Assembly: GCA_019744945.1 (NCBI GenBank)
Contig: JAIETT010000085.1
Span: 1-50,462, forward strand
DNA length: 50,462 nucleotides
DNA from: Burkholderiales bacterium
GTDB taxonomy: Bacteria > Pseudomonadota > Gammaproteobacteria > Burkholderiales > UBA11063
Direction: 5' to 3'
In this document: piece after piece, positions 1-50,462 of the stretch
How the letters are laid out: each line of letters opens with the position of its first letter
How positions within the stretch are numbered: position 1 is the stretch's first letter
Made by a program: the position numbers and the translations under genes
The notes under the pieces: generated by a model
Seen by the model: only the letters and a program-made list of their open reading frames with translations
Told to the model about the DNA's origin: nothing
The model's database searches: none

Positions 1-105
1 GTCTTGTATTTGGCAATCCAGAATATATCCAAACGCTGGACAATGCCGATTCGTGACTGGGCTATGGCATATCAACAGATGTTAATCAAATTTGGAAAAA
101 TCTGA
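1..105 (+). mobile_element. C-terminal fragment of IS256/Mutator-family transposase (truncated by window edge)
   Basis: Frame 1 reads VLYLAIQNISKRWTMPIRDWAMAYQQMLIKFGKI*, a typical IS256-family C-terminus; followed at ~130-146 by gattgacacaaaatttatgac, a plausible IS end. Confidence 0.75.
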
Positions 106-284
106 TTTAAAATGAAGTAGAAATCAGATTGACACAAAATTTATGACGTACTCGTATTCTGAGTAGAGTCACTTCTGTTCGATGTATTGTAACGGTTACC
201 TTTATCTATTCCACTTTTGCAAATAATATTGAAAACTTGTGTTATATTGCTTGTTGGTATTTTAAAAATCTTTAATTCAATTTG

Positions 285-497
285 TCAACTATTGCCTATT
301 TTCTGTTTATTGTAAATTCCAATATAAAAAAATTGATTTGTTCCATTTAAAATTAATTCGCGTAAACTTCTTTTAATTGTAAAGTTTTTGTTATAGCATA
401 AATTATCAGAATATTGCAACCTAATGGATTCAATCTTAACCTCAAATAAGGAAGATAATATTCTCTTGATTTTATCAGTTAATTTCTTAGTAGACAT
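285..497 (-). CDS. hypothetical protein, 70 aa
   Basis: ORF only. Confidence 0.35.
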   Translation of the reverse strand: MSTKKLTDKIKRILSSLFEVKIESIRLQYSDNLCYNKNFTIKRSLRELILNGTNQFFYIGIYNKQKIGNS

Positions 498-688
498 TAA
501 TATCCTTTCTGTTAATACTTTATTATGTCATGAATTTATTGAATAAGTCAATGTTTGTTTCATGTAAATATCTAAGTTTAAAAAGTATAAAATGGTGGAG
601 GTTTTTTTGCGCCTATGTATAGGGCTATTTCTGCGTGTGTGATGGCTTAGTGCTTACCAATTTCTTATATTTATGCTAAATGTGTGAG

Positions 689-871
689 TTATTTATAATG
701 AACTTTAGTATAAAATTTCCAATAGCATAATCGTTCTGGTTCCAAATCATACTGTTCAAAACTTTCATTCTCGACTGTATAATTGATTCCGTTGTGATTG
801 ACTTGTTCACCGACGACTAATTCGTGTTTTGCTAGTGGATGGTTTGAATTGATTTTAATGATAAAATTCTC
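689..871 (-). pseudogene. 60-codon open fragment without start codon
   Basis: Minus frame reads ENFIIKINSNHPLAKHELVVGEQVNHNGINYTVENESFEQYDLEPERLCYWKFYTKVHYK*, protein-like composition, stop directly upstream, no ATG/GTG/TTG at its start. Confidence 0.3.
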
Positions 872-973
872 TTATTAAAAAACTTAATTTTAGTTGGTTA
901 TTTAAGATTTGTAAAAACACTCTAAATTATACAATACTATAATAGCTGTGGTTTGAGCTATGTTATAATAATC

Positions 974-1003
974 GCTTATCTTTCGGGGCAGGGTGAAATT
1001 CCC
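974..1003 (+). promoter_or_regulatory. 5' part of an FMN riboswitch (RFN element), truncated
   Basis: GCTTATCTTTCGGGGCAGGGTGAAATTCCC matches the conserved 5' strand of RFN elements (recalled E. coli ribB: GCTTATTCTCAGGGCGGGGCGAAATTCCCCACCGGCGG); the expected ACCGGCGGT is absent after position 1003. Confidence 0.75.
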
Positions 1004-1076
1004 TTGCTCTAATCTAATAAACCAAATTATAACAGCTAGATATGTTAGTGCTTTAAATTTTGTGACCAAATTGTGA

Positions 1077-2240
1077 CTATTCGTAAACTCCTTTTAATTT
1101 ATACCCGTCCTTTAAGCTGCTATCTGGAATCCATTTAGCATAAACGTTATATACCATTTGAACGTTGGCATGTCCAAGCTGTGATGCAATCCATGCAGGC
1201 AATTCTCCATTACTTAATAGCATACTTGCATAACTATGTCTAGTTTGATACGGGTAGCGATAACGAACTCCTGCGGCCTTTAATAATTTTTTCCAGTGAT
1301 AGCGTATTTTTTCACTATCTAGCCACCGTTGATTTGTATTAGGATTGTGGAATACAAAGTTATTTGCCATTTCCGTAAATTTTTGCTGGTAAATTAATGC
1401 CTCAGTTGCCTTTGGTAACAATAAAACTTTTCTAATTCCAGCTGAAGTTTTAGGGGATTTTTCTTGTCCTTCAACAATATTGTTTGTTATATTTACCACG
1501 CCAGCACTAAAATCAATATCAGACCATCGTAGAGCGATTAATTCCCCAGTTCTTAACCCGGAGTAAAATGCGAATTGAATTAAGTTTTTTAATTGGCCAG
1601 TTGCATGATTAATGATAATATTTTTTTCCTCTTCATTAAAAGGGTCAATCTCTTGTTTTTTTGGCAATGAAATATCTGTAATTAGAGATTCAATTCCAGC
1701 ATTATCAAATGGATTGATGCTGATATATCCAGAGTGCACCGCTTCCTGCAATATAGAACGCAGTGGTGTTAATTTATTGTAAAATGTCTTGGAGCTTAAT
1801 TCTTGCATTAATACCCATTGACGAAGTATTTTAGGCGTTACTTCATATAATTTGTATTCACCAAGATCAGGAATTAACTTATTTTTGATAATTTGCTTGT
1901 AACCATCATATGTAGATTTTGCCATATTGCCAACATCATGTCGCCGTTTGTAAATTGCAAGCTGAGTTAAAAGCAAATCAGCACAAGTTATTGTTGTGCT
2001 GATTGGTATAAACATCTTTACTCTTTTTGAGTTTGGAAAATGCCGTTTATAGTCGAATTTATTTTGTTCAATTTCCAATTCAATAGTTGCTTTTAATCTA
2101 ATGGCGTATTTGATATTTTTTGGTGACGGTTCGAGCTTGAGAGTTTCGCGGCATCTGATGTTGTTATAATAAAAGTCTATCTGAATGGCGGTACCGCGAA
2201 TACGTACCCCAGATATTACCTCTTTCTGTTCTCTTCCCAC
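1077..2240 (-). CDS. int: tyrosine-type phage integrase
   Basis: Arm-type N-terminus, GLRTGELIALRWSDID, TRHSYASMLLSNG, LGHANVQMVYNVYAKW catalytic motifs. Confidence 0.95.
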   Translation of the reverse strand: MGREQKEVISGVRIRGTAIQIDFYYNNIRCRETLKLEPSPKNIKYAIRLKATIELEIEQNKFDYKRHFPNSKRVKMFIPISTTITCADLLLTQLAIYKRRHDVGNMAKSTYDGYKQIIKNKLIPDLGEYKLYEVTPKILRQWVLMQELSSKTFYNKLTPLRSILQEAVHSGYISINPFDNAGIESLITDISLPKKQEIDPFNEEEKNIIINHATGQLKNLIQFAFYSGLRTGELIALRWSDIDFSAGVVNITNNIVEGQEKSPKTSAGIRKVLLLPKATEALIYQQKFTEMANNFVFHNPNTNQRWLDSEKIRYHWKKLLKAAGVRYRYPYQTRHSYASMLLSNGELPAWIASQLGHANVQMVYNVYAKWIPDSSLKDGYKLKGVYE

Positions 2241-2440
2241 TCCATATACCTTTCATAGTGAATCTGAAGTCCTTCTCTGACTTTGCGAACTATTCCCTCA
2301 CCAATTCTCCATTCTGAATAGCTTGGGTTTTCGATACGCTTTGCTACTGCATCAGAACTCAATCCCGTTAGTTTATTAAATTGGCGAGAGCTAACCCAAC
2401 CAAGTTTTATCCAACCTACAGACATTAACGCTTCCATCAT
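2216..2440 (-). CDS. excisionase-like small DNA-binding protein
   Basis: WIKLGWVSSRQFNKLTGLSSDAVAKRIENPSYSEWRIGEG..., excisionase-like, overlaps int start. Confidence 0.7.
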   Translation of the reverse strand: MMEALMSVGWIKLGWVSSRQFNKLTGLSSDAVAKRIENPSYSEWRIGEGIVRKVREGLQIHYERYMEWEENRKR

Positions 2441-2513
2441 AACCCCTTATAAACTTTTAACATTTTTTGATAACAGCGCTCTGTTATCTCCCATTGTTTG
2501 ATTAGATAATCAA

Positions 2514-2714
2514 TCATTTTTTCCACTCCAGATTTAGAATTAACGCCGCTTCTTCTTCAACCCAAACGCCCTTAATAAGGTCGGTCGCGTAAGCGTCGAT
2601 GCTAATATGACAGCCATCTACAGCCGTTACCGTCTTGGTTGAAGTAATGCACTCAACGTCGCCGTGAATGTTCTGCATGACTTGTAGGTCATGAATTAGT
2701 GTGCTTATTTTCAT
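2514..2714 (-). CDS. hypothetical protein, 66 aa
   Basis: ORF in leftward operon. Confidence 0.5.
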   Translation of the reverse strand: MKISTLIHDLQVMQNIHGDVECITSTKTVTAVDGCHISIDAYATDLIKGVWVEEEAALILNLEWKK

Positions 2715-2804
2715 TGATTAACTCCTTAACTCCATTGAATAACCAATGCGCTCAAAGATGCCGACTCATACTCGGCAACCATCAGCGCACTGTTTCTGAT
2801 TTAG

Positions 2805-3224
2805 TTACTTTTCTTCAAATTCTACAAAATTATCAGGGCTTCCCCAGTTTTTGATAAAACCATCTTCAATGTCCAGATTTACATAATCACCATAATCATT
2901 TGGTACACAGCGTGGTACATAGCATTCATGTCGAGCAACCTCTTTGTTTTGCTCATCATAAAGAATGTATATACCCTCATCGCAAACTTTCATTGAATCA
3001 ATCTTATACTTAAAGTCTTTTGGAAATTTAGGAGTTAAAATTTCTCCTGTGCTTATATCGACCAATAATTGTAGCCTATCATAGTTATCATGATCTACCC
3101 CTGGTCCTGGTACGCGGCAAGGAAAATCAAAAGGTATAACCTCGTCTTTATAGCGAATTGGCAAATCTAACAAAATGCTTTTAATTTCTACATCTCGTTC
3201 TTGTTTTATACATATTTTTTTCAT
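2805..3224 (-). CDS. hypothetical protein, 139 aa
   Basis: ORF in leftward operon. Confidence 0.55.
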   Translation of the reverse strand: MKKICIKQERDVEIKSILLDLPIRYKDEVIPFDFPCRVPGPGVDHDNYDRLQLLVDISTGEILTPKFPKDFKYKIDSMKVCDEGIYILYDEQNKEVARHECYVPRCVPNDYGDYVNLDIEDGFIKNWGSPDNFVEFEEK

Positions 3225-3238
3225 TTGTAAACCCTAAA

Positions 3239-3264
3239 ATATATATCACCCATAAAACGGGTGA
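3239..3264 (-). terminator. hairpin between early genes
   Basis: atatatcaccc-ataaaa-cgggtgatat inverted repeat. Confidence 0.45.
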
Positions 3265-3269
3265 TATAG

Positions 3270-4121
3270 TTAAGCGATATAAACTTTGATTTTAGTTAAT
3301 TCAACAACAGCGTTCTTGATTGTTTCCAGTGTTTCATCAATAACATTTTCAACGTTAAGAATCTGTACTTTAAACAATAAACCCTTCGCGTCGTCGCCAT
3401 CAAAATTAGCTTGCCAAGCAATTTTAGCCTGCAATTGATAAGCTGGAATTTGCTTATCTGCTGGTAAGCGTGGATTAATTACGTTGATGTTTTCAAAAGG
3501 CTGCAAGGCTAGCGTAATATAATCAGGCAGTACAATTAACTCATTCGTTGTATTACCACCGGTTGTAGTTTTGCGATAACTAAGATTTTGACCACCACCG
3601 CGAGTTGCTTCAGAATCAAACACATGTGATACAGTTGCACGAAAGTTTTTAACGAGAGTTAAAATTTCAGATTGACTTGGATCAATGATCTCATTAAGTC
3701 CGGTATCACAGAAATCAGCAAACGCTTTTTGTTTCATCCACTGGTTATTTGCACCTTGCCAAATTTTCCAGCGATTAGATAACTGAATATTAAACACAGC
3801 AACGTGCTCACACCAACGGGGATTTTCTTTATCGTGGTAATCAAAGTATACTTTAATTGATTTACTACCGGCAAAGCATACCGTTGATTCATTTTTAAAG
3901 TCATTTACGTAGTCGATAAAACCACGCAAATCGTTGAATTCACGATTAGTTACAATTCTACGTGGTGCTACTGCAAATTTTTCTAAGTCAATAAGTTTTC
4001 TAGAATCATGACTTAAAATAACTGTTGGCATACCAGCTTCATCAGTACCTACAACTTCATGAGTTGAAACATTTTCTAGAAATGTTTGTAAAATGTTTTG
4101 TTCTTGATTGGTATTGCTCAT
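3270..4121 (-). CDS. DUF2303 (YfdQ-like) phage protein
   Basis: Overall sequence character (VSHVFDSEATRGGGQNLSYRKTTT..., FADFCDTGLNEI). Confidence 0.7.
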   Translation of the reverse strand: MSNTNQEQNILQTFLENVSTHEVVGTDEAGMPTVILSHDSRKLIDLEKFAVAPRRIVTNREFNDLRGFIDYVNDFKNESTVCFAGSKSIKVYFDYHDKENPRWCEHVAVFNIQLSNRWKIWQGANNQWMKQKAFADFCDTGLNEIIDPSQSEILTLVKNFRATVSHVFDSEATRGGGQNLSYRKTTTGGNTTNELIVLPDYITLALQPFENINVINPRLPADKQIPAYQLQAKIAWQANFDGDDAKGLLFKVQILNVENVIDETLETIKNAVVELTKIKVYIA

Positions 4122-4447
4122 TATATTGCCTTTAAAATAGTTTTAGGGGTTGACGGAGTAGCTAAAGTTAACTCCAGTTTTGGTTGGTACGGATCGTCTG
4201 CAACCAGATTTTTATTTTTATCAACAAACATTATGCCGGCTACGGTATTGTCAATTGGTGGTTTAGCGGCATAAGTTGCAACGACATCCATTTTTCCAGC
4301 ACCACTTGGTTTAAGCGCTAGTGCTAAATTTAGCGTACCTTTGCGCCCGTGGTAATCGATAGCTTCAATTACAGACTGTAACTCTCTGCCGAGAATTTCG
4401 TCCAAATGTCCGCCGTTATAATTAGAGATGAATTCTGAAAACAGCAT
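4121..4447 (-). CDS. hypothetical protein, 108 aa
   Basis: Overlaps the DUF2303 gene by 1 nt; operon organisation. Confidence 0.55.
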   Translation of the reverse strand: MLFSEFISNYNGGHLDEILGRELQSVIEAIDYHGRKGTLNLALALKPSGAGKMDVVATYAAKPPIDNTVAGIMFVDKNKNLVADDPYQPKLELTLATPSTPKTILKAI

Positions 4448-4557
4448 GATAGATTCCTTATAAAGTTAAAAAAACTACGCAAGAGCGTAGCGGTAAAAAG
4501 TAATGGTTAATTTTGTGATATCTCCTTTAAATTTGTTTCACTTAGCCCCTTTAATCT

Positions 4558-4932
4558 CTACATAAGACCCAATTCAATACGTTTTTCTGCGGCAGCAAGT
4601 TCTTTATCTAGGTCAACTTGCGGACCGATGATTTCAGGAGTTTGTTGAAATATATTCCTTGCAGTGTCATTGTTAAACGTCACCACGCACTCTATGTTTA
4701 TACAAGATGGCGCGGGCAACATATCAACAATTCTAAATAACCGCTCACCATATTCATGATGACGATATAGATTTGCAGTATCTAACAACGGCTCATAATA
4801 AGCGCTATCATTGAATTTATCTATATTCTTCTCTAGGTATTCTAGATAAATTTCTATGGTGATGTAGCCCTCAGCCCACATGTTGTGGATATTGCAAAAA
4901 TGGTTAAAAATTTGCTGGTTAATCGAGGTCAT
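4558..4932 (-). CDS. hypothetical protein
   Basis: ATG at 4932 overlaps the TGA of the upstream 58-aa ORF (ATGA); the track's 4956 start is a TTG. Confidence 0.5.
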   Translation of the reverse strand: MTSINQQIFNHFCNIHNMWAEGYITIEIYLEYLEKNIDKFNDSAYYEPLLDTANLYRHHEYGERLFRIVDMLPAPSCINIECVVTFNNDTARNIFQQTPEIIGPQVDLDKELAAAEKRIELGLM

Positions 4933-5105
4933 TTCTTGCGTCCAAAAATCACACAATCAAAAAGCCACACACTAAACGCAAGAGCATGATCTTGGACTGC
5001 TTTGTTCTGTTGTGATTTAACATGATTACTGTATTCGTCCTCGGTCATCACTTCACAACTCATAGCTGCTGGTGGCGGTAACTCTGGTGTAGTTGTTGGC
5101 GGCAT
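4929..5105 (-). CDS. hypothetical 58 aa protein
   Basis: MPPTTTPELPPPAAMSCEVMTEDEYSNHVKSQQNKAVQDHALAFSVWLFDCVIFGRKK*; ATGA overlap with next gene; below track cutoff. Confidence 0.5.
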   Translation of the reverse strand: MPPTTTPELPPPAAMSCEVMTEDEYSNHVKSQQNKAVQDHALAFSVWLFDCVIFGRKK

Positions 5106-5125
5106 AGTGGTTTACTCCTTTTAAA

Positions 5126-5854
5126 TTAAAAATCTAAACCTAAACTTGTATCTATATCATCCCAGACGTCAATTTCAATTTTAGTTTTATTAAAGTATAA
5201 ATTAATTAATAATAGCTCAAAATCTGAATTACCACCAAAAGTTAATTGTTCACCAATTTCTTTACCCTCTAGCACAACTTGCCACAATGTGCCAACTTCA
5301 CTATCTGTGCCAACGGTTTCCCTTTCTGGCCAAATAGCAAAAAACACAGAACCCGCCTCATGTGAACTATATCTTTCGAATTCAGTTCTTCCGAGCTTAA
5401 TGTCAATCGTGTATTTATCGCGTAAAATATTGTGATAAAAATCATTATTTAGTTCATATTTTTCTCCATCATCCATTTTCTCTAGTAGATATGTCCGATA
5501 CATATCGTAGATTTCAGATAGTTTAATGCTTTCGCGTTTGGTGAAAAGCATTTGGTTAAATGATTGTTCGACTTTAAGCTTAATATCTTCTTTAAGTGTG
5601 AAGTTAACTAATTGATTGAAGTAATTGGTAATAAATCCGTGATAGCTGCTAAAATCAAATCCCTTCATTGATGCACCAATGACATCAGTCATTTTATTTT
5701 CAATCGATCTTTTTAGGTCATATGAATTCAGCGCAGAGTGCACGCTCTCGCGGATAGTTTTTTCCAATGATGTTTGAATTTGAGTTTCGATTATTTTATT
5801 CTCAGCCATTTCGCTAAGCTTGGCATTAACAATTGCTTGAATATCTAAGTTCAT
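5126..5854 (-). CDS. hypothetical protein, 242 aa
   Basis: ORF in leftward operon. Confidence 0.6.
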   Translation of the reverse strand: MNLDIQAIVNAKLSEMAENKIIETQIQTSLEKTIRESVHSALNSYDLKRSIENKMTDVIGASMKGFDFSSYHGFITNYFNQLVNFTLKEDIKLKVEQSFNQMLFTKRESIKLSEIYDMYRTYLLEKMDDGEKYELNNDFYHNILRDKYTIDIKLGRTEFERYSSHEAGSVFFAIWPERETVGTDSEVGTLWQVVLEGKEIGEQLTFGGNSDFELLLINLYFNKTKIEIDVWDDIDTSLGLDF

Positions 5855-5935
5855 AGAATTTACTCCTGTGTAATAAAGTATAATGTTTAAATTTTTAGTT
5901 TGAATGATTTAATTAAATAGATTTTGAAAGTCTAT

Positions 5936-6304
5936 TTAATTAGTATCAAATTCTGAATCAATTTTGATTTGGTTAGTTTCGCCAGTTTTAGCTGTTGCAC
6001 AAATTTTACCAGGCACTTGTTTGTGCTCAGTGGGATTCAGTGCGGGATTTTTAGTTGTAACCTCAGCTAATTTTGGTTTAGCCTTAAAAGCAATTGGCAC
6101 CAGAGTATTCATATTGCGCTCACGGTTAATTAATTCATCTAGTGGCGTTATTTCAAAGAAACCACAAAGCTCAAAATTATTAAACCCTGCTTTAATCGCT
6201 TTCTCAATAAACAATCTTCTATCACCTTTATTTTTAAAGGTAGTAAGAAGCAGCTCATCAAGTTCATCGGAAATCGTTACGTTTATTCTAGCCATCTTAA
6301 TCAC
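5936..6304 (-). CDS. ribbon-helix-helix protein, candidate ParR-like adaptor
   Basis: ARINVTISDELDELLLTTFKNKGDRRLFIEKAIKAG (RHH); directly downstream of and overlapping the actin-like gene by 8 nt. Confidence 0.65.
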   Translation of the reverse strand: MIKMARINVTISDELDELLLTTFKNKGDRRLFIEKAIKAGFNNFELCGFFEITPLDELINRERNMNTLVPIAFKAKPKLAEVTTKNPALNPTEHKQVPGKICATAKTGETNQIKIDSEFDTN

Positions 6305-7202
6305 CTAATAAACTAAAATAACCATTTACATTTGAATTTTCTGGCTCTGCGGCAAAGTAGAATTGTTTATTGTCAGGTAAATAATCAGGGGCATAATTTG
6401 CACCACCACCCGCAAAAATAATCACATCTGCACGATTATACAAATCTGAATTTTTGCTAATAAGTTGATTAAGCAGCATTTCAAAATAGATTTGTTTTTC
6501 TTCGTTAATCCACACCGATAAATCCCGCGATTCACCGCCGATAGCAATTTGGTTGGTCCGCATGATTCTTGCGACTTCAGCTTCAGAAGTCGAAACACCA
6601 AATTCGCGATTAATTAGTTTTTGGATTTCTTGAATTGGTTTATTTACCCCGTCACTAGTTGCCCATGCTTCGCTGGCCAGAGCTTTGCCATTTTCAAACG
6701 GTATCACATCCAGCGTATTAGTTCCAATGTCAACCACTAGGCATAATTGATTGGCCAACCCTTGAATTTTAGTTAAACAATCCAGATAAACACCTTTCCC
6801 TTGCGGTACCAGATTAATCTTAATATTATTCACACGGATTTTATCTACGACAAAATCAGTTAATCGTTCGGCAAACTCCTGCCGTTTGGACCAATTTATC
6901 AAACTGAGCCCCGTTACTAACTGAATTTCATTGCTTGGGTTAAACTTAGCGTGAAGAATGGCTTCAAATAATAGCAGTGGTGCATACTTGAGCAACCAAC
7001 TAATATCACGAGTAGTTGCGGCATTACGTACCGCCAGATCACCAACTAAATAATTTCCACCCTCAAATTCACGCGCTTGATTAAGCTCAATGCCAGCCTG
7101 AGATTTACGCGCATAGGCAATCGCCGATGGAAAACTGGCCACACATCCGTTGGTTTTAAATTTGGTGTAACCATAACCAATGTCACAAGCTATTTTTTGC
7201 AT
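6297..7202 (-). CDS. ParM/StbA-like actin-family ATPase
   Basis: CDIGYGYTKFK (phosphate 1), LVVDIGTNTLDVI (phosphate 2), VIIFAGGGANY (adenosine) motifs. Confidence 0.85.
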   Translation of the reverse strand: MQKIACDIGYGYTKFKTNGCVASFPSAIAYARKSQAGIELNQAREFEGGNYLVGDLAVRNAATTRDISWLLKYAPLLLFEAILHAKFNPSNEIQLVTGLSLINWSKRQEFAERLTDFVVDKIRVNNIKINLVPQGKGVYLDCLTKIQGLANQLCLVVDIGTNTLDVIPFENGKALASEAWATSDGVNKPIQEIQKLINREFGVSTSEAEVARIMRTNQIAIGGESRDLSVWINEEKQIYFEMLLNQLISKNSDLYNRADVIIFAGGGANYAPDYLPDNKQFYFAAEPENSNVNGYFSLLGD

Positions 7203-7460
7203 TTTTTGTCCTTTAAAATTACTAAATAATGATTGTCAGGTGGGGTTTCAAACCTACCCTATTAAGCCGCAACCCACTTGCCTAAAAATTCAGTGGTGTA
7301 AAATAAGACCGGTAAAACTGCAATCGTGCAGCTCGCACCAAAAATGTATGGCAAGTGATGTAAAAATTTGTTATAATAAGTTCTCATTTTTTTAAATTCC
7401 CTTTACAAAAATGATTAAAGCTCACTACTCTGAATAGTGGGCTTTTTTATTGTTAAATGA

Positions 7461-7712
7461 TTAAGCATTAATTCTACGTAAGCGCGAATATCTCATAAAT
7501 ACACGCTTACCCTCAGGTGTTTCAACATCAAAGCCACTCAGCTCTTTTGGATCAGTTAAGTAAATTTGCACCACTTTAACTTCCACACCATTTTGCACAA
7601 CGCACGGGTTCAACGTATTCACAACCAATCGACTGCCAAATCTAACGTGACCGCTTTCTTGCTGGTTAATATCGACATACTTTAAGTTTTCAATGGGTTC
7701 TTTATGCTTCAT
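7461..7712 (-). CDS. hypothetical protein, 83 aa
   Basis: ORF in leftward operon. Confidence 0.45.
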   Translation of the reverse strand: MKHKEPIENLKYVDINQQESGHVRFGSRLVVNTLNPCVVQNGVEVKVVQIYLTDPKELSGFDVETPEGKRVFMRYSRLRRINA

Positions 7713-7730
7713 TAATTTGTTACTTTCAAT

Positions 7731-7756
7731 AAAAAACCCCGACTTTCGTCAGGGTT
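7731..7756 (-). terminator. intrinsic terminator (minus strand)
   Basis: minus: aaccctgacgaaagtcggggtttttt. Confidence 0.6.
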
Positions 7757-7982
7757 GGTTAGGTTGATTTATTACTGGGCGAGGATGAGTTGCAATCCAT
7801 TCCTCAATGAATGGTAGAATAGTTTGTCGCTTCCAAATATATCCACCAAATTTAATGTCGGAAGGTTGCGGTATTTTATTCGCTTTGCGTTGGTTGTGAT
7901 ATGTACCACGTCCAAAATTACACGCTTCACAAATATCATTAATCGTCCATTCTTCTTTTTGTTTTTGTTCATCACTTAACAC
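7749..7982 (-). CDS. AlpA/MerR-like HTH DNA-binding protein
   Basis: WTINDICEACNFGRGTYHNQRKANKIPQPSDIKFGGYIWKRQTILPFIEEW. Confidence 0.6.
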   Translation of the reverse strand: MLSDEQKQKEEWTINDICEACNFGRGTYHNQRKANKIPQPSDIKFGGYIWKRQTILPFIEEWIATHPRPVINQPNQP

Positions 7983-8175
7983 TTACAGGTCTCCTTTTCT
8001 TGGGTTGATAAAATTGGTCATAGTTGGTCGTTAAACCAGTGGTGATTTGGCGTTGCGCAATAGCCATTAGCTTAGTATCTAATTGCTCATGTTTTTTAAT
8101 TGAGTGTACTGCTGCACGAATAGCCGCGCGTTGATTATCCCTTGCTTTGCTCATTGCTTGCTCCTTTGTTAGCAC
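7972..8175 (-). CDS. hypothetical protein, 67 aa
   Basis: ORF, overlaps next gene. Confidence 0.45.
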   Translation of the reverse strand: MLTKEQAMSKARDNQRAAIRAAVHSIKKHEQLDTKLMAIAQRQITTGLTTNYDQFYQPKKRRPVSVK

Positions 8176-8257
8176 ACGTTACTACAGCTGCCGCAACTAC
8201 CCCAGCAATGTAAGCAATTACGAAATTAATTAGTATTCGTCCAATTAGTCTAAACAT
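8135..8257 (-). CDS. small membrane protein, 40 aa
   Basis: MFRLIGRILINFVIAYIAGVVAAAVVTCANKGASNEQSKG*; one TM; below track cutoff. Confidence 0.4.
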   Translation of the reverse strand: MFRLIGRILINFVIAYIAGVVAAAVVTCANKGASNEQSKG

Positions 8258-8355
8258 AATGGTTCCTTAATGAAAATAGTTAAATTAATGATGCACCCTT
8301 AGTGATTGTTATAATAGAGGTCTCACATTCTAATAACTTTCAAAAAAGGCACATC

Positions 8356-8772
8356 ATGGATGTAACTAAGATATTAAGTATTCAAGCCCTAGATTTTGAT
8401 ATTTGGGGATTTCATGTAAAGGCTAATTTAATCATGTCTGTTTTCATTCTCTTTATTATTACTGGTTGTTGGATTTGGTATAAATATCATATTTCTAAGC
8501 AAGCTTTAATTAAAGAAAAACTTGCAAATGAGAAAAGTATTCGAGATTTTGAAATAGAAAAACAAAAACTGATTTTAGAAGAGGTAAAACTAAAGCAAGC
8601 AAAGTTAGACTCTAATCGTAAAAAACCAACATGGTGTCATGCTTGTGATGTTAATCGTGTATTTAAGGATTGGGTACCTGCACCAGGTTATGAAGATTAC
8701 ATCATTAAACGGTATATTTGCCCATGTTGTAAGTCAACGGACTTTTGTAATAAATCCGCTTCAAAAAATTAA
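8356..8772 (+). CDS. membrane protein with C-terminal zinc ribbon
   Basis: N-terminal TM (ANLIMSVFILFIITGCWIWYKY), coiled coil, CHAC...CPCC; ATG 8356 more likely than 8302. Confidence 0.55.
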   Translation: MDVTKILSIQALDFDIWGFHVKANLIMSVFILFIITGCWIWYKYHISKQALIKEKLANEKSIRDFEIEKQKLILEEVKLKQAKLDSNRKKPTWCHACDVNRVFKDWVPAPGYEDYIIKRYICPCCKSTDFCNKSASKN

Positions 8773-8780
8773 TATGGTAA

Positions 8781-8996
8781 TTATGTTCTTGTTATTATTT
8801 TAGCTATTTCCTCATCTTCGGCTATCCTAAGAGTAACAATTTCTTCAAATGACATCATGGTCGTTTTTAAAACCTTTTGAGTAGTACTTCTTGGAATAAA
8901 TTTAAACTTCTTTTTCATTTTTCCACCTTTTGTGTAAATCACATCACAATAGCGACTATTCCAGTTTTGTTTATGAATAATCGCCATTAGTTGCAA
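8781..8996 (-). CDS. hypothetical protein
   Basis: ORF; possible internal start at 8921 (MKKKFKF...). Confidence 0.4.
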   Translation of the reverse strand: MQLMAIIHKQNWNSRYCDVIYTKGGKMKKKFKFIPRSTTQKVLKTTMMSFEEIVTLRIAEDEEIAKIITRT

Positions 8997-9109
8997 TCTA
9001 TTAATTACAGGTTATATTGCAATTTCCTGTAATTGAGTGGATTTCCATCTCGTAGATTCTAATTTGTTAAAGAGCTGGTAAATAGATGTATATATTTACT
9101 CATGACGTT

Positions 9110-9139
9110 ATTATTGCAAATAACGCAATACTGTGTCAA
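9110..9139 (-). promoter_or_regulatory. candidate PL with internal operator
   Basis: Minus strand TTGACA (9139-9134), 18-nt spacer, AATAAT (9115-9110); overlaps ATTGCAAATAACGCAAT at 9113-9129. Confidence 0.55.
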
Positions 9140-9302
9140 CATGAAGATATCAAAATATGCAATATATTTTCACGCACAAGAAAATATTCAAATAAAACAA
9201 TCTGCGCTTAAATAAAATATTTTTAAATAGGTTGGTGATTAATGGACTTTTGGGATGTAGTGAGTTATAATTACTCATTAATACTTATGTGGAGTCTATA
9301 AA

Positions 9303-9521
9303 ATGAGATTACAAATTACAGTTGATGATGCATTAGGGCATGAATTACAAGCTAAAGCGCATGAGCTTGGCTTGTCTGTGAGTTCTTATGTGCGTTATAT
9401 GCTAAAGCAATCTACCAGCAAGCTAAATTTAATGGACTTAGCAATGGAAGATTTAAAAGAGGGTAGGGTTGAGAAAATTTCACTTGGTGATTTCAAAAAA
9501 CAACTCGGAGAAGCAGAATAA
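9303..9521 (+). CDS. RelB/DinJ-type antitoxin
   Basis: MRLQITVDDALGHELQAKAHELGLSVSSYVRYML RHH; overlaps toxin ATG. Confidence 0.85.
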   Translation: MRLQITVDDALGHELQAKAHELGLSVSSYVRYMLKQSTSKLNLMDLAMEDLKEGRVEKISLGDFKKQLGEAE

Positions 9522-9793
9522 TGCTTGAGTTAATTCAAACCTCAACATTCAAAAAGAGCTTAAAAAAATACAAGCATGATAAAAAAGTTAATCAAGAGTT
9601 AGCTTTTATTGTAGATTTGTTGATTAATGAAAAGACGATCCCAGAAAAATACAAGAATCATCGTTTAATCGGTAAATATGATGGAATGCTAGAGTTGCAT
9701 TTGCGCCCAGATGATTTACTAGTTTATTTTAAAATTAATGGTGATAGCATTACATTGGTTGCTATTGGGAGTCATGCTGATTTATTTGGCTAG
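9521..9793 (+). CDS. YafQ-family (RelE/ParE superfamily) toxin
   Basis: TSTFKKSLKKYKHD...YKNHRLIGKYDGMLELHLRPDDLLVYFKI...LVAIGSHADLFG. Confidence 0.9.
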   Translation: MLELIQTSTFKKSLKKYKHDKKVNQELAFIVDLLINEKTIPEKYKNHRLIGKYDGMLELHLRPDDLLVYFKINGDSITLVAIGSHADLFG

Positions 9794-9796
9794 TAT

Positions 9797-9821
9797 AAAA
9801 AACCACCCGAAGGTGGTTTAT
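9797..9821 (+). terminator. terminator after TA module
   Basis: aaaaaaccacccgaaggtggttta. Confidence 0.6.
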
Positions 9822-9822
9822 A

Positions 9823-10239
9823 TTAGTGGGTACTGAGCTTATGCAAAATATCTATGATAATATCAATATGAGTACAAATATACCAAAGAGCTCCACCCAT
9901 GCCAATTGCTATTGTGATTAATATTTTATTTAGATTTCCAATTTTTGAATTAATTTTAGTGATTAATTTAGTTTCAAGAGCATCAAATTTGTCGAGTATT
10001 TTTTCGTTGTTTTTTTCCCAGCGTTCGTTGTTTTTTTCCCAGCGTTTATCATTTTTATCTCTCTCAAGTCGCATTTCGCTTAATACATTTTGAATGTCTT
10101 CGCGAGTGGCGGCATGTTGAAATAATTGAATTAGCTCAACTTTACTTAAATTAATATTTTCAGAACTCATGATTTTACCTATTGCATCATCAAATTTATT
10201 ATAATGCTTATTTGTTGGATCAAAATTATACCCTTGCAT
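9823..10239 (-). CDS. coiled-coil, C-terminal TM protein
   Basis: RWEKNNERWEKNNE repeat, C-terminal hydrophobic segment. Confidence 0.5.
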   Translation of the reverse strand: MQGYNFDPTNKHYNKFDDAIGKIMSSENINLSKVELIQLFQHAATREDIQNVLSEMRLERDKNDKRWEKNNERWEKNNEKILDKFDALETKLITKINSKIGNLNKILITIAIGMGGALWYICTHIDIIIDILHKLSTH

Positions 10240-10544
10240 TATTTTACCTCATTTTGTAATTTTACTTTGTTAATTTCATTATCAATAAACCCTTTTACAA
10301 AAAAGCTTAAATGTCCGCAATTTTTGCAAATCGTAACATATGATTCAATATAGAAGTTTTCTATTATATTATGATCAACAGCTTTAAATGGTGCTTTGTC
10401 ATTGGTTGCATTTATAAAAAACTGACTATCACCACATACACCACAATGTTTATATTTTGTTAACAAAAAATCTGCTAATTCATCCATTGTTACTGGTGGC
10501 AGTGTAGTTATAGTGGTTTCAATTTTAATTTTATTTTTATCCAT
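10239..10544 (-). CDS. zinc-ribbon-like hypothetical protein
   Basis: CGVCGDS...CKNCGHLSFF. Confidence 0.5.
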   Translation of the reverse strand: MDKNKIKIETTITTLPPVTMDELADFLLTKYKHCGVCGDSQFFINATNDKAPFKAVDHNIIENFYIESYVTICKNCGHLSFFVKGFIDNEINKVKLQNEVK

Positions 10545-10769
10545 AGTATAACCCTTGTAAAAATATAGTTATTTTTAGTAGTTTTGATAATTGTTATTAC
10601 TTCAATCTACGATTTAGTAGCTCTTACCAACTGCCTGCGCTTCATTGTATAGCCTATTACATTCTGTAGCGTACTCACGTCTAAGCCCTGATTAGCTAAA
10701 ATATCTAGTAGCCGTGTATTTGTTGCTGTTAGTTCAAATTACTCACTAATACGTAGTATTACTTTGGTT

Positions 10770-11288
10770 TTAGTATTTATAATAACTTTTTATAAAGTCT
10801 TCCATGTTTGTAGCATATTCATTGGAACATGCATCGGAATTATTTGAGTTCCAGTGCTTCAACGCAGTTTTTTCTTTTGTAGTTAAATCAGATGCCTTTT
10901 TCTTATATAATTTACGAATTTCTTCATCTTTTGTTGTGGTTATGTTTTTAAGCATGCAACCTTTGATAAAAATAATATTAGAGAAATTTTGTCCAATATA
11001 GTAACTTAGTGGTTTATATGGATTAGATGAGTACTGATTTTTGATCTGGACAGCTTTACTGCCAATTAGCTTTGAGCATGATTCTCTGACTGACTTTAGG
11101 TTGGCTGCAGTTGGTTTAAATTCAGAGTTATCCTGAAACCTGTCATTGTAATAGTTATACGTGCAATCATCTAACAAATTGATAAAGGCTTCTTTATTTA
11201 AAGATAGCGCATCATGTGATGCCGCGAATAGTGATGTTACTAAAAATATTTTGTTCATTTGATTATGCCACGAATTTTTAGTAATCAT
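10770..11288 (-). CDS. putative exported protein
   Basis: Signal-like N-terminus MNKIFLVTSLFAASHDALSLN; several Cys residues. Confidence 0.5.
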   Translation of the reverse strand: MITKNSWHNQMNKIFLVTSLFAASHDALSLNKEAFINLLDDCTYNYYNDRFQDNSEFKPTAANLKSVRESCSKLIGSKAVQIKNQYSSNPYKPLSYYIGQNFSNIIFIKGCMLKNITTTKDEEIRKLYKKKASDLTTKEKTALKHWNSNNSDACSNEYATNMEDFIKSYYKY

Positions 11289-11353
11289 TACATATTCTCC
11301 AAAAAGTTAAACCCTAAATTAAAATCATTTTATTATTTTAGTCGTAAATATCA

Positions 11354-12046
11354 TTAAACTACAGCTCGACCTAATGAGTAAAGCACCAAACCCAATAAAA
11401 CAATCGTGGACTTACTACTGTTTAACTCATCGTCATATTGGCGGTATTCTTCATTGTCAGAACTCCATCTTTCACCATTCGGTGTTATACGAAGTCGTTT
11501 AGCCCACGCATGGTTTTTAGTAGTTAGGGCAAAGACTCGATTGTCGATAAACTCTTTTCTAGATATATCAATCACAACTCTTTCGCCATCCCGCAATGTT
11601 GGATCCATGCTATCCCCAACCACTTTTACCACGGCTAAATTTTCTTTTTTAACTCTAAATTCAGTTAAGAATGTATCGTTTAGTGTATGAGATCTAACAA
11701 TATTATTTGGTGATATTACTTCAACGCCACAATGTGAATTGGCGGCAAGTCCAACATCATACTCGAATATGGTAAACGTGCCAGGCTCTTGCTCTTGAGC
11801 TTTTGCATCGTCGGATTTATCTAAATATCCATCAACTAAACCTAGATTTTTTTCAATTAGTTTTGCTTTTTTATTTGATATATTACGCCCGCCATTTAAA
11901 TATAAATATATGTCAGTTGGTTTTTTATCAGCTGGCAGGTTGATTGCTATACGCGCAAAGTTTGTAGCATTACCATTAAATTTCTCGTCAATAAGTTTTT
12001 GTAGGTTTTGCGCTCGTATAGTAAAAATAAAATCTCTTACGCTCAT
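11354..12046 (-). CDS. CI-like S24/LexA-type phage repressor
   Basis: N-terminal DNA-binding region, VKVVGDSMDPTLRDGERVVIDI and FALTTKNHAWAKRL (peptidase S24). Confidence 0.9.
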   Translation of the reverse strand: MSVRDFIFTIRAQNLQKLIDEKFNGNATNFARIAINLPADKKPTDIYLYLNGGRNISNKKAKLIEKNLGLVDGYLDKSDDAKAQEQEPGTFTIFEYDVGLAANSHCGVEVISPNNIVRSHTLNDTFLTEFRVKKENLAVVKVVGDSMDPTLRDGERVVIDISRKEFIDNRVFALTTKNHAWAKRLRITPNGERWSSDNEEYRQYDDELNSSKSTIVLLGLVLYSLGRAVV

Positions 12047-12070
12047 GGTTTCACCAAATGCAATAAATAT

Positions 12071-12101
12071 ATTGCAAATTATGCAATAATAGGGTTATAA
12101 T
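12071..12101 (+). promoter_or_regulatory. candidate OR operator and rightward promoter
   Basis: ATTGCAAATTATGCAAT (12071-12087) inverted repeat overlapping a -35 region; TATAAT at 12096-12101. Confidence 0.6.
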
Positions 12102-12108
12102 CACGTTT

Positions 12109-12183
12109 ATCGGTAATGTGGACTTCTACAACGAGAAATAATCAGAGATTTAGTATCTCCCTAAATCTCCCCACATTGCTGAT
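12109..12183 (+). promoter_or_regulatory. structured 5' leader
   Basis: ATCGGTAATGTGG/CCACATTGCTGAT outer stem and GAGATTTAG/CTAAATCTC inner stem. Confidence 0.6.
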
Positions 12184-12255
12184 AACACCAATCGCGTACC
12201 TAGCCAGTGCCAGTTCGCGTAAATGTTTTAATCGAGTTAAGCTCGAAAGGTAAAA

Positions 12256-12510
12256 ATGTTGTTAATTAAATTCTTAATCGCTAAATTTCGTGAGTTAAGA
12301 TACCATATGCGAAAAGAAGTTTGGCGACTTCAACACATCAATGGCAGAATGTATTGTGATTGTTTTGACTTAAAAAGTCCTAATTTTCCAAAAGCATTTG
12401 AAAAATGCATACATGGATATCCTAAAGGTGGTTATCCTGAAGGATACCCTGGTTACGCGGAGCATCTTAAAATGCTTCAGGAATCAAATGCTCAAGAACA
12501 AACTCTTTAG
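12256..12510 (+). CDS. hypothetical protein, 84 aa
   Basis: First rightward ORF; HGYPKGGYPEGYPGY segment. Confidence 0.45.
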   Translation: MLLIKFLIAKFRELRYHMRKEVWRLQHINGRMYCDCFDLKSPNFPKAFEKCIHGYPKGGYPEGYPGYAEHLKMLQESNAQEQTL

Positions 12511-12781
12511 ATAAAGAATATACATCATGTTCATTAATTGTTTCTTTAATAATGATATTTAAATTAATAAGTGTATCAAGTGTTGTATGAAATTTTTGGT
12601 AACCATATTTATCGCGTAAATTGCTCAACTTAGCATTTTTTGGATCTGGCCATCCTTTACTTCCATCAGGAATATGTATTCGATTGGCTTGATAATGACC
12701 GTCGGTGTTATATGGATCATTTATAAAAATATTAATTATTTCATCTCTTAATTCAGGAATGAAAAGCGGGTGATCTATCAT
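12467..12781 (-). CDS. hypothetical protein, 104 aa
   Basis: ORF convergent with previous. Confidence 0.45.
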   Translation of the reverse strand: MIDHPLFIPELRDEIINIFINDPYNTDGHYQANRIHIPDGSKGWPDPKNAKLSNLRDKYGYQKFHTTLDTLINLNIIIKETINEHDVYSLSKEFVLEHLIPEAF

Positions 12782-12901
12782 TAAAAGTCCTTTAAATTAA
12801 GTTCAAGTAGTCGCGTACTCCAGCTATTGACCTACGAGTAAAATTTTTTCTTGGTCACTTAATTTAGGAATTACGAATATTAATAAATCTTTTAAAAAGC
12901 G

Positions 12902-13057
12902 GTTTGGTGAAAGCCCAAACAAAAAAAGCTATATAGTCTGAAAGCGGCTATATGTTCTTACCGTGCTATCAGTTAACGTTTTTGCAGGCATAGACTGATA
13001 GCACTCCAACCAAAGAGACAGAATCTCTTATGTTTGTGATCCTATGATTAGTAGGAT
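12902..13057. other. cluster of hairpins (candidate structured RNA)
   Basis: GTTTGG/CCAAAC, ATATAG/CTATAT, GTGCTATCAGT/ACTGATAGCAC, AAGAGA/TCTCTT, ATCCTA/TAGGAT in succession. Confidence 0.5.
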
Positions 13058-13149
13058 TCTTCATTATAGCATAAACTTTTCTGCATTATGCAAAATATTC
13101 TTATTTTTTGAGTTTATTTTGTGTTGTCTTTTATCGGTTGGTTGTGGAA

Positions 13150-13197
13150 TTACTCATTTGTACTCAGAATTGCACAATTTTGAGCACAAATGAGTAA
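13150..13197. promoter_or_regulatory. 48-bp near-perfect palindrome
   Basis: TTACTCATTTGTaCTCAgAATTGcaCAATTtTGAGcACAAATGAGTAA. Confidence 0.7.
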
Positions 13198-13311
13198 ATT
13201 GCGCTCAATTTTGAGCAAACAAGAACAATAAGCAGTAATTAATGCTGCTTGGTTCTCGCTCACATGAGCAATTAACCAAACACACTTCCAATTTCAATAA
13301 TTGGTGGTACA

Positions 13312-13402
13312 CCGTGTCTACTCCTATAGACAAATCGGGTGGAGCTTGAGTAGCTACTTGCAGAAACCCGATGCAGATCTGTAGACATGGCTACTGTAGG
13401 AG
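13312..13402 (+). promoter_or_regulatory. structured leader able to sequester the SD of the 13406 gene
   Basis: CTCCTATAG (13321-13329) complements CTGTAGGAG (13394-13402); overlapping CCGTGTCTAC (13312-13321) pairs with GTAGACATGG (13381-13390). Confidence 0.55.
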
Positions 13403-13405
13403 AAT

Positions 13406-13963
13406 ATGACGATGCAAACATCAATTTACCTCATTGCCAATCAAAGCGTGGAATTACCAGACCCTAATCCATGTGGTGCAGGTTGGTTTTCAGCAAAACT
13501 CTGGACTGATCAAGTCCTTGGTATCATTAAATCACTAAATAAACCACCAGAAACTATCTTAAATATGTTCGCTGAAGTTAAGCGAGGCTATTACAAAGTT
13601 ATTAGCTTTCATGTAGTGCAGCATTGCTTTGTCAATAAAGCAATTTATCTGGACAAAATGGTAAATCCAGCTCTTTTGGAAAGTCAAGCTGCGCGGGTAT
13701 TCAATAAACTCTTTCGACCACTAAATAATCCTCTATTCTACGATTCTGATTTTAAATTATTGCATGAGACCAATAGTCTTGAAGTTTGGCAGCCTTGGAG
13801 CAATGAAGACATCGACGCTGAGTATGATGCTGCCAGTATTGTCACACTGAATAAATTTGATATTAGTTGGTCAATACACAATTTAAAGATGATGCAGTAT
13901 GAGTTAAATACTGTTCGTGATTCATTAATGGAGCAGGGTAACGCAGCAAGGAGAGCAGCATGA
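13406..13963 (+). CDS. hypothetical early phage protein, 185 aa
   Basis: Good RBS (taggag); overlaps next gene ATGA. Confidence 0.65.
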   Translation: MTMQTSIYLIANQSVELPDPNPCGAGWFSAKLWTDQVLGIIKSLNKPPETILNMFAEVKRGYYKVISFHVVQHCFVNKAIYLDKMVNPALLESQAARVFNKLFRPLNNPLFYDSDFKLLHETNSLEVWQPWSNEDIDAEYDAASIVTLNKFDISWSIHNLKMMQYELNTVRDSLMEQGNAARRAA

Positions 13964-14817
13964 GATATGTAATTGATGGATTATTGCAAACCAAAATTAT
14001 TGAGTATAAGCTTAGCGAGCGCGAAAGAAAATTACTTGAGTTTATTTCGGCAATTGGGGCTGGTAAAAATACCGTTCGCGAACAATTTGCTGGTATTAGC
14101 TATTTTTGGTTGAATTATGCAAAATTTATTGCTGAGTATGAATATTTAGAAATACCAAATACTAAGCAAGTTGGTAAGCATGTTAAAGATTTGGTGGATA
14201 AAGGTTTAATTCATTTACACACAGAGCGCAGCCCTAAAGGTGTTTTTACTTTTGTAACTTTTGCAAAAGAGTATTATTCTCTGCTCTCTAGTAATCCAGA
14301 TAACTATGATCAAACTACTCCGATTTTAACATCAGATGACTGCGATTCAGAGCAAGACGACTACGCTTCGGAGCGCAGTCCTTTACCCGTAGAAGCGCAG
14401 TCGTTTGGGGGTCAAAAGCGTAGTCATAAGATCCAGCCTACTAAGAACATACCTACTAAGATCCAAATAGAACAAAAAAATACTAAAAAAGAAAATCCCG
14501 TAAAGGATGAGTTGGTTTTTAATTTTGAAGAATTTAGTGAAAATGAAGTTAGGTCTATTCACGAATGGTTTGCTTACAAAAAAGAGCTCAAAAGTTTTTA
14601 TAAAACTCAAGCTGGTTTAAACAAATTTAGAACTACGCTGCTCAACTTCAAACGAGATCAGCAGAGTATCGTAGCTTTAATCGACTATGCCATCTCACAT
14701 GAATGGCAAGGTGTTTACCCAGCTAAAGGTGCTGCATCTACTCAATTTGCAGCAAAAGAAGAAGCTAATATCCCCATTTTCACCGTTGCAGCAGAATTGG
14801 ACCCATTCCTATCATGA
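13960..14817 (+). CDS. winged-helix replication initiator-like protein
   Basis: LSERERKLLEFI...KHVKDLVDKGLIHLHTE; precedes helicase gene. Confidence 0.55.
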   Translation: MRYVIDGLLQTKIIEYKLSERERKLLEFISAIGAGKNTVREQFAGISYFWLNYAKFIAEYEYLEIPNTKQVGKHVKDLVDKGLIHLHTERSPKGVFTFVTFAKEYYSLLSSNPDNYDQTTPILTSDDCDSEQDDYASERSPLPVEAQSFGGQKRSHKIQPTKNIPTKIQIEQKNTKKENPVKDELVFNFEEFSENEVRSIHEWFAYKKELKSFYKTQAGLNKFRTTLLNFKRDQQSIVALIDYAISHEWQGVYPAKGAASTQFAAKEEANIPIFTVAAELDPFLS

Positions 14818-16091
14818 AAAATATCGAATTAAATCTAGCTAGTTGTATCGTAGCTGACAATAGTTTGTTCAATCAATACCGTGGCAAGCTACAGCCTGAG
14901 TTTTTCGCTGATGCGGCTGTAAATCACTTAATAAAATGTTTTCATAACTCAGTTAATCTGCAAATTACTCCAGCGGTAGTTCGCGATTATTTCAAGTCAA
15001 ACATTCAACTGGATTTAACGCCAAATTTAAGCCAGTTCACGGCAAATTTACAGCAGTTGATGAAACAACATCAAGAGCGTTTACTGCAAGATACCGTGAT
15101 GTCATTTATGGCTGAGTCAATGACGAAACCGCAAGACTTGTTAGCTAAAGAAATGATAGTTAAACTCTCTGAAATCATTGATTTAACTAAGCTTGAAGCT
15201 GATAACGTTGTCGATCGTAATTGGTTGCTTGGCAATATTCAAGATGTTTATGAACATCAATCTGACTACATTAAAACAGGTTATGCGGTGATTGATAACC
15301 AAACGCCAATTGAAGTTGGTTCGGTAGTAGTTTTAGTTGGTAACACTGGCACAGGTAAATCAACTGTTGCCATGAATATTTACACGCGGATGTTGATGCT
15401 TAAGCAAAAAGGTATTTACGTTTCTATGGAAATGACTGAGCGCTCAGTTGCTAAACGTATTTACAACATTTATGCTGAAAAAAAACTTAAAAAAGATAAC
15501 ATCAGCGCAACTGATTTGGACAAGGTTTATGATGGATTTGCCAACTCAGATGGGCACATGATTATCGTTGAACCACGGCTAGATATAAACATTTTAAAAC
15601 GGCATATTTTAGCCTACAAAAAAGCAGGGTATAGCTTTGCTATTGTTGATCATTTACACCGCATGAAACTTCGTCCAGGTTGCCAGAAACATGAGGGAAT
15701 TGCTGAAATTATGCGTGAAATTCGCAATATTTCAATTGAAAATAATTTTACTATTTTTGTTTTAGCACAGGGCAAATCCGACAATGTCAAGAGCATAACG
15801 AATAATCGTTTAGGATTTGACGGTATTGCTGGTAGTCAAGAAATTAGCTGGGAAGCTAACTATATTTTTATGTTGCATCGTGAAGCATATTTTAGAGCCC
15901 AAAAAGGTATGGCTGCTAAGGTTCCTGATGCTATGCGTTGGATTACAGAGGTTAATTGCGTTAAAGCCCGTGAGAACGAAGATACAGGGGAGTCGCTGCT
16001 ACCATCGTTTTGTCTCTCGTATCGCGGCGGTGCATTACGTGAATCTACTGGTGATGAAACGGTGGAGTATCGTTTGTCTTTAAACAGTTAA
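14814..16091 (+). CDS. DnaB-like replicative helicase
   Basis: Walker A GNTGTGKST, SMEMTERSVAKRI, AIVDHLHRM, VLAQGKSDN. Confidence 0.9.
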   Translation: MKNIELNLASCIVADNSLFNQYRGKLQPEFFADAAVNHLIKCFHNSVNLQITPAVVRDYFKSNIQLDLTPNLSQFTANLQQLMKQHQERLLQDTVMSFMAESMTKPQDLLAKEMIVKLSEIIDLTKLEADNVVDRNWLLGNIQDVYEHQSDYIKTGYAVIDNQTPIEVGSVVVLVGNTGTGKSTVAMNIYTRMLMLKQKGIYVSMEMTERSVAKRIYNIYAEKKLKKDNISATDLDKVYDGFANSDGHMIIVEPRLDINILKRHILAYKKAGYSFAIVDHLHRMKLRPGCQKHEGIAEIMREIRNISIENNFTIFVLAQGKSDNVKSITNNRLGFDGIAGSQEISWEANYIFMLHREAYFRAQKGMAAKVPDAMRWITEVNCVKARENEDTGESLLPSFCLSYRGGALRESTGDETVEYRLSLNS

Positions 16092-16122
16092 GCAGAATTT
16101 ATCATTAAGAAAGAGGTGTAAT

Positions 16123-16257
16123 ATGAAATGGAATAACTTTATTGATTTTGGTAAGTGGTGGCGCAAACTTTACGGGAGCGACCGTCCAAGCATTAATGAA
16201 ACTCAGCGCCGTATGCGCTCCAATCGTTGCATCGGTTGGAAAGGGTACAGGGTTTAA
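16123..16257 (+). CDS. 44 aa hypothetical protein
   Basis: MKWNNFIDFGKWWRKLYGSDRPSINETQRRMRSNRCIGWKGYRV*; RBS aaagaggtgta. Confidence 0.5.
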   Translation: MKWNNFIDFGKWWRKLYGSDRPSINETQRRMRSNRCIGWKGYRV

Positions 16258-16289
16258 ATTTCAATGGTGGTTATTTTAAGAGGTGATAA

Positions 16290-16790
16290 ATGATAGATCT
16301 TCATAAAGCGTTATCTAAATTATGTGAAGCGGCCAGCGGTAAGCTAGCTGCTACGGATTATGCAACAATGCTTGACATTAAGTCCACCGCTAATAAATGC
16401 GATAAGGTTGCGTTAGTTGCTGAATTAAATCAAATTATCACTAAGATTAAAAAACTATGCACTTCCGATGAGGTTGCAATGTTTGAATTTTATTTTCAGA
16501 AATTAGATCAAGATGAGCAACCGTCTTGTTTGCTGAAGCTTGGGAAATTGGTTTATCCAGAGAATATTTATGTTGGCACATTAATTGCGAAAAAATGGCG
16601 CGGGGATAAATTTAGGGCTGATGAGTTAATAGCTAAAGCGTCGAAATGTAGCGGCGGAGAAGCGCGGAAGATAGTAGGGCGGAACAAGTCAGTGTTAACT
16701 GCTTTACTGCATCAGTTTATTAATACAGATTATTTACTGGCAGATGAGATTGAGGAAGTATTGCAAGTTAATGAGATAATACGATTTTAA
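16290..16790 (+). CDS. hypothetical early/delayed-early protein, 166 aa
   Basis: ORF with RBS aagaggtgataa; positional candidate for a late activator. Confidence 0.5.
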   Translation: MIDLHKALSKLCEAASGKLAATDYATMLDIKSTANKCDKVALVAELNQIITKIKKLCTSDEVAMFEFYFQKLDQDEQPSCLLKLGKLVYPENIYVGTLIAKKWRGDKFRADELIAKASKCSGGEARKIVGRNKSVLTALLHQFINTDYLLADEIEEVLQVNEIIRF

Positions 16791-16881
16791 GCTGCATTTG
16801 TCCTATAAATGAGACAAATAAAATAGATTTAAAATGTTAAAATTGGTAGTTTTTAACATTAATCAAAATCAGGAGATCGTA

Positions 16882-17271
16882 ATGGAGACTTATTTAAATG
16901 TCAAAGGTAGTAAAAATAATACTTATGTAATCAGCGTATTTAAAGATGATGAAGATTCATTTTTTGATTGTGATTGTCCTGCCGCTAATTTTTCTGCTGG
17001 TCAATTGTGCAAACATCGATTAGCTTTGTTAAATGGTGATTTTTCTAAAATTATTAACGCCGATGATGAGGAAATCGCGTTAGTAAAAGAGTTTATTGCA
17101 AGTGCCAATATACAAAATGAGCTAGAAGAAATTAACAAAATCCAATCTGAATTTGACCGCCTTCAAGCTGAAGAAAAGAAGCTAAAGTCTTTACTAGGGC
17201 AAAGAAAAAGAGATTTATTAAGTAAATTTTATCCTTCATACGACGAAGAATATGATGATATACAGAAGTAA
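16882..17271 (+). CDS. SWIM zinc-finger protein
   Basis: CDCPAANFSAGQLCKHRL (CxC...CxH); start 16882 has RBS aggagatcgta. Confidence 0.65.
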   Translation: METYLNVKGSKNNTYVISVFKDDEDSFFDCDCPAANFSAGQLCKHRLALLNGDFSKIINADDEEIALVKEFIASANIQNELEEINKIQSEFDRLQAEEKKLKSLLGQRKRDLLSKFYPSYDEEYDDIQK

Positions 17272-17302
17272 GTGTAGACTACATTATCCATTGGAGTAAA
17301 TT

Positions 17303-18286
17303 ATGCAAAAAATTAAAACTGAAGCATTTATTGAGGCGTTTCCATTTATAAAAATCACTATTATTGGGTTTGTGGTTGGTTTGATTGGTTTAGTGTTATC
17401 TAATTCGTTATTTTGGAGTGTTGTATTTTCAATAGTATTGATTTTAGATCTTGTTTTTATCGCTTTTTTAATTTTTTGTCTAATTTACTATAATATTAAA
17501 AAAAATGTCGTTAACCATAAAAAGCCATTAGTTAATCAAAATCAGTCAAGTTTAATGGCACGCTTAACGAAAAATGACCATTTAAAATATAGTGAATTAA
17601 ATAAAAAACCTAACGATAATGTAAATGATTGGGAGGATATTAGTCAAAAAGAAGAGCATTACAATTATCCAGAGCAAAATATTTGTGTAGATATGACTTT
17701 ATCAATCAGAAAGAGAACTATTGATATTCTACCCACCTATGACTACAGTGAGAAAGCAACCGAAAACTACGTTAGCAGATTAGTGCGTTCAAAAATTTTT
17801 ATTGATAATTCAACTTCAGAAATCAAACGATTAACTAATGGAAGAATAAATACAGCGATTCACAACAGTGGTGAATTATTTTCGAATGAAGAGAAAAAAG
17901 AGTTAGGAATAAAATACCGAGGTCATTTAGGCAAAAATTTTTATGATATTTTGCGAGATAAAAGTGACGCTAAGGCAGCAATTGAGATGTATAGAGAATT
18001 GCAAAAAATATCACTTCAGGAATATTTTGAATTGCAAGAAAATGATAGACATCTTTTTCTTGCTAATAATGATAGAGAGGAAGCTATTTCTGGAGGTTAT
18101 TCGATTGGTGTTTGGTGTTGTTTGAAGTCAACAGAGTGTGAATTTGAAAGTCATAGAACATTAAATAGGAAAAGGTTTAATATTATTGAAGGAATGATTG
18201 ATCCAGAATATAATGTGGATTCTATAAGAATTTTTCCAGGGGAAGAATATGGATGTAAATGTAGAATAAGCGAATATGTTAGATAA
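17303..18286 (+). CDS. two-TM membrane protein with C-terminal Mu gpF-like (head morphogenesis) motif
   Basis: Two N-terminal TM segments; HRTLNRKRFNIIEG...IRIFPGEEYGCKCRI. Confidence 0.5.
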   Translation: MQKIKTEAFIEAFPFIKITIIGFVVGLIGLVLSNSLFWSVVFSIVLILDLVFIAFLIFCLIYYNIKKNVVNHKKPLVNQNQSSLMARLTKNDHLKYSELNKKPNDNVNDWEDISQKEEHYNYPEQNICVDMTLSIRKRTIDILPTYDYSEKATENYVSRLVRSKIFIDNSTSEIKRLTNGRINTAIHNSGELFSNEEKKELGIKYRGHLGKNFYDILRDKSDAKAAIEMYRELQKISLQEYFELQENDRHLFLANNDREEAISGGYSIGVWCCLKSTECEFESHRTLNRKRFNIIEGMIDPEYNVDSIRIFPGEEYGCKCRISEYVR

Positions 18287-18293
18287 TATTGCA

Positions 18294-18323
18294 TTGACAG
18301 AAAGCCATGGATTAGGATAGAAT
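18294..18323 (+). promoter_or_regulatory. sigma70 promoter of first C4-like leader
   Basis: TTGACA-18-TAGAAT. Confidence 0.7.
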
Positions 18324-18349
18324 ACCGTTAGAGCTGAAAAGCTTCGGAC

Positions 18350-18549
18350 TTGAAAACTCCTTTGTCTAGCGGTTAGCCGCTTCCGATATACATGGCTTTT
18401 TTTATATCTATACCTACCTATAGGTGTGGTTTCAAACCTACCCTAAACTTGCCGCGGTTTCAAACTATAGCAAGAACCAATGGCAGGAGAGGGCGAATAT
18501 AATACCCGCAAGGGGAATAAGCCTAGCCGTCTAGACACGGTGTTTTCAA
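18350..18549 (+). ncRNA. C4-like antisense/leader RNA, copy 1
   Basis: TTGAAAAC...TGTCTAG (seg1) complementary to CTAGACA...GTTTTCAA (seg2); located between promoter and Rha-type gene. Confidence 0.65.
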
Positions 18550-18622
18550 CTCCTGCCTTACCCAACAATTTGAAAACTTGTTTGGTAAGTTATTGAAAAC
18601 AATCTATGTCTAGGATCACATC

Positions 18623-19801
18623 ATGTCAAAAAATCAACTACCAATGGCGATAAAACCATCCACAACACCTAAACAACACATTCTGACTAATTTACTTAAC
18701 TGTTTCACCTTTGTGGATGTTGAAAAACAGTTAGTTATCGCAGCACCAATATTCCTACATCTTGGATATGATGAGGAATCAGCTGAGATGGTTTTATCCC
18801 AGCCGATGGTGCAACAATATACTAATTGCGCTGGATTTACCCCACGCGAAACATCATTTATTCGCATAGCTCAAATTGGTGAGCTAATTGTCAATGCGCC
18901 AAAAACTAAATATGTTGCTCACATCCTTGAATTTGTAAAAAACACACTAATGCCATTATTTAAGTCGCAGCAGCAAACTCAAGCGCAGATTAACTCTGAT
19001 TTTAGCCAAGAAATTACATTCAATCCAGTTAATGCAAATCAACCATTAACCATGTCGAGTTTAGAGATTGCTACGATGTGCGATAAAGAGCATCGTAACG
19101 TAATGGCGGATATAAAAAACATGTTTGAACAACTAGATATTAGTAGCGCTGATTTTTCAGCTGTATATAAAGCAAGCAATGGAAAGATGAATCCATGCTT
19201 TAATTTAGACAAAGAAATGTCATTGACCTTGGTTACCGGCTACAACGTCACTTTACGCCATAAAATCATTAAGCGCTGGCAAGAATTAGAAAATCAATTA
19301 ACTGGCGGTATGCCGCAAATTAGCGCCCAGCCAGTTGCTGTTGCACCAGCTCCAACCCGTGGACTACCTAGTGCCAAAGATTTAGCTTTGATGGTGATCA
19401 AATCCGAGGAAGAGAAAGAATCATTGTTAATTGATTATAACTTTCTGAGCGATACGCTTTGCCAGACGATTAGAGAAAAATCTGCAATTAGTTCTAAGCG
19501 TGAAGCATCGGTGATGGGTAAATTAGCCCGCGCCAATGATAAAATCCGTCGGCTGGAAGCGCAAGACGTGCTGGATCTAGATGGTGAAAAACTATCTTTG
19601 ATGCAAATTGCGAATAAATTGAACGTTGCACCGAATGCGATTGCTGCGGTGGTTGCACATTTGGGCATTCTTGGCTTATCTGCACTTGGCGAAGCTCGCT
19701 GCGTCGGTAAAAATAACGGCAAAGATGTAAGAGACTGGTTTTACAATCCTATGGCGGTAATCTTAATTCAACAAAATTTAGAAAGAGGTAAATTATTATG
19801 A
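18623..19801 (+). CDS. Rha-type phage regulatory/antirepressor-like protein, copy 1
   Basis: LTMSSLEIATMCDKEHRNVMADI...GYNVTLRHKIIKRWQELE (Rha domain) plus distinct N- and C-terminal domains. Confidence 0.85.
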   Translation: MSKNQLPMAIKPSTTPKQHILTNLLNCFTFVDVEKQLVIAAPIFLHLGYDEESAEMVLSQPMVQQYTNCAGFTPRETSFIRIAQIGELIVNAPKTKYVAHILEFVKNTLMPLFKSQQQTQAQINSDFSQEITFNPVNANQPLTMSSLEIATMCDKEHRNVMADIKNMFEQLDISSADFSAVYKASNGKMNPCFNLDKEMSLTLVTGYNVTLRHKIIKRWQELENQLTGGMPQISAQPVAVAPAPTRGLPSAKDLALMVIKSEEEKESLLIDYNFLSDTLCQTIREKSAISSKREASVMGKLARANDKIRRLEAQDVLDLDGEKLSLMQIANKLNVAPNAIAAVVAHLGILGLSALGEARCVGKNNGKDVRDWFYNPMAVILIQQNLERGKLL

Positions 19802-19944
19802 AAAAACGAACTGAATATTTTGGCAGCAATCCAGTGCGGTATTTGCAAGATGAGCATGGTTTAGATTATGTTTGTGTGCAAGATTTGCGCGATGCGTGTG
19901 ATTTAACGATGATTGAGCATGTGGGTAATAACACGATAAATTAA
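19798..19944 (+). CDS. 48 aa micro-ORF with BRO-N-like pattern
   Basis: ATGA overlap; MKKRTEYFGSNPVRYLQDEHGLDYVCVQDLRDACDLTMIEHVGNNTIN*. Confidence 0.5.
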   Translation: MKKRTEYFGSNPVRYLQDEHGLDYVCVQDLRDACDLTMIEHVGNNTIN

Positions 19945-19949
19945 CAGGA

Positions 19950-19978
19950 AAACCCGCCACTATTGGCGGGTTATTTGT
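19950..19978. terminator. bidirectional terminator between micro-ORF and second integrase
   Basis: aaaacccgccactattggcgggttatttg. Confidence 0.75.
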
Positions 19979-19981
19979 ACG

Positions 19982-21154
19982 TTATTGGCTTACCAATAAA
20001 TCAATGAGATCAGCATAATCCTGCAGTAGTTTTGCGCGCGGTTCGCTGAGGTGTGTCTTAAGGTATGATTTGTTTACGCCTTTTTGAACATGACCCAATG
20101 CCATGTCAATAACTTTATAACTGTGGTTATTGTCAGCCAATAAAGTCATTGCGGTACGTCGCGCATCATGAGGAGTAAATTCACCAATTCCATATTTCTC
20201 ACCCAATTGTTTACAGTAGCGGCATAGTGTATCGCCACTATAATGCTCTTCGCGACAATTAAATACATATTTTGCCGCAGGATGTTTTTGTCGTAATTCC
20301 TTCAGTTTATGTACCAGCTGAAGAGGTATGCGGACAATGAAATTATCAATGCGTTTGGCATTTCTCACGGTGACTTTTTGATTAATCAAATCAATATCAG
20401 ACCATTCAAGACTAAGTAATTCATTGCGGCGTAGCATAGTGATAAATAACATATAAATAGCTGTTTTAATTGTTATTGGTATGTCATCATCATTCCATAA
20501 ATTCTTAAATAACCCACCCAATTTATTTTCATTTAAATATCGCGTGCGAACATTTATTTTATATCTGGCTTTTATATTAATCTCAAGCTTTTGCATGATA
20601 TATTTTTCATCATAAGCAAATCTGAAGATGGCTTTTATCTCGCGGAGTAAAGTTGCTGCAGTTGATGGTGATTTATGTTTCACTCGGTCAATAACACAAG
20701 CAATATCGGTTTCGGTAATTTTAGAGATAATCGTGCTATTCAACAGCGCAGCTTTATTTAGTACGGCAACCAACTTTGCTTTGGATTGTGCTTTAAGTGA
20801 ACGTTTGCATGAATCAATATAGATATCAACTATAGTACCAAATGTCTTGCCGAGTTTGGTCTGTTCTTTCTCATGAGTGTGGACGTTAATACCTTTACGT
20901 ATTAGACTGCGCATTTCATCCGCCAGCACTCTTGCTTTACTTAGAGTAATGTCGCGAGCGTCACCAATTAGCTTCCAACTTAACTGTGTCTTGTCACCTA
21001 TTTTGCTTTGTGTTCTTAGCTTCCATACATACGAATGTTTATTTTTGAATAGGTATAAGTTATGACCATCATGTAGAGATGAACCAAATAGTGATTCCCG
21101 CATAAAGTCATTGATATTTTGTTTAGTGAGTAGTTTAGATTTTATCTTTGGCAT
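19982..21154 (-). CDS. second tyrosine integrase (P4-like, DUF4102-type N-terminus)
   Basis: LYLFKNKHSYVWKLRTQSK..., TMLRRNELLSLEWSDID, HDARRTAMTLLADNNHSYKVIDMALGHVQKGVNKSYLKT. Confidence 0.95.
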   Translation of the reverse strand: MPKIKSKLLTKQNINDFMRESLFGSSLHDGHNLYLFKNKHSYVWKLRTQSKIGDKTQLSWKLIGDARDITLSKARVLADEMRSLIRKGINVHTHEKEQTKLGKTFGTIVDIYIDSCKRSLKAQSKAKLVAVLNKAALLNSTIISKITETDIACVIDRVKHKSPSTAATLLREIKAIFRFAYDEKYIMQKLEINIKARYKINVRTRYLNENKLGGLFKNLWNDDDIPITIKTAIYMLFITMLRRNELLSLEWSDIDLINQKVTVRNAKRIDNFIVRIPLQLVHKLKELRQKHPAAKYVFNCREEHYSGDTLCRYCKQLGEKYGIGEFTPHDARRTAMTLLADNNHSYKVIDMALGHVQKGVNKSYLKTHLSEPRAKLLQDYADLIDLLVSQ

Positions 21155-21344
21155 TTCAGTTACTTTAAAAAAAGTATAAAAATAAGTATAAAAGAATATT
21201 CTTTCATAACATATTGAAATGCAATTGTAATTGTTGATATTGATGTGTGTTGTTATATTTATCAGGGATGTGTGAACCTAATAAACACAGGGATTATATC
21301 ATAAGTACGGTAAATTTATACTTTACCGACATTTTAAAGTTTAT

Positions 21345-21373
21345 TTGACACGGGCGCACAATTTAGCTATAAT
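21345..21373 (+). promoter_or_regulatory. consensus sigma70 promoter (candidate late pR'-like promoter)
   Basis: TTGACA-17-TATAAT exact consensus; CGGTAAA/TTTACCG inverted repeat just upstream (21308-21328). Confidence 0.85.
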
Positions 21374-21403
21374 TGTCATACTTGAAACAATTGTAAGTAT
21401 AGA

Positions 21404-21428
21404 AAAGCTCCGAGAATATCGGGGCTTT
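21404..21428 (+). terminator. intrinsic terminator 1 after promoter
   Basis: aaagctccgagaatatcggggctttttt. Confidence 0.85.
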
Positions 21429-21462
21429 TTTGTTGTTATGTTATTGATGTGTATCAATATAT

Positions 21463-21498
21463 GAAAGCCTCATGCAGTCACTGCGTGGGGTTTTTTTA
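21463..21498 (+). terminator. intrinsic terminator 2
   Basis: aaagcctcatgcagtcactgcgtggggttttttt. Confidence 0.75.
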
Positions 21499-21604
21499 TT
21501 GGATTGCTTCTCGCTAAAAATCTCAAGGTACTCCCAGCGAATTAGGAATCCTCACGGGTGAATTCAGCGCAGAGTATCGCTAGTAATAAAGTTTCAAAAT
21601 TAGC

Positions 21605-21710
21605 TCAACTTTCGCTCAACTCTGTTTTGTAGCTTTTTTGCACTTATTGGGTAATATTAAAATTTATCAATATATTATCAGCAAAGTATTACTTCAACTT
21701 TCGCTCAACT
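21605..21710. repeat. two exact 17-bp repeats near terminase
   Basis: TCAACTTTCGCTCAACT at 21605-21621 and 21694-21710. Confidence 0.85.
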
Positions 21711-21755
21711 TTTTAACACCTTCGTTTATGCGATGGTATTTTTATTGGAGTTTAT

Positions 21756-22307
21756 ATGATTTTAATTACACAAACAGAATTTGCAAAAAAGATGGGAGTT
21801 ACTAAATCAGCTATTTCAAAATTAGTGGCACAAAAAAAATTACCAGTTGAGGGTAAAAAAATAATTATGCCAGATGCCGAGCGTGCTTACCACTTACGTA
21901 AAAGCGGTGTGGGATTAACAGCTCCAGCAGCAGTTCCTGAAATTTTAGAACCTGGACAATTTCCAGTAAAATCTGATGGTGATGCAACTATGCAAGATTT
22001 ACTAAATGCTAAATGTAAAAAAGAAAATGCACTTGGTGATCTTCATGATACGAACTTAAAAAAAATTAAAGGTGAGTTATTATCAGTTGAAGAAGTTAGC
22101 GCACAAGTCGTGAAACTTTGCGCTACTGTCCGCAATAACTTTATTAATCTACCAAATAAAATTGCTCCGTTATTAGTTGATTTAAGCGCTGCTGAAATTC
22201 AATTAAAATTAGATGATGCAGTGAATGATATTTTGACAGATATCTATAATCTTCGCAATGAATACTTAATGGATTCAGAAAATGAGCCATCCGCAAATAT
22301 TTCTTAA
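21756..22307 (+). CDS. terminase small subunit (Nu1/DUF1441-like)
   Basis: N-terminal HTH (QTEFAKKMGVTKSAISKLVAQKKLP), immediately upstream of large subunit. Confidence 0.8.
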   Translation: MILITQTEFAKKMGVTKSAISKLVAQKKLPVEGKKIIMPDAERAYHLRKSGVGLTAPAAVPEILEPGQFPVKSDGDATMQDLLNAKCKKENALGDLHDTNLKKIKGELLSVEEVSAQVVKLCATVRNNFINLPNKIAPLLVDLSAAEIQLKLDDAVNDILTDIYNLRNEYLMDSENEPSANIS

Positions 22308-24114
22308 TGGCGTAAGTACTTTTAAGCCAAAGCCTAAATTAACTATTTCACAATGGGCAGATCAGTATCGCTATATTGCTCGTGGTACTAGTCCAGAGCC
22401 TGGACGCTGGCAGACGCGTAGAACACCATATACTAGAGAAATTATGGACGTGTTTAACTCGGTTGCTAATTTAGTGGTTGTCTGTGCTAGTTCGCAAGTT
22501 GGTAAAACCGAGATTGGATTAAACATTCTCGGTTTTTATATGGCTGAAGATCCATCGTCAATTATGTATCTTATGCCGACTGAGGGTATGGCCAATGATT
22601 TCAGTAAAACGCGTATTGAGCCAATGATTAAAGCTAGCCCAGTACTTAAAGAATTGTTTAGTGGTAATACTCGGGATAGTGACAATACGATTGAGTTAAA
22701 AACTTTTCCATCGGGATATGTGGCGATTTATGGCGCGAGTACACCAACTAAATTAGCAAGTAAACCAATTCGAGTATTAATTGCTGATGAAGTGGATCGT
22801 TTTCCAGAGGAGCTGCCAAAAGAGGGCGATCCGATAAAATTGGCTCTACAGCGTACGACGAATTTCTTTAATCGTAAAATTTTAATTATTTCCACTCCAA
22901 CAACGAGAGAGAAATCACGAATAATCGAGTGGTTTGAGAAATCTGACAAGCGCTACTACTACATTCCATGCCCAGATTGTGGACATGAATTTGTGTTAAT
23001 GTGGGAGATGGTTAAGTGGCAAAAAGCTGAAAATGGTGAATTATTAATTGATTCGGTCTATTTAGAATGTCCAGCCTGTAGTTTTCATATCACAGACCGC
23101 CACAAACCTGAATTTTTAGCAAACGGCCGTTGGGTTAGAACTGCAGAACATAAAACCATGCCTGGTTTTCATATCTCCAGTTTATACAGCCCTTGGGTTA
23201 AATTTGCTGAATTGGCTGCAGAGTTTATTGAAGCAAGTCGTTCACGAGATAAATCCAAACTTCGTGAGTTTATTAATTTGAAACTCGGTGAGCCGTTTGA
23301 GGATGCTGCAGAAGAGATTGAGATTGAAACGTTGCAAGCACGGCGTGAATATTACAATTGTGATTTACCAGAAGGTGTCCTATATTTAACTGCTGGTGTT
23401 GACGTGCAAGATGACCGTTTAGAATGTCAGATTATTGGTTGGGGAATAGGTAAAGAATCATGGATAATTGAATATCGTCAATTTTATGGTAATCCAACTG
23501 GTGATGAGGTATGGCAAAAACTAGATGAAAAATTATCGCAGAGTTTTTCTTTTGCTGATGGTAGAAAATTAGCTATTGGCGCTGCATGCGTAGATAGCGG
23601 TGGTCATCATACCTCAGAAGTATATAAATTTACTAAATCACGCCGAGGTAAAAGAATTCATGCGATTATTGGTCGAGCAGGACAAGGGCGACCGATAGCT
23701 GGTAATTTTACGACAAATAATAAAGCTAAAGTAATGTTATTTACAATTGGAGTTGATAATGCAAAAGCAACTCTATATCAACGGCTGCACTTACAGACAG
23801 TGGGTCCAGGATTTATACATTTTCCATTTGAAACTGAAAAGCTTTGTGATGACTTTTATTTAAGAGGTTTGCTTTCTGAGAAATTAGAAATGAATTTCAA
23901 GAGTGGTAAGAAAAAATGGGAATGGAAAAAGATTGTGGCCAGAAATGAACCATTGGACACCGCCGTTTACGCGTTAGGCGCGCTGGAAATATATCCACCT
24001 AATTTTGAGCGATTAAAATTAGAGGTTGCAGAATTACCCAAAGAAGTTAAACCAACACAGCGCCGAGTAATTTCAGAGCGTAAAATTGTTAGCAGCATTA
24101 ATATTTATGAGTGA
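22282..24114 (+). CDS. terminase large subunit, GpA family
   Basis: VVCASSQVGKTEIGLN, IADEVDRFP, TAGVDVQDDRLECQIIGWG. Confidence 0.95.
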   Translation: MSHPQIFLNGVSTFKPKPKLTISQWADQYRYIARGTSPEPGRWQTRRTPYTREIMDVFNSVANLVVVCASSQVGKTEIGLNILGFYMAEDPSSIMYLMPTEGMANDFSKTRIEPMIKASPVLKELFSGNTRDSDNTIELKTFPSGYVAIYGASTPTKLASKPIRVLIADEVDRFPEELPKEGDPIKLALQRTTNFFNRKILIISTPTTREKSRIIEWFEKSDKRYYYIPCPDCGHEFVLMWEMVKWQKAENGELLIDSVYLECPACSFHITDRHKPEFLANGRWVRTAEHKTMPGFHISSLYSPWVKFAELAAEFIEASRSRDKSKLREFINLKLGEPFEDAAEEIEIETLQARREYYNCDLPEGVLYLTAGVDVQDDRLECQIIGWGIGKESWIIEYRQFYGNPTGDEVWQKLDEKLSQSFSFADGRKLAIGAACVDSGGHHTSEVYKFTKSRRGKRIHAIIGRAGQGRPIAGNFTTNNKAKVMLFTIGVDNAKATLYQRLHLQTVGPGFIHFPFETEKLCDDFYLRGLLSEKLEMNFKSGKKKWEWKKIVARNEPLDTAVYALGALEIYPPNFERLKLEVAELPKEVKPTQRRVISERKIVSSINIYE

Positions 24115-24121
24115 GTAAAAC

Positions 24122-24340
24122 ATGACTGAATTGGAAGAAGCTAAAGAAATGCTAAGCGCGTGTAAAGCTGCACAGTTAGCGGCGTTACGCGGGGCAAAGT
24201 CTTACATGATTGGCAGCCGACAGTTAACACGTTATGATTTGGCCAATATCCGTAATGAGATTATTTTTTGGCGTGGTGAGGTGGCACGATTAAGTGGAAC
24301 ATTTAGACGAGTTATGCAAATTGCACCAGGGGGAAATTAA
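24122..24340 (+). CDS. gpW-like head-tail joining protein
   Basis: Size, position between TerL and portal. Confidence 0.75.
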   Translation: MTELEEAKEMLSACKAAQLAALRGAKSYMIGSRQLTRYDLANIRNEIIFWRGEVARLSGTFRRVMQIAPGGN

Positions 24341-25923
24341 TGTTTGAAAAATTGACAGCGAAAGTAAAGCAAGTATTTAATGCGTATGCAACAACTGGTT
24401 CAAATACTTCATATGGTCAAAATTCTGGTACTGGTTATGGTGGATCAGGTGGTGGCGGTGCAGCTAGCAGCGCAACTACGGCGCTTTGGGATTCGTTTAG
24501 CACTTCAGCGGATAGTGATTTAATTGTAAATCGTGACACACTAGTACAGCGCAGCCGTGGTTTATTTATGTCCACGCCATTAGCGACTGGAGCGATTAAA
24601 AGTATTGCCAGCGGAGTGGTTGGCGGCGGATTAACACTATCAGCTAATATTAATTATGAATACCTTGGTATTGACCGCGAAGTGGCACGGGAATTAGAGA
24701 AGAAAATAGAGTTTGAGTTTGGTTTATGGGCTAATGATGCTGATTGTTGTGATAGTACTGGAACATTAAATTTTGAACAAATGCAACAATTAGCCATGCT
24801 TTCAGTATTACTAAGCGGTGATGTATTTATTCTGATGCCAATAATTGAGCGTAAAAACTCAATTTATGATTTAAAACTAAAGTTTCTCGAAGCGGATCGG
24901 GTACAAAATCCTAGATCTAGAGATTTACATAAAAATATTTTAGCTGGGATTGAGATTGATGATACAACTGGTAGACCATCGCACTATCATATAGTTAATC
25001 AGTTGCCGTATGCGGTTAATTACGCGACGGTAAAACCTACAGAATGGGCGCGAGTACCTGTATTTGGTGAAAAATCTGGACGTAGAAATATTTTGCATTT
25101 GTTTACCGTTGAACGTCCTGAGCAACGACGAGGAATTCCGTTGTTATCGCCTGTGATCAATACCTTTAAGCAATTATCGCGCTATACAGAAGCTGAAATT
25201 ATGGGTGCAATTGTCCGTACTATGTTTGCGGCATTTATCCAAACGGACGACCCAACTGGTGAATTACTCGAAGAAATCAAGGCGCAGGGTTACAAAGATA
25301 GCCCGTTATATAAAATGGCTCCTGGTATGGTTATGACGTTAAAGCCAGGAGAAAAAATGGTTACAGCAACCCCTGGTGGAGCTAATCAATCATTTGATGT
25401 CTTTATTGGCTCAATACTCAAACAGATAGCTGTTGCAATTGAAATTCCGCCAGAAGTTATGATGAAAAATTTTACATCAAGTTATTCTGCATCTAGAGCT
25501 TCAATATTAGCTGCTTATGAAATGTATAAAACCCGCCGCAAATGGTTGATCAACAAGTTCTGCGAACCTGTTTACCGAGAATGGTTGTCGGAAGCTGTGG
25601 CTAAGGGGCGAATTGCGATGCCTGGATTCTTTGATGATACTGCGATTAAAGCAGCTTGGTGCGGAGCAAATTTCTTTGGAAATTCATTAATGCAAATAGA
25701 TCCAATCAAGGAAGTTGAAGCGGCTGAAAAACGCGTACAGGCTGGTTTTAGCACTCGCGCAAAAGAAGCTTCTGAGCTAACGGGACTTAATTATGATGAA
25801 TTAGTAAAAATTCGTGCAGCAGAAGAAAAACATCAAGATACATTCCGGAGAACAGAAAAGCCTGTTTACACTGGAACGGTTGAAAGTAGTGCTGCAGTAG
25901 TCGCAGTAAAGCAGAAAAAATAA
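24340..25923 (+). CDS. portal protein, lambda gpB family
   Basis: Length, position, FTSSYSASRASILAAYEMYKTRR motif. Confidence 0.93.
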   Translation: MFEKLTAKVKQVFNAYATTGSNTSYGQNSGTGYGGSGGGGAASSATTALWDSFSTSADSDLIVNRDTLVQRSRGLFMSTPLATGAIKSIASGVVGGGLTLSANINYEYLGIDREVARELEKKIEFEFGLWANDADCCDSTGTLNFEQMQQLAMLSVLLSGDVFILMPIIERKNSIYDLKLKFLEADRVQNPRSRDLHKNILAGIEIDDTTGRPSHYHIVNQLPYAVNYATVKPTEWARVPVFGEKSGRRNILHLFTVERPEQRRGIPLLSPVINTFKQLSRYTEAEIMGAIVRTMFAAFIQTDDPTGELLEEIKAQGYKDSPLYKMAPGMVMTLKPGEKMVTATPGGANQSFDVFIGSILKQIAVAIEIPPEVMMKNFTSSYSASRASILAAYEMYKTRRKWLINKFCEPVYREWLSEAVAKGRIAMPGFFDDTAIKAAWCGANFFGNSLMQIDPIKEVEAAEKRVQAGFSTRAKEASELTGLNYDELVKIRAAEEKHQDTFRRTEKPVYTGTVESSAAVVAVKQKK

Positions 25924-25941
25924 AATATATAAATTTAAATC

Positions 25942-25973
25942 AAAACCCTAGAAGTTACATTTCTAGGGTTTTT
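25942..25973 (+). terminator. hairpin inside late operon
   Basis: aaaaccctagaagttacatttctagggttttt. Confidence 0.7.
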
Positions 25974-25992
25974 GCATTTCTAGGAGCGAAAA

Positions 25993-27060
25993 TTGAATTT
26001 AGAAATTAAAGCCGTCGCACCCAATGAAGCTGAACTACTAATTTATGGCTATATCGGTGGTTGGGAAAATAGGGCTGCAGAATTTGCCAAACAAGTTAGA
26101 GAATTAAAAGCAACCACACTACGAGTGCGAATTAATTCTGGGGGTGGTAGCTTATTCGATGGTGTGGCTATCTATAACACGCTTAAATTATTTAAAGGTA
26201 CAACTATTGTACACATTGATGGATTGGCTGCTTCAGCTGCATCAATTATAGCAATGGCTGGTGATCAGCGCATTATGCCAGCTAATACTATGTTAATGAT
26301 TCATAACACATCAGTATATACCGAGGGTAATACGCAAGATTTACAAAAAACAGCGCTGTTATTGGCTCAACTTGATGAGGCTATGTTGAATACTTATGTT
26401 AATCGCACCGGTCAGACTCCAGAAAAAATCAAACAGATGATGGATGACGAAACGTGGCTTACTGCTAAAGATGCAAAAGAGCTAGGATTTGCAACTGAGA
26501 TCACAGATGCACTAGAGGTAGCAGCCAGCATACAAGATAAGTCAATCATTATCAACGGTGTAAATTTTGAGGGGTTATCTCTGGATAAGCTACGCGGTGG
26601 AATTCTTAAAGATTTTACTGCCAGCACAAATAAATCACCACCACCAGCCACTAGTCTAGTGGCTAATTTTTTACCTAAAGAAGGAGCACAAGTAATGCTG
26701 ACAGTTGAAGCATTCCAAAAAGAACATAAGGCAACTTATGATGAAGTTTATACCGCTGCATATAAAGCTGGTCAAACAGCCGAGCGCGCGCGGATTAAAG
26801 AAATTGAAGAGCTTGAAGCTCTTGGTCACAAAGATATTTTAGCGAAAGCTAAATTTGATACTGGTGCAACGGCTGCTGATGTTTCATTTTTAATTATGAA
26901 AGCTGAGGCTCAGCAACGTAAAACGCATATTGAAAATGTAACTGCTGATGCTGGTGTGCTCAATAAGATTACATCAACCCAAACAGACCCAGTGGGGAAT
27001 ACGCAGGAAGAAAAAGAAGATGCAGCTTTTTTAGCTGTTTTTGAAGGGGGTAACAAATAA
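25993..27060 (+). CDS. ClpP/S14-type head maturation protease with C-terminal scaffold region
   Basis: RINSGGGSLFDGVAIYNTL, GLAASAASIIAMAGD, MLMIHNTSVYTEGN; TTG start. Confidence 0.9.
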   Translation: MNLEIKAVAPNEAELLIYGYIGGWENRAAEFAKQVRELKATTLRVRINSGGGSLFDGVAIYNTLKLFKGTTIVHIDGLAASAASIIAMAGDQRIMPANTMLMIHNTSVYTEGNTQDLQKTALLLAQLDEAMLNTYVNRTGQTPEKIKQMMDDETWLTAKDAKELGFATEITDALEVAASIQDKSIIINGVNFEGLSLDKLRGGILKDFTASTNKSPPPATSLVANFLPKEGAQVMLTVEAFQKEHKATYDEVYTAAYKAGQTAERARIKEIEELEALGHKDILAKAKFDTGATAADVSFLIMKAEAQQRKTHIENVTADAGVLNKITSTQTDPVGNTQEEKEDAAFLAVFEGGNK

Positions 27061-27434
27061 TGACTCAAGATGTAACAACCAGCCAACGGCAAGATTATGA
27101 TGGTCTATTTAGTGGTGCTACTTGTCCAGTGATAACTGGTACAGAAATTTTAACTAAAGGACAAAATTTAAAGCGCGGTGCTGTTTTAGGTTTAGTTCCT
27201 AGTACTCAGAAAATGGTACTAGTTAACAAATCTGCCGTTGATGATAGTAAAAATCCGTATGCGGTTTTGGCTGAAGATGTGGATGCTACGGCTGCCGATG
27301 TGATTATTCCAGTTTACTACAGTGGTGAGTTTAATGTTAGCCATTTGACGTTTGCTGCAGGAACCGCTGCAGCTGATATGAAGCACTCAGCTCGTTTATT
27401 ACAGCTGTTTTTTAATAATGTCACGAAAGGGTAA
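27060..27434 (+). CDS. head decoration protein (lambda gpD-like)
   Basis: Size, position before capsid. Confidence 0.8.
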   Translation: MTQDVTTSQRQDYDGLFSGATCPVITGTEILTKGQNLKRGAVLGLVPSTQKMVLVNKSAVDDSKNPYAVLAEDVDATAADVIIPVYYSGEFNVSHLTFAAGTAAADMKHSARLLQLFFNNVTKG

Positions 27435-27437
27435 CTA

Positions 27438-28547
27438 ATGATTAATATTTTTGATACTCGCAGAATGATTGCTGCATTGGAGTTAATCCCTGAGCCACGA
27501 ACTTTTGTTAAAAGTATGTTGTTTCCAGAGGTGATAAAAAGTGAAGCTGAGTTTATTGATTTTGATGTTAAAAAATTTGGTCGTGCTGTTGCGCCATTCT
27601 TTTCTGAAAAAAAAGGTACTAGTACTGTTGAGCGTCCAGGTTTTGATTTTAAATCATTTACCCCACCAAATGTTGGGCAACATACTGTAACCACTGCAGC
27701 TGATGTGATTAAACGTGGTTTTGGGTCAACAGTGTATTCTGGCGAATCATTAGCCGCTCGTGCAGGTAAGATCATGAAATCGGATTTTGTTATGATGGAT
27801 AACATGATCACCCGCCGTGAAGAGTGGATGTGTGCTCGATTAATCAATGATGGTGTTGTCTATATGCGCGGTGACGGTGTAGATCAGAAGTTAGACTTGA
27901 CTGAAAAATGGAATTTTTTGGATATTTCTAAAACAGCTAAGAGCTGGGACAAACCCGATGCATTTAATCCTACTGAAGACTTTGATGATTGGACCACTCA
28001 ATTCATGAAGCAAGCAAGTGGATTGCGCGCAGATATAGCTATCTTGGGTAGCACTGCCGCAAAATTGTTTAAACGCAGTACCGCATGGTTAAATGAACAA
28101 AAGTTCATTAAAACAACTTATGGTAACTGGACTCCAAAATGGTTGGGTAATGGCGTTAAGTATATTGGATCTTATATGGGGTTGGAGTTATACGAATATC
28201 TTGAGTGGTTTATTGATGAAATGGACGGCAATAAAGAGAAGCCGATGATTGATCACAATAAAGTGATTCTCGGTTCAACCGATGGTATGGGGCAATTTGG
28301 TTACGGTGCCGTTTATACTGGTATGGTTAATGCTGCTGGTATGCCAATTGCGCGTTATCCTCGGATGTGGGAAACGCCAAATCCAATTGCAACATATTTA
28401 GAATTGAAATCGCGACCAATTCCGATTCCAAAAAACTTGGATGCTTTCTTAACTATTACAGTTTGCCCGTCAACGGTTACTGCTGATAAATTAGATGGTA
28501 TTATTGCAGCTCAAAAATCCTCATCAAAAGCAGTAAAAGAAGCATAA
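27438..28547 (+). CDS. major capsid protein (lambda gpE-like)
   Basis: Length, position, characteristic sequence. Confidence 0.92.
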   Translation: MINIFDTRRMIAALELIPEPRTFVKSMLFPEVIKSEAEFIDFDVKKFGRAVAPFFSEKKGTSTVERPGFDFKSFTPPNVGQHTVTTAADVIKRGFGSTVYSGESLAARAGKIMKSDFVMMDNMITRREEWMCARLINDGVVYMRGDGVDQKLDLTEKWNFLDISKTAKSWDKPDAFNPTEDFDDWTTQFMKQASGLRADIAILGSTAAKLFKRSTAWLNEQKFIKTTYGNWTPKWLGNGVKYIGSYMGLELYEYLEWFIDEMDGNKEKPMIDHNKVILGSTDGMGQFGYGAVYTGMVNAAGMPIARYPRMWETPNPIATYLELKSRPIPIPKNLDAFLTITVCPSTVTADKLDGIIAAQKSSSKAVKEA

Positions 28548-28557
28548 GGAGTAAACC

Positions 28558-28884
28558 GTGAGCTTTAAAGACCAGATAACACTTGATATTAATCAAGTGT
28601 TTTTTAATTCCGATGAGTTCACGGAGACTCACTTACTTCATGGCGCTACAATTAATTGCATGATTAGTTCAAATGATGTTCATGGGCGCTCTTTTAACAA
28701 AGTTGATGAATTTAACGATGGCTTGATTCAATATGATGTTGAAGTTATTTATAAATGGGTTGATTATCCGTACCGGTTGGCTAATGGTGAAAGAATTACA
28801 TTTGATAACGTGCCGTATTTAGTCTTTAACTTTGCGGTTGATTCTGGAGTTTGTATTTTGAAATTGCAAGGAGTCATAGGATGA
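28558..28884 (+). CDS. head-tail connector / joining protein
   Basis: GTG start, position, size. Confidence 0.65.
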   Translation: MSFKDQITLDINQVFFNSDEFTETHLLHGATINCMISSNDVHGRSFNKVDEFNDGLIQYDVEVIYKWVDYPYRLANGERITFDNVPYLVFNFAVDSGVCILKLQGVIG

Positions 28885-29468
28885 GTCACTTTATTGAGAT
28901 TGATAGTAAAAAGCTGGATTTAGCGAAATTATTGCTTTCAGAAATACCGAACGGTATAAATAAGGCAATGGCAAATGCCATAAATAGAACCACAACTGGG
29001 ACTAGGCAGATGATGGTTGGGGCAATTTGTGAACGCTACTATATCAAACAACCAGAAGTAAGAAAAGCAATAGCGATAACTAAAGCGGTTGCCACAGATA
29101 GGGATGGTCAGTCTGGGAAAATTACCGCACGTGGTACTGGTTTACCGCTAATTAAATTTAATGTAGATCCTAAAAAAGCACTAAGCAAACGAATTGTAGG
29201 CAAGAAAGTAAAAGCTGGAGTACTTACCACTGGGCTTAAACCATTACCTAATGCCTTTGTCAAACAATTTAAAAATGGAGGGGTTGGAGTTTTGATGCGA
29301 AAAGGATCTGAACGCTACCCAATTAAACAGCTTTACGCTTTATCTGTTCCACAAATGATGAATCAGGCTTTAATAACGACCGATGATGTTCAAGTTTATG
29401 CGCAAGATCGCCTTGACCGCGAGTTTAATGGGCAAGTTGACCGTTTGATAAGAGGGATTAATGTATGA
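28881..29468 (+). CDS. minor tail protein Z-like
   Basis: INKAMANAINRTTTGTRQMM..., position; ATG 28881 preferred. Confidence 0.7.
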   Translation: MSHFIEIDSKKLDLAKLLLSEIPNGINKAMANAINRTTTGTRQMMVGAICERYYIKQPEVRKAIAITKAVATDRDGQSGKITARGTGLPLIKFNVDPKKALSKRIVGKKVKAGVLTTGLKPLPNAFVKQFKNGGVGVLMRKGSERYPIKQLYALSVPQMMNQALITTDDVQVYAQDRLDREFNGQVDRLIRGINV

Positions 29469-30049
29469 TTTATGAAGCTAACGAGGTTCATTTAATTAAT
29501 GAACTTCAACAAATTATCACTTCTTGGGTTGTGGATTTTAGATTTTCAACGAGTAAAATCGGTGATGACAACAAGGATGTAACACCTTTAGTACATAAAT
29601 ACTATTTACCTGAACGCGTTGCTCCGCCACGGCCAGAGGTTATACCTAGTCAACTTCAGCCAAGTAAATTAGAGATTTGTGATCCACCATTACCACCACC
29701 AGATGCTGAACCTGAATATCCATCGATTCTTATTCGTCCAGTCTCGGGTAAGGATGACGAGGATACCGCAAGCAATATTAGATTCTCAGAATTTGAGGTT
29801 GACATTATTGCAGTTGTAAGTGAATTAGATAAAAACGAACGTTTTGAATTCTGTTTGCTGGCGATAAAGTTAATTCGTCAACAGTTAGCAAAATTACCCA
29901 GTGGAGTAATCGCTGGTCAGTATCAATTGCAACCAACTCGACCATGGCAATTGTATGACAATCAGCAAGCACCACAGGCTGGTATTTCGCTTACCACTAC
30001 GTGGCGTTATATGTTGCCGCAACCTGGTGTTAATTTATTAGATTTTTAA
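29465..30049 (+). CDS. tail terminator/neck-type protein (putative)
   Basis: Position upstream of sheath; size. Confidence 0.5.
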   Translation: MIYEANEVHLINELQQIITSWVVDFRFSTSKIGDDNKDVTPLVHKYYLPERVAPPRPEVIPSQLQPSKLEICDPPLPPPDAEPEYPSILIRPVSGKDDEDTASNIRFSEFEVDIIAVVSELDKNERFEFCLLAIKLIRQQLAKLPSGVIAGQYQLQPTRPWQLYDNQQAPQAGISLTTTWRYMLPQPGVNLLDF

Positions 30050-30060
30050 GAAAGAATAAA

Positions 30061-31497
30061 ATGGGTCAATATAAACACGGCTCTTTTGCCAGAGAGCTAC
30101 CTACAGCCTTAACCAGTGTTGTAACCAGCACCGCAAATATCACCTTTGTGGTCGGTACGGCTCCAGTTCATCTGGTTGATGAAACGAATGTCAACCGCTT
30201 ATGCCGTTTGAATAATTTAGACGAAGCGGTAGCTCAATTTGGTGATGATGATAATTTTGCTGATTTTAGTTTATCTGCAGCAATTTATGCTTTTTTCAGA
30301 GCTTATAAAGTAGCTCCGGTGTATTTTGTAAATGTTCTGGATCCAAGCAAACATAAAACTGCAGCAACTCCAGAAACAGGTGTCCAAGTAAATAATCAGG
30401 TGGTGTTATCTAAATCTGGGGCGCTAAAAACTGGGCTAAAAGTGGAAGTTGTGGCAGTGGAGAAATTGCTTGGTAAAGATTACACGCTGGAATATAACAC
30501 TGATAATAAACTAGTGGTTAAAGTTCCATCGGGTAGCACTATTAAACCAGCTGATACTTTGACTATTACGTATAGCTGTGTTGATCCATCTAAAGTAACA
30601 GCTAAAGAAATTATTGGTGGAATTGACAAGGATGGTAATTATACTGGGATTGAATTAGCCCAAAAAATAAATCCTAAGTTTAAAGAGTTGCCTGGTAGTT
30701 TAATTGCTCCAGGATATTCACAAGATTTGACGGTTACACTTGCGTTATTAGCGACGGCAAAATCTATCAATGTTAAATTTAGGGCGAATGCTATTGTTGA
30801 TCTTGATACGAGTAAGATGACGACGTACGCTGATGCAGTTGAAACTAAATCTAAAGCTGGACTAACTGATCCGCAATTGAATGTCTGCGTTGGTGATTTA
30901 TTGGTGGGTGATGTTAAATTTAAGCAATCAATCTTTTTAGCTGCAGTTAAGCAACGCCTTGCTGCTGATAATGATGGTGTACCAAATTTAAGTCCGTCGA
31001 ATAAGCCTTACTACATTACTGGCTACCAGATTAACGGCAAATCACCTGATCTGGATGAGTCGCAAGCTCAATATTTGAATGGTAATGGAATTATTCTCGC
31101 ATTGAATACAGATAACGGATGGCGTTGTTGGGGTAATCGAACTGCGTGCTTTCCTGGTATTACCGATGTTAAAGATTTTGATATTGCTGTGCGTGATTGT
31201 GGCAATTGGTTGATGAACTCTTGCATTAAAGCAACTCAAATCAATATTGATGAACAATTATCACGCCCAGTTATTTTACGCTTGACTAATAAGATACAAG
31301 GTTGGCTTGATGGACTGGTTGGGCAAGGTTATTTAATCAGTGGCAGGTTTACAATCCCAAAAGATAAAAACCCATTAACTGAATTAGCTTTGGGTAATAT
31401 TGTTTTTGTGTTGGAGTGGTGTACGGGTGTTACGGTATCATCAGTCACAACTGAGTTCGCGTTTAATGTATATGATTTAAATAAAGTTTTTGGATAA
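30061..31497 (+). CDS. contractile tail sheath protein
   Basis: HGSFARELPTALTSVVTSTANITFVVGTAPVH...; AVRDCGNWLMNSCI. Confidence 0.92.
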   Translation: MGQYKHGSFARELPTALTSVVTSTANITFVVGTAPVHLVDETNVNRLCRLNNLDEAVAQFGDDDNFADFSLSAAIYAFFRAYKVAPVYFVNVLDPSKHKTAATPETGVQVNNQVVLSKSGALKTGLKVEVVAVEKLLGKDYTLEYNTDNKLVVKVPSGSTIKPADTLTITYSCVDPSKVTAKEIIGGIDKDGNYTGIELAQKINPKFKELPGSLIAPGYSQDLTVTLALLATAKSINVKFRANAIVDLDTSKMTTYADAVETKSKAGLTDPQLNVCVGDLLVGDVKFKQSIFLAAVKQRLAADNDGVPNLSPSNKPYYITGYQINGKSPDLDESQAQYLNGNGIILALNTDNGWRCWGNRTACFPGITDVKDFDIAVRDCGNWLMNSCIKATQINIDEQLSRPVILRLTNKIQGWLDGLVGQGYLISGRFTIPKDKNPLTELALGNIVFVLEWCTGVTVSSVTTEFAFNVYDLNKVFG

Positions 31498-31505
31498 GGT
31501 AAATC

Positions 31506-32024
31506 ATGAGTAAAATTAATGGACAAACATATGACTTCGGGGTTTACCTTGATGGTTATAATTTTTTAGGTATTGCCTCGGCAAAACCGCCTTTAATTAA
31601 ATTTTTGGATAAAGAAATTGAAGGCACTGGCATTGCTGGGAAAATTATTGCAGCGGCGCTTGGGCAAACTGATAATTTAGAACTAGAAGTTGTATTTAAT
31701 TCACTTTGTGCTGAATCATTTAAGTTACTAGATCTTAATGGTAAATTGCTGGAATTTAAAGTTGCTCAAACTGCTTTTGATACAGGAACTCACGCCTTAG
31801 AACAACACGGTGTTAGAATGGCGGTTAGAGGTTCGTGTTCAGAATTTGGACCAGGTGAAATCAAAAAACAAGAGTTAATGACAACCCCATTCAAGATTAA
31901 TTGTACTTATATTGAATTTTGGATGGCTGGCTCGGATGTATCGGTTTATAAAATCGATAAATTGAACGGTATTTTTGAATCATTTGGTAAACAAATGATA
32001 ACCAAACTAGCAGATATGTTTTAA
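31506..32024 (+). CDS. tail tube protein (P2 FII-like)
   Basis: Size and position after sheath; ILIKE-type tube sequence. Confidence 0.88.
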   Translation: MSKINGQTYDFGVYLDGYNFLGIASAKPPLIKFLDKEIEGTGIAGKIIAAALGQTDNLELEVVFNSLCAESFKLLDLNGKLLEFKVAQTAFDTGTHALEQHGVRMAVRGSCSEFGPGEIKKQELMTTPFKINCTYIEFWMAGSDVSVYKIDKLNGIFESFGKQMITKLADMF

Positions 32025-32025
32025 T

Positions 32026-32058
32026 TGAAACACCTGGCATTAAGCTGGGTGTTTTACA
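32026..32058 (+). terminator. hairpin after tail tube gene
   Basis: aaacacctggcattaagctgggtgttttacattttt. Confidence 0.55.
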
Positions 32059-32075
32059 TTTTTAGGTGAAATACG

Positions 32076-32354
32076 ATGATACATCAATTAAATAAAGTTT
32101 ATAAATTCCAAGGTGAAGAGCATACTGAAATTAATGCACCATTTGAAGAGTTAACCGGTTTAGATTACGAAATAGCCTGTAATCAGTTTAAAACGCTTAA
32201 TCCCAATTTTGCGGGTGCAATTGAGTTGGAGCCAGCATTTTTAACTCAAATCCTTGTTAATGCCTGTAAAAAACCAATTGAATTTTTTACTGGTTTACCA
32301 ATGAATGAATATGCTAAGTTGAAATTAGCGGTACAAGGTTTTTTGCTGGGATAG
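32076..32354 (+). CDS. tail assembly chaperone gpE-like
   Basis: FEELTGLDYEIACNQFK...; position between tube and tape measure. Confidence 0.8.
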   Translation: MIHQLNKVYKFQGEEHTEINAPFEELTGLDYEIACNQFKTLNPNFAGAIELEPAFLTQILVNACKKPIEFFTGLPMNEYAKLKLAVQGFLLG

Positions 32355-32488
32355 ACAGTTTAGATGGATTAATGAAAGCTTGTATAACACTATCACAGGC
32401 TACGCATACATCTATTGAATATTGGGAAAGTATTCCGTTGGCTAAATTGTTGAAATATTTAAAATTAACTGCTGAAATGAGTGAATAA
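32076..32488 (+). CDS. gpE+E'-like -1 frameshift product
   Basis: T_TTT_TTG heptamer at 32339-32345; -1 frame open: ...GIDSLDGLMKACITLSQATHTSIEYWESIPLAKLLKYLKLTAEMSE*. Confidence 0.85.
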
Positions 32489-32529
32489 CCGTGGCTAAAA
32501 CTACGTAATTAAGTGAGACTCGCGCTAGC

Positions 32530-32757
32530 TTAATTTTGCGGGTATTGAGCGATTGATCTACGTCCGTTTGATTGCTTAGATGTGTTGGATGTAGTGATTT
32601 GCTTTAGTATTGATAGTTTATTATGCATATCATTTAGCATTTCGCTGTTTGTCATATTAGCTAGTTTACGCTGCTGATTTTTATCTGCTTTAATTATATA
32701 AACAGCTCGTGCAAATAATAAAGCACTTAAACTAAGTAAAATTGTTACTATAATCAT
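32530..32757 (-). CDS. small single-TM protein opposite to late operon
   Basis: ORF with N-terminal TM (MIIVTILLSLSALLFARAVYII). Confidence 0.4.
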   Translation of the reverse strand: MIIVTILLSLSALLFARAVYIIKADKNQQRKLANMTNSEMLNDMHNKLSILKQITTSNTSKQSNGRRSIAQYPQN

Positions 32758-32809
32758 CGCGTAATCCTTTGAAAATTAACACTATATTATAACATAAAAT
32801 GAGGTTAAA

Positions 32810-34960
32810 ATGGCATCAAAAACCCACCAAATAGCAATGGAAATTGGTGCAAAAATAAAATCTACTTTTTCGAGTAGCTTTATGGATGCAACTTCAAAAG
32901 TAAGTGCACTGCAACAAAAAATGAAAGAGTTTGAAATTGCTGGAGCTAAGTCCACCGCTTTGGATTCCTCGTTTGTAAAAATGAAGCAACGCACTCAAGA
33001 TATGCAATTTCAGTGGGCTGCGGCAAGTGTAAAAGCTAAACAACTTGGCGAAGCAATTAAATCCACTGAAAGTCCAACTAAAGCACAATCTCGTGAATTT
33101 GAAAAGGCACAAACTAAAGCGCATAATTTACAGCTCAAACTTGAAAAACTACGTGAGCAACAAAAGGATATTGAGCTATCTAGTAGAAAACAAGCGGAGT
33201 CAGTCAAGAATTTAAGCGCTGAATATGCAAAAGCTGGTGTGAATGTTGCTAAATTTGGCAAAATTCAAGAGCAGCAAGCCAAAATTGCAGCGCTACATCA
33301 AAAAGCGGCTAATCATGCAATCAATGCAAACAATTACGCAATGATTGCTAGAACTACAGTAGGCATGAGTAATTTTTTAGCCGAACCAATTAAACAAGCA
33401 ATGCATTTTGAAACGGTAATGTCCGAAGTCAGAAAACTCGTGCATTTTGATACACCACAACAATTTAAAGAAATGAGTAGCCAACTTAAGGATATGTCAG
33501 CGCGCGTACCTGTGACTGTTGAAGGTTTGGGGCATATTATGGCGGCTGCAGCTCAAGCTGGTATTCATCGACCTGACTTAATAGCATTTACCGAAGATGC
33601 CGCGCATATGGCTACAGCTTGGGGTATTAGTGCGGAACAATCTGGCGATATGTTAGCAAAATGGCGTTCGGCATTTGAGCTTACCCAGCCAGAGGTTATT
33701 AAGTTAGCTGATCAAGTGCATTTATTAAGTGATAACACGGCCGCAACTGGTAGCGAAATCGGTGATGTAGTTACTCGTATTGGTGCGTTGGGTAAAATCG
33801 CTGGAGTCTCAACTCAAGAGGTTGCTGCGTTGGCGGCCACCTCAATTGGTGCTGGGGTTAAAGCTGAAATTGCTGCAACTGGTATAAAGAAAATGATGCT
33901 TACGTTATCATCGGGTACGACAGCAACTAAATCACAAGCTACTGCGTTTGCATCGCTTGGAATTAATGTTGTGCAACTTGGTAAAGATTTGCAAAAAGGT
34001 GGCGTTACACCGATGTTGGAGGTACTTAAAAAAATCAAGCAGTTAACTCCAGAAAAACAAGCACCAATACTTAAGCAAATTTTTGGTGAGGAGTCTATTG
34101 CACCAATTGCAGGAATTATGAATAACCTAGATCAGGTGAAGCATAATTTAACGCTGGTTGGCGACGAGTCTAAATATTCTGGGTTAATGATTAAAGAGTT
34201 TGGCATTCGAAGTAAAACCACTGAGAACGCTATTCAGTTGTTAAAAAATCAAACTGCGGGAGTAGCTATAACAATAGGTGAAATGCTCTTGCCAACAATT
34301 AATAGTGCAGTGAAGGCAATTTCAAATATTGTGAATACAATTCGCCCGTGGGTAGAATCGCACAGTACATTGGTTAAATGGGGGCTAGCGGTAGCTGGTG
34401 CATTAGCTGGTGTAACTATTGCAGTATCTTCATTAGCATTTTTATTTTCTGGAACTCTAGCAATCGCGCTTAAAACTGCGGCTGCGGCAATGTGGGTATT
34501 TAATAGCGCTGTTTTGGCAAATCCTATAACTTGGATAGTTGCTGGAGTTGTTGCTTTGGGAGTGGCTATTGCGGCGGTAATTATATATTGGAAAGACATT
34601 ACTCAAGCCGTAAGTAGTTTTGGAAATAGCATTGTAGATTTACTTGCTAAACTTAATCCATTATATAAACTTGGCGAGAAACTAGGTCAAGCATTTGACT
34701 GGATGACTGGTGCTGGAGATAAGAACATTAATGTTAATTACAAAGTTGAGAAGAATAATCTTGATGAGTCAATTAAACAGCTTCAGCAAAGTAACGCAGC
34801 ACGCTCAAAACCAGCTGCAGTTAATTATAGTCCCAACTACACAGTTAATGTTAGCGGTGGTGGTGATGTAAAAGATATTGAACGAGCGCTGGTTAAAGCG
34901 TCTGGCCAAGAGCGCAATAATTTTACAGCGTGGAACGATTCGTCTCGATTGGCGTATTAA
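32810..34960 (+). CDS. tail tape measure protein
   Basis: Longest gene, coiled coil N-term, TIGR01760-like core, central TM region. Confidence 0.95.
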   Translation: MASKTHQIAMEIGAKIKSTFSSSFMDATSKVSALQQKMKEFEIAGAKSTALDSSFVKMKQRTQDMQFQWAAASVKAKQLGEAIKSTESPTKAQSREFEKAQTKAHNLQLKLEKLREQQKDIELSSRKQAESVKNLSAEYAKAGVNVAKFGKIQEQQAKIAALHQKAANHAINANNYAMIARTTVGMSNFLAEPIKQAMHFETVMSEVRKLVHFDTPQQFKEMSSQLKDMSARVPVTVEGLGHIMAAAAQAGIHRPDLIAFTEDAAHMATAWGISAEQSGDMLAKWRSAFELTQPEVIKLADQVHLLSDNTAATGSEIGDVVTRIGALGKIAGVSTQEVAALAATSIGAGVKAEIAATGIKKMMLTLSSGTTATKSQATAFASLGINVVQLGKDLQKGGVTPMLEVLKKIKQLTPEKQAPILKQIFGEESIAPIAGIMNNLDQVKHNLTLVGDESKYSGLMIKEFGIRSKTTENAIQLLKNQTAGVAITIGEMLLPTINSAVKAISNIVNTIRPWVESHSTLVKWGLAVAGALAGVTIAVSSLAFLFSGTLAIALKTAAAAMWVFNSAVLANPITWIVAGVVALGVAIAAVIIYWKDITQAVSSFGNSIVDLLAKLNPLYKLGEKLGQAFDWMTGAGDKNINVNYKVEKNNLDESIKQLQQSNAARSKPAAVNYSPNYTVNVSGGGDVKDIERALVKASGQERNNFTAWNDSSRLAY

Positions 34961-34981
34961 TAAACTAAGCATTGGATAATT

Positions 34982-35188
34982 ATGGCTAAAACTTACACAA
35001 CTGCAGCTGGTGATATGTGGGATAAAATTGCAAAAGAACAACTTGGCTCGGAGTATCTTAGCAACCAGTTAATTGATGCCAATTTTAAATATTCAAAAGT
35101 AGTTAAATTTGAAGCTGGTGTAGTGCTAAATATTCCTGAGATTGTCCAAAATAAATCTAAGGTAAATTTACCGCCGTGGAAGAGGTGA
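34982..35188 (+). CDS. tail protein X (LysM-like)
   Basis: TYTTAAGDMWDKIAKEQLGSEYLSNQLIDAN. Confidence 0.9.
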   Translation: MAKTYTTAAGDMWDKIAKEQLGSEYLSNQLIDANFKYSKVVKFEAGVVLNIPEIVQNKSKVNLPPWKR

Positions 35189-36336
35189 GCATGTTAAATA
35201 AAACTGCGCGAAATAGCTACGTTCAAATAAGCATAGATGGCAAGAATGTTACTGGTGATCTTGCGCCGTATTTACTTGGCTTTACGTTTAACGATAAAAC
35301 TAGTGTTGAAGTTGATGATTTAACTATCACGCTTGATGACCGTGATGAGCTATTTACTAATGAATGGATGCCTGAGCGTGGCGATAAAATTGAGGCGACT
35401 ATTTGGGCTAATGATTGGGATACTCAAGGTGATGAAGATAGTTTATATTGCGGAGAGTTTGAAATTGATTTGGTAGTAGAGTCGGGACCACCAAATAAGA
35501 TTGAGATCAAAGCGGTATCGTCGCTTAATTCTGGTATTCGCCGCACAATTTACACCGAAAAATGGGAGCATACAACACTTAAAGAGGTGTGTGAGTCAAT
35601 AGCAGAGACCCACGGGATGCAACTTAAATTTAGTGGTGATGATGTAGATTTGGAGGTTTGTGACCAAACTGAAACGACCGATCTTAAATTCTTATCGCAA
35701 TTAGCAGATGATAATGATTTTATGCTTAAGCTTGACGGCGATACCTTGTTTGTCTTGAGTCAAGTAGAATTAGAATGTGCGGCACCGACTTTAATTATTA
35801 GCAAACATGATATCAGCAATCGTAATGCTGGAGCTAAGGGCTATGATTTATATAAAGAATGTAAGGCTACATATTATGACCCTAATAAGAAAAAAACGCA
35901 TACTGCAAAAGTAAACCATAAAACCGCAAGCATGGCTGAGTTGGCTAAAACTAACCAAGAGTGGGTTCAGGCACATACGGTAGTTAAAAAAGGCAAAGCT
36001 AAAGCAAAAAATGTACCAACCACCACTGAGAGTTACTTAGATAAAGCGAATGTCAACGGTGGCGGTAAAGTATTACACATCAGACAGCGATTCAAGAACG
36101 CGGCGGAAGCTGAACGCAAGGCACTAGCGGCACTACGGCGTAAAAATCGTGGCGAATGGGTGATATCAGGTGAAGTTATGGGAAATGTTGAACTAATGGC
36201 TGGAATAACGGTTGAGATAGTTGATTATGGTCAATATAGCGGACGCTATTATATTGAGAGTACCACCCATACTAAAACTACAGGTTATCGGACATCTTTT
36301 GTGGCGCATCGATGTTTAGGAAAGATTGAGGAATGA
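35176..36336 (+). CDS. gpD-like late control/tail hub protein
   Basis: DDLTITLDDRDELF, sequence and position; possible start 35191. Confidence 0.92.
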   Translation: MEEVSMLNKTARNSYVQISIDGKNVTGDLAPYLLGFTFNDKTSVEVDDLTITLDDRDELFTNEWMPERGDKIEATIWANDWDTQGDEDSLYCGEFEIDLVVESGPPNKIEIKAVSSLNSGIRRTIYTEKWEHTTLKEVCESIAETHGMQLKFSGDDVDLEVCDQTETTDLKFLSQLADDNDFMLKLDGDTLFVLSQVELECAAPTLIISKHDISNRNAGAKGYDLYKECKATYYDPNKKKTHTAKVNHKTASMAELAKTNQEWVQAHTVVKKGKAKAKNVPTTTESYLDKANVNGGGKVLHIRQRFKNAAEAERKALAALRRKNRGEWVISGEVMGNVELMAGITVEIVDYGQYSGRYYIESTTHTKTTGYRTSFVAHRCLGKIEE

Positions 36337-36830
36337 TCACAAATAATATTATTCGGGTTGGTGAAATTTACGACGTTAACCCCAAAAAATACACGGCTAG
36401 AGTCTATTTTGCGGACAGTGATTCGGTGTCAGGTGAGTTACCAATTGGCGTAATTGGTACAAGAAACAGACAATATGATTTACCAAATAAAAATGATCAA
36501 TGCTGGTGTGCTTTTATCGCACCAAGTTTATCGGACGGAGTGATTTTTGCGATTACTTACAATGATGTAGATTTGCCGCCTTGTGGTGATGAAAATGTTA
36601 AATCAACTACTTATCCCGATGGTACGGTAGTTAGCTATGATAGCAAAGAACATAAGCTAATTATCGATTGTGCTGGCGAGGTAACCATTAATGCAGAAGT
36701 AATTAATCTGAATGGTAAGCTAATCATCAATAATAAGCCGTGGCTGGAACATCAGCATAAAGCTGGTAAATTACTCGATGGAGATAGCAAACCAGTTAGC
36801 GGTATGTCAGGTGATGGTGTGGTTGGGTAA
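36333..36830 (+). CDS. baseplate assembly/spike protein V-like
   Basis: RVGEIYDVNPKKYTARVYF...YPDGTVVSYDSKEHKLIID. Confidence 0.88.
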   Translation: MITNNIIRVGEIYDVNPKKYTARVYFADSDSVSGELPIGVIGTRNRQYDLPNKNDQCWCAFIAPSLSDGVIFAITYNDVDLPPCGDENVKSTTYPDGTVVSYDSKEHKLIIDCAGEVTINAEVINLNGKLIINNKPWLEHQHKAGKLLDGDSKPVSGMSGDGVVG

Positions 36831-36847
36831 AGGTTGATGCAAAAGCA

Positions 36848-36890
36848 AAACCCCGACGAGTTAGCGCTCATATGTCGGGGTTTTTTCATA
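36848..36890 (+). terminator. intrinsic terminator
   Basis: aaaaccccgacgagttagcgctcatatgtcggggttttttc. Confidence 0.8.
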
Positions 36891-36962
36891 AGAATAAGAA
36901 AGGATATTATAATCGAAAACAAGACAGAAGTCAAGCTAAAAGCTGACAAAGGAGCGGTTAAA

Positions 36963-37091
36963 ATGAGTGAATTAATCGAAAAACATGATAAATTACGCAA
37001 GTTTTTATATTTTGCAATTAGTATAGCAGCGTTAGCTGCGGTATTAGTGCCAATTGCAATAGGTGTTGGTGTTTGGATTGCAAATCACTAA
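36963..37091 (+). CDS. 42 aa single-TM protein
   Basis: MSELIEKHDKLRKFLYFAISIAALAAVLVPIAIGVGVWIANH; RBS aaaggagcgg; the longer 36834 ORF would read through a terminator. Confidence 0.5.
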   Translation: MSELIEKHDKLRKFLYFAISIAALAAVLVPIAIGVGVWIANH

Positions 37092-37172
37092 CTTGAAATT
37101 CCGTATTATCTTCTTATATGTAATATTGACTATAATATTTGTTATGGTCTAATATTTACAGGACAGTAAAAT

Positions 37173-37619
37173 ATGGGTAATACTAAACTTAAATTAGTAA
37201 AAATCGAAGGTGATGTTTTTGTTTATGACTTGAAAGACGGAAGAAGAATTCAATTAGCATTTGATTTAGATAATGGTTGTGAAGTTACGGAGTTATTATC
37301 AGACAATGAAGAAGTGAATGCAGGAAGTATTTCATGGGAACATAATGATGAAGAATATGATGGTTATGAACGCATTCAGGATGAGCGTTGTCATATTACA
37401 CATTTAAATCTCTTTTCTGGATATATAAGGCAAGGTATTGGTACTGAGATTATTAGAAAATTGAAAGAAGATTATGGGTGCCTAGTAACATTTTCAGACG
37501 ATGATGGTATACGTCGAGATGATGGGAGTCATCTTACTGGTGATGGTCCTGCGTTTGTTAACAGTTTAAAACGCAATGAAATTATTGAAGACATTAATGA
37601 TGAAGGATTAATGTACTAG
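37173..37619 (+). CDS. GNAT-like protein (putative moron)
   Basis: LNLFSGYIRQGIGTEIIRKLKED resembles acetyl-CoA binding motif A. Confidence 0.45.
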   Translation: MGNTKLKLVKIEGDVFVYDLKDGRRIQLAFDLDNGCEVTELLSDNEEVNAGSISWEHNDEEYDGYERIQDERCHITHLNLFSGYIRQGIGTEIIRKLKEDYGCLVTFSDDDGIRRDDGSHLTGDGPAFVNSLKRNEIIEDINDEGLMY

Positions 37620-37652
37620 AGTTACCAACGGTGTCATCTATTTAACTTCAAA

Positions 37653-37680
37653 AAAAGGCTACCCTAAGGGTAGCCTTTTC
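37653..37680 (+). terminator. intrinsic terminator
   Basis: aaaaggctaccctaagggtagccttttc. Confidence 0.8.
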
Positions 37681-37691
37681 TATTGGCATGA

Positions 37692-37853
37692 ATGGATAGA
37701 GTCAAGGTGAGAATAAATAAAGTAGCTAATCAAATGGCTGATAAATTTGAAACAAATAAAAATTTTAGAAGTTGGATGTGGGCGGTTGTTGGTGTGATAT
37801 TTTGTTTTGCTGTTCTGAAATCCTTGCACGCATTAATTTTAACATTGAAATAA
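37692..37853 (+). CDS. 53 aa small membrane protein
   Basis: MDRVKVRINKVANQMADKFETNKNFRSWMWAVVGVIFCFAVLKSLHALILTLK*. Confidence 0.4.
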   Translation: MDRVKVRINKVANQMADKFETNKNFRSWMWAVVGVIFCFAVLKSLHALILTLK

Positions 37854-37900
37854 GTGTTATTCCAGTATAATACCTTAATAATTTATATTGGGGAATAAGA

Positions 37901-39301
37901 ATGTCACAAGAAAAAAGCGCACAAGAACCGAATAATACAACAACAGATTCAGTGGGAGATGCGATTAATTATCTTAAAAACATCATAAAGAATGGTAGCA
38001 AGGTTCTAGTGGCTTTTTTGATTGTCTTTATTTTTAGCATATTTTTGACACAATGTTCAAAAAAAGACTACACCAGTAGTCTTAATGCAATCGAGAGCGT
38101 GAGTGAGTATCAGTTGGTAAATGAATCAGTGCTAGAAAGTAGCGGACAAATAATCAATAATATTAGCAAATTAAATGGAAATAATCAGGCACTAAAACAT
38201 TATTTGGATAAAGATGTAAAAAGCCAGTTTAATGATGTTAGCGGCAGCATCGGTGCGTTAAATAGTCAAATCGGCAATTTATATTCTTTACTAAACAATA
38301 CTCTAATGGTAATGTCTATTATATTGGGGATTTTTACCTTAATTATTGCAGTTCTGGGATTTTACATATCTAATATAATTACAGCAAGGTATAGAGAAAT
38401 TAAGGCATCTGAAAAACAGATTAGCAAGATTAAAAATATTGTTATTGCTTCTGAAAAAGCGGCTAACGGTGCGTCAAACAGCGTTAAGAGAGTGGATAAA
38501 GTTGTAGAATCTTATCTTGCTGAAGCAGAAAAAATTGTTGGTATAATCAATGACTCATCGAAAGTAGTTAAGGAGTCATTGGACAATACACTAATGGTTC
38601 AGAATGAAGTGGAAAAGTATAACAATGAAATTCAAAATGCATTATCAAATAAAGGCCATGAATTATATGAAACTTTCAGGAAAGAACATATAGCTTCAAT
38701 AATAACGGATTTAAAAGAGAATGTTGAAAATATTGAGTTTTACCACTCTGAGCTGATAACAAATTTGAGGTATTTGTCTTTTAATGATCTAAACCAATGC
38801 TTAAATACCTATTATATATCGCCAAAAATATCTGCAGATCAGGAAATTTCTAGTAGATATGTGCATATATTGATGTTGTTAGATTTAGAAATGTGCCTTA
38901 GAGATGAATCTTTATTGATCAGAATTTTAAATCATAGATCTTATATATTAAAATTACCATTCACATATGTTCAATTAAAAAATTTATTCGGCTTGTTTGT
39001 TAGTATGACATTTAAAGATGAGCAGAAGTCTGATATTAAACATTTACTGGCTGGTTTCATTAAGAAAGATAATTATAGTAAATTTAGGTCTTTCTTCCGA
39101 AATATTGAGACAAAATCTGAAAGTGATCAATTTATAAAAGGACTGTTGAAATTTGATATAAATATTTTTGATGGGTATATTGCACGTTGGAAACAGTTTT
39201 GTGGGGATGGTGGAAATTTTTATGAAAATGAAATTAACAATATGGCACTAATGGAACAATTTAAGCTGGAATTAACGCCTGAAAATGAAAAAATATACTA
39301 A
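37901..39301 (+). CDS. 466 aa membrane-anchored coiled-coil moron
   Basis: Two TM segments, long coiled coil, ~200 aa unassigned C-terminal domain. Confidence 0.65.
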   Translation: MSQEKSAQEPNNTTTDSVGDAINYLKNIIKNGSKVLVAFLIVFIFSIFLTQCSKKDYTSSLNAIESVSEYQLVNESVLESSGQIINNISKLNGNNQALKHYLDKDVKSQFNDVSGSIGALNSQIGNLYSLLNNTLMVMSIILGIFTLIIAVLGFYISNIITARYREIKASEKQISKIKNIVIASEKAANGASNSVKRVDKVVESYLAEAEKIVGIINDSSKVVKESLDNTLMVQNEVEKYNNEIQNALSNKGHELYETFRKEHIASIITDLKENVENIEFYHSELITNLRYLSFNDLNQCLNTYYISPKISADQEISSRYVHILMLLDLEMCLRDESLLIRILNHRSYILKLPFTYVQLKNLFGLFVSMTFKDEQKSDIKHLLAGFIKKDNYSKFRSFFRNIETKSESDQFIKGLLKFDINIFDGYIARWKQFCGDGGNFYENEINNMALMEQFKLELTPENEKIY

Positions 39302-39303
39302 TT

Positions 39304-39330
39304 AAATGCACCCGAAGAGGTGCATTTTAC
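39304..39330 (+). terminator. intrinsic terminator
   Basis: aaatgcacccgaagaggtgcatttt. Confidence 0.75.
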
Positions 39331-39398
39331 ATTTATGGATTACTCAAATTGAGGAATCAAAGCATATCATTAGTTTATGTCGTAAGAGCAAGAAGGAA

Positions 39399-39426
39399 TT
39401 TACAAATTTGTAAATCATGATATAAT
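39399..39426 (+). promoter_or_regulatory. promoter of second C4-like leader with palindromic operator
   Basis: TTTACA-16-TATAAT; TTTACAAATTTGTAAA perfect 16-bp palindrome covers the -35. Confidence 0.75.
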
Positions 39427-39437
39427 ACGGGCAGGAA

Positions 39438-39573
39438 TTCAAAACTCCTTTAGTTAACTGTAAGCGGCGCCAACCGTTCAATGGCTTTTTTATTTTCCAC
39501 GCCCAAAAATCAATGGGTTGGAGTGCGACTAATATATTGAATATGTCCAGCCGTCTTACAGCGGTGTTTTGAG
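39438..39573 (+). ncRNA. C4-like antisense/leader RNA, copy 2
   Basis: TTCAAAAC...CTGTAAG (seg1) complementary to CTTACAG...GTTTTGAG (seg2). Confidence 0.7.
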
Positions 39574-39632
39574 CTCCAGCCCTACCCACAAGGTAGATAA
39601 TTCAAAACAACTTTCCCTGTAAGGAAATCATC

Positions 39633-40799
39633 ATGACTAAACAATTGCCAATGGCTATAAATTTGTCCATGGAATCAAAACAACACGTTTTAGAAAATCT
39701 TCTTAACTGCTTCACATTTGTTGACACCGAAAACAAACTGGTTATTGCTTATCCAGTCTTTTTGCATTTGGGGTATACCAAAGAATCAGCACAGGCAGTT
39801 TTATCTAAGCCGATGCTGTTACAATATACTAACCATAAAGGATTTGTCCCACGAGAAGATTTTTTCATTAGCATAGCTCAAATTGGTGAGCTAATTGTTA
39901 ATGCGCCAGAAGCTAAATATATATCTCATGTACTTGAATTTGTAAAAAACACGCTAATGCCATTATTTAAGCCAGCAGCACCTCAAACGTCACCAGAGAC
40001 AAATAAAATTGAATTAAATCCAGTTAAGGCAAGCGAGCCGTTAATGATGTCGAGCCAAGAGATTGCAAATGTTGTTAAACGTCGTCATGATAACGTAAAA
40101 CGCACGATGGAAATGTTACAGAACAAAGAGTTAATTAGTTTTACTCAAATTGAGGAAAACTCTGAAAGTAAAGTTGGCCGCCCTAAAACGGTATACCATG
40201 TTAACAAACGAGATAGCTATGTGGTAGTCGCGCAACTATCGCCAGAATTTACCGCCGATTTAGTGGATCGCTGGCAAGAATTAGAAAATCAGTTAGCTGG
40301 TGGTGTGCCACAAATTAGCGCACAGCCTGTTACTACAGCTCCAGCATTACCGAGCGCCAAAGATTTGGCCTTGATGGTGATCAAATCCGAGGAAGAAAAA
40401 GAATCTCTTTTAATCGACTATAATTTTTTAAGTAAAGAACTTTGCCAAACGATTCGAGAAAAGGCGCAAATTGGCTCCAAGCGCGAAGCTTCAGCATTAG
40501 GCAAATTAGCCCGCGCGAATGATAAGCTCAAGTTACGCGATGAGAAAATTTGTCAACTTGAGGCAAAATTAAGCAGCCCTGTGTCAGAATATGAGTATGC
40601 AACAATTTTAGCAGTGCAAAGTCGGCTGAAATATATAAAAGTTAGCGGTTTGAAATTAACTTACTTCTGTAATCGAAATGGTTTAGTTATTAAAGACATT
40701 CCAGATGACCGCTATGGTGCGGTACATTCGTATCCAGCGCAAGCATGGCGAGATGTGTATCAGATTGATATAAATGCAGTTTTAAATAAGGTAGCATAA
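39633..40799 (+). CDS. Rha-type phage regulatory/antirepressor-like protein, copy 2
   Basis: Shared N-terminus and linker with 18623-19801; LMMSSQEIANVVKRRHDNVKRTMEML...SKVGRPKTVYHVNKRDSYVVVAQLSPEFTADLVDRWQELE (Rha domain). Confidence 0.9.
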   Translation: MTKQLPMAINLSMESKQHVLENLLNCFTFVDTENKLVIAYPVFLHLGYTKESAQAVLSKPMLLQYTNHKGFVPREDFFISIAQIGELIVNAPEAKYISHVLEFVKNTLMPLFKPAAPQTSPETNKIELNPVKASEPLMMSSQEIANVVKRRHDNVKRTMEMLQNKELISFTQIEENSESKVGRPKTVYHVNKRDSYVVVAQLSPEFTADLVDRWQELENQLAGGVPQISAQPVTTAPALPSAKDLALMVIKSEEEKESLLIDYNFLSKELCQTIREKAQIGSKREASALGKLARANDKLKLRDEKICQLEAKLSSPVSEYEYATILAVQSRLKYIKVSGLKLTYFCNRNGLVIKDIPDDRYGAVHSYPAQAWRDVYQIDINAVLNKVA

Positions 40800-40800
40800 A

Positions 40801-40923
40801 ATGGCAGAAAAATTTAGTAATTATTTTAATGGGCGGATGGTGCGTTTTCTGGAACATGAAGATCGGCTGTATGTTGATACCGATGATCTGGCGTTACTCT
40901 TTACCGAGCCAACCAAGCATTAA
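40801..40923 (+). CDS. 40 aa micro-ORF analogous to 19798-19944
   Basis: MAEKFSNYFNGRMVRFLEHEDRLYVDTDDLALLFTEPTKH*. Confidence 0.5.
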   Translation: MAEKFSNYFNGRMVRFLEHEDRLYVDTDDLALLFTEPTKH

Positions 40924-40976
40924 TTTGAGTGTTACCAGCCAAACCGGTAACCGAGTAAAACAGATAGTTATAACTA

Positions 40977-41002
40977 AAGCCACCTTCGGGTGGTTTTTTT
41001 AT
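40977..41002 (+). terminator. intrinsic terminator
   Basis: aaagccaccttcgggtggttttttta. Confidence 0.8.
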
Positions 41003-41036
41003 TGGAACTAACAATTAATAGCATAGGGATTATGGC

Positions 41037-41459
41037 ATGAGCATCGTTGATAGTTTAATAAGCATCGCTACGGGTAAACTTGGTGGATTTGGCGAGATTA
41101 TATTTTATGTAAACCCGTTAAAGACCATGACCTTTAGCGATGCAGAGCATAACTCATCGGTTGAGTATGCTGAGCATAAAATTGTCGGTGAAAAACCCAA
41201 GCTCGAGTTTATCGGTGAAAATCTTGATGAAGTAAGTCTGAACATTAAATTATCGTCATGGTTTGGGGTTAATCCAGCTGCGGCGCTTATCTTGTTTGAT
41301 GAGTATCGCAGCAATGGGGATATTTTTGATTTGATTTTAGGCGAAAATGTGTTGGGTGAATATGTGATTACCTCAACCAGCAAGAGCTATAAAGATGTGA
41401 ACTGGTTCGGGCAAATTACTGAGCTAGATTTATCTGTTAAATTCAAAGAGTATAATTAA
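41037..41459 (+). CDS. tail protein U-like
   Basis: LGGFGEIIFYVNPLKTMTF...AEHKIVGEKPKLEFIGENLDEVSLNIKLSSWFGVNP. Confidence 0.85.
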   Translation: MSIVDSLISIATGKLGGFGEIIFYVNPLKTMTFSDAEHNSSVEYAEHKIVGEKPKLEFIGENLDEVSLNIKLSSWFGVNPAAALILFDEYRSNGDIFDLILGENVLGEYVITSTSKSYKDVNWFGQITELDLSVKFKEYN

Positions 41460-41540
41460 ATATTAAATTAATTCAATTGGTTAAATTAAGTGTGTATAAT
41501 GTAACCGATTGTAATAACAGTCTTTTTTATTTGGTGAAAT

Positions 41541-41864
41541 ATGAAACTTGTACTAAATTTAGCTGGCAAAACTGAGATAAATTTTAAGCCAGCCACGGTT
41601 TTGGAAGAGGTGCAGCAAAATATCTTGCACTTGTTTAGCTTGAAACGCGGTGAAGTTCCTTATGCACGCAGTAAGGGCGTAGATCCAGATATTATTGATC
41701 AACCGGTTGATGTTGCTAAAATAAAATTCACTCAAAATTTTACTAAGCTAGTTAAAGAATATGAACCGCGTGCCGAGATATTAAAGATAGGCTGGAACGA
41801 GGCTAATATCGATGGTGAGCTCTCACCAAAAATTTTATTATCAGTTGATGAAAGATATTTATGA
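41541..41864 (+). CDS. baseplate protein W-like (gp25 family)
   Basis: EEVQQNILHLFSLKRGEVPYARSKGVDP. Confidence 0.88.
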   Translation: MKLVLNLAGKTEINFKPATVLEEVQQNILHLFSLKRGEVPYARSKGVDPDIIDQPVDVAKIKFTQNFTKLVKEYEPRAEILKIGWNEANIDGELSPKILLSVDERYL

Positions 41865-42979
41865 TTTACAATTTACCACCAATAACCTTTGCGGCAAAAG
41901 ACCCAGACGCTATAAAAAACGGTATGCTTGCAAAGTATAAAGAGTTATCAGGTAGAACATTAGCACCAGCTGATCCAACTACGACTCTTTTTGAAGTATT
42001 TACCGCTCAATTTGTTAGTTTACGTGCCGCAATTGACTTTACCGGCAAACAAAATTTATTGGCTTATGCTGAAGATGATTATCTTAAGCATCGAGTGTCA
42101 GATTTTGGGCTAAAGGCTAAAGAAGCGGTTAAAGCTAGAGTTAGCATGGTTTTTACAATGACGCAGAAATTGAGCTATGGATTGACGATTAAAAAAGGTA
42201 CCAGAGTAACTGCAGATAGTAAGTTTTATTTTGAGGTTCCTGAGAGCGTAACTATTCAATCGGGTGATATTTCGGCTTTAATTATTTGTGTTGCTACTAT
42301 TGGTGGTGATGCGGGTAATTTGTATAAGGCTGGGTTAATAACTAATCTTGTTGATCCCATTGCTTATATCGGCGGAGTGGTTAATATCGATGATTCTGCA
42401 GGTGGTGATGATGATGAGTCCAATGATTCATTAAGAGAGCGTAGATTGCTAGCACCTGAAGCGTTGTCCACGGCTGGTCCAGACAATGCTTATAAATATT
42501 GGGCTAAATCGGCCACGACTGATGTTATTGATGTCGAAGTTTATTCGCCTGAGCCTGGAGTTGTGCGAATCGTGCCGTTAATGGCTGACGGTAGGATGCC
42601 AACCAAAACTGAGCTGGAATTAATCTTATCAACTTGTAATCCAAGCGATAAGCGTCCTTTAACTGATAACGTTGAAGTTGCCATACCCACACAAGTTGAC
42701 TATAGCATTAAACTCAAATATTGGATTAGCTCTAAAACTAATATTGAAATCAGTCAAGTGCAAGATAACGTTAATAAAGCGATACAGAATTTCATTTATT
42801 TAACCAAGACTAAACTTGGCCGCGCGATTAATCCCTCGGTATTAAATCAAATAATTATGGCGGCAGGAGCCAGACGGACACAAATTGATAACCCGGTTCA
42901 AACGGAATTAAATTCGTGGAAAGTTGGCAAAAATATAAGCTGTAGCGTTGAGTTTGGCGGTATTGAGGAAGATTGCTAA
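41861..42979 (+). CDS. baseplate protein J-like
   Basis: GGDDDESNDSLRERRLLAPEALSTAGPDNAYKYWA. Confidence 0.92.
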   Translation: MIYNLPPITFAAKDPDAIKNGMLAKYKELSGRTLAPADPTTTLFEVFTAQFVSLRAAIDFTGKQNLLAYAEDDYLKHRVSDFGLKAKEAVKARVSMVFTMTQKLSYGLTIKKGTRVTADSKFYFEVPESVTIQSGDISALIICVATIGGDAGNLYKAGLITNLVDPIAYIGGVVNIDDSAGGDDDESNDSLRERRLLAPEALSTAGPDNAYKYWAKSATTDVIDVEVYSPEPGVVRIVPLMADGRMPTKTELELILSTCNPSDKRPLTDNVEVAIPTQVDYSIKLKYWISSKTNIEISQVQDNVNKAIQNFIYLTKTKLGRAINPSVLNQIIMAAGARRTQIDNPVQTELNSWKVGKNISCSVEFGGIEEDC

Positions 42980-43539
42980 TGGATATACTCAATACCAAGT
43001 TAATTGATTTAATGCCAGCCACTTTAAAATCTAGCCAAGAAATACAGTGGATTTGCGCGTCGGTGCAGCCTGAAATCGATGAGATCATCGCGTGTATTGA
43101 CAAAATATTATTTACTCGCCTGAATTATCTGGATGATTTAACTTTAGATTATTTACTTGTTGAGTGCAATATAGCCAATTCACCAGAAATGACACTAATT
43201 GCTACTCGACAAGACAAAATTAATTTTATTAAAAATTACGTTCAACTTAAAAAATTAAAAGGTACTAAGGCTGGAATTCAATATGTACTTAATTTATTAG
43301 GGTTTCGCGGCGATATTTTGGAATGGTTTGAATATGGTGGCAAGCCATATAATTTCCAAATTTCCATCGCTGGTGCAGAATCTTTGCCGCCAGAAAGAAT
43401 GAAATTATTAAATGCTTTAATTTTAGAGTATAAAAATACTCGAAGTTGGCTGAGTTATATCCAAAATGTAGCTCTAAAATCAACTACATATGTAGCGATT
43501 TCAACAACTATTAATATTACAGTGAGAGATAAACAATGA
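42973..43539 (+). CDS. tail protein I-like
   Basis: LKKLKGTKAGIQYVLNLLGFRGDILEWFEYGG. Confidence 0.88.
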   Translation: MLMDILNTKLIDLMPATLKSSQEIQWICASVQPEIDEIIACIDKILFTRLNYLDDLTLDYLLVECNIANSPEMTLIATRQDKINFIKNYVQLKKLKGTKAGIQYVLNLLGFRGDILEWFEYGGKPYNFQISIAGAESLPPERMKLLNALILEYKNTRSWLSYIQNVALKSTTYVAISTTINITVRDKQ

Positions 43540-45032
43540 CATCAAATACCATAATCACAGAGGTTGGACTAGCTAAAATAGCAGCGGCAATAGCTGCTAA
43601 AACTACGGTTAAATTAACCACATTTGCTGTTGGCGATGGGAATTATGCCCCAACCGGAAAAGAAACAAAATTACGAAGCGAAAAGTATCGCAAACTAATA
43701 GACAGCGCCTCTTCCGATCCAGAAAATAAAGATACATTACTTTTAAATACGGTCATCCCCGAAAATGTTGGTGGGTGGTATATACGCGAATACGGGATTT
43801 TTGACGATGTTGGTGATTTAATTGCGATTGGAATAGCTAATGAGACATATAAGCCGGCGCCAGATGATGTTAAAGCCGTAACAATTAGCTTTACTGCGAG
43901 AGTTAAAATTTCAAATATTGAAGTAGTCGAGTTTAATATTCGGCTAGATGGTTATGCTGATGTTGGATATGTTAATCAGCAAGATGAATTAATTAAAAAG
44001 TGGACTGATAAAAATTATCAAATTAAGCTTAACTATATGCCAATCCAACAAGGTGGCGGTATTGATCAATTAGGAAATAAGATTTATATTGGTTACAGTA
44101 GCGACCAACGCATTAAAGTAACGGTAGATAAAATTGATTACGGTAATTTAGTTACTGATAACGTTTTAAATAGCGGAGCATTGCCAGCACAATTTAAAAC
44201 ATTAAAGGTTAGTGGTGAGACTAGGTTAAATTCTGGAGTCATAGAAGGTAAATTTACAGCCCCAACTCCAGCGATTACTGACACTACCGCCCAAGTAGCA
44301 AACATGACAGCGATTAACAATGCAGTAACTCAAATTGCTAGCATTAATTTTTCTGCTGTAATTGATGGTGTTCTATCTATTACAGAGGCTCAAGCGCGAA
44401 GGAGTGGAATAGTAATTGGCGGAGTGTTAACGAGCGATGTTAATATACAATTACCAGCTATAGCTAAAACTTATTTTATTTATATCAATGGGTCTCTTGG
44501 AGGTTTTAGTTTAACTGTTAGCTCTACGACAGGTATCGCACAGCCATTATATGTTGGTGGTAATTTATTGGCAACCAATGGAACTACAACACTGTATCGC
44601 TTAAGTGCGCTCTACAATACAAATTTCTATGGTAATAGTTATTATAACTATGACATAGCAACAAATGACAAGAGCTACAGAATTGCTAATACTGCCCATG
44701 TGAGCAATGCATTAACAGCCAATGGTAAAGGTATAACTAACAACTCTACAGCGCTTAACAGTTATGATGTATACGCATCGGGCAGAATAATTCAAAGGGG
44801 CGCAATTAGTGTTCCAAAAAATACTTACGTTGCTTTGACTTTTCCGATAACTTTTCCAAATAATTGTTTGAATTTTCAGTGCACAGCTTCCTACCAAGAT
44901 GAATCAACTGATGTTCTCGGTGCATACTTTAACAAAAATTCATTAACAACATCTGGTGTCAATGTTGGAGCATATGATTCAAATGGCAACCCTAGAACTT
45001 TAATGGTATATTGGACAGCGATAGGAAATTAA
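43536..45032 (+). CDS. tail fibre protein
   Basis: TNTIITEVGLAKIAAAIAAKTTVKLTTFAVGDGNYAPT... N-terminal tail-fibre domain. Confidence 0.9.
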   Translation: MTSNTIITEVGLAKIAAAIAAKTTVKLTTFAVGDGNYAPTGKETKLRSEKYRKLIDSASSDPENKDTLLLNTVIPENVGGWYIREYGIFDDVGDLIAIGIANETYKPAPDDVKAVTISFTARVKISNIEVVEFNIRLDGYADVGYVNQQDELIKKWTDKNYQIKLNYMPIQQGGGIDQLGNKIYIGYSSDQRIKVTVDKIDYGNLVTDNVLNSGALPAQFKTLKVSGETRLNSGVIEGKFTAPTPAITDTTAQVANMTAINNAVTQIASINFSAVIDGVLSITEAQARRSGIVIGGVLTSDVNIQLPAIAKTYFIYINGSLGGFSLTVSSTTGIAQPLYVGGNLLATNGTTTLYRLSALYNTNFYGNSYYNYDIATNDKSYRIANTAHVSNALTANGKGITNNSTALNSYDVYASGRIIQRGAISVPKNTYVALTFPITFPNNCLNFQCTASYQDESTDVLGAYFNKNSLTTSGVNVGAYDSNGNPRTLMVYWTAIGN

Positions 45033-45033
45033 G

Positions 45034-45468
45034 ATGAATAAAGTATACGTAAAATTTAATGCGGCTAATCAGTTTGATGGTTTTCACTTATTGTTTCAAG
45101 ATGACGCGCTGCCAGAAAATGCTTTTATAATTGATGGAGATCAACATGATGAATATTTAAACGCTCTTAACAGTCAATTAAAGAACATTATTTTAGTTGA
45201 CGGTGAGATTCAGATTGTTGATAAATATACACCAGAGGAGTTAGCGGCAAGACAAGCTATTGAAGTAGCACAAGCATTAAGAAATCAAGCTAACAGAATG
45301 CTAATTCAAACAGATCGCTTTGAACATGATGTGTATCAAGCTAAAATGCAAGGTAATGAACCCGATGAGTTTGACGTTTGGCGTATTGAGTTATTAGATG
45401 TTGCGCTTGGTGATGGTAGCGTTATGCCAACCACCCCAGAATTTATGCAGAAATTTTTGGAGTTATAA
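45034..45468 (+). CDS. tail fibre assembly-like protein
   Basis: Position and RNQANRMLIQTDRFEHDVYQAKMQGNEPDEFDVWRIELLDV. Confidence 0.7.
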   Translation: MNKVYVKFNAANQFDGFHLLFQDDALPENAFIIDGDQHDEYLNALNSQLKNIILVDGEIQIVDKYTPEELAARQAIEVAQALRNQANRMLIQTDRFEHDVYQAKMQGNEPDEFDVWRIELLDVALGDGSVMPTTPEFMQKFLEL

Positions 45469-45470
45469 CC

Positions 45471-46655
45471 ATGAATATAAAGAAATTACTTTTAGTTTTT
45501 GTAACTGCGCTTATAGCGCAGTTTTCTTTTGCCTTGGCCGCACCAGCTTCAGTTGCATTAGCTAGCTCACAAGTCCAGCAAAGCAATCGAGTTGTTGATT
45601 TTCATAGTATGTTGGACGCTGGCACATATGGCATTTATAGCGATGCCACACTATTAAATGGTCCACCCGCAACTGGTATTAAAACAGCTATCGTTGTTTA
45701 CGCTTATAAAGATAATTATGATAAAGTTGTTAATCAAACTGTTTTTGATAGTGATGGTTCTGGCTGGCAAGAATATTACGATTACGGCACTAAAAAATGG
45801 AGTGCGTGGAGCCAATTTGGTGGGGGAGGTGGTCAAAAAGGTGATAAGGGAGATAAAGGTGACACTGGTCCACAAGGTTTACCTGGTGTAAAAGGTGATA
45901 CTGGAGCACAAGGAATCCAAGGTGTTAAGGGCGATGTAGGCGCGAAAGGAGACACTGGGGTACAGGGTATCCAAGGAATACAGGGTGTGGCTGGCAAAGA
46001 TGGTGCTAATGGAAAAGATGGCAAGGACGGGCTAGTAAATCCAATGACCGCCACTGGTGATATGATTTATGCTGGTGCAAATGGTTTCCCTACTCGCCTA
46101 GGGGCTGGCGTAGCTGGGCAAGTGCTAACATTAAGCAACTCAGCTCCAATTATACCAATTTGGCAAACTCCTGCGAACATTCTATCGTTTAATGTGCCGA
46201 TTTCGAGTGTATATGCTGATGCAGCAATTCCTGCAGTAGTTGTATTAAAAAATAGCAGCGGAACTACGCAACTAACCCAGAACGGATTATTATGTAATTC
46301 AACTGGATTAATGAATATTACTCAGCAATTTAGTCTAGTTGTTGCAAGTGGACAAACTATTAGCATTAGCGGTCGTCTGACTTTCTACAATATTAGTGCG
46401 ATTACGCAATCTAATTATTATGTAAATATCCAAGTGTTAGGGTTAACAACTGGCGGGCAATTGGTTAATCTTGGAACACAGACGCAAACTACATTAAGTA
46501 AAGCGCAATATGGTTATACCAATGCTAATTTTAGTGCCAAGCAAACACTTGTAACTGATCTTATAGCTATTGGCATCCAAGCCCAAGTTGTCTATGCAGA
46601 AGCTAATAATACAGCTGTAGTTAACACAATGTTTGCTCAAGTAACAATTTTATAA
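45471..46655 (+). CDS. collagen-like (G-X-Y) protein with N-terminal signal peptide
   Basis: MNIKKLLLVFVTALIAQFSFALAAPA; GQKGDKGDKGDTGPQGLPGVKGDTGAQGIQGVKGD... Confidence 0.85.
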   Translation: MNIKKLLLVFVTALIAQFSFALAAPASVALASSQVQQSNRVVDFHSMLDAGTYGIYSDATLLNGPPATGIKTAIVVYAYKDNYDKVVNQTVFDSDGSGWQEYYDYGTKKWSAWSQFGGGGGQKGDKGDKGDTGPQGLPGVKGDTGAQGIQGVKGDVGAKGDTGVQGIQGIQGVAGKDGANGKDGKDGLVNPMTATGDMIYAGANGFPTRLGAGVAGQVLTLSNSAPIIPIWQTPANILSFNVPISSVYADAAIPAVVVLKNSSGTTQLTQNGLLCNSTGLMNITQQFSLVVASGQTISISGRLTFYNISAITQSNYYVNIQVLGLTTGGQLVNLGTQTQTTLSKAQYGYTNANFSAKQTLVTDLIAIGIQAQVVYAEANNTAVVNTMFAQVTIL

Positions 46656-46665
46656 GGATTTTTAA

Positions 46666-47559
46666 ATGGGAACTGATTCAGTTATAACGAGAGGAATACC
46701 TGCTTACGGCAACATGTCGTTTAAAGATGAGTGGAGAGCTGATAAAAAATATCAATTCAATAATAGCTCATATGATGTCTGTGATGTAGTTACATACAAT
46801 GGTGGTCAGTATGTAACAATGGCCGAACCAGCTATTGGAGATTCCCCAGCCACAGCTACAACAAAGTGGCGGTTAATTGGTACAGTTGGATCTACTCCAC
46901 CGACTACGCAGTATAAGGCCAGTGTACCTGTTCAGAACTTAGGGCAAACGCTAGGCACTTACACTCAATACTGGACGGGCGGAACTTTAGTGCCATACGT
47001 GCCTTACGCAGTAGCCCCATATGCCAGTGCTTCATCTGGCATGACGCCAACATATTATTTTAGTTTTAGCTCTAGTCTTCAGTTTACAGTTGACTTAGCA
47101 TTCAGTGTGATCAATACTTCATATAGCAGTGGTGGTGATGTATTAACAGACTTAAATATCGCGGGCGTAATCTTGTATGTACAAAAAACCGATGGTACTG
47201 TTCTGCGCAAGCCGTTAAGCACCATTGGTAACAATCCATACACTACCACGGGTCTAAGCTCACTAAAAATTAATGATGTGGTAATGAAGGGTAATGTTCA
47301 AGTTACATCCACTGGTGCTGATATTGAATATGTAATGTTAAATTTACAACAATTTGTACGCACAAATAGTAACTACAATATGGGATTAATTGGTAGTTTT
47401 GCCGCATACATAAATATCACTGCTATTACGCTTGACAATGGGGCAACATACACCCCCATTGCTGAAGCATTGGCAAGTGGCAAAGCTGTAGATATGGGGC
47501 GCGAATGTGGCGGAATTATGCCTAGAACTGAGGCTGTTTTAAAAGGATTAATTGTATAA
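46666..47559 (+). CDS. tail-associated protein with CBM5/12-like N-terminal motif
   Basis: FNNSSYDVCDVVTYNGGQYVTMAEPAIGDSPATATTKWRLIG. Confidence 0.55.
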   Translation: MGTDSVITRGIPAYGNMSFKDEWRADKKYQFNNSSYDVCDVVTYNGGQYVTMAEPAIGDSPATATTKWRLIGTVGSTPPTTQYKASVPVQNLGQTLGTYTQYWTGGTLVPYVPYAVAPYASASSGMTPTYYFSFSSSLQFTVDLAFSVINTSYSSGGDVLTDLNIAGVILYVQKTDGTVLRKPLSTIGNNPYTTTGLSSLKINDVVMKGNVQVTSTGADIEYVMLNLQQFVRTNSNYNMGLIGSFAAYINITAITLDNGATYTPIAEALASGKAVDMGRECGGIMPRTEAVLKGLIV

Positions 47560-47954
47560 TGAAAATTAAATTATATTGGACATACTTATTAGATGCCGCT
47601 ATGGGAGTGCATGGCCCTAGTAAAATATACGACGTTATCATGGGGGCACTATTGCTGTGCTTAGGTGGTTTTGCCATTTTGTTTGGACATTATCAGCAAG
47701 TGATTACCTATGTATTTAATTCACTGATTGTAATAGCTGGGGCTATGTATATTTTAATGGCCTTAGACAGAATTAAAACTGTGAAATACAAAGCAATGAT
47801 TGAATACGTTAGCTTATTTTTATTATTAGTAAACTTTGGGTTGAGTTTAGCCGGTAAATCATCGCGCACTGATAGTTGGGCTTTTGCTGTGTTTATTATT
47901 TTAGTGCTGGTCCTGAAATTGAGGGCAGAGGGATGCGATGACACACATCATTGA
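47559..47954 (+). CDS. membrane protein, possible holin/lysis-associated
   Basis: 3-4 hydrophobic segments, located before lysis genes. Confidence 0.55.
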   Translation: MKIKLYWTYLLDAAMGVHGPSKIYDVIMGALLLCLGGFAILFGHYQQVITYVFNSLIVIAGAMYILMALDRIKTVKYKAMIEYVSLFLLLVNFGLSLAGKSSRTDSWAFAVFIILVLVLKLRAEGCDDTHH

Positions 47955-48084
47955 TAAACTTGAACCATTACATCTAGCTATATTGCTGGGCTTTGGTGTG
48001 GGGTGGGTTGGATATATTCTAGCTCGCGGGGTGGTCGTTAGATGGGGCGATAAAGAGTTTAGAACAGGTAAAAAGAATGACTAG
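47938..48084 (+). CDS. 48 aa small membrane protein
   Basis: MTHIIDKLEPLHLAILLGFGVGWVGYILARGVVVRWGDKEFRTGKKND*; overlaps previous gene. Confidence 0.5.
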   Translation: MTHIIDKLEPLHLAILLGFGVGWVGYILARGVVVRWGDKEFRTGKKND

Positions 48085-48147
48085 GCTCTTAATTTTAAAA
48101 ATTGGTACGGTAAGTATTGTTAATTTTATTTTAAGAAAGAAAAAAGA

Positions 48148-48336
48148 ATGAAAAGACTAATTAGTTTATTGAGTTGTGTGGTGTTAGTGGCGTGTTCAGG
48201 TGTTCAATCGTTGAATGTTGATACTAACAAAACACACACAGATTATAGCAAAGAATCTGGTACCAATATTAATTATGGGGGCACGAATGCGTCGGGTAAC
48301 ATTAGTATTAAGCATAATAGCTCTAACGCTCAGTAG
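48148..48336 (+). CDS. small lipoprotein
   Basis: MKRLISLLSCVVLVACSG lipobox LVAC. Confidence 0.65.
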   Translation: MKRLISLLSCVVLVACSGVQSLNVDTNKTHTDYSKESGTNINYGGTNASGNISIKHNSSNAQ

Positions 48337-48427
48337 TTGCGCCACGGGTTATTATAACAGTGCTGCGGTAAGTGCAAGTTATTGCCATGGCACATACAAT
48401 CTAACTTGTGAACTTAAAAGGAATTAA
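48287..48427 (+). CDS. second lipoprotein overlapping the first in +1 frame
   Basis: MRRVTLVLSIIALTLSSCATGYYNSAAVSASYCHGTYNLTCELKRN*, lipobox LSSC. Confidence 0.6.
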   Translation: MRRVTLVLSIIALTLSSCATGYYNSAAVSASYCHGTYNLTCELKRN

Positions 48428-48429
48428 TC

Positions 48430-49038
48430 ATGAAAAAATTATTATTGTTGGCTTTTGTTTTTGTAACTTTTAATGCTTTTGCATCGTCCAAGGAAACTTG
48501 GGTATGCATCAAGAATATCACGGGTACTCAGAAATACGTTAATTCTTTTGACGATTCTGATAACAATATGTGGGATGGCTCTGCTCGGCCAAATAAAGTA
48601 CTCAATGATTTTTATTTAGCTCCTAATGAAAGTAAATGTGCGCGACTTGAAATTAACACATCATCTAAGCAGCTTAAAGCCCATGATGGTTATTATTCAT
48701 TCGTGATGACCACACATGATGCAGGCAGCGATATGAACTATGGCTACAATGTTTTAGCCTTAAATTCTCATGTGTCTTACATGTGGGGTTTATGGGGGTA
48801 TAACAGCAATACATCACTAGATGCTAGTGAAAATAAACTAGAATACAATCCATCTGGGTTCATGAAATGGTTTAGAAAAAGTATAGCTAATGACAGCTCA
48901 AATACGGCTAAAGTTATCAACCATGGATTTGATACTATGGACAATGGCACAGATACAATCCTATGGGATGGTTATAACTGCAAAGCGGAAGCAGGACAAG
49001 CACATCCAAACTGCAGTACTTTTAAAATAAAACGATAA
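48430..49038 (+). CDS. exported protein of unknown function, 202 aa
   Basis: Signal peptide MKKLLLLAFVFVTFNAFASS; within lysis cassette. Confidence 0.65.
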   Translation: MKKLLLLAFVFVTFNAFASSKETWVCIKNITGTQKYVNSFDDSDNNMWDGSARPNKVLNDFYLAPNESKCARLEINTSSKQLKAHDGYYSFVMTTHDAGSDMNYGYNVLALNSHVSYMWGLWGYNSNTSLDASENKLEYNPSGFMKWFRKSIANDSSNTAKVINHGFDTMDNGTDTILWDGYNCKAEAGQAHPNCSTFKIKR

Positions 49039-49047
49039 GGGTTAAAC

Positions 49048-49461
49048 ATGATTAACAGTAAAGATATTAATGATTTACATCCAAAGGTTAAAGCACTTGC
49101 AGAACTATTTATTGCCAAATGTGCAGAGCAGGGCGTTAAAGTAATTATAACTAGCACATATCGCGATGCCGAAAGTCAAAATGCGCTGTATGCTCAGGGC
49201 AGAACCGCAACTGGCAAGATTGTGACCAATGCAAAAGCCGGTCAATCATTTCACAACTACAAAGTAGCTTTTGATTTCGCACCAGTGATTGGTGGACAAA
49301 TCCCGTGGAACGACACCAAGCTATTTAATAAATGCGGTGAGATAGCTGAAAGTGTTGGGCTTGAATGGGTTGGACGCTGGCAATCGTTCAAAGAATTGGC
49401 GCATTGTCAGTTTACTAGTGGATTGACGTTAGCTGATTTTAAGGCTGGTAAGATGATCTAA
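49048..49461 (+). CDS. M15-family endolysin (L-alanyl-D-glutamate peptidase-like)
   Basis: VIITSTYRDAESQNALYAQGR...AGQSFHNYKVAFDF...WVGRWQSFKELAHCQF. Confidence 0.92.
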   Translation: MINSKDINDLHPKVKALAELFIAKCAEQGVKVIITSTYRDAESQNALYAQGRTATGKIVTNAKAGQSFHNYKVAFDFAPVIGGQIPWNDTKLFNKCGEIAESVGLEWVGRWQSFKELAHCQFTSGLTLADFKAGKMI

Positions 49462-49493
49462 ACCAATATAATTCAAATAATCAGGCAAATTCT

Positions 49494-49521
49494 AAGCTCC
49501 ACCTTTTAGTGGAGCTTATTT
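49494..49521 (+). terminator. intrinsic terminator
   Basis: aagctccaccttttagtggagcttattt. Confidence 0.7.
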
Positions 49522-49536
49522 AATAGGAATAATGAT

Positions 49537-49917
49537 ATGCACTTAATTAAATTAGAAGAACTTATTAAAACTCATCTGGTAATGACTAGTAGAGACATTG
49601 CTGATTTAACTGGAAAAACAGTTGGACATATTAATCGTGATATTAAAGCTATGCTTAAAGAGCTTAAACCAAGCTACCCAGATTTGGATAGTGAGTATAG
49701 AACAGTTTGTTATGAACAAAATACTGGTTTTGGAGTTAAACTGAATACCATGTTTGAGTTAGATAAAAGATTAACGCTTTGTTTAACTTCTGGGTATTCA
49801 GCTAAATTAAGATTAAAAATCATTGACAGAGTTGCAGAATTAGAATCTGAAAATAACTCCCTCAAAGCTCGAATTAAGTCTGCTCATGATGATATGGAAT
49901 TAATTAAAGTGCATTAA
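49537..49917 (+). CDS. third, short Rha-type regulatory protein
   Basis: VMTSRDIADLTGKTVGHINRDIKAML...LTLCLTSGYSAKLRLKIIDRVAELE. Confidence 0.8.
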   Translation: MHLIKLEELIKTHLVMTSRDIADLTGKTVGHINRDIKAMLKELKPSYPDLDSEYRTVCYEQNTGFGVKLNTMFELDKRLTLCLTSGYSAKLRLKIIDRVAELESENNSLKARIKSAHDDMELIKVH

Positions 49918-49937
49918 TATAAAATTATTTGTCTTAA

Positions 49938-50306
49938 TTAAATAGGCACTATTTTACCCATTAGATCATTAGGTACATCGTTCTTGATAATTTTAAATGA
50001 AATTTGATTCTCATTTTTCTTTATACCAATCAAGCCATACTTTTCATAATTTATGCCAGTTTTAAGATTATCTACTGTTGGTGGTGGTAGATGACTTGTA
50101 TATCCAAGATTTTCCCCTATGAACCAAAGGTCTAGATTATTTTGAGTATAAGATGAGAAGTCGAAATTAAGGTTTAATGAATTACTGTTGATGTGTAGGG
50201 TTACATCCTCATGGTTTGAAAAATCAGAACATTCTATCGAATCATTTAAATCAAGATGTATTGGTGAATTCTCACGAACCTGAATTGCAATTAGCTTAGT
50301 CTGCAT
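49938..50306 (-). CDS. hypothetical protein, 122 aa
   Basis: ORF, opposite to late operon. Confidence 0.5.
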   Translation of the reverse strand: MQTKLIAIQVRENSPIHLDLNDSIECSDFSNHEDVTLHINSNSLNLNFDFSSYTQNNLDLWFIGENLGYTSHLPPPTVDNLKTGINYEKYGLIGIKKNENQISFKIIKNDVPNDLMGKIVPI

Positions 50307-50324
50307 GCGTTTATCCTAATAAAG

Positions 50325-50462
50325 TTATTTTTCGGCTATTTTAGTAACAATATTTTTAATCTCTTTGGGTTTAATTCCTCGCGGCTTGCCGCGACTTAGT
50401 ATAATCTATGGATGAATAAAAGTAAGTATATCCACAAAGATCACAACGTAAGCGTTCTCTTG
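50325..50462 (-). pseudogene. possible zinc-ribbon transposase remnant (frameshifted, truncated by window)
   Basis: Minus: RERLRCDLCGYTYFYSSIDYTKSR then after frame change SRGKPRGIKPKEIKNIVTKIAEK*. Confidence 0.3.

Follow-up and report, generated by a model that had tools for sequence, protein, structure and literature searches.

A selected plasmid-type ParM with a probable ParR partner in an integrating prophage of Burkholderiales

What would a partition motor of the kind used by plasmids do in a phage that inserts itself into the chromosome of its host? The question is raised by a two-gene locus (Table 1) within a window of 50,462 nucleotides, one whole contig of a 3.0-Mb, 319-contig Burkholderiales assembly, in which an actin-like ParM and a small ribbon-helix-helix (RHH) partner had been predicted in the early operon of an integrated prophage. 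The locus is a variant of known systems, in which a plasmid-type ParM under selection is accompanied by a probable ParR in an integrating prophage.

The window contains a chromosomally integrated tailed prophage, with genes for a terminase, portal, head protease, major head protein, tail sheath and tape measure as well as a CI-like repressor. Its integration was borne out at the left end: host DNA at 888-1004 (93% identity to contig C56 and 98% to genome G002) stops partway through an FMN riboswitch and gives way to phage DNA, so that the window includes the left host-phage junction. The att site lies within the 5' half of the riboswitch, of which C56 (6619-6767) and G002 have intact copies, each with a remnant-like TTGTGACCAAATTGTGACC motif upstream. 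The right junction was not found in the window; by eye, the contig end (50300-50462) resembles the start of an IS200-type transposase, and positions 1-154 are a repeat common to several contig ends that resembles a transposase end. Among the window proteins scanned, no plasmid-type replication gene was detected, those found being phage O-like and DnaB-like. A sister prophage of 50.3 kb, in the genome of another species (G008), carries the same parMR pair in the same place. It is flanked by a 33-nt att repeat (39739-39771 and 89998-90030 of its contig), the second copy of which overlaps one end of a tRNA-Ser gene.

Table 1 Features of the left region and early genes of the window prophage.
Feature	Position	Strand	Evidence or remark
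attL: host half of FMN riboswitch, then phage DNA	975..1004	+	Comparison with contig C56 and genome G002
Tyrosine integrase int1	1077..2240	-	Pfam Phage_integrase 1.8e-19, plus arm-binding domain
DUF2303 gene	3270..4121	-	Left-region marker common to window and parMR-less prophage C24
Terminator-like hairpin downstream of parMR segment	4474..4491	-	
parR-like adaptor gene, 119 aa, predicted RHH N terminus	5936..6295	-	ATG 1 nt past parM stop
parM, actin-like ATPase, 301 aa	6297..7202	-	Pfam, PHROG, AlphaFold, Foldseek, pN/pS
parM upstream region, no helically phased repeats	7203..7460	.	Phase score z=-0.7, p=0.76
24-nt near-palindromic element, 36 nt upstream of parM	7238..7261	.	96% repeat at 18422-18445; 0 expected in shuffles
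Terminator-like hairpin upstream of parMR segment	7735..7756	-	Same sequence upstream of sister parM
Divergent promoter/operator region of left region	8278..8369	.	Inverted TGATGYRCC repeats
Six TGAGY half-sites, about 10-bp phasing, upstream of replication genes	13152..13216	.	Candidate displaced centromere or early-promoter operator
O-like initiator and DnaB-like helicase genes (phage replication module)	13960..16091	+	

Several further elements were noted in the prophage. A second tyrosine integrase (19982-21154) lies between an antirepressor gene and the terminase; it adjoins the terminase genes in both phages, is 89% identical to the sister copy and, given its low pS (0.36), was recently exchanged. 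Just upstream of the antirepressor gene, sRNA-Xcc1 (RF02221) scored above the gathering threshold at 18482-18565, an element that is 86% conserved in the sister. The prophage has two related antirepressor (Ant) genes (18623-19801 and 39633-40799), and a RelE-like toxin gene (9521-9793) beside a small upstream gene makes the region 9303-9793 a probable toxin-antitoxin pair.

The first gene of the pair encodes a genuine ParM-type actin. Its product matches Pfam ALP_N (6e-13) and MreB-like_C (2e-12) above the curated cut-offs, far beyond chance, and phrog_691 'partition protein' (2e-35). The nucleotide-site residues (D7-G9-G11-K14; Q134; D158-I159-G160-x-N162-T163-x-D165; G265-G267) are invariant across 27 sequences, and the predicted ATPase motifs proved intact throughout: phosphate-1, connect-1, phosphate-2 and adenosine motifs are all present, together with a ParM-type fold. 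The best solved-structure matches of an AlphaFold model built on the 27-sequence alignment (pLDDT 89.2, pTM 0.85) were, by Foldseek, pCBH ParM, the archaeal actin Ta0583 and pSK41 ParM. In public data the protein is closest to the ParM/StbA proteins that plasmids of Campylobacter and Nitrosophilus encode (37-39% identity), each ahead of a small overlapping gene and on plasmids with F-type transfer genes. A single-sequence search of viral contigs returned no close relatives, and the profile search returned distant ParMs only. The host genome encodes MreB, and the phage therefore does not stand in for an actin that its host lacks.

Directly downstream of parM and on the same strand is the small gene expected of a parM-parR order, as had been predicted. 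The 8-nt overlap described between the two genes arises only with an upstream GTG (6304) as the start and is probably not real. Conservation with the sister phage places the start at ATG 6295, with a gap of 1 nt between the genes here and one of 2 nt in the sister. A two-sequence AlphaFold model of the partner places a strand at residues 3-8 and helices at 10-19 and 23-39, the order of an RHH topology, at poor confidence (overall pLDDT 47; about 50-64 for the strand-helix-helix part). The partner has no match in Pfam, PHROG, NCBIfam or the PDB, and Foldseek found nothing with this low-confidence model; a profile of plasmid partners gave a weak match in register over the N-terminal segment (E 0.007, probability 5.5%). 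The orthologue in the sister phage is 89 aa long and only 38% identical, compared with 79% for ParM, and the two have in common an N-terminal MAR-V-I-DE...RLFIE-AIK and a C-terminal PGK...ID-EF motif. The proposed RHH partner is plausible in its predicted order of elements, although unmatched in the databases, and we take an RHH fold to be likely.

Comparison with the sister prophage revealed how strongly ParM has been conserved. Across the two phages ParM has a pN of 0.129, a pS of 0.68 and a pN/pS of about 0.19, whereas the other genes are mostly 28-69% identical (terminase 60%, head protein 35%). Its pN was the lowest among 38 compared ORF pairs, the second integrase excepted, and no other vertically diverged protein is as well conserved between the two phages. 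Because its near-saturated pS is as high as that of the other genes, the conservation reflects constraint and not recent exchange, and such strong constraint between two diverged phages indicates that ParM is functional. The original prediction of a ParM/ParR-type pair in an integrating prophage holds up, with ParM clearly under function-preserving selection.

To assess distribution, we searched for ParM in three overlapping sets of genomes (24 from the genus, 400 from the order and 399 from the phylum, roughly 800 sampled), within which a close ParM occurred in the window and in G008 only. A relative with 31-32% identity was present in genome G001 and in contig C4; the G001 copy sits near conjugation genes, placing a distant ParMR on an integrative and conjugative element (ICE) of this genus. 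A relative of the terminase was found in genome G006, on a contig that stops beside the terminase gene, so that any parMR pair would lie outside it. Prophage C24, of the same assembly as the window, has a similar left region without parMR, comprising the divergent promoter, an HTH gene, a phrog_204-like gene, DUF2303, a 91% identical stretch and the integrase. The parMR pair is thus an accessory module, present or absent among related prophages. In a tree of 34 ParM proteins, with partners judged from the open reading frames beside each parM, both prophage ParMs grouped with the ParMs of plasmids and ICEs whose genes are followed by an RHH-like partner (support 80/89), and the solo ParMs of large virulent phages formed a separate clade (support 100/100); the exact position of the prophage ParMs is moderately supported, and some branches are long.

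Type II partition systems also include a centromere, and none was found beside parM, a point that the original prediction had not raised: k-mer counts, lag identity and helical-phase scoring revealed no parC repeats upstream or downstream of parMR. The region upstream of parM scored low in the sister (z=0.1) and in the window (Table 1), whereas the six nearest plasmid and ICE relatives scored 4.4 to 13.9, with a repeat phasing of about 9.5-11 or 21.5 bp; three more distant plasmids were also low in a 250-bp frame. A z of at least 4 occurs in about 3% of 250-bp phage windows, mostly through codon periodicity, so that only non-coding matches were weighed. The alpS motif TTAAnnG was not enriched near parM (3 observed versus 1.7 expected, p=0.24) and had no occurrence in the sister.

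Away from parM, the TGAGY array upstream of the replication genes stood out in both prophages. It is the densest TGAGY cluster in the window, where 0 of 40 shuffles reached six half-sites, and the orthologous region of the sister has five. A phased-repeat scan put the region at the top of the window and in second place in the sister, and in both it was the top non-coding stretch (shuffle z 5.0 and 4.9). Within the genus genomes searched, a full match to the array was found in these two genomes only. Prophage C24 is without the cluster, but the association of the array with parMR is weak because C24 also has a different replication region, and the window and sister phages are not independent samples for it. 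The array is the best candidate for a ParMR target, and a candidate only; it may equally be an operator of an early promoter. We consider it unlikely that the centromere has moved to the replication control region, with ParR binding the TGAGY array and thereby coupling partition, replication control and the lysis-lysogeny switch in trans; were this so, ParM filaments would take hold of the phage beside its replication genes. Repeats within the O-like gene (about 14338-14400; about 77069-77151 in the sister) were set aside as replication iterons and not a centromere.

The transcription signals of the left region qualify one part of the original prediction, which had placed the pair in a leftward operon ending at int. 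The pair does share its strand with the left region, at the end of which int lies, but terminator-like hairpins stand on either side of it (7756-7735 and 4491-4474) and suggest that parMR may be transcribed separately or depend on antitermination. The divergent promoter region is conserved in the sister (87%) and in the parMR-less C24 (82%), and its TGATGYRCC motif occurs without mismatch only here. The 24-nt near-palindrome is a possible operator; its second copy precedes the sRNA and antirepressor gene, and the sister lacks it and has a different palindrome, GAACTTTGAAAGTTC, at that second place. It was rejected as a centromere, as there are two copies only and none in the sister. In the sister, a stretch that possibly encodes a tiny membrane peptide is duplicated (87%; 6410-6490 and 7890-7966 of segment L010), before parM and after the parR region; a 41-aa membrane-like ORF before parM in the window (7262-7387) is unrelated to it.

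What, then, would the pair act on? Our preferred reading, which we hold to be just on the probable side, is a type II partition pair, a ParM filament with a ParR-like RHH adaptor, that is related to those of plasmids and ICEs, accessory in an integrating temperate phage, and active on excised, replicating DNA. Once the phage has excised or has entered a cell, its DNA would replicate as a circle to which ParR binds, and filaments of ParM would capture the copies, move them or spread them, so that copy number rises or the excised phage is not lost; the RHH fold of the partner, filament formation, the DNA target and the timing of expression are what we infer here. Action on excised DNA is proposed by analogy with SrpMRC and AlpAC. 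Sequence cannot separate the two roles originally suggested, an alternating phage-plasmid state and DNA positioning in the lytic phase, and the evidence leans towards excised, replicating phage DNA, as both prophages occupy attachment sites and have tyrosine integrases and phage replication genes. Against this reading stand the missing parC-like array in either prophage, the weak support for an RHH fold, precedents that are analogies, the poorly conserved adaptor, the hairpins between parMR and int, and a count of two carrier phages in roughly 800 genomes.

The same observations bear on other readings. That the phage alternates integration with life as a low-copy plasmid, which ParMR would partition, is suggested by the plasmid location of ParM relatives and by plasmid prophages such as B83, which have a ParM, an RHH gene and upstream iterons (PMC6669507). 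We regard it as rather unlikely, given the chromosomal attL of the window and the two att sites of the sister at tRNA-Ser, replication genes of the phage O/DnaB type with no plasmid initiator among the proteins scanned, and the lack, unlike in B83, of a parC beside parM. Decidedly unlikely, in our view, is that the small gene does no more than regulate its own expression, and that ParM is a cytoskeleton that carries no DNA and positions, for example, replication or virion assembly. A highly conserved ParM beside a poorly conserved adaptor, and no parC-like array at parM, would fit such a role, in which the solo ParMs of many virulent phages possibly work; yet the adaptor is kept at the same place with conserved motifs at both termini, and ParM groups with RHH-partnered plasmid ParMs. 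Finally, the pair could be a passenger cassette from a plasmid or ICE that does nothing for the phage, in keeping with its accessory nature, as seen in its absence from the related C24, its missing centromere-like repeats and the distant ParMR on an ICE of this genus. The low pN/pS of ParM, across phages whose other proteins have diverged so far, makes this highly improbable.

How an integrated prophage moves DNA with an actin is known mainly from CGP3, a cryptic prophage. The present locus would be a second case, in tailed phages of Burkholderiales/Neisseriaceae, with the standard plasmid gene order; its sister phage lives in another species, and a related prophage is naturally without the module. 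Together with very strong selection on the motor, this makes it directly testable whether temperate phages use partition machines once excised. The lack of a centromere beside the genes, and the conserved array close to the replication genes, narrow this to a precise question about binding.

Among known systems, type II ParMRC (R1, pSK41 and the ParM/StbA of the F-type pCIG1485E, C. upsaliensis plasmid 2 and Nitrosophilus pHRV44) is alike in its fold and in a parM followed by an adjoining adaptor gene on the same strand, the Campylobacterota plasmid proteins having the identities given above. It differs in its phased repeats upstream of parM, and plasmid parM lies just behind its own centromere and promoter, whereas the prophage gene lies inside a leftward phage gene block. 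SrpMRC of SXT/R391 ICEs belongs to the same operon as int and works on the ICE once it is excised (PMC4489591); it likewise pairs ParM with ParR on an integrative element, upstream of int and in the same orientation, and partition would matter only on excision. The ICE is not a phage, srpC repeats lie directly upstream of srpM, and srpR adjoins int, whereas several genes intervene in the prophage. AlpAC is needed for full replication and copy number of excised CGP3 (PMC4446434), and the parallel drawn originally with this corynephage stands in so far as both are an actin and a DNA adaptor in a chromosomally integrated prophage; it is looser than implied in that the CGP3 adaptor gene precedes the actin gene, its promoter has alpS repeats of the motif not enriched here, and its host is said to lack the MreB that the window's host has. 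Plasmid prophage B83 and its relatives are also temperate tailed phages with a ParM and an RHH-type neighbour gene, but are thought to be extrachromosomal, with a RepA-like initiator and iterons beside parM (PMC6669507). The solo ParM or 'MreB-like ATPase' proteins of large virulent Campylobacter, Vibrio and Acinetobacter phages belong to phrog_691 too (about 25-27% identity) but have no RHH-like adaptor gene beside them and form their own fully supported clade. Chromosome-encoded cParMR of Desulfitobacterium and C. botulinum likewise places ParM and ParR off plasmids, although the paper on it (PMC12270681), in whose text 'phage' does not occur, does not describe it as phage-borne, and its fold is only remotely similar to that of the prophage ParM (8x1i).

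What the first reader, a model, noticed from the sequence alone, without database searches (positions are those of the whole stretch)
18350..18630. Second C4-like switch with different but internally matched sequence: three-way covariation
Seen: seg1 TTGAAAAC (18350-18357)...TGTCTAG (18363-18369); seg2 CTAGACA (18531-18537)...GTTTTCAA (18542-18549); seg3 TTGAAAAC (18593-18600)...TGTCTAG (18607-18613) overlapping the SD tagga before ATG 18623. Compared with the 39438 locus both pairing blocks differ, yet all three segments changed together (TGTCTAG/CTAGACA/TGTCTAG versus CTGTAAG/CTTACAG/CTGTAAG). An enclosing stem also covaries: GGCAGGAG/CTCCTGCC (18482-18489/18550-18557) versus GGTTGGAG/CTCCAGCC (39516-39523/39574-39581). 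Inference: two orthogonal switches in one prophage, each insulated from the other.
Basis: partly seen in the sequence, partly recalled or inferred. Interest (0 to 1): 0.9.

Follow-up and report, generated by a model that had tools for sequence, protein, structure and literature searches.

The report
Matched antisense-RNA switch for antirepressor gene
The leader of this prophage antirepressor gene carries a small antisense RNA like the C4 RNA of phages P1 and P7; two such switches in this one prophage use different, internally matched pairing letters, and the same is true of more than a hundred relatives, which suggests a large family of separately addressed RNA locks on phage genes.

Summary
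At 18350-18613 two short blocks (a TTGAAAAC, b TGTCTAG) occur in the 5' leader, as complements inside a predicted C4-type RNA (18482-18557; Rfam sRNA-Xcc1, 57.9 bits), and again over the Shine-Dalgarno of a Rha-type antirepressor gene. The 39.4-kb locus has the same anatomy with other letters. This three-part plan is that of P1/P7 C4 (a1b1, C4 a'b', a2b2), and P1 versus P7 already shows matched change in all three segments. Across 174 C4-like leaders, 74% match their own downstream target strongly, against 3% of mismatched pairs; at least 114 specificities exist. Predicted cross-pairing between the two window loci is at background. The host genus carries up to 10 C4 loci per genome and 3 on one prophage contig. 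That this insulation was selected is not shown (within-genome cross-matches 2/114 versus 32/756, p=0.30). Beyond the finding: locus 2 is a discrete 1.6-kb promoter-to-terminator cassette found at different places in near-identical phages with different block letters; locus 1 has a fourth 'a' copy in a hairpin loop; and Rfam's 'virulence' sRNA-Xcc1 looks like an antisense RNA of its neighbouring gene in 18 of 21 members tested. New variant of a known kind.

The parts
18294..18323 (+). sigma-70-like promoter TTGACA-18-TAGAAT of locus 1
   Evidence: 11 of 12 consensus positions; about 20 nt before the a1 block
18350..18369 (+). segment 1: a1 TTGAAAAC (18350-18357) and b1 TGTCTAG (18363-18369), equivalent to P1 a1b1
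   Evidence: complements of C4 a'/b'; never reached in 1000 shuffles; P1 a1/b1 annotated at the same place
18482..18557 (+). C4-type antisense RNA (closing stem GGCAGGAG/CTCCTGCC)
   Evidence: Rfam RF02221 sRNA-Xcc1 57.9 bits, above the gathering score 53; predicted fold -27.5 kcal/mol
18531..18549 (+). segment 2: b' CTAGACA (18531-18537) in the hairpin loop and a' GTTTTCAA (18542-18549) in the linker
18558..18588 (+). hairpin TTACCCAACAA/TTGTTTGGTAA with an extra 'a' copy (a*, 18570-18577) in its loop
   Evidence: two 'a' copies between C4 and b2 in 20 of 30 genus loci against 26% of mismatched controls
18593..18613 (+). segment 3: a2 TTGAAAAC (18593-18600) and b2 TGTCTAG (18607-18613), b2 overlapping the Shine-Dalgarno AGGA
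   Evidence: own score 16.4
18623..19801 (+). ant1, Rha-type antirepressor, 392 aa
   Evidence: Pfam Phage_pRha 1.8e-15; PHROG anti-repressor Ant 7.4e-22
39399..39426 (+). promoter TTTACA-16-TATAAT of locus 2
   Evidence: 11 of 12 positions, TG before the second hexamer
39438..39464 (+). locus 2 segment 1: a1 TTCAAAAC, b1 CTGTAAG
39516..39581 (+). locus 2 C4-type RNA; b' CTTACAG 39555-39561, a' GTTTTGAG 39566-39573
   Evidence: RF02221 26.3 bits, below the gathering score; own model R1 59 bits, though R1 was built partly from this sequence
39601..39623 (+). locus 2 segment 3: a2 TTCAAAAC, b2 CTGTAAG over the Shine-Dalgarno
   Evidence: own score 15.8
39633..40799 (+). ant2, Rha-type antirepressor, 388 aa, 59% identical to ant1 over 306 aa
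39418..41004 (+). moron-like cassette: -10 box, C4 leader, ant2, small ORF, intrinsic terminator
   Evidence: 93.7% identical block at another genome position in L011, 89% in L010, with the same ends

Best explanation
Each leader is a C4-type antisense switch on a secondary antirepressor gene. One promoter just upstream of a1 makes a transcript holding a1b1, the C4 RNA and the ant gene. The C4 part is cut out (in P1, by RNase P) as a stable RNA of about 66-76 nt whose loop b' and linker a' pair with b2 and a2 on ant mRNA, covering the Shine-Dalgarno and keeping the antirepressor off in a lysogen. a1b1 can pair with C4 in the precursor and probably tunes its maturation or supply. The two loci carry different matched blocks, so each C4 should address only its own mRNA. 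Shown here: anatomy, matching, generality, lack of predicted cross-pairing. Inferred: transcription, processing, repression, role in lysogeny.
For: Exact blocks and b2 on the Shine-Dalgarno; sRNA-Xcc1 match; antirepressor domains. Own target score at least 13 in 74% of 174 loci against 3% of mismatched pairs, upstream copy 77% against 5%, 114 specificities in 128 loci; b2 mostly 6-11 nt before the ATG. Six leaders with the same scaffold differ in the blocks but stay matched; none of the other 719 permutations reaches the observed pairing. P1 record annotates a1, b1, C4, a2, b2 in this order, P7 has other matched letters. Cross scores and energies at background. PMC5320573 reports processing of C4-like RNAs by RNA-seq in A. 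baumannii and cites Citron and Schuster 1990 that 4 nt differences block P1/P7 cross-reaction.
Against: No expression data for this genome. Rfam's own C4 model (RF01695) finds nothing in it, and locus 2 is below the sRNA-Xcc1 cut-off. No icd-like ORF lies between C4 and ant. About a quarter of the loci miss the score of 13, and some C4 copies have no matched target downstream. The duplex-energy ranking puts the own C4 first for only 19 of 30 targets. Antirepressor action of these proteins is inferred from domains.
Confidence: 0.82

Rival explanations
1. A purely intramolecular attenuator: a1b1 and a2b2 of the same transcript compete for C4 a'b', so the choice is made in cis while the RNA is made, with no free antisense RNA.
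For: Segment 1 is present and matched in most loci and its match often runs past a' into the C4 closing stem, as expected if it competes with C4 folding.
Against: C4 has its own closed fold with a maintained stem; its relatives are seen as separate processed RNAs (PMC5320573; sRNA-Xcc1 is an 88-nt RNA with mapped ends, PMC2996969); a few loci (L003, L330) lack a matched segment 1.
Confidence: 0.12
2. The C4-like RNA activates ant translation, as IsrK does for anrP in Gifsy-1.
For: IsrK lies in a similar leader-antirepressor layout and activates in trans (PMC4825925).
Against: Here b2 sits on the Shine-Dalgarno itself, so pairing should block ribosomes; P1 C4 represses (P1 record).
Confidence: 0.04
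3. The two loci are not insulated in the cell: each C4 also represses the other ant.
For: The two targets share parts of the scaffold, and a few within-genome pairs elsewhere score high (L334 on L338, 14.4).
Against: For the window pair, cross scores and energies are at background.
Confidence: 0.08
4. The repeats are DNA sites (operators or recombination scars) with no RNA role.
For: Short direct and inverted repeats near a promoter can be operators (general knowledge).
Against: Blocks keep RNA-type complementarity while their letters change in over 100 loci, at fixed distance from the start codon, inside a conserved RNA fold.
Confidence: 0.02

Closest known systems
C4 antisense RNA of phages P1 and P7 (immI; Rfam RF01695, with the c4-a1b1 motif of Weinberg 2010)
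   Same: Order promoter, a1b1, C4 with b' in a loop and a' in a linker, a2b2 over the Shine-Dalgarno, antirepressor downstream; matched change between P1 and P7 in all three segments.
   Different: No RF01695 match in this genome; no icd ORF between C4 and ant; a2 is 20-35 nt after C4 rather than 4 nt; extra 'a' copy in a hairpin loop in locus 1; two or three loci per prophage.
sRNA-Xcc1 (Rfam RF02221)
   Same: Locus 1 scores 57.9 bits, above the cut-off.
   Different: The literature treats sRNA-Xcc1 as a virulence-linked trans-acting sRNA with many predicted targets (PMC2996969, PMC12189769); in 18 of 21 members tested here the adjacent gene carries a matched target.
Group 1 C4-like sRNAs of Acinetobacter baumannii (PMC5320573)
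   Same: Many C4-like RNAs in one genome with variable a' and b'.
   Different: In the passages read, each RNA was not matched with an adjacent target, and incoming phages or host transcripts were suggested as targets; here own targets are identified.
IsrK-orf45-anrP of Gifsy-1 (PMC4825925) and the P22 immI antirepressor region (the latter from general knowledge)
   Same: RNA control of a secondary antirepressor.
   Different: IsrK activates; P22 uses a convergent antisense RNA (sar) and the proteins Arc and Mnt (general knowledge).

Membership tests
P1/P7 C4 (RF01695) | Match to the Rfam covariance model | tested here: not met
   none in the whole genome; the same search finds P1 and P7
P1/P7 C4 (RF01695) | a1b1, C4 a'b', a2b2 in one co-directional leader | tested here: met
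P1/P7 C4 (RF01695) | b2 covers the ribosome-binding site of the target | tested here: met
   b2 overlaps AGGA before ATG 18623; b2 ends 6-11 nt before the ATG in most loci
P1/P7 C4 (RF01695) | Target is an antirepressor operon with icd first | tested here: not met
   ant follows directly, no ORF between
P1/P7 C4 (RF01695) | RNase P processing to about 77 nt | not testable with these tools
   a predicted closed fold of 66-76 nt is compatible only
sRNA-Xcc1 (RF02221) | Score at or above the gathering cut-off | tested here: met
   locus 1 57.9 against 53; locus 2 fails with 26.3
sRNA-Xcc1 (RF02221) | Control by HrpG/HrpX | not tested
   reported for Xanthomonas only (cited in PMC12444791)

The most novel reading that the evidence does not exclude
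C4-antirepressor cassettes are mobile secondary-immunity modules under diversifying selection: a prophage collects two or three with non-crossing RNA addresses, each cassette changes its address in three places at once while its scaffold and protein stay nearly unchanged, and the addresses define hetero-immunity groups among related phages.
Probability: 0.4. Interest if true: 0.75.

Novelty: new variant of a known kind. Interest (0 to 1): 0.58.

Why it matters
It gives a natural collection of over 100 matched sRNA-target address pairs in one scaffold, a direct way to study how a new antisense specificity arises when three segments must change together. It also offers a testable role for Rfam's sRNA-Xcc1 family, now discussed mainly as a virulence sRNA: repression of the gene next to it. 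For phage biology it suggests several separately addressed RNA immunity channels within one prophage.

Tried and rejected
Nucleotide search of ant1 in phage and plasmid records: nothing. Protein-pattern search of named genomes with ant1: nothing. First pairing scores with loose gaps did not separate own from foreign targets and were replaced by structure-anchored scores. The consensus structure of the first alignment kept only 4 pairs because closing stems of different length misalign, so stem support was measured per locus. A fragment query against phages was ill-chosen and is not used. A P1 stretch at 65 kb was the wrong place. In the pairwise leader alignment, enrichment of differences in the blocks is clear for L010, L014 and L421 but not for L011 (p=0.054) or L240 (p=0.24), because the C4 internal hairpin also differs. 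In the permutation test the b1 block was cut one base out of frame, which lowers the observed pairing (0.77) and works against the claim. Selection for insulation tested and not supported. Orphan C4 copies are not better matched to foreign targets than others.

Full report
Observation. Every letter and coordinate given for locus 1 is right. The blocks are a1 TTGAAAAC and b1 TGTCTAG in the leader, b' CTAGACA and a' GTTTTCAA in the middle, a2 and b2 again before the start codon, with b2 reaching into the Shine-Dalgarno AGGA. Locus 2 at 39438-39623 has the same layout with other letters. In 1000 dinucleotide-preserving shuffles of the target stretches the locus-1 match is not reached in either stretch; locus 2 is not reached downstream and is reached 9 times upstream.

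What it is. The middle segment of locus 1 is a member of Rfam RF02221 (sRNA-Xcc1) above the curated cut-off; locus 2 matches weakly. Rfam's C4 family RF01695 finds nothing in this genome, although it finds P1 and P7 with the same tool. The genes behind both leaders are Rha-type antirepressors, 59% identical to each other over 306 residues. Both leaders start with a good sigma-70-like promoter, though such matches are common by chance in these stretches.

Comparison with P1 and P7. The P1 record annotates a1, b1, C4 RNA, a2 and b2 in the same order and strand, with a2b2 as the site of repression of icd and ant. P7 has different a and b letters in all three places. So three-way matched change between two C4 systems has been visible in P1/P7, and PMC5320573, citing Citron and Schuster 1990, states that 4 nt are enough to restrict cross-reaction. 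Weinberg 2010 (PMC2864571) lists the c4-a1b1 motif.

Generality. Relatives came from viral contigs, the host genus and order, and named genomes. Of 174 distinct C4-like leaders, 74% score at least 13 with their own downstream target against 3% of foreign pairs, and 77% against 5% for the upstream copy; 128 loci with a strong match show 114 specificities. The sets were gathered by C4 core sequence or by antirepressor protein, not by complementarity; leaders of related phages are not independent. Of 21 members of RF02221 above its cut-off, 18 have a strong target on the adjacent gene. The closing stem is kept with changing letters.

Two switches in one prophage. The window reads as one phage: integrase, CI-type repressor, replication genes, ant1, a second integrase, terminase, head, sheath tail, ant2, baseplate, fibres. 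G015 has ten in its genome. In these sets nearly all foreign scores are at background. For the window, C4-1 on ant2 and C4-2 on ant1 give -11.0 and -11.4 kcal/mol against -19.3 and -18.9 for own targets. Whether nature selects this insulation is open: 2 of 114 within-genome directed pairs reach 13, against 32 of 756 between genomes, odds ratio 0.40, p=0.30, and directed pairs are not independent.

Outside the given coordinates. The second locus is a cassette with sharp ends, 39418-41004, from its -10 box to an intrinsic terminator. A 93.7% identical cassette lies between portal and protease in the relative above, and an 89% one between head and sheath genes in IMGVR_UViG_3300028553_000241. In these copies the block letters differ while the scaffold is largely kept. 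In L240 leader and terminator are kept but the protein is another one. This fits the phage 'moron' concept (general knowledge).

Fourth copy of a. Just after C4, locus 1 has a hairpin with TTGAAAAC in its loop. Two 'a' copies between C4 and b2 occur in 20 of 30 loci of the genus set, against 26% of mismatched controls. Locus 2 and its near relatives lack it. P1 has its only a2 close to that place. It may be a loop-presented landing site for a'; this is inference.

Mechanism. The best reading is repression in trans by a processed C4 RNA, with own-only addressing. Shown by sequence: anatomy, matching, predicted fold, position on the Shine-Dalgarno, absence of predicted cross-pairing. Inferred from P1 and from A. 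baumannii RNA-seq: transcription, RNase P processing, repression, antirepressor function. A cis-only attenuator and an IsrK-like activator are the main rivals.

Verdict. A new variant of a known kind: several separately addressed C4-type switches per prophage, partly on mobile cassettes, in a family so far known mainly as a virulence-linked sRNA.

Noticed in passing
window 39418-41004; L011 4668-6254; L010 7776-9363: The C4-ant2 unit is a discrete promoter-to-terminator cassette found at different positions among the structural genes of related phages.
   Followed up: yes
window 18558-18588; L321, L324, L331, L253 and others: Hairpin right after C4 with a further copy of the 'a' block in its loop; absent in locus 2 and its near relatives.
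   Followed up: partly
Rfam RF02221 members in L092-L168, L399: sRNA-Xcc1, described as a virulence-linked trans-acting sRNA, has a matched target on the adjacent gene in 18 of 21 members tested.
   Followed up: partly
L122 7029 and 7272; L151 2025 and 2310; L115 1184 and 1433: Tandem C4 copies in viral contigs where one copy has no matched target downstream; they could act on other phages.
   Followed up: partly
G015 loci L329-L338, L430; G000 C104 (L424): Several C4 switches stand before small proteins (about 90-148 aa) rather than antirepressors; those scanned have no Pfam family above its cut-off.
   Followed up: partly
window 1077-2240 and 19982-21154: Two tyrosine integrase genes in one prophage; the second, between ant1 and the terminase, is 89% identical in G013 and only 37% in L009.
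   Followed up: no
window 36832-36911; L011 4204-4281 and 4445-4515; L010 6624, 11364, 14635: Dispersed terminator-like repeat of about 80 bp at junctions between phage genes in related phages.
   Followed up: no
L420, L421 (G013): Two antirepressors in one prophage share an almost identical N-terminal part but have different domains behind it (Bro-N against KilA-N).
   Followed up: partly
G000 contig C27, about 16078-16141 (L423): C4-like sequence that seems to have lost the b' hairpin and the target; looks decayed.
   Followed up: no
window 49537-49917: Third, short Rha-like protein (126 aa); no C4-like RNA was found near it.
   Followed up: no

Follow-up and report, generated by a model that had tools for sequence, protein, structure and literature searches.

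The locus and its leaders

The window (the whole analysed stretch of 50,462 nt from a Burkholderiales bacterium) carries two plus-strand genes for Rha-type antirepressor-like regulators. The copy 2 gene (39633..40799, 388 aa) matches PF09669 at 2.1e-9 and the PHROG family phrog_63 (anti-repressor Ant) at 2e-24, while the copy 1 gene (18623..19801, 392 aa) matches the same families at 1.8e-15 and 7.4e-22. PF09669 scores in the two genes were 57.7 and 38.2 bits, both above the Pfam gathering score of 29.9, in agreement with the gene type that a first-pass annotation of this DNA had assigned to the 388-aa product. Copy 2 and its own promoter lie within a baseplate/tail gene block (37901-40799) of a contractile-tail prophage, a moron-like position. 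Named phages gave no blastn match to the copy 2 locus. A third, short Rha-type ORF (PF09669; 49537-49914) has no sRNA-Xcc1-type RNA upstream. Two integrase genes are present (1077-2240 and 19982-21154), and the window may therefore hold two adjacent prophages.

The copy 2 leader starts from a consensus-matching promoter, TTTACA-16-TATAAT (39399-39426, plus strand). Downstream of it, the first-pass annotation had described three two-block segments, and all six blocks were verified in the sequence where it had placed them. Segment 1 (39433..39464) displays the linker target TTCAAAAC (39438-39445) in the loop of a small AGGA/TCCT hairpin, followed on its 3' side by the loop target CTGTAAG (39458-39464), a layout that recurs in relatives. 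Segment 3 (39601..39625) repeats both blocks (TTCAAAAC at 39601-39608, CTGTAAG at 39617-39623), and segment 2 (CTTACAG, GTTTTGAG) is the complement of segments 1 and 3 alike. The CTGTAAG of segment 3 overlaps the Shine-Dalgarno (SD) sequence AAGGA (39621-39625) ahead of the ATG at 39633. The 50-kb window contains exactly two occurrences of the pattern TTCAAAAC-N(0-20)-CTGTAAG (39438-39464 and 39601-39623), and none of 100 shuffled windows contained two; the three-segment arrangement of copy 2 is not due to chance.

In the predicted fold, segment 2 sits within a cloverleaf-like RNA (39516..39581, plus strand) with an outer stem (39516-39523/39574-39581), a hairpin 2 (39550-39565) whose loop around 39555-39561 is antisense to the loop target, and an antisense linker (39566-39573) after this hairpin. 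The complete leader folds more stably than 200 of 200 shuffled versions (-62 kcal/mol, z -4.3), with segments 1 and 2 paired in the minimum-energy structure. Directly after segment 1 lies an attenuator-like element in the form typical of the family (39465..39491, plus strand), consisting of CGG, the hairpin GCCA-ACCGTTCAA-TGGC and a T run; it is weak and, taken alone, not significant. A search for a strict intrinsic terminator in both window copies returned none. The -35 box of copy 2 falls within a perfect 18-bp palindrome, ATTTACAAATTTGTAAAT (39398-39415), the sole such site in the window and a possible repressor operator.

The window's other Rha gene is preceded by a sister element (18350-18613) with the same order of segments and other letters, all three segments having changed jointly: the code TTGAAAAC / GTCTAG replaces TTCAAAAC / CTGTAAG. 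Its plus-strand features comprise a promoter (TTGACA-18-TAGAAT, 18294..18323), segment 1 (18347..18369; TTGAAAAC at 18350-18357 in a GGA/TCC hairpin, GTCTAG at 18364-18369), an antisense RNA matching RF02221 (18482..18565; loop CTAGAC at 18531-18536, linker GTTTTCAA at 18542-18549) and segment 3 (18593..18615; TTGAAAAC at 18593-18600), in which GTCTAG (18608-18613) overlaps the SD sequence AGGA (18612-18615). Predicted duplexes between segment 3 and the element's own RNA are of similar strength in copy 1 (-18.6 kcal/mol) and copy 2 (-18.9 kcal/mol). An extra TTGAAAAC (18570-18577) is located in a hairpin loop between the copy 1 RNA and segment 3.

On another contig of the same genome, a third element (L001) carries the code TTCAAACA...TCAGG, again with all three segments changed jointly, and precedes a gene whose product begins MSNQLPMTINPS, as in both window copies. 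Three different codes within one genome speak for selection on pairing. A fourth element (L003, contig C104, 1501-1583) has no clear upstream block; its loop matches a TACAAAG that covers the SD of a gene for an unclassified 104-aa protein.

The middle RNA is of the sRNA-Xcc1 type

The first-pass annotation had proposed a C4-type RNA and an RF01695 covariance search. This search (cut-off 45 bits) gave no match in the window, the region or the whole genome, although an outer stem, two hairpins and a loop-plus-linker antisense are all present; the identical search recovers C4 of phage P1 at 68.8 bits and CI of P4 at 74.9 bits. RF02221 (sRNA-Xcc1) instead matches copy 1 at 57.9 bits, above its cut-off of 53, and copy 2 at 26.3 bits, below it. 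As further candidates for the leader family, isrK (RF01394) and c4-a1b1 (RF03163) were searched up to E 10 for copy 2 and E 5 for copy 1, without a match.

We built a family model (R2) from 43 relatives with this genome excluded; an earlier model (R1) had lost the outer stem through a ragged alignment and was set aside. With E-values that are rough owing to a short calibration, R2 detects copy 1 at 62.5 bits (E 5.6e-16) and copy 2 over its full length at 30.1 bits (E 2.7e-6), outranked by copy 1 alone; the next-best match in the window has E = 0.1. A minus-strand match at 5750-5814 (14.8 bits, E 0.1) is probably due to chance. The stems of R2 covary strongly, with 143 two-sided changes against 47 ± 6.7 after shuffling. 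The copy 2 RNA does not have the inner CCCG-AAGGG mini-hairpin and, on its model scores and predicted fold, is a divergent relative of the sRNA-Xcc1 (RF02221) type. From its layout, the middle RNA is predicted to work like C4, yet it belongs with RF02221. By comparison, the C4/CI working plan is well supported, namely an antisense loop and linker, an upstream target and a target over an antirepressor SD, while membership in RF01695 is not. The conserved RNA measures about 66-88 nt, which leaves the earlier expectation of a ~140-nt species unsupported.

Most elements match their own neighbouring gene

Relatives were gathered with the exact core pattern in viral contigs and genomes and with RF02221 in gammaproteobacterial genomes (31/387). 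The six hairpin-2 loop bases and six 3'-linker bases of each RNA were then matched, in order, to the flanks, first for 129 loci and in a stricter test for 107 non-redundant loci; as a control, each RNA was tried on the flanks of other loci. In the stricter test, a perfect 12/12 match was present in the RNA's own downstream flank at 41% and in its own upstream flank at 63% of the 107 loci (control 1.3% in either case), and a match of at least 11/12 at 69% and 82%, respectively (control 19% and 24%). The loci are related to one another to some degree, so these rates do not represent independent events; the cross-locus control, however, is built from equally related loci. At 11/12, a downstream block is present in 74 loci, which display 74 different codes, with some chance matches among them according to the control rate.

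The ATG mostly follows 7-11 nt 3' of the downstream block, and an SD-like core overlaps or touches this block in 56 of these 74 loci. Eight of the 74 contain an extra copy of the linker target between RNA and segment 3, compared to an expected 1.3 (0/500 permutations). Predicted duplex energies ranked the own segment 3 target best for four of five RNAs, whereas segment 1 targets separated the codes less well. Upstream, the linker target of segment 1 is presented in the loop of a small hairpin, and the block is typically followed by CGG, a hairpin whose loop is of the CCCGnnAG type, and a T run. A terminator-like hairpin after segment 1 was found in 51 of 88 loci, against 2.3% of shuffled stretches; the attenuators of both window copies are weak. 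We also considered a general extension of the antisense pairing through the hairpin-2 stem into the CGG after segment 1, and rejected it, as it is present in some loci only.

Judged by their domain matches, the genes downstream of sRNA-Xcc1-type elements are mostly phage antirepressors. Pfam hits among 61 proteins encoded directly after a segment 3 (counts overlap) comprise Bro-N (16), P22_AR_C (10), Rha (8), KilA-N (8), P22_AR_N (6), AntA (6) and SymE (2), and anti-repressor families dominate their PHROG assignments. Named phages with an element include Aaphi23 and Rac-SA53 (both annotated 'ant'), Pmp3 ('anti-repressor Ant') and Acinetobacter phage 4316 (KilA-N).

RF02221 matches were obtained in 35 of 35 Xanthomonas genomes searched. 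In the symE cassette (L236, L261 and L262), TGAACAC...TCGAAG lies upstream, followed by a terminator ending GCGGTTTTTTT, an RNA whose loop is CTTCGA and whose linker is GTGTTCAA, and a segment 3 (TTGGACAATCTCGAAGGA, one G-U) over the SD of symE, whose product matches PF08845 at 7e-14. The three cassettes are nearly identical and thus provide evidence for the layout but no covariation. In Xanthomonas, most copies on the chromosome retain segment 1 with a terminator and show no segment 3, which suggests that acting on segment 1 is the more widely shared function. In the chromosomal copies L168, L171, L184 and L237-L260, segment 1 and a strong terminator, without a segment 3, are followed by small ORFs and SymE-like-looking proteins. 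We also looked for a Xylella-like genome with clustered copies and recognised none.

Proposed mechanism and alternative explanations

This computational analysis establishes the blocks and the fold, the covariation of both, and the gene type; with high confidence we propose that they reflect a prophage antirepressor gene silenced by a small antisense RNA from its own leader. A single transcript from the promoter would begin with segment 1 and the attenuator-like hairpin with its U-run, continue through the sRNA-Xcc1-type RNA and segment 3, and extend into the Rha gene. The small RNA would be cut out of this leader and, acting in trans, pair through its hairpin-2 loop and 3' linker with segment 3, covering the Shine-Dalgarno sequence and so blocking translation of the antirepressor. 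Through these patches it may also bind segment 1 and promote termination at the attenuator, as the attenuator's position and the precedent of P4 CI suggest. In an uncut leader, the predicted fold would let segment 1 hold segment 2 and leave the SD free. With a separate two-block code for every element, cross-silencing between copies is not expected. We infer superinfection immunity or lysogeny as the biological role.

A purely cis-acting attenuator, in which the three segments switch pairing inside a single transcript without the action of a separate small RNA, appears unlikely. The minimum-energy pairing of segments 1 and 2 in the full leader fits such a switch, and the first-pass view that one pairing excludes RBS exposure is plausible for a single molecule; the family pattern, however, better fits a processed trans RNA. 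The RNA folds on its own into a conserved structure whose stems covary, and Northern and RACE, in Xanthomonas only, have revealed its homologue as a discrete transcript of ~88 nt (PMC2996969). Moreover, segment 1 usually has a terminator of its own after it, and many transcripts would thus stop before reaching segment 2.

Still less probable is a general trans-acting regulator of virulence or host genes whose match to its neighbour is incidental. HrpG/HrpX control of sRNA-Xcc1 and many predicted targets, as reported in the literature (PMC2996969, PMC12189769 and a 2011 paper cited in PMC12444791), agree with such a function. The variable patches nevertheless match their own neighbour, and not those of other loci, in most of the 107 loci, and incidental matching would need repeated accidental co-change of the variable part with the neighbour. 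A reading of the repeats as remnants of duplication or as recombination hot spots, with no part in regulation, can practically be dismissed: segments 1 and 3 do repeat directly, and prophages are subject to recombination, but segment 2 is complementary rather than a direct copy, ATG spacing and SD overlap are conserved, and the three segments change jointly across 74 codes.

Beyond silencing by the leader-derived antisense RNA at this locus, we consider it likely that sRNA-Xcc1 (RF02221) constitutes an unrecognised further branch of the C4/CI class: an addressable lock built from two blocks, its code private to each locus, placed on phage antirepressors and, in Xanthomonas integrons, serving as an antitoxin-like silencer of the neighbouring SymE toxin. 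Northern evidence for sRNA-Xcc1 dates back to 2010, and the papers searched contain no confirmed target; the RNA is listed from Haemophilus to Xylella, annotated across Proteobacteria and proposed to act in virulence, even as a cross-kingdom RNA. A cassette survey ranks the symE/sRNA-Xcc1 cassette as the most widespread, describes the targets of sRNA-Xcc1 as unknown and leaves regulation open, suggesting only a 'divergent regulatory mechanism' for symE (PMC12444791). Among the open papers searched, a Xylella vesicle study is the sole text to name both C4 and sRNA-Xcc1; the two stand next to each other in its list, and its target predictions concern virulence and the plant (PMC12189769). We found no assignment of sRNA-Xcc1 to antirepressor control in these open papers; resting on them, the novelty of this reading is provisional. 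A neighbour-matching code would give every locus a precise predicted target, its own adjoining gene. C4-type immunity control would thereby extend to many prophages and to the integron-borne symE cassette, and immunity specificities would become readable from sequence.

Comparison with known systems

C4 of P1 and P7 (RF01695) shares with the present elements an outer stem around two hairpins, an antisense hairpin-2 loop and 3' linker, a target copy upstream, a target over the SD of the next gene, and a leader with CGG...CCGC...GCGG and a T run. In P1, the sequence TTGACAG...GTTAGTG-CGG...CCGC...GCGGTATTTTT lies upstream of the RNA, and the ATG that comes next is preceded by ...GTTAGTGAGG. The C4 antisense target in P1 is the icd gene, in front of ant, whereas the sRNA-Xcc1-type target is directly the SD of a Rha-, Bro-N-, KilA-N-, P22_AR- or AntA-type gene. 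The conserved sequence also differs, with a AATACAATACCCG-AAGGGGAATA core in the sRNA-Xcc1 type; RF01695 misses these elements, and our family model in turn misses P1 and P4. Within Rfam, C4 and c4-a1b1 both belong to clan CL00128, while RF02221 has no clan. C4 is processed by RNase P from a longer transcript and acts in trans; for the present elements, we infer both processing and trans action. C4 has an immunity function in P1, and its mechanism is summarised in PMC5320573.

P4 CI (seqA/seqB/seqC), which scores as RF01695, has the same order of target, antisense RNA and target and an early terminator after the first target (PMC4825925). Its reported action is transcription termination of replication genes, whereas here the second target covers an antirepressor SD. 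The Gifsy-1 IsrK/STnc1160 leader likewise combines a short terminated leader RNA with a processed downstream RNA in a prophage operon (PMC4825925), but its family, RF01394, does not match the window elements. sRNA-Xcc1 of Xanthomonas integron cassettes belongs to the same RNA family as the present elements and shares the order of segment 1, terminator, RNA and a segment 3 over the symE SD; it differs in its known context, an integron cassette and virulence regulators.
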